Shown: piece by piece, positions 1-11,652 of the stretch
Layout: each line of letters opens with the position of its first letter
Numbering within the stretch: position 1 is the stretch's first letter
DNA from: Lachnoclostridium sp. UBA7482
GTDB taxonomy: Bacteria > Bacillota > Clostridia > Lachnospirales > Lachnospiraceae
Length of the DNA: 11,652 nt
Direction of reading: 5' to 3'
Assembly (NCBI GenBank): GCA_002479645.1
Contig: DLOO01000022.1
Location: 304-11,955 of the forward strand
Notes under the pieces: model-generated
Seen by the model: the letters and a program-made list of their open reading frames with translations, nothing else
Told to the model about the DNA's origin: nothing
Database searches by the model: none
Position numbers and translations under genes: made by a program

Positions 1-22
1 ATGGTCCTGCAATGATTTGTGC
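1..22. repeat. 22-bp exact inverted copy of 297-318 at the window edge
   Basis: Bases 1-22 are the exact reverse complement of bases 297-318, and the match stops at base 23. Both lie inside the isomerase gene. The protein follows the family pattern up to QLYN and then reads AQIIAGP, which is simply this inverted segment translated. The likely explanation is a fold-back chimera or an assembly-graph overlap at a contig end, not biology. Confidence 0.8.
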
Positions 23-598
23 GTTATAAAGCTGCTTAATCGGAGCGTTGCAGGCAAGGAAGTTGAGCGGTCTGGGACCAAAGGAAATAATCTTGAGATT
101 GCGTACGGCAACTACTGCCTTAGCAATCGGAACAAACTCGTTAATCATATCGGCACATTCCTCAGCGGTACCAACCGGGTACTCAGGGATGTATGCTTTC
201 AGATTGCGAAGCTTCAGGTTGTAGCTTGCATTAAGTACACCGCAGTAAGCATCGCCACGGCCATCCATAAGGTCGGCCTGAGACTCCTCGGCAGCTGCAC
301 AAATCATTGCAGGACCATCGAAATGCTTTACAAGCAAGGTCTCAGCAATTTCGGGGCCGAAGTTTCCGAGATATACACAGAGGGCATTACAGCCTTCCTT
401 CTTCAAATCCTCTACGGCTTCCAGCATCTGAATCTCACTCTCTACGATACAGACGGGACATTCGTAAATTTCACTTGCGTCATACTTAGCCTTGTAAGCC
501 TCTACGAGAGCTTTTCTTCTGTTTACGGAAAGACTTTCCGGGAAACAGTCACGGCTGACAGCAACGATACCAATTTTAATTTTTGGCATATTGTTCAT
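1..598 (-). CDS. L-fucose/L-arabinose isomerase family protein, 3' part missing
   Basis: The reading frame runs leftward from ATG at 598 and has no stop before the window edge, so only about 199 N-terminal residues are present; complete family members are much longer. An in-frame TGA directly upstream (602-604) fixes the start at 598 or at the next ATG at 589. The N-terminus reads KIKIGIVAVSRDCFPESL, followed by a Rossmann-like alternation with YLGNFGPE (about residues 76-83), a GRGDAYCG segment (113-120) and ISFGPRP (171-177). This pattern matches the N-terminal domain of L-fucose isomerase-like proteins, which interconvert aldose and ketose sugars in the cytoplasm. The substrate cannot be read from this part, because the metal-binding catalytic residues lie in the missing C-terminal domain. 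Residues 193-199 come from the suspicious 22-base terminal repeat and are probably not genuine. A strong promoter lies about 100 bases upstream. Confidence 0.8.
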   Translation of the reverse strand, partial: MNNMPKIKIGIVAVSRDCFPESLSVNRRKALVEAYKAKYDASEIYECPVCIVESEIQMLEAVEDLKKEGCNALCVYLGNFGPEIAETLLVKHFDGPAMICAAAEESQADLMDGRGDAYCGVLNASYNLKLRNLKAYIPEYPVGTAEECADMINEFVPIAKAVVAVRNLKIISFGPRPLNFLACNAPIKQLYNAQIIAGP

Positions 599-643
599 TG
601 TTCACACCCAAACCTTTCATTCAAAAATTTGTTAAACCGACAT

Positions 644-673
644 GATTTGCGGACGGGCAATGCTCGTCAAATC
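644..673 (-). promoter_or_regulatory. Leader stem-loop upstream of the isomerase gene
   Basis: In the minus-strand transcript, the outer stem pairs 668-673 with 644-649 (GATTTG/CAAATC). It continues with 665-667 pairing 653-655 and 662-663 pairing 657-658 around a 3-nt loop, with a small 3-nt bulge and one mismatch. It sits in the roughly 90-nt untranslated leader between the predicted start site (about 689) and the ATG at 598. It has no U-tract, so it is not an obvious terminator. It may affect message stability or translation. No known riboswitch was recognised. Confidence 0.4.
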
Positions 674-684
674 AATATAGTTTG

Positions 685-709
685 CTAACAGCATAATTAT
701 AACTGTTAG
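685..709. promoter_or_regulatory. Operator-like palindrome CTAACAG-N11-CTGTTAG
   Basis: CTAACAG (685-691) and CTGTTAG (703-709) are perfect inverted 7-mers separated by 11 bases. The -10 hexamer of the isomerase promoter lies between the arms, and the left arm covers the predicted transcript start. This is the expected place for a repressor site that blocks RNA polymerase. The cognate regulator is not in the window, and the family cannot be assigned from the motif alone. Confidence 0.55.
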
Positions 710-724
710 AAGTTGGGGTGTCAA
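696..724 (-). promoter_or_regulatory. Consensus sigma-A promoter for the isomerase gene
   Basis: On the minus strand, TTGACA (724-719) is followed by a 17-base spacer and TATAAT (701-696), matching both vegetative consensus hexamers exactly. The predicted transcript start is near 689, giving a leader of about 90 nt. The -10 element lies inside the palindrome at 685-709, so this strong promoter is probably repressible. Confidence 0.85.
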
Positions 725-730
725 TCAATT

Positions 731-781
731 CGTGCGAAATCAGGGGAATTTTTGGAGAAAAAATGTATGGGATTTCGCGCG
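731..781. repeat. 11-bp inverted repeat in the divergent intergenic region
   Basis: CGTGCGAAATC (731-741) pairs with GATTTCGCGCG (771-781) at 10 of 11 positions; the remaining pair would be a G-U wobble in a plus-strand RNA. The loop is 29 bases and purine-rich. It lies between the leftward isomerase promoter and the rightward candidate promoter. There is no U-tract. It could be a protein-binding site or a structured RNA element; no function is assigned. Confidence 0.4.
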
Positions 782-808
782 ATGTGTCTTTGCAGCGGGC
801 GAGGATGC

Positions 809-837
809 TTGCATAATGCGTCAACTTATGGTAAAGT
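809..837 (+). promoter_or_regulatory. Candidate promoter for the lipoprotein isomerase-pyk-yitT unit
   Basis: TTGCAT (809-814), a 17-base spacer and TAAAGT (832-837) form the best sigma-A-like pair seen upstream of the rightward genes. Each hexamer has four of six consensus positions. It would give a leader of about 110 nt before the ATG at 955. This is weaker than the other promoters in the window and is tentative. Confidence 0.3.
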
Positions 838-954
838 ATTTTAGGCTGTTTGTTTGTGAGCGAGGACGGACAGCGTTATTCTAAGTATTTTTGGGATATG
901 AGAGGCGGGAGCTTTTCGATTTCCGGTTATAAATCGCTCGGAAATGAGGACAAG

Positions 955-2004
955 ATGAAAAGAAAACAGTTGGTATTTTTGGGGATTTTATTTTGCCTGT
1001 GCCTTTCCTTTACGGGATGTAAGAAGGAGAGCAAGGTGACGCTCGGAGAGTATAAGGGAATTACATATAAGCCTTTGTCGGTGGAGGTTTCCGATACGGA
1101 GGTTCAGGCTGCCCTAAATCAGGTGGTCAGTGCGGAGACGACGTATTTGACCGACCGGACGAGAAAGGGTACAGAGGTCAAGGACGGCGACTGGCTGCGA
1201 ATTGACTATACCGGAAAGCTGAAGGATTCGGATCAGACGTTTAGCGGCGGTTCCGCAAAGGATAAGCGTTTGCAGATTGGCTCCGGCAAATTCATCCCCG
1301 GCTTCGAGGACGCACTGATTGGCCAGAAGGTTGGCGAGATTGCCGTCATCAATGTGACGTTTCCTACGGACTATGCGGTAAATCCGGATATGGCCGGCAA
1401 GGAAGTAGTATTTATGGTAACGATTCATGAAGTTCTGATGGCAAAGGTACCGGAACTTACCGACGCCCTGATTGAAAAGTATACCGAGGGCGCCCATAAG
1501 ACGATTGCGTCTTACAAATCGTATGTTACAGAGTATTTGAAGCAGGAGAAGGAAACAAAAGCGAAGGAAGCAGCCCGTGAAACGATTCTCAAGAAAGTAA
1601 TTTCCAATGCATCCTTTGATTATGTCAACAAGGACGACGTGAAAGAGTATGAGAAGAAGGTTCTTTCTTATTATGAGGCAATTGCGAAGCGTTTCTCCGT
1701 AAGCCTTGAGACTTATGTTTCTTACTATTATGATAAAACCATGGATGAGTTTAATGAGGACATCCACAGTATTGCAGAGAGTACCGTAAAGGAGCAGCTG
1801 GTACTCGAAAAGATAGCGGAAAAGGAAAATATTACCCTGTCGGACGAGCAGTATCAGAGTATGCTGCAGAACTACATGGAGCGTTATAATTACGAAGATA
1901 AAGAGGCAATGGAGAAGGATTATACCATAGAAAATCTCCGAAAGAGTATGATTTACGATCTGACGATTGATTTCCTGATTGCAAATGCGGTTGCGGAGAA
2001 ATAA
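955..2004 (+). CDS. FKBP-type peptidyl-prolyl isomerase lipoprotein, trigger-factor-like
   Basis: This 349-residue protein begins MKRKQLVFLGILFCLCLSFT followed by GC. That is a lipoprotein signal with a charged start, a hydrophobic core and a probable lipidated Cys22, so the mature protein should be anchored on the outer face of the membrane. Residues about 75-160 form an FKBP domain (DGDWLRIDYTGKL, then GSGKFIPGFEDALIGQKVGE), the fold that catalyses proline cis-trans isomerisation. Residues about 165-349 are helical, charged and resemble the substrate-cradling C-terminal domain of trigger factor, so it probably acts as a chaperone-isomerase for exported proteins. I chose ATG 955 because GAGGA lies at 946-950 and the signal peptide starts there. 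An in-frame ATG at 898 and a TTG at 850 would bury the signal. Pyruvate kinase follows after 16 bases, suggesting co-transcription. Confidence 0.87.
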   Translation: MKRKQLVFLGILFCLCLSFTGCKKESKVTLGEYKGITYKPLSVEVSDTEVQAALNQVVSAETTYLTDRTRKGTEVKDGDWLRIDYTGKLKDSDQTFSGGSAKDKRLQIGSGKFIPGFEDALIGQKVGEIAVINVTFPTDYAVNPDMAGKEVVFMVTIHEVLMAKVPELTDALIEKYTEGAHKTIASYKSYVTEYLKQEKETKAKEAARETILKKVISNASFDYVNKDDVKEYEKKVLSYYEAIAKRFSVSLETYVSYYYDKTMDEFNEDIHSIAESTVKEQLVLEKIAEKENITLSDEQYQSMLQNYMERYNYEDKEAMEKDYTIENLRKSMIYDLTIDFLIANAVAEK

Positions 2005-2020
2005 ACGAAAGGAAAAGAAT

Positions 2021-3436
2021 ATGAGAAAGACAAAGGTTATTTGTACAATCGGTCCTGCTTGCGAGGATGAAAATACGCTGACGGAAATGTGTCTGGCAGG
2101 GATGAATGTAGCAAGGCTGAATTTTTCACATGGTACCCATGACGAGCATCAGAAAAAGTTTGATATGATAAAGAAGGTACGTGAAAAACTTAATCTTCCT
2201 ATAGCAATTATGCTTGATACAAAAGGACCGGAATATAGAATAAAGACATTTGCGGATAAAAGAATTGTATTATCGGAAGGCGATTCCTTCACATTTACGA
2301 CAGAGGATGTGATAGGAAATCAGGAAATTGTATCGGTTAATTATGAGCATTTGATTGAAGATTTGCAGATTGGTGATACCATAACCGTTAATAATGGATT
2401 GGTTATCTTTGAAGTGAGAGAACTAAAAGGAAATAATGCGGTATGTGAAGTGATTGTCGGCGGGGAGCTATCCGATAGAAAGAGTATGCATTTCCCGGGA
2501 ATTGTGATGAAGCATGATTTTCTGAGTGAACAAGATAAAAATGATTTGCTCTTCGGAATCCAAAATGATGTGGATTTTGTCGCAGCTTCCTTTGTATCAT
2601 GTAAACAGGATGTAGCGGATATTCGCAGCTTTCTTGATGAAAACGGCGGAAAGGAAATCGATATCATTGCAAAAATTGAAAATCGTTCCGGAGTTGACAA
2701 TATAGAAGAAATATGTGAATTAGCGGATGGCATTATGATTGCCCGTGGTGATTTGGGTGTAGAGATACCATTTATGGAAGTGCCGTCGATTCAAAAATAC
2801 CTGATAAATAAATGCCGATTGCTGGGTATTCGAGTTATAACAGCAACCGAGATGTTAGAATCCATGATACATAATCCGAGACCGACACGAGCAGAGCTCT
2901 CTGATGTAGCCAATGCAGTATATGATGGTTCTTCTGCGATCATGTTATCGGGTGAAACCGCATCCGGAAAGTATCCGGTAAAAGCAGTAAAGAATATGGT
3001 TGAAATTGCTGAATTTACAGAAAAGCAGATTCATTATATTCGCAGATTCAGAACAACAGAATTTGAAATCAAAAATAATTTGGATGCACTATCCCGTTCC
3101 GCCTGTTCCATGGCAATCGACTTAAATGCCAAAGGTATTGTAGTTAATTCCATAAGCGGAAGAACTGCCCGAATGGTAAGCCGTTTTCGTTGTCCGGTGG
3201 ATATCTTAGGAACAACCACATCTGAAAAGGTATGGAGAAAGCTTAATTTGAGTTGGGGGGTTACGCCTGTCCTTTGTGAAGAATTTTCATCCATGGAAGT
3301 AATGTTTTACAATGCACTGAAACAGGCAAAGGAGATATTTCATTTGGAAAAGGGCGATAATGTAGTTTTGACCGGAGGGCAGATAAACGGTAAAACAGGG
3401 AATAGTAATATTATCAAAATAGAGCAAATCGGTTAA
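2021..3436 (+). CDS. pyk: Pyruvate kinase
   Basis: Pyruvate kinase transfers phosphate from phosphoenolpyruvate to ADP, giving pyruvate and ATP in the last step of glycolysis. The 471-residue protein starts RKTKVICTIGPACEDENTL and shows the metal- and substrate-binding NVARLNFSHG segment, MLDTKGPE, the active-site signature DIIAKIENRSGV with the catalytic lysine, MIARGDLGVEIP with the metal ligands, and NPRPTRAELSDVANAV. Its length fits the standard form without an extra C-terminal PEP-utilizer domain. The residue commonly Gln in ATQML is Glu here (ITATEML), a small variation. The start at 2021 has AAAGGA seven bases upstream. Sampled lines are about 40% G+C, lower than the CotH gene or parts of the preceding gene. 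It probably shares a transcript with the lipoprotein gene, 16 bases upstream, and with the YitT gene downstream. Confidence 0.97.
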   Translation: MRKTKVICTIGPACEDENTLTEMCLAGMNVARLNFSHGTHDEHQKKFDMIKKVREKLNLPIAIMLDTKGPEYRIKTFADKRIVLSEGDSFTFTTEDVIGNQEIVSVNYEHLIEDLQIGDTITVNNGLVIFEVRELKGNNAVCEVIVGGELSDRKSMHFPGIVMKHDFLSEQDKNDLLFGIQNDVDFVAASFVSCKQDVADIRSFLDENGGKEIDIIAKIENRSGVDNIEEICELADGIMIARGDLGVEIPFMEVPSIQKYLINKCRLLGIRVITATEMLESMIHNPRPTRAELSDVANAVYDGSSAIMLSGETASGKYPVKAVKNMVEIAEFTEKQIHYIRRFRTTEFEIKNNLDALSRSACSMAIDLNAKGIVVNSISGRTARMVSRFRCPVDILGTTTSEKVWRKLNLSWGVTPVLCEEFSSMEVMFYNALKQAKEIFHLEKGDNVVLTGGQINGKTGNSNIIKIEQIG

Positions 3437-3509
3437 TGCTCATAAGCGGATAAAGATTGAAATATGATAGAGTGCAGCCATGTGAAACTATAAATTGCAG
3501 GGGATAGCC

Positions 3510-4403
3510 GTGGATATGAATAAACTACTACAAGAGCTAAAATTACTGAAATGGCAAAATTTCATAATTCTTTTTATAGCAGGTGGAATAAATGCTTTTG
3601 GAGTGACCGTGTTTTTGACTCCGGTAAAACTGTATGACAGCGGTATTTCCGGGACGTCCATGTTGTTTTCTCAAATCACACCGGAATATATGACCTTGTC
3701 TGTTTTCCTGTTGGCATTGAACATCCCGTTATTTTTGTTTGGACTAAAAACGCAAGGTGTAAACTTTACGGTATATTCCATATTTGCAGTTGTGGTTTAT
3801 TCGTTAGGGTCTTGGTTGATAACAGACGTCCTGCTGATTGATGTCAGTATGGTATCTCCCCTTGCAGGGGAAGATTTGCTTTTATGTGCATTGTTTGGGG
3901 GAATAATTTCCGGTTGCGGAAGCGGTTTGACAATCCGTTACGGCGGCGCTATTGACGGCATTGAAGTTATGGCGGTTATTTTTGCAAAAAGATTAAATCT
4001 TACGGTTGGATCTTTTGTAATGATTTATAATGTTATGTTATATATCGTTTGCGGATTTGCCATTGACAGCTGGATTCTGCCTTTATACTCGATCGTAACG
4101 TATATGGCAGCATTAAAAACGGTTGACTTTATCGTAGAGGGATTTGACCGTTCAAAAGAGGTAATGATTATAACGGATAAGGGAAAGGAAATCAGCAGCG
4201 CCTTGATGAATGAATTTGCATGTGGTACGACAAAAATAGCTGCTACCGGCGGATATTCCAATAACGATAAAACAATTATTTATTTTGTTGTAAATCGATT
4301 TCAAATAGCAAAAATGCGGAATATCGTACGTTCCATCGATGAAAATGCCTTTATGACAATCAGTGAGGTTGCTGATGTGTTTAGAAGCAGTGATAATAGG
4401 TAA
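3510..4403 (+). CDS. YitT family membrane protein (DUF161 + DUF2179)
   Basis: This roughly 297-residue protein has about five or six membrane segments in its first 200 residues. The opening FIILFIAGGINAFGVTVFLTP is followed by SGISGTSMLFSQ and by SGCGSGLTIRYGGAIDGIEV, the glycine-rich signatures of the YitT (DUF161) family. Residues about 205-297 form a soluble DUF2179 domain (VMIITDKGKEISSAL, then TKIAATGGYSNNDKTIIYFV and FMTISEVADVF), which in related proteins is a PII-like sensor fold. The transport or signalling role of the family is not established. AGGGG at 3499-3503 best fits the GTG start at 3510; ATG at 3516 is the alternative, and a TTG at 3495 is unlikely. Codons are AT-rich like those of pyk. 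Transcription ends at the strong hairpin 4445-4477. Confidence 0.9.
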   Translation: MDMNKLLQELKLLKWQNFIILFIAGGINAFGVTVFLTPVKLYDSGISGTSMLFSQITPEYMTLSVFLLALNIPLFLFGLKTQGVNFTVYSIFAVVVYSLGSWLITDVLLIDVSMVSPLAGEDLLLCALFGGIISGCGSGLTIRYGGAIDGIEVMAVIFAKRLNLTVGSFVMIYNVMLYIVCGFAIDSWILPLYSIVTYMAALKTVDFIVEGFDRSKEVMIITDKGKEISSALMNEFACGTTKIAATGGYSNNDKTIIYFVVNRFQIAKMRNIVRSIDENAFMTISEVADVFRSSDNR

Positions 4404-4444
4404 TTTGGAGTTTGCCTGGATACGAAATAATAAGGAAATAAAAG

Positions 4445-4477
4445 CAAATGGGGCTGTGTAAAAAACAGCCCCATTTG
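4445..4477. terminator. Bidirectional intrinsic terminator between convergent genes
   Basis: A perfect 13-bp stem, CAAATGGGGCTGT (4445-4457) with ACAGCCCCATTTG (4465-4477), encloses a 7-base A-rich loop. A T-rich tract follows on the plus strand (TATTTTAA), and on the minus strand the stem is followed by GCTTTTATTT. It sits between the convergent YitT and CotH genes, beginning 10 bases before the CotH stop, and should serve both. Confidence 0.88.
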
Positions 4478-4486
4478 TATTTTAAC

Positions 4487-6910
4487 CTATTTCGTTTCTT
4501 TGTAGACACCGCTGTACATATCCAGGCGGTAAACAAATCCGGAATGAAGCTTCGGTACCGCTACGCTGTCAACGGTTTCGGTTCCGTGCAGTAGGGTTAC
4601 GGTCTCGCCCTCGGAAAAACCAAGCTCGAAGATGATGGCGTCCTCGGGAAGCTGACCCTTGAAGTTGTTACCGTACAGGGTGATGTATTCGCCGGCGGGA
4701 ATGCTTACACCGGCAGGAATATCAAAGCTCAGTTCGCCGTCACTTAAACTGTAGCCGTCCAAAGAAATTGCATTTGCCGTCGGATTCCACAGGGTAACGA
4801 AATCGCTCCGGTTGGAGCTGAATTCATAAATTATCGGTGCGGAAAGCTCTTTGGCGGCGGTGTGAAGGGTAACCTCAACCTTGCCGTCAACGATGTCTTT
4901 TTCGGTGATAATTATAGTCTCGTCGGTCACCTTATTGCCGTTGACCTCCCAGTAATCAAACCGGTAACCAAGCGGCAGAACCGGAGAAATCGTGGTCGCA
5001 TAGTCGACGACATATTTGCCGGAGAAATTTTTTCCGGTCTTGGTGGTGTAACTGTTAACGGTAATGCGGGCTTCTTCCGTAGAAGTAATCTCCAACGAGT
5101 AGTCATCCCCAAGTTCCAGGTTCGTTCTCAGGAAATTCAGAGAGCGTCCGGGGCGTTTTGCCGCGAAATCGTTGATAATCTGAGTAAAGTCATTGAAGTG
5201 GCCGCGGTTGGTCCAAACGGAGGGGTTAAAACTGCCCTCAAGATAATCATAGTAGTATTCCATTTCCTTCTTTCGGTCGTGATTGGCCTGCTGGAGAGTT
5301 GCGGTAATATTCTCCGAGGAAAGGGCGCCGTTGCCGTAATCCAAACTGCGCTTAACAAAGTATTCGCGGCAGTCTGCACGCTTGAGAAGCTGGGCAAAAA
5401 GCGGACAGAAACGACCGTTGTTGCTGCTGTCGCGGAGGAGCTCCTTCAAGGTGTCGTAGGAGGATTTTACTTCTGTCTGGTCGTACAGCCCGAGAGTGTA
5501 GTCGATATCGTGGAGCAGGTAGCGCCAGCGTCCGTCAAATACGGTATCGTTCGTGTAGCTCTCGCCCTCGCTTGCAACATAGCGGTAGCACTTGTAGTTG
5601 TTGTGCGGCCAGTCCTTATTGCAAAGGTAGATATTGTATGCAAAGTAGTCCAGGTAGTTCTCAACGTCCATCCATTTGCAAAGCTCTGCGTAGACGCTGT
5701 CCTTTGTCACATCGCGCGCAACAAAATCCCAGTATGCAGTCTGGTACTGCTCGGCAAGCGCGGTCTTCTCCTCATCATCCTCGTCAGCTTTTTTGAAGGT
5801 GTCGCCGCCTTCAAGCATGTAGAACTCACCGGGCTGTGCGTCGGCGGCGAGCGCCGGATTCCGACCGTATTTGGTCTGGAAATAGTCGTCGCAATAGGTG
5901 GAGTGCAGCCAGAAAAATCCGATGTACTCACCGTTTCGGTATGCGATGGCGGGGAGTATGGCCTCATAATCTTCAAAGCCTGCTGCGACAGCCAGCATCT
6001 GGTTCAATTCGTCACGAACGTAAGCAAACTGGAAATCGTTACCGCTGTTACGGAGCACGAATTTGTCATAATTCAGAATCTGGGTGTTGGAACCATCCAA
6101 ACGAAGCTGATCAAAGCAGGCAAGCCGGAAGGACCCGTGAAGCTTGTCATAGGTCTTGCGGGCGAAGAACTTCATGGATTTCTGGAAGCTTTCGCGGGAT
6201 GCGGCGCCGTAGATACGAACGCCTGCGAACTGGGAAAGCAGCTGCTCGCCGTCACTGGAAATTACCTCCAGGTGAATCGGGCGCTCGCTTTCCTTGCCGC
6301 GCAGCTTGTAGTTGGTTCCGTAAAAAATACCGTTCGGTCCCTTCGTCAGGTCGGCGGGGTCACCGGTGATGCTGAATACCAGGGTGGTATAGCGGCTGTT
6401 CACGCCGGTAGCCAGAAAATACGTATGTACGTAGGTATCTGACTCGGTGCCGTCGTCATAGAAAGCCTTGACGGTAATCGGGTAAGCCTTGGGCTTATCG
6501 CCGATGACAGCCATCAGGGAAATGCCCTTCTTGTCGTATTTTTCAGACTCTCTGGTAGGAGTGGAGCCATCTAACGTATAGTAGATGTCACCGCTCAGAC
6601 GACTGAAAATCTTCAGGGTAAAACCTTCGCTGTAGAAGTAACCGTTGTGAGAAAACATGATGTCGCTCATGTCCTCGGTAAATACAAACTCATCGCCTTC
6701 AAAGTCCGGTGCCTGCGTCGGAAGCGGATCATCATCCGGCGCAGAGGTCGGTGTGGTATTGGCGGCCGTCTGTGTCGGGGTAGCGGCTGTTCCGTCCCCT
6801 TTGTTTGGCTCCTTCTTTGTACCTTTTGAGAAAGCGAAGATTACAATCAAAACGCCTGCGACCAGCAATACTGCAAGACCGATCAGGGCATTACGCTTAT
6901 TTTTGTCCAT
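4487..6910 (-). CDS. Membrane-anchored CotH kinase family protein with CHB_HEX_C and lamin-tail-like domains
   Basis: The protein has 807 residues. A short basic N-terminus and one membrane segment (about 8-27) are followed by a Thr/Pro-rich linker (31-68), so the bulk should face outward. Residues about 85-165 resemble a chitobiase/hexosaminidase C-terminal module (GDIYYTLDGSTPTRESE). Residues about 170-590 match the CotH kinase fold, with GVRIYGAASRESFQKSMKFF, KFVLRNSGNDFQFAYVRDEL, DWPHNNYKCYR (433-443) and LLHDIDYTLG (465-474); D433 and D468/D470 are candidate catalytic or metal-binding residues. Residues about 605-685 resemble a bacterial repeat domain (GYRFDYWEVNG), and 690-790 a lamin-tail beta-sandwich. 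Bacillus CotH phosphorylates spore-coat proteins; the substrate here is unknown. GGAGGA (6920-6915) lies five bases upstream of the ATG. It is the last gene of the VTC-DUF4956-CotH unit, 30 bases after DUF4956, and ends at the terminator. Confidence 0.9.
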   Translation of the reverse strand: MDKNKRNALIGLAVLLVAGVLIVIFAFSKGTKKEPNKGDGTAATPTQTAANTTPTSAPDDDPLPTQAPDFEGDEFVFTEDMSDIMFSHNGYFYSEGFTLKIFSRLSGDIYYTLDGSTPTRESEKYDKKGISLMAVIGDKPKAYPITVKAFYDDGTESDTYVHTYFLATGVNSRYTTLVFSITGDPADLTKGPNGIFYGTNYKLRGKESERPIHLEVISSDGEQLLSQFAGVRIYGAASRESFQKSMKFFARKTYDKLHGSFRLACFDQLRLDGSNTQILNYDKFVLRNSGNDFQFAYVRDELNQMLAVAAGFEDYEAILPAIAYRNGEYIGFFWLHSTYCDDYFQTKYGRNPALAADAQPGEFYMLEGGDTFKKADEDDEEKTALAEQYQTAYWDFVARDVTKDSVYAELCKWMDVENYLDYFAYNIYLCNKDWPHNNYKCYRYVASEGESYTNDTVFDGRWRYLLHDIDYTLGLYDQTEVKSSYDTLKELLRDSSNNGRFCPLFAQLLKRADCREYFVKRSLDYGNGALSSENITATLQQANHDRKKEMEYYYDYLEGSFNPSVWTNRGHFNDFTQIINDFAAKRPGRSLNFLRTNLELGDDYSLEITSTEEARITVNSYTTKTGKNFSGKYVVDYATTISPVLPLGYRFDYWEVNGNKVTDETIIITEKDIVDGKVEVTLHTAAKELSAPIIYEFSSNRSDFVTLWNPTANAISLDGYSLSDGELSFDIPAGVSIPAGEYITLYGNNFKGQLPEDAIIFELGFSEGETVTLLHGTETVDSVAVPKLHSGFVYRLDMYSGVYKETK

Positions 6911-6940
6911 AAAATCCTCCGTTTAAGAGCGCTCCGGGAT

Positions 6941-7603
6941 TTATTCACCGGTAAATTCAACCAGCACGCAATTATTTACGCCCGCAATCTGATTTAATTC
7001 CTCAAGAAATGCGGTATCGTTTTTCTTAACTTTGACCTGTAGGGTAACCTCGGTGGATTCCTTATAGCGGGTCTTGTTTTTTAACTTGCCGGCAAGCCCG
7101 GTAATGACAGCGTTAACCTTTTCAGCCGCCTCGTCCTGATAGCTGATAACCAGCAGATAGGCGCCGCCTGCGGTGCGAAGAAGGGTCAATGCAATATAGA
7201 TAAATGCAAGGAAAATTGAGCCGATGACTGCAAAAGGAACCATACCGGCGCCGGTGGTCAGACCGACAACAACTGCCCAGAACAGAAAACCGACGTCAAG
7301 CGGGTCCTTAATTGCGGAACGGAAACGGATAATACTGAGTGCACCGATGGTTCCGAGAGAAAGCGCCACGCTGGAGCTGATCGTGAGAATAATCATCGCG
7401 GTAATCAGCGATACCATGACAAGCAGTACGGCGAAGTTTTCGCTGTAGCATGCGCCGCGGTAGAAGAAGCGGTATACGATGTAGATGATTGCGGCACAGA
7501 TGACGGTAAAAGTCAGGCACGCAATAATCTGTGCCGGGGTAGTGGAGCTCAGGGAATCTGCCTGCCCCATCAGATTTTTAATCTCGGTTATGTAGTCATT
7601 CAT
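6941..7603 (-). CDS. DUF4956 multi-pass membrane protein
   Basis: This 220-residue protein has about four or five membrane segments (roughly 25-48, 56-75, 77-93, 104-121 and 122-143), then a soluble C-terminal domain (about 148-220). The segment GALSIIRFRSAIKDPLDVGF (87-106) between membrane helices is the hallmark of DUF4956. It is very conserved and carries charged residues (R93, R95, K99, D100, D103) in a membrane context, which suggests a channel, a transporter or a membrane catalytic step. The biochemical function of the family is not known. AGGAG (7614-7610) lies six bases before the ATG. The gene overlaps the end of the VTC gene by eight bases (ATGAATGA), indicating translational coupling. 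Genes of this family are repeatedly found beside VTC-domain and CotH genes, as here. Confidence 0.88.
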   Translation of the reverse strand: MNDYITEIKNLMGQADSLSSTTPAQIIACLTFTVICAAIIYIVYRFFYRGACYSENFAVLLVMVSLITAMIILTISSSVALSLGTIGALSIIRFRSAIKDPLDVGFLFWAVVVGLTTGAGMVPFAVIGSIFLAFIYIALTLLRTAGGAYLLVISYQDEAAEKVNAVITGLAGKLKNKTRYKESTEVTLQVKVKKNDTAFLEELNQIAGVNNCVLVEFTGE

Positions 7604-8372
7604 GACATTCTCCTATCTGTCGCGTGGCGGCTGAAGCCGGATGCGACGGCAAAATGATGTAGTTGGTCCGGAGCTTATCGCAGCATTGGACGAATTTGGA
7701 TACGGCAAGCTTTTGCCCGTTATTTTGCAGGAGCTGTTTTAAGTACATTGGGAAATACCCGCCGTATTTGACTTCCAGGATAACCTCCCGGGAATCGAAA
7801 ATCGGTCGTGTGACCAGATTCGGATCAAACATATCAAGGGTGTTGGTTCCGGCGGCCACCGCCTTATCGAAGGTGATGCGCACCATGGAAAGGGGATGGG
7901 TGTAAGCCTCCCGCTCATACTCAACAATAACGACCGGACGTAAGCCCTTTGTGGTATGCAGCGTGTAAACCTGCTTTGCGAGCGGATGGTCGTACCGTAA
8001 AAGTGATGTGAAATCCCCTGCCAGTATGCCGTCGTAATCCTCACGGGCAATGCGGAGGGAAGACTTCATAATTCGGTCGTCTGCCTTTTCTTTGTTCTCC
8101 AAAACGATATAATCGTCGGAGCCGTTGTAGGCTCGGATGCGGAATTTGTTTCGATGCTGCACGCCGCTGTCCTTTTCCCTGTAAGCGGAATCGAAGGCGT
8201 CGTCCATATACACACTTTGGATTCGATACCCATCCGGGTCAGTCATATTTTTATCCGGCACCAGTATGCCGAGGACCCGCTGCCTCAGCTCCACAAACTG
8301 CGGATAGGTGAGCAGGGTTTTAATCTCATGCCGCTTCGGTCGGTCGACATAGGGATTTTTGTAAAAATGCAT
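7596..8372 (-). CDS. VTC domain protein (polyphosphate polymerase-like)
   Basis: The protein has 258 residues. The VTC domain, a tunnel-shaped triphosphate tunnel metalloenzyme fold, makes polyphosphate from ATP in yeast Vtc4. The expected basic and acidic pairs along the tunnel strands are visible: RHEIKTLL (14-21), KFRIRAY (76-82), VLENKEK (90-96), K103, VIVEYEREAY (148-157), VRITFDK (164-170) and ILEVKYGGYFP (198-208), then SKFVQC (225-230). No membrane segment is seen, so it probably works in the cytoplasm next to the DUF4956 membrane partner. I chose ATG 8372 because a full AAAGGAGG (8392-8385) lies 12 bases upstream and HEIK then comes at the usual distance. The upstream in-frame ATG at 8447 overlaps the -10 hexamer and is upstream of the predicted transcript start. 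Catalysis is inferred from the fold only. Confidence 0.88.
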   Translation of the reverse strand: MHFYKNPYVDRPKRHEIKTLLTYPQFVELRQRVLGILVPDKNMTDPDGYRIQSVYMDDAFDSAYREKDSGVQHRNKFRIRAYNGSDDYIVLENKEKADDRIMKSSLRIAREDYDGILAGDFTSLLRYDHPLAKQVYTLHTTKGLRPVVIVEYEREAYTHPLSMVRITFDKAVAAGTNTLDMFDPNLVTRPIFDSREVILEVKYGGYFPMYLKQLLQNNGQKLAVSKFVQCCDKLRTNYIILPSHPASAATRQIGECHE

Positions 8373-8445
8373 CCTTTCCCGGCACCTCCTTTGGTAAAAG
8401 AACATACATTTCCGCGATTTTTCCCGGGGAAATGCTATGTTTTCC

Positions 8446-8474
8446 ATTATAACTGTTTGTAAAATGCGTGTAAA
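8446..8474 (-). promoter_or_regulatory. Sigma-A promoter of the VTC-DUF4956-CotH operon
   Basis: On the minus strand, TTTACA (8474-8469), a 17-base spacer and TATAAT (8451-8446) form a near-consensus promoter. The predicted start is near 8439, leaving about 65 nt of leader before the ATG at 8372. The -35 lies within the inverted 7-mer GTGTAAA/TTTACAC (8468-8474 with 8491-8497), a possible regulator site. Confidence 0.8.
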
Positions 8475-8515
8475 GGCAAATTCTGTTTTTTTTACACTTT
8501 TTTCTCAAGAGTGTA
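8468..8515. promoter_or_regulatory. Interleaved GTGTA/TACAC half-sites between divergent promoters
   Basis: GTGTAAA (8468-8474) and TTTACAC (8491-8497) are inverted copies 16 bases apart. TACACT (8493-8498) and AGTGTA (8510-8515) are inverted copies 11 bases apart. The first pair covers the leftward -35 and the second abuts the rightward -35. Three copies of the same pentamer in 48 bases suggest a shared regulator, but the half-sites are short and A+T-rich. Confidence 0.4.
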
Positions 8516-8545
8516 TTGACAAAAAGGAATACGCATGTTAATAAT
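8516..8545 (+). promoter_or_regulatory. Sigma-A promoter of the GntR-ABC operon
   Basis: TTGACA (8516-8521) matches the -35 consensus. AATAAT (8540-8545), 18 bases downstream, is the best -10; TTAATA at 16 bases is an alternative. The predicted start is near 8552, inside the palindrome at 8543-8567. The leader is about 70 nt. Confidence 0.7.
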
Positions 8546-8567
8546 GTATATATCCAACATATACATT
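8543..8567. promoter_or_regulatory. Probable GntR operator AATGTATAT-N7-ATATACATT
   Basis: A perfect 9-bp inverted repeat with a 7-base centre overlaps the -10 element and the predicted start of the GntR operon. YtrA-type GntR repressors usually bind palindromes at their own promoters, so autoregulation is the natural reading. Binding by the encoded regulator is inferred, not shown. Confidence 0.65.
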
Positions 8568-8620
8568 TGGGAAGATGGAATAAAGGGACGCCTTTATTTT
8601 ACGACGATTGGAGAACATTC

Positions 8621-9004
8621 ATGAATATTATTATCAGTAATTCTTCCGGTGAGCCTATTTACAGCCAGATAGTGAACCAGATTAAGGCGCAGATTATTGA
8701 CGGAACACTCCCCGACGGAATGGCGATTCCGTCCATGAGAAGTCTGGCGATGCAGTTACGAATCAGTGTTATTACGACAAAGAGGGCTTATGAGGAGCTG
8801 GAGCGCGAGGGATTTATCGAGTCCTATACCGGAAAGGGGAGTTTCGTAAAAGGACAGAATAGGGAACTGCTTCGAGAGATGAATTTGAGAGAGACGGAGG
8901 GCTTAATCGAAAAGGCAGTGAAGAAGGCGAAAATGTGTGACCTGACCCTTGAAGAATTGCAGTCTCTTGTGAAAATCTATTATGGAGGAAACGACAATGA
9001 GTGA
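8621..9004 (+). CDS. GntR family transcriptional regulator, YtrA subfamily
   Basis: This short 127-residue protein has an N-terminal winged helix (about 8-76): GEPIYSQIVNQIKAQIIDGT, then IPSMRSLAMQLRISVITTKR as the helix-turn-helix and YEELEREGFIESYTGKGSFV as the wing. The C-terminal tail (about 80-127) is short, charged and helical, as in YtrA-type regulators that lack a large ligand domain and dimerise through the tail. Such proteins repress the ABC operon they head, and derepression is often triggered by envelope-active compounds. The ATG at 8621 has GGAG (8610-8613) seven bases upstream. The longer frame from TTG 8516 starts on the -35 hexamer and is rejected. The gene overlaps the ATPase gene by eight bases. 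The likely operator is 8543-8567. Confidence 0.92.
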   Translation: MNIIISNSSGEPIYSQIVNQIKAQIIDGTLPDGMAIPSMRSLAMQLRISVITTKRAYEELEREGFIESYTGKGSFVKGQNRELLREMNLRETEGLIEKAVKKAKMCDLTLEELQSLVKIYYGGNDNE

Positions 9005-9875
9005 ATTTGAAAATGCGCTTGAAATTACCGGAATAACAAAGCGTTATGACGGATTTACCCTGGAAAACATCAGTTTTGTTTTGCCGAAGGGGAGCATTAT
9101 GGGCTTTATCGGTCAGAACGGCGCCGGTAAGACAACAACAATCAAGTCATTGCTTAATATTATCGCGGTGGATGAGGGTACCATTAAGATTCTCGGCAAA
9201 GATCACGTGCAGGAGGAAAGGAAGATTAAGGAGGAAATCGCAGTTGTTCTTGACGAACTTCCTTTTGACGACGACCTTACGGCAAAACAAATCGAAACCG
9301 TGTTGAAGCATCTTTACAAGCAATGGGACAACGACCTGTTTTTGAATTATATGGAAAGATTTTCTTTGCCGCTTAAACGAAAGGTCGGCAAGTTTTCTAA
9401 GGGTATGAAAATGAAATTTCAGATTGCAACGGCGCTTTCCCACCATGCAAAACTTCTGATTATGGACGAGGCGACTGCCGGTCTTGATCCGGTAGTGCGA
9501 AATGAAATGCTCGACATTTTTATGGAGTTTTTGCAGGATGAGGAGCACAGCATTTTTATGAGCTCCCATATTACTACGGATATTGAGAAGATTGCGGACA
9601 TGGTAACCTTCATTGATCGCGGGAAAGTGCTTCTGACCGGTGTGAAGGATGAGATTCTGATGCAGCACGGTCTTATGAAGTGCACGATCGAACAGTATCG
9701 GAAGCTGTCGAAGGACGACTTTATCAGCGCGCGTCTTTCCGAAGTCGGCGTAACCGTTATGGTAAATGACCGGGAGGGGATGCGTCAGGCTTATCCGGAG
9801 ACAGTAATCGACCCGGCGACTCTCGAGGAGATTTTACAGTATTATGTGAATCGCAGCAAAAAGGAGTGGAGCTGA
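8997..9875 (+). CDS. ABC transporter ATP-binding protein
   Basis: This 292-residue ATPase should power the two membrane subunits encoded next. Visible motifs are Walker A GQNGAGKTT (39-47), a signature loop read as FSKGMKMK (133-140) in place of the classical LSGGQ, Walker B LLIMDEAT (153-160), D-loop AGLD (161-164) and switch H191. The Q-loop region reads VVLDELPFDDDL without the usual glutamine. Residues beyond about 215 form a C-terminal extension typical of ABC-2 exporters. I chose ATG 8997, since GGAGG (8984-8988) lies eight bases upstream; the in-frame ATG at 8982 overlaps that ribosome binding site. The start overlaps the regulator by eight bases and the stop overlaps the next ATG by one base, so expression is tightly coupled. 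The exported substrate cannot be told from sequence. Confidence 0.93.
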   Translation: MSEFENALEITGITKRYDGFTLENISFVLPKGSIMGFIGQNGAGKTTTIKSLLNIIAVDEGTIKILGKDHVQEERKIKEEIAVVLDELPFDDDLTAKQIETVLKHLYKQWDNDLFLNYMERFSLPLKRKVGKFSKGMKMKFQIATALSHHAKLLIMDEATAGLDPVVRNEMLDIFMEFLQDEEHSIFMSSHITTDIEKIADMVTFIDRGKVLLTGVKDEILMQHGLMKCTIEQYRKLSKDDFISARLSEVGVTVMVNDREGMRQAYPETVIDPATLEEILQYYVNRSKKEWS

Positions 9876-10615
9876 TGAAGGGATTAGTTTACAGAGAGTG
9901 GATATTGTCCCGAAAGATTATCTTTGCAATCTTTTCGGTGGGAGTGCTTTTTGGAAGCGTCGGTTTTCTTATTCTCCTAAGCGCGAAAGTGGGAAATCTG
10001 TCGCTGCTTCCTCCGGAAAATGCAGTTGATACGACAGTTTTATCCTACGTTATGTCGGTAGCCCCCTGCCTGATTATGATGTTCTCGGCTATCGGAGCAT
10101 CTACCGTGATTTTCCGCGATGCGAAGACCCGATGGATGACCTATTCGCATGTACTGCCGGCAACTCCGGTGCAAAGCGTACTGTCGAGATATTGTTTGGC
10201 GGGGCTGGTTCTTCCCATAGCGCTGCTTGCCGGTATGGTTAATGTGCTTGTCATTCGCGGAACAGAAGCGAAGGAAATCGACGGCTACATTATCAGAGCA
10301 ATTTTACTGGGAATGGCAGTTGTGTGTATCGCGCTTGCGATTGAAATTCCGCTTGCCTTAAAATATAAGGAAGTCAATGCGGTAATGGTAAGAATGGCGA
10401 TTCCCGCCATGCTCGCATTTACCGGCGGATTTGTGTTTTTGATGAATAAGGCAAGCAAGCTGGTAGGCGATCCGGACAAGGCGTTTGTGGTATTGGTTGA
10501 TTGGATGAAGAAGTTTATGGATAAGGGAGTCTGGGCATTTATCCTTCTGATACCGATTTCGCTGGGAATCAGTTTTTATATCAGCCTGAGAATCTATAAA
10601 GGGGAGGAACGCTGA
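9875..10615 (+). CDS. ABC-2 type transporter permease subunit (first)
   Basis: This 246-residue membrane protein starts MKGLVYREWILSRKIIFAIF, with a short cytoplasmic amphipathic start and then about six membrane segments (roughly 15-37, 57-80, 107-125, 140-160, 175-195 and 221-241). This is the ABC-2 permease layout. The segment DAKTRWMTYSHVLPATPVQS, between helices two and three, matches the cytoplasmic coupling loop of the family. It probably pairs with the next gene product and the upstream ATPase as an exporter. ATG 9875 overlaps the ATPase stop (TGATG), with AAGGAG (9861-9866) eight bases upstream. A GTG at 9866 would add three residues and lies on the ribosome binding site. Substrate unknown. 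Confidence 0.88.
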   Translation: MKGLVYREWILSRKIIFAIFSVGVLFGSVGFLILLSAKVGNLSLLPPENAVDTTVLSYVMSVAPCLIMMFSAIGASTVIFRDAKTRWMTYSHVLPATPVQSVLSRYCLAGLVLPIALLAGMVNVLVIRGTEAKEIDGYIIRAILLGMAVVCIALAIEIPLALKYKEVNAVMVRMAIPAMLAFTGGFVFLMNKASKLVGDPDKAFVVLVDWMKKFMDKGVWAFILLIPISLGISFYISLRIYKGEER

Positions 10616-11355
10616 TGATTGGTTTAATATATAAGGACTTGATTCTGATTAAGAAAAGTCTGCTGCAAATCGGATTGGTTACCATCGCATTTTTGCTTCC
10701 GTTACTGCTTCCTTTCTCAAAGGTCTTTGCCGAACAGGGAGACGAGGCCGTTCGTATGCTGCTTCCGTTTATTACATTTGTGTGCTTTATTGCAAGCTTT
10801 TTAATCATGTCCATGTTTGAGCAGGGGAATTTTGATAAGGATGAGAGGAAGGTTTGGATTTCTTATGTGTGCGCGCTTCCGGGAGGATGTTATAAGCATA
10901 TCGGAGCCAAATACATCATTTCTCTTGTGATGCATATGGTTTACTTTGCAATCTGTTTCCTGGTTGATACCGTCTTCTGCAAGGTGAACGATATCGACGG
11001 AAATCACCTGATGATTTACGGCATCCTTGTTTTGGCAGGAATTACCTTCAAGGCGATTGAGATACCGTTCTTCATTCGCTTCGGAATTAAAAACGGAAAC
11101 AATATCAAGACGATGGTTATGATGCTTTTGATAATGGGCGTTATCGTTTTTCTTCTTTTCGGCGATTCGGAATTTTTTCTGAAGTTTATGGATATGGGAA
11201 ATCTTCTTAAATGGCTTACGGAAAAAATACTGGCATTTGGGAAAGCAAATAAGTACCGGATGGCGTTGAAATATTCGGCGATTGTGCTGGGGGCGTACCT
11301 GGTATCGTTTTTGATATCCTGCCGGTTGTTTCGGACGGTTGCCGACGAGGCGTAA
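10615..11355 (+). CDS. ABC-2 type transporter permease subunit (second)
   Basis: This 246-residue protein has the same length and topology as its neighbour and is probably the other half of a heterodimeric membrane domain. It opens MIGLIYKDLILIKKSLLQIG, typical of ABC2_membrane_5-type subunits. A first membrane span follows at about 15-36, then a second (49-68), a cytoplasmic loop with DERKVWISYVCALPGG that parallels the coupling loop of the first subunit, and about four more spans. The ATG overlaps the previous stop by one base (TGATG), with GGAGG (10603-10607) seven bases upstream. It is the last intact gene of the operon. No convincing rightward terminator follows. Confidence 0.88.
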   Translation: MIGLIYKDLILIKKSLLQIGLVTIAFLLPLLLPFSKVFAEQGDEAVRMLLPFITFVCFIASFLIMSMFEQGNFDKDERKVWISYVCALPGGCYKHIGAKYIISLVMHMVYFAICFLVDTVFCKVNDIDGNHLMIYGILVLAGITFKAIEIPFFIRFGIKNGNNIKTMVMMLLIMGVIVFLLFGDSEFFLKFMDMGNLLKWLTEKILAFGKANKYRMALKYSAIVLGAYLVSFLISCRLFRTVADEA

Positions 11356-11375
11356 GGTGTTGCCATTTAATAAAA

Positions 11376-11495
11376 ATGCCGTTTGCGGCAAAAATATTAG
11401 ATGAACTCAGGTACAGAGGCTATTATGACGAAAATGGTTATTTGATGATGGGCGTGAAGGAATTTTTATTGGATGCAAACAGCCTGCTTATCTGA
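11376..11495 (+). CDS. Short unrecognised reading frame (39 aa), probable gene remnant
   Basis: From ATG 11376 the frame reads MPFAAKILDELRYRGYYDEN and continues to a TGA at 11493-11495. The composition looks protein-like, with acidic, basic and aromatic residues in the KILDELRYRGYYDENGYL part, but I do not recognise a family. No ribosome binding site is visible, and the start lies in a short hairpin (11377-11390). It is more likely a fragment of a longer gene joined here than a true small protein. Confidence 0.25.
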   Translation: MPFAAKILDELRYRGYYDENGYLMMGVKEFLLDANSLLI

Positions 11496-11553
11496 ATACA
11501 ATAGCAACATCCGTGCAAGCCAGATGTTCCCCAAAGCCAAAGGAGAATATGCT

Positions 11554-11646
11554 ATGGCAGTACAATACAACGAAATACAGGAATTGCTAAGGAGGCGTTC
11601 TGACCTTCATATTTCTATCATTGCTGCCTTTATCCTGAATCCGTGA
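11554..11646 (+). pseudogene. Fragment resembling the N-terminus of a Fic-family protein, frame-disrupted
   Basis: AGGAG (11541-11545) is well spaced from ATG 11554, which opens MAVQYNEIQELLRRRSDLH and stops after 30 residues. The start resembles the N-terminus of a group of Fic-domain proteins that I recall continuing with LLPYDG-like and KYLYVRKR-like segments. After SDLH the reading shifts: bases 11622-11652 can be read in other frames with pieces of such a continuation, as if small insertions had broken the gene. The window ends before the Fic domain would begin, so the assignment rests on memory of a short N-terminal pattern. Confidence 0.35.
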
Positions 11647-11652
11647 GACTTA

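Follow-up and report, generated by a model that had tools for sequence, protein, structure and literature searches.

A VTC-domain gene and a gene for a DUF4956 membrane protein form the core of a recurrent bacterial locus, to which a CotH-type protein is the commonest exchangeable extracytoplasmic partner. Because VTC and DUF4956 travel together across the bacteria examined, the pair suggests an unstudied machine that makes, and possibly exports, polyphosphate. The locus is real, conserved and functionally linked; it is partly in print and biochemically blank.

The window (the whole stretch of DNA analysed, 11,652 nt) belongs to Lachnoclostridium sp. UBA7482 (contig DLOO01000022.1, positions 304 to 11,955; assembly of 2.05 Mb, 80% complete), and its nearest named relatives among the matches listed are Lachnospiraceae metagenome bins. 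On the minus strand, the genes run in the order VTC, DUF4956, CotH, at the positions reported by a first-pass annotation of this DNA, and all three Pfam families are matched over their curated cut-offs. The first gene (7596..8372) encodes a single-domain candidate polyphosphate polymerase of 258 aa, the second (6941..7603) a 220-aa membrane protein and the third (4487..6910) an 807-aa surface protein. The VTC gene starts with an ATG preceded by an AGGAGG ribosome-binding site read from the sequence (8385..8390, minus strand). A promoter-like site, TTTACA-17-TATAAT, lies further 5' (8446..8474, minus strand; 11/12 consensus bases, consensus match only), and a hairpin scan placed a terminator-like hairpin of 13 pairs 3' of CotH (4445..4477, minus strand). 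Site and hairpin would be compatible with one message spanning the three genes; across the window, the scans gave five promoter-like sites versus 4.6 in shuffles (sd 2.6) and seven terminator-like sites versus 4.7 (sd 2.3), no excess of either kind, and an Rfam search returned no match. The VTC and DUF4956 reading frames share 8 nt in the window (7603 vs 7596), as annotated before; the overlap is not conserved among relatives (an example is L002).

To survey the three families, we used 199 genomes sampled evenly across the phylum Bacillota and 14 control genomes. PF09359 (VTC) was found in 25 of the 199 and PF16316 (DUF4956) in the same 25 (25/25 vs 0/174, Fisher p 2.5e-32), while CotH occurred in 23 of these 25 and in four of the other 174 (Fisher p 6.5e-24); as the genomes are related, both p values are too small. 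Random co-occurrence of the families, named in advance by the first-pass annotation as fatal to its idea, is contradicted by these counts. In the same three control genomes both VTC and DUF4956 were matched, and Corynebacterium glutamicum and Methanosarcina acetivorans, two of the controls, have all three families when counted genome-wide. The 25 genomes contain 31 VTC genes, and for 29 of these a DUF4956 gene of the same strand lies no more than 600 bp away; the two exceptions are G136, where CotH lies between VTC and DUF4956, and G062, where both genes are at contig ends. Among 80 related loci, the best 80 of at least 586 and hence biased towards the window's VTC, the two genes adjoin in 79 (60 with VTC first, 19 with DUF4956 first), the single miss being a contig that ends 192 bases past VTC (L057). 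Over 83 loci the distances of VTC and DUF4956 correlate with r 0.85 and those of each with CotH with 0.50 and 0.53, values that may be lowered by our use of the top-scoring CotH at loci with more than one. The pair also occurs outside the phylum, in an Actinomycetota record (L119). The trio, described earlier as recurring in Gram-positive bacteria, extends beyond Bacillota, by this record and, at the level of families, by the two controls.

Within the genus, the order VTC-DUF4956-CotH is found in the window's genome and in all 12 other genomes examined (13/13), whose proteins are 66-71% (VTC), 73-80% (DUF4956) and 43-60% (CotH) identical to those of the window. Genus genomes have one to seven CotH matches (in G210, two of the seven are fragments of the same frame): G204 has the linked CotH only, and in the window's genome a further CotH, not linked to the trio, starts like a lipoprotein (L155).

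CotH lies within 4.5 kb of only 20 of the 31 VTC genes in the phylum survey, compared with 29 for DUF4956 at a limit of 600 bp, and we therefore regard VTC-DUF4956 as the core. In the best 80 of at least 586 loci, CotH is found within 2.5 kb in 70 (on the opposite strand in three of these); of the ten loci without it, four are on contigs shorter than 8 kb. At ten of the other 11 phylum sites a different surface protein is encoded: Cthe_2159 proteins take the place of CotH at six (L082, L083, L084, L088, L099, L100), a lamin-tail protein at one (L102) and leucine-rich-repeat plus lamin-tail proteins at three (L107, L109, L112), while no surface partner was found beside VTC at L094. A surface protein is thus encoded beside 30 of the 31 VTC genes, and a hydrophobic signal or anchor marks the N-terminus of the window's CotH and of all 29 phylum partners inspected (19 CotH, 10 others). 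Repeat, lamin-tail, Fn3 and CotH parts are combined in a single protein (L104), and the window's CotH itself has Fn3-like and lamin-tail domains, so such parts seem to be building blocks of one class of surface partner. In a tree built from 50 VTC rows of our choice (the window, 30 sites of the phylum survey, 13 of the 80 related loci and six plasmid records), partner type changes at least six times and is clustered. The trio had been described as a recurring unit; it does recur, but not as a tight trio, and CotH can give way to surface proteins that Pfam does not class as kinases.

The VTC protein matches PF09359 with 118.1 bits (E 5.7e-34, cut-off 23) in a scan that used a longer 283-aa ORF in place of the 258-aa call; VTC is the only family over cut-off, with CYTH and Imm40 matched below theirs. 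The protein folds like the yeast VTC tunnels, matching catalytic and non-catalytic ones alike, and all nine Vtc4 active-site residues that could be mapped are kept, the E426 equivalent being placed by motif only. A tunnel devoid of catalytic Lys/Arg and metal residues, which was likewise to have spoken against the earlier idea, is not what we find, as the mapped Lys, Arg and Glu residues are kept. By Pfam and hydropathy, the 258-aa protein has neither the SPX domain nor the membrane domain of its own that define eukaryotic VTC subunits (highest 17-residue hydropathy 0.63, no membrane segment), and a PDB sequence search with the VTC protein alone returned only FlhA (E 0.66). Judged by active site and modelled fold, the protein most likely polymerises phosphate from ATP. 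PPK enzymes are generally considered responsible for polyphosphate in bacteria, and no PPK1 match is present in the window's genome (80% complete); a role of VTC as PPK1 substitute was rejected, since PPK1 occurs in nine of the 25 VTC genomes versus 19 of the 174 others.

DUF4956 membership is supported by 46 bits (PF16316, E 6.2e-12, cut-off 30.6). The protein has about five predicted membrane helices; loop charges place the N-terminus outside and the C-terminus inside, and put the loop with an invariant RFR motif inside as well; residues 145-220 form a C-terminal ACT-like domain, a fold that is usually ligand-sensing. An hhalign comparison with MgtC (five sequences) gave a probability of 97% (E 7e-11, 194 columns), as against 0.1% and 0.6% for two unrelated membrane proteins compared as single sequences. 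By this profile comparison, DUF4956 is distantly related to MgtC: it shares with the MgtC/SapB/YhiD family a membrane part, the ACT-like domain and remote sequence kinship, but differs by its RFR motif, its tie to VTC and the absence of a Pfam MgtC match (PF02308, none at E 0.01). PF02308 is also absent from the window's own genome. Fold searches matched chiefly the ACT-like part, for which elongation factors with the same common fold tie with MgtC. Kinship of DUF4956 with YitT was considered and none was found.

The CotH protein matches PF08757 with 88.7 bits (E 6.6e-25, cut-off 23.8). Behind its N-terminal signal anchor, Pfam places a CHB_HEX_C_1/Fn3_assoc domain (residues 92-134, 6509..6637), the CotH kinase domain (residues 231-587, 5150..6220) and a lamin tail (residues 697-785, 4556..4822), all on the minus strand. 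D433 and D468 are invariant in 18 aligned proteins; the profile of these matches 5jd9 (E 6.3e-47), to which the D433/D468 region aligns, and CotH on its own, searched against PDB sequences, yielded chance matches to RecA and FLS2 only. The Bacillus spore kinase CotH has the kinase domain in common with the window's protein, which differs in its signal anchor, its 807 aa and its Fn3-like and lamin-tail domains. A spore coat role is unlikely for a protein of this length with an anchor and extra domains, which is not a short soluble spore protein; frames of 365-373 aa we take to be the spore type. Spo0A_C is present in the window's own genome, and the trio also occurs in a genome without a Spo0A_C match (G142). 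In the part of PMC7821199 that bears on catalysis, B. subtilis CotH D228Q is inactive.

Our preferred explanation of the whole, with a probability of about 45%, is that the operon encodes a prokaryotic equivalent of the VTC machine. In the cytoplasm, VTC would use ATP to build polyphosphate within a tunnel like that of Vtc4, as its active site and fold suggest; the MgtC-like DUF4956 would hold the polymerase at the inner membrane face, receive the polyanion at its RFR motif and help it across the membrane or release it there. Outside, the product may be bound or used by whichever surface protein the locus encodes (in the window, a CotH with Fn3-like and lamin-tail modules), which is the most speculative step. 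What the data demonstrate is gene content, active-site conservation, near-obligate pairing, correlated VTC/DUF4956 divergence and third-gene exchange. The pair is most simply read as a polymerase docked at the opening of DUF4956, which may also transport the product. ATP is scarce outside the cell, where CotH lies, so its donor would have to be produced in the cytoplasm; use of the VTC product by CotH is the weakest link because non-kinase partners replace CotH. It is doubtful that VTC-DUF4956 exports polyphosphate as phosphate donor for the ATP-free outside, with CotH phosphorylating surface proteins or polysaccharide from it and Cthe_2159 and lamin-tail proteins binding it as a matrix polymer. 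The pathway from VTC through DUF4956 to CotH proposed at first pass survives both of the findings that were to count against it, with its weight shifted to VTC-DUF4956 and CotH reduced to one of several outlets. If true, the counterpart of the VTC machine would be a conserved second polyphosphate route besides PPK, tied to membrane and surface proteins, and a source of extracytoplasmic polyphosphate that could supply surface kinases with a phosphate donor; DUF4956 gains a first testable role.

Other readings account for parts of these data. In one of them, the pair is a switch of cytoplasmic phosphate or ion homeostasis: DUF4956 would regulate or transport in the manner of MgtC, VTC would build or break down short polyphosphate within the cell, and the surface protein would do no more than share their regulation. 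This fits the MgtC kinship and the ACT-like domain of ligand-sensing type; mere homeostasis does not predict a surface protein beside nearly every VTC gene, and we find this reading rather unlikely. A hydrolytic role (tripolyphosphatase), as in other tunnel enzymes, or a tunnel without catalysis, as in Vtc2, is very unlikely for the VTC protein, given that its PF09359 score far exceeds that of PF01928, that its sequence profile favours Vtc4 (1.9e-9) over Vtc2 (0.03) and that the mapped Vtc4 residues are kept. Three unrelated genes that are neighbours by chance are hardly conceivable: only the exchangeability of CotH would speak for this, whereas co-occurrence, adjacency and same-genus order speak against it and refute it for VTC-DUF4956.

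An unlikely yet credible reading makes the trio an accessory of surface-polysaccharide synthesis, with CotH phosphorylating a polysaccharide or matrix protein or regulating the synthase, and VTC-DUF4956 in support. PelF or PelG genes are present in 31 of the best 80 of at least 586 loci; in eight of the 80, a single frame encodes both PelG and CotH (L063:6862-9975, confirmed by Pfam; L018, L020, L051, L055, L061, L065, L070). The trio of a Pseudobutyrivibrio plasmid sits within a glycosyltransferase/acyltransferase cluster, and that of Planococcus adjoins a HEAT protein and a glycosyltransferase, as do genes listed for C. perfringens NELoc-2 (PMC2879425). Passages of PMC7112168 (2020) name cotH, a polyphosphate polymerase gene, DUF4956 and DUF4832 as Gram-positive pel accessory genes and propose regulation of Pel by protein phosphorylation. 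Against this, PelG is over cut-off in five of the 199 genomes and in only two of the 25 VTC genomes (G105 and, on another contig, G136), so that Pel as the general purpose of the trio was rejected; the window's genome (80% complete) has no PelG match, and none of the ten window proteins scanned with Pfam is a polysaccharide gene product, leaving the trio without pel contiguity here. In L063, PelG and CotH are joined via a lipoprotein-like hydrophobic segment; the main text of PMC7112168 apparently does not describe such frames, as 'fusion' is absent from it and its lone 'fused' refers to a His-tag construct.

Among known systems, the yeast VTC complex (Vtc4 with Vtc1 and Vtc2/3) resembles the window's pair in its tunnel-type polymerase, the same mapped active-site residues and a membrane-protein partner, but the window's polymerase is without SPX and membrane helices, its partner is MgtC-like with an ACT-like domain, and its system is presumably at the cell membrane rather than the vacuole. 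The 222- and 226-aa membrane proteins of NELoc-2, annotated as tubulin/FtsZ, we take by size and place to be DUF4956 proteins. The yeast tunnel is described, in the portion of PMC9911596 concerned, as opening onto a basic-lined channel, with synthesis coupled to transfer. The trio has been reported before: the same three families are clustered among the pel accessory genes in the relevant passages of PMC7112168, from which the window differs by having no pel genes, by its order VTC-DUF4956-CotH and by the lamin tail of its CotH, and VTC-type and CotH genes are listed together for NELoc-2 (PMC2879425, 2010; PMC11677781), which by that listing has two VTC copies and adjoining glycosyltransferase and HEAT genes. 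Our literature search of open-licence papers found none treating VTC-DUF4956 as a unit.

Beside VTC-DUF4956, frames resembling response regulators and sensor kinases by eye adjoin the pair at L082, L083, L084 and L138, which suggests environmental control. DUF4956 without a detected adjoining VTC gene occurs in two of the eight plasmid records matching DUF4956 (L136, Hymenobacter, beside TolC; L137, Sinorhizobium pSymA). The window's neighbours are ordinary by Pfam: an FKBP/trigger-type protein, pyruvate kinase, YitT and a divergent GntR-ABC operon. The last was rejected as a component of the system, as 14 same-genus loci (12 with the trio) show no GntR or permease match and only two of them ABC matches (29-34%, kilobases distant). 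A perfect 9-bp inverted repeat at 8543-8567 (AATGTATAT-7-ATATACATT) overlaps the end of a plus-strand promoter-like site (8516-8545) and is likely the autoregulatory operator of this operon. The protein with FKBP and trigger-factor C-terminal domains (850-2004), a relative of which is encoded no more than about 5 kb from the trio at four of the 14 same-genus loci (L142, L144, L146, L149), is perhaps a foldase for the surface protein. At the edge, a gene start on the minus strand (2-598) runs off the window and looks sugar isomerase-like by eye.
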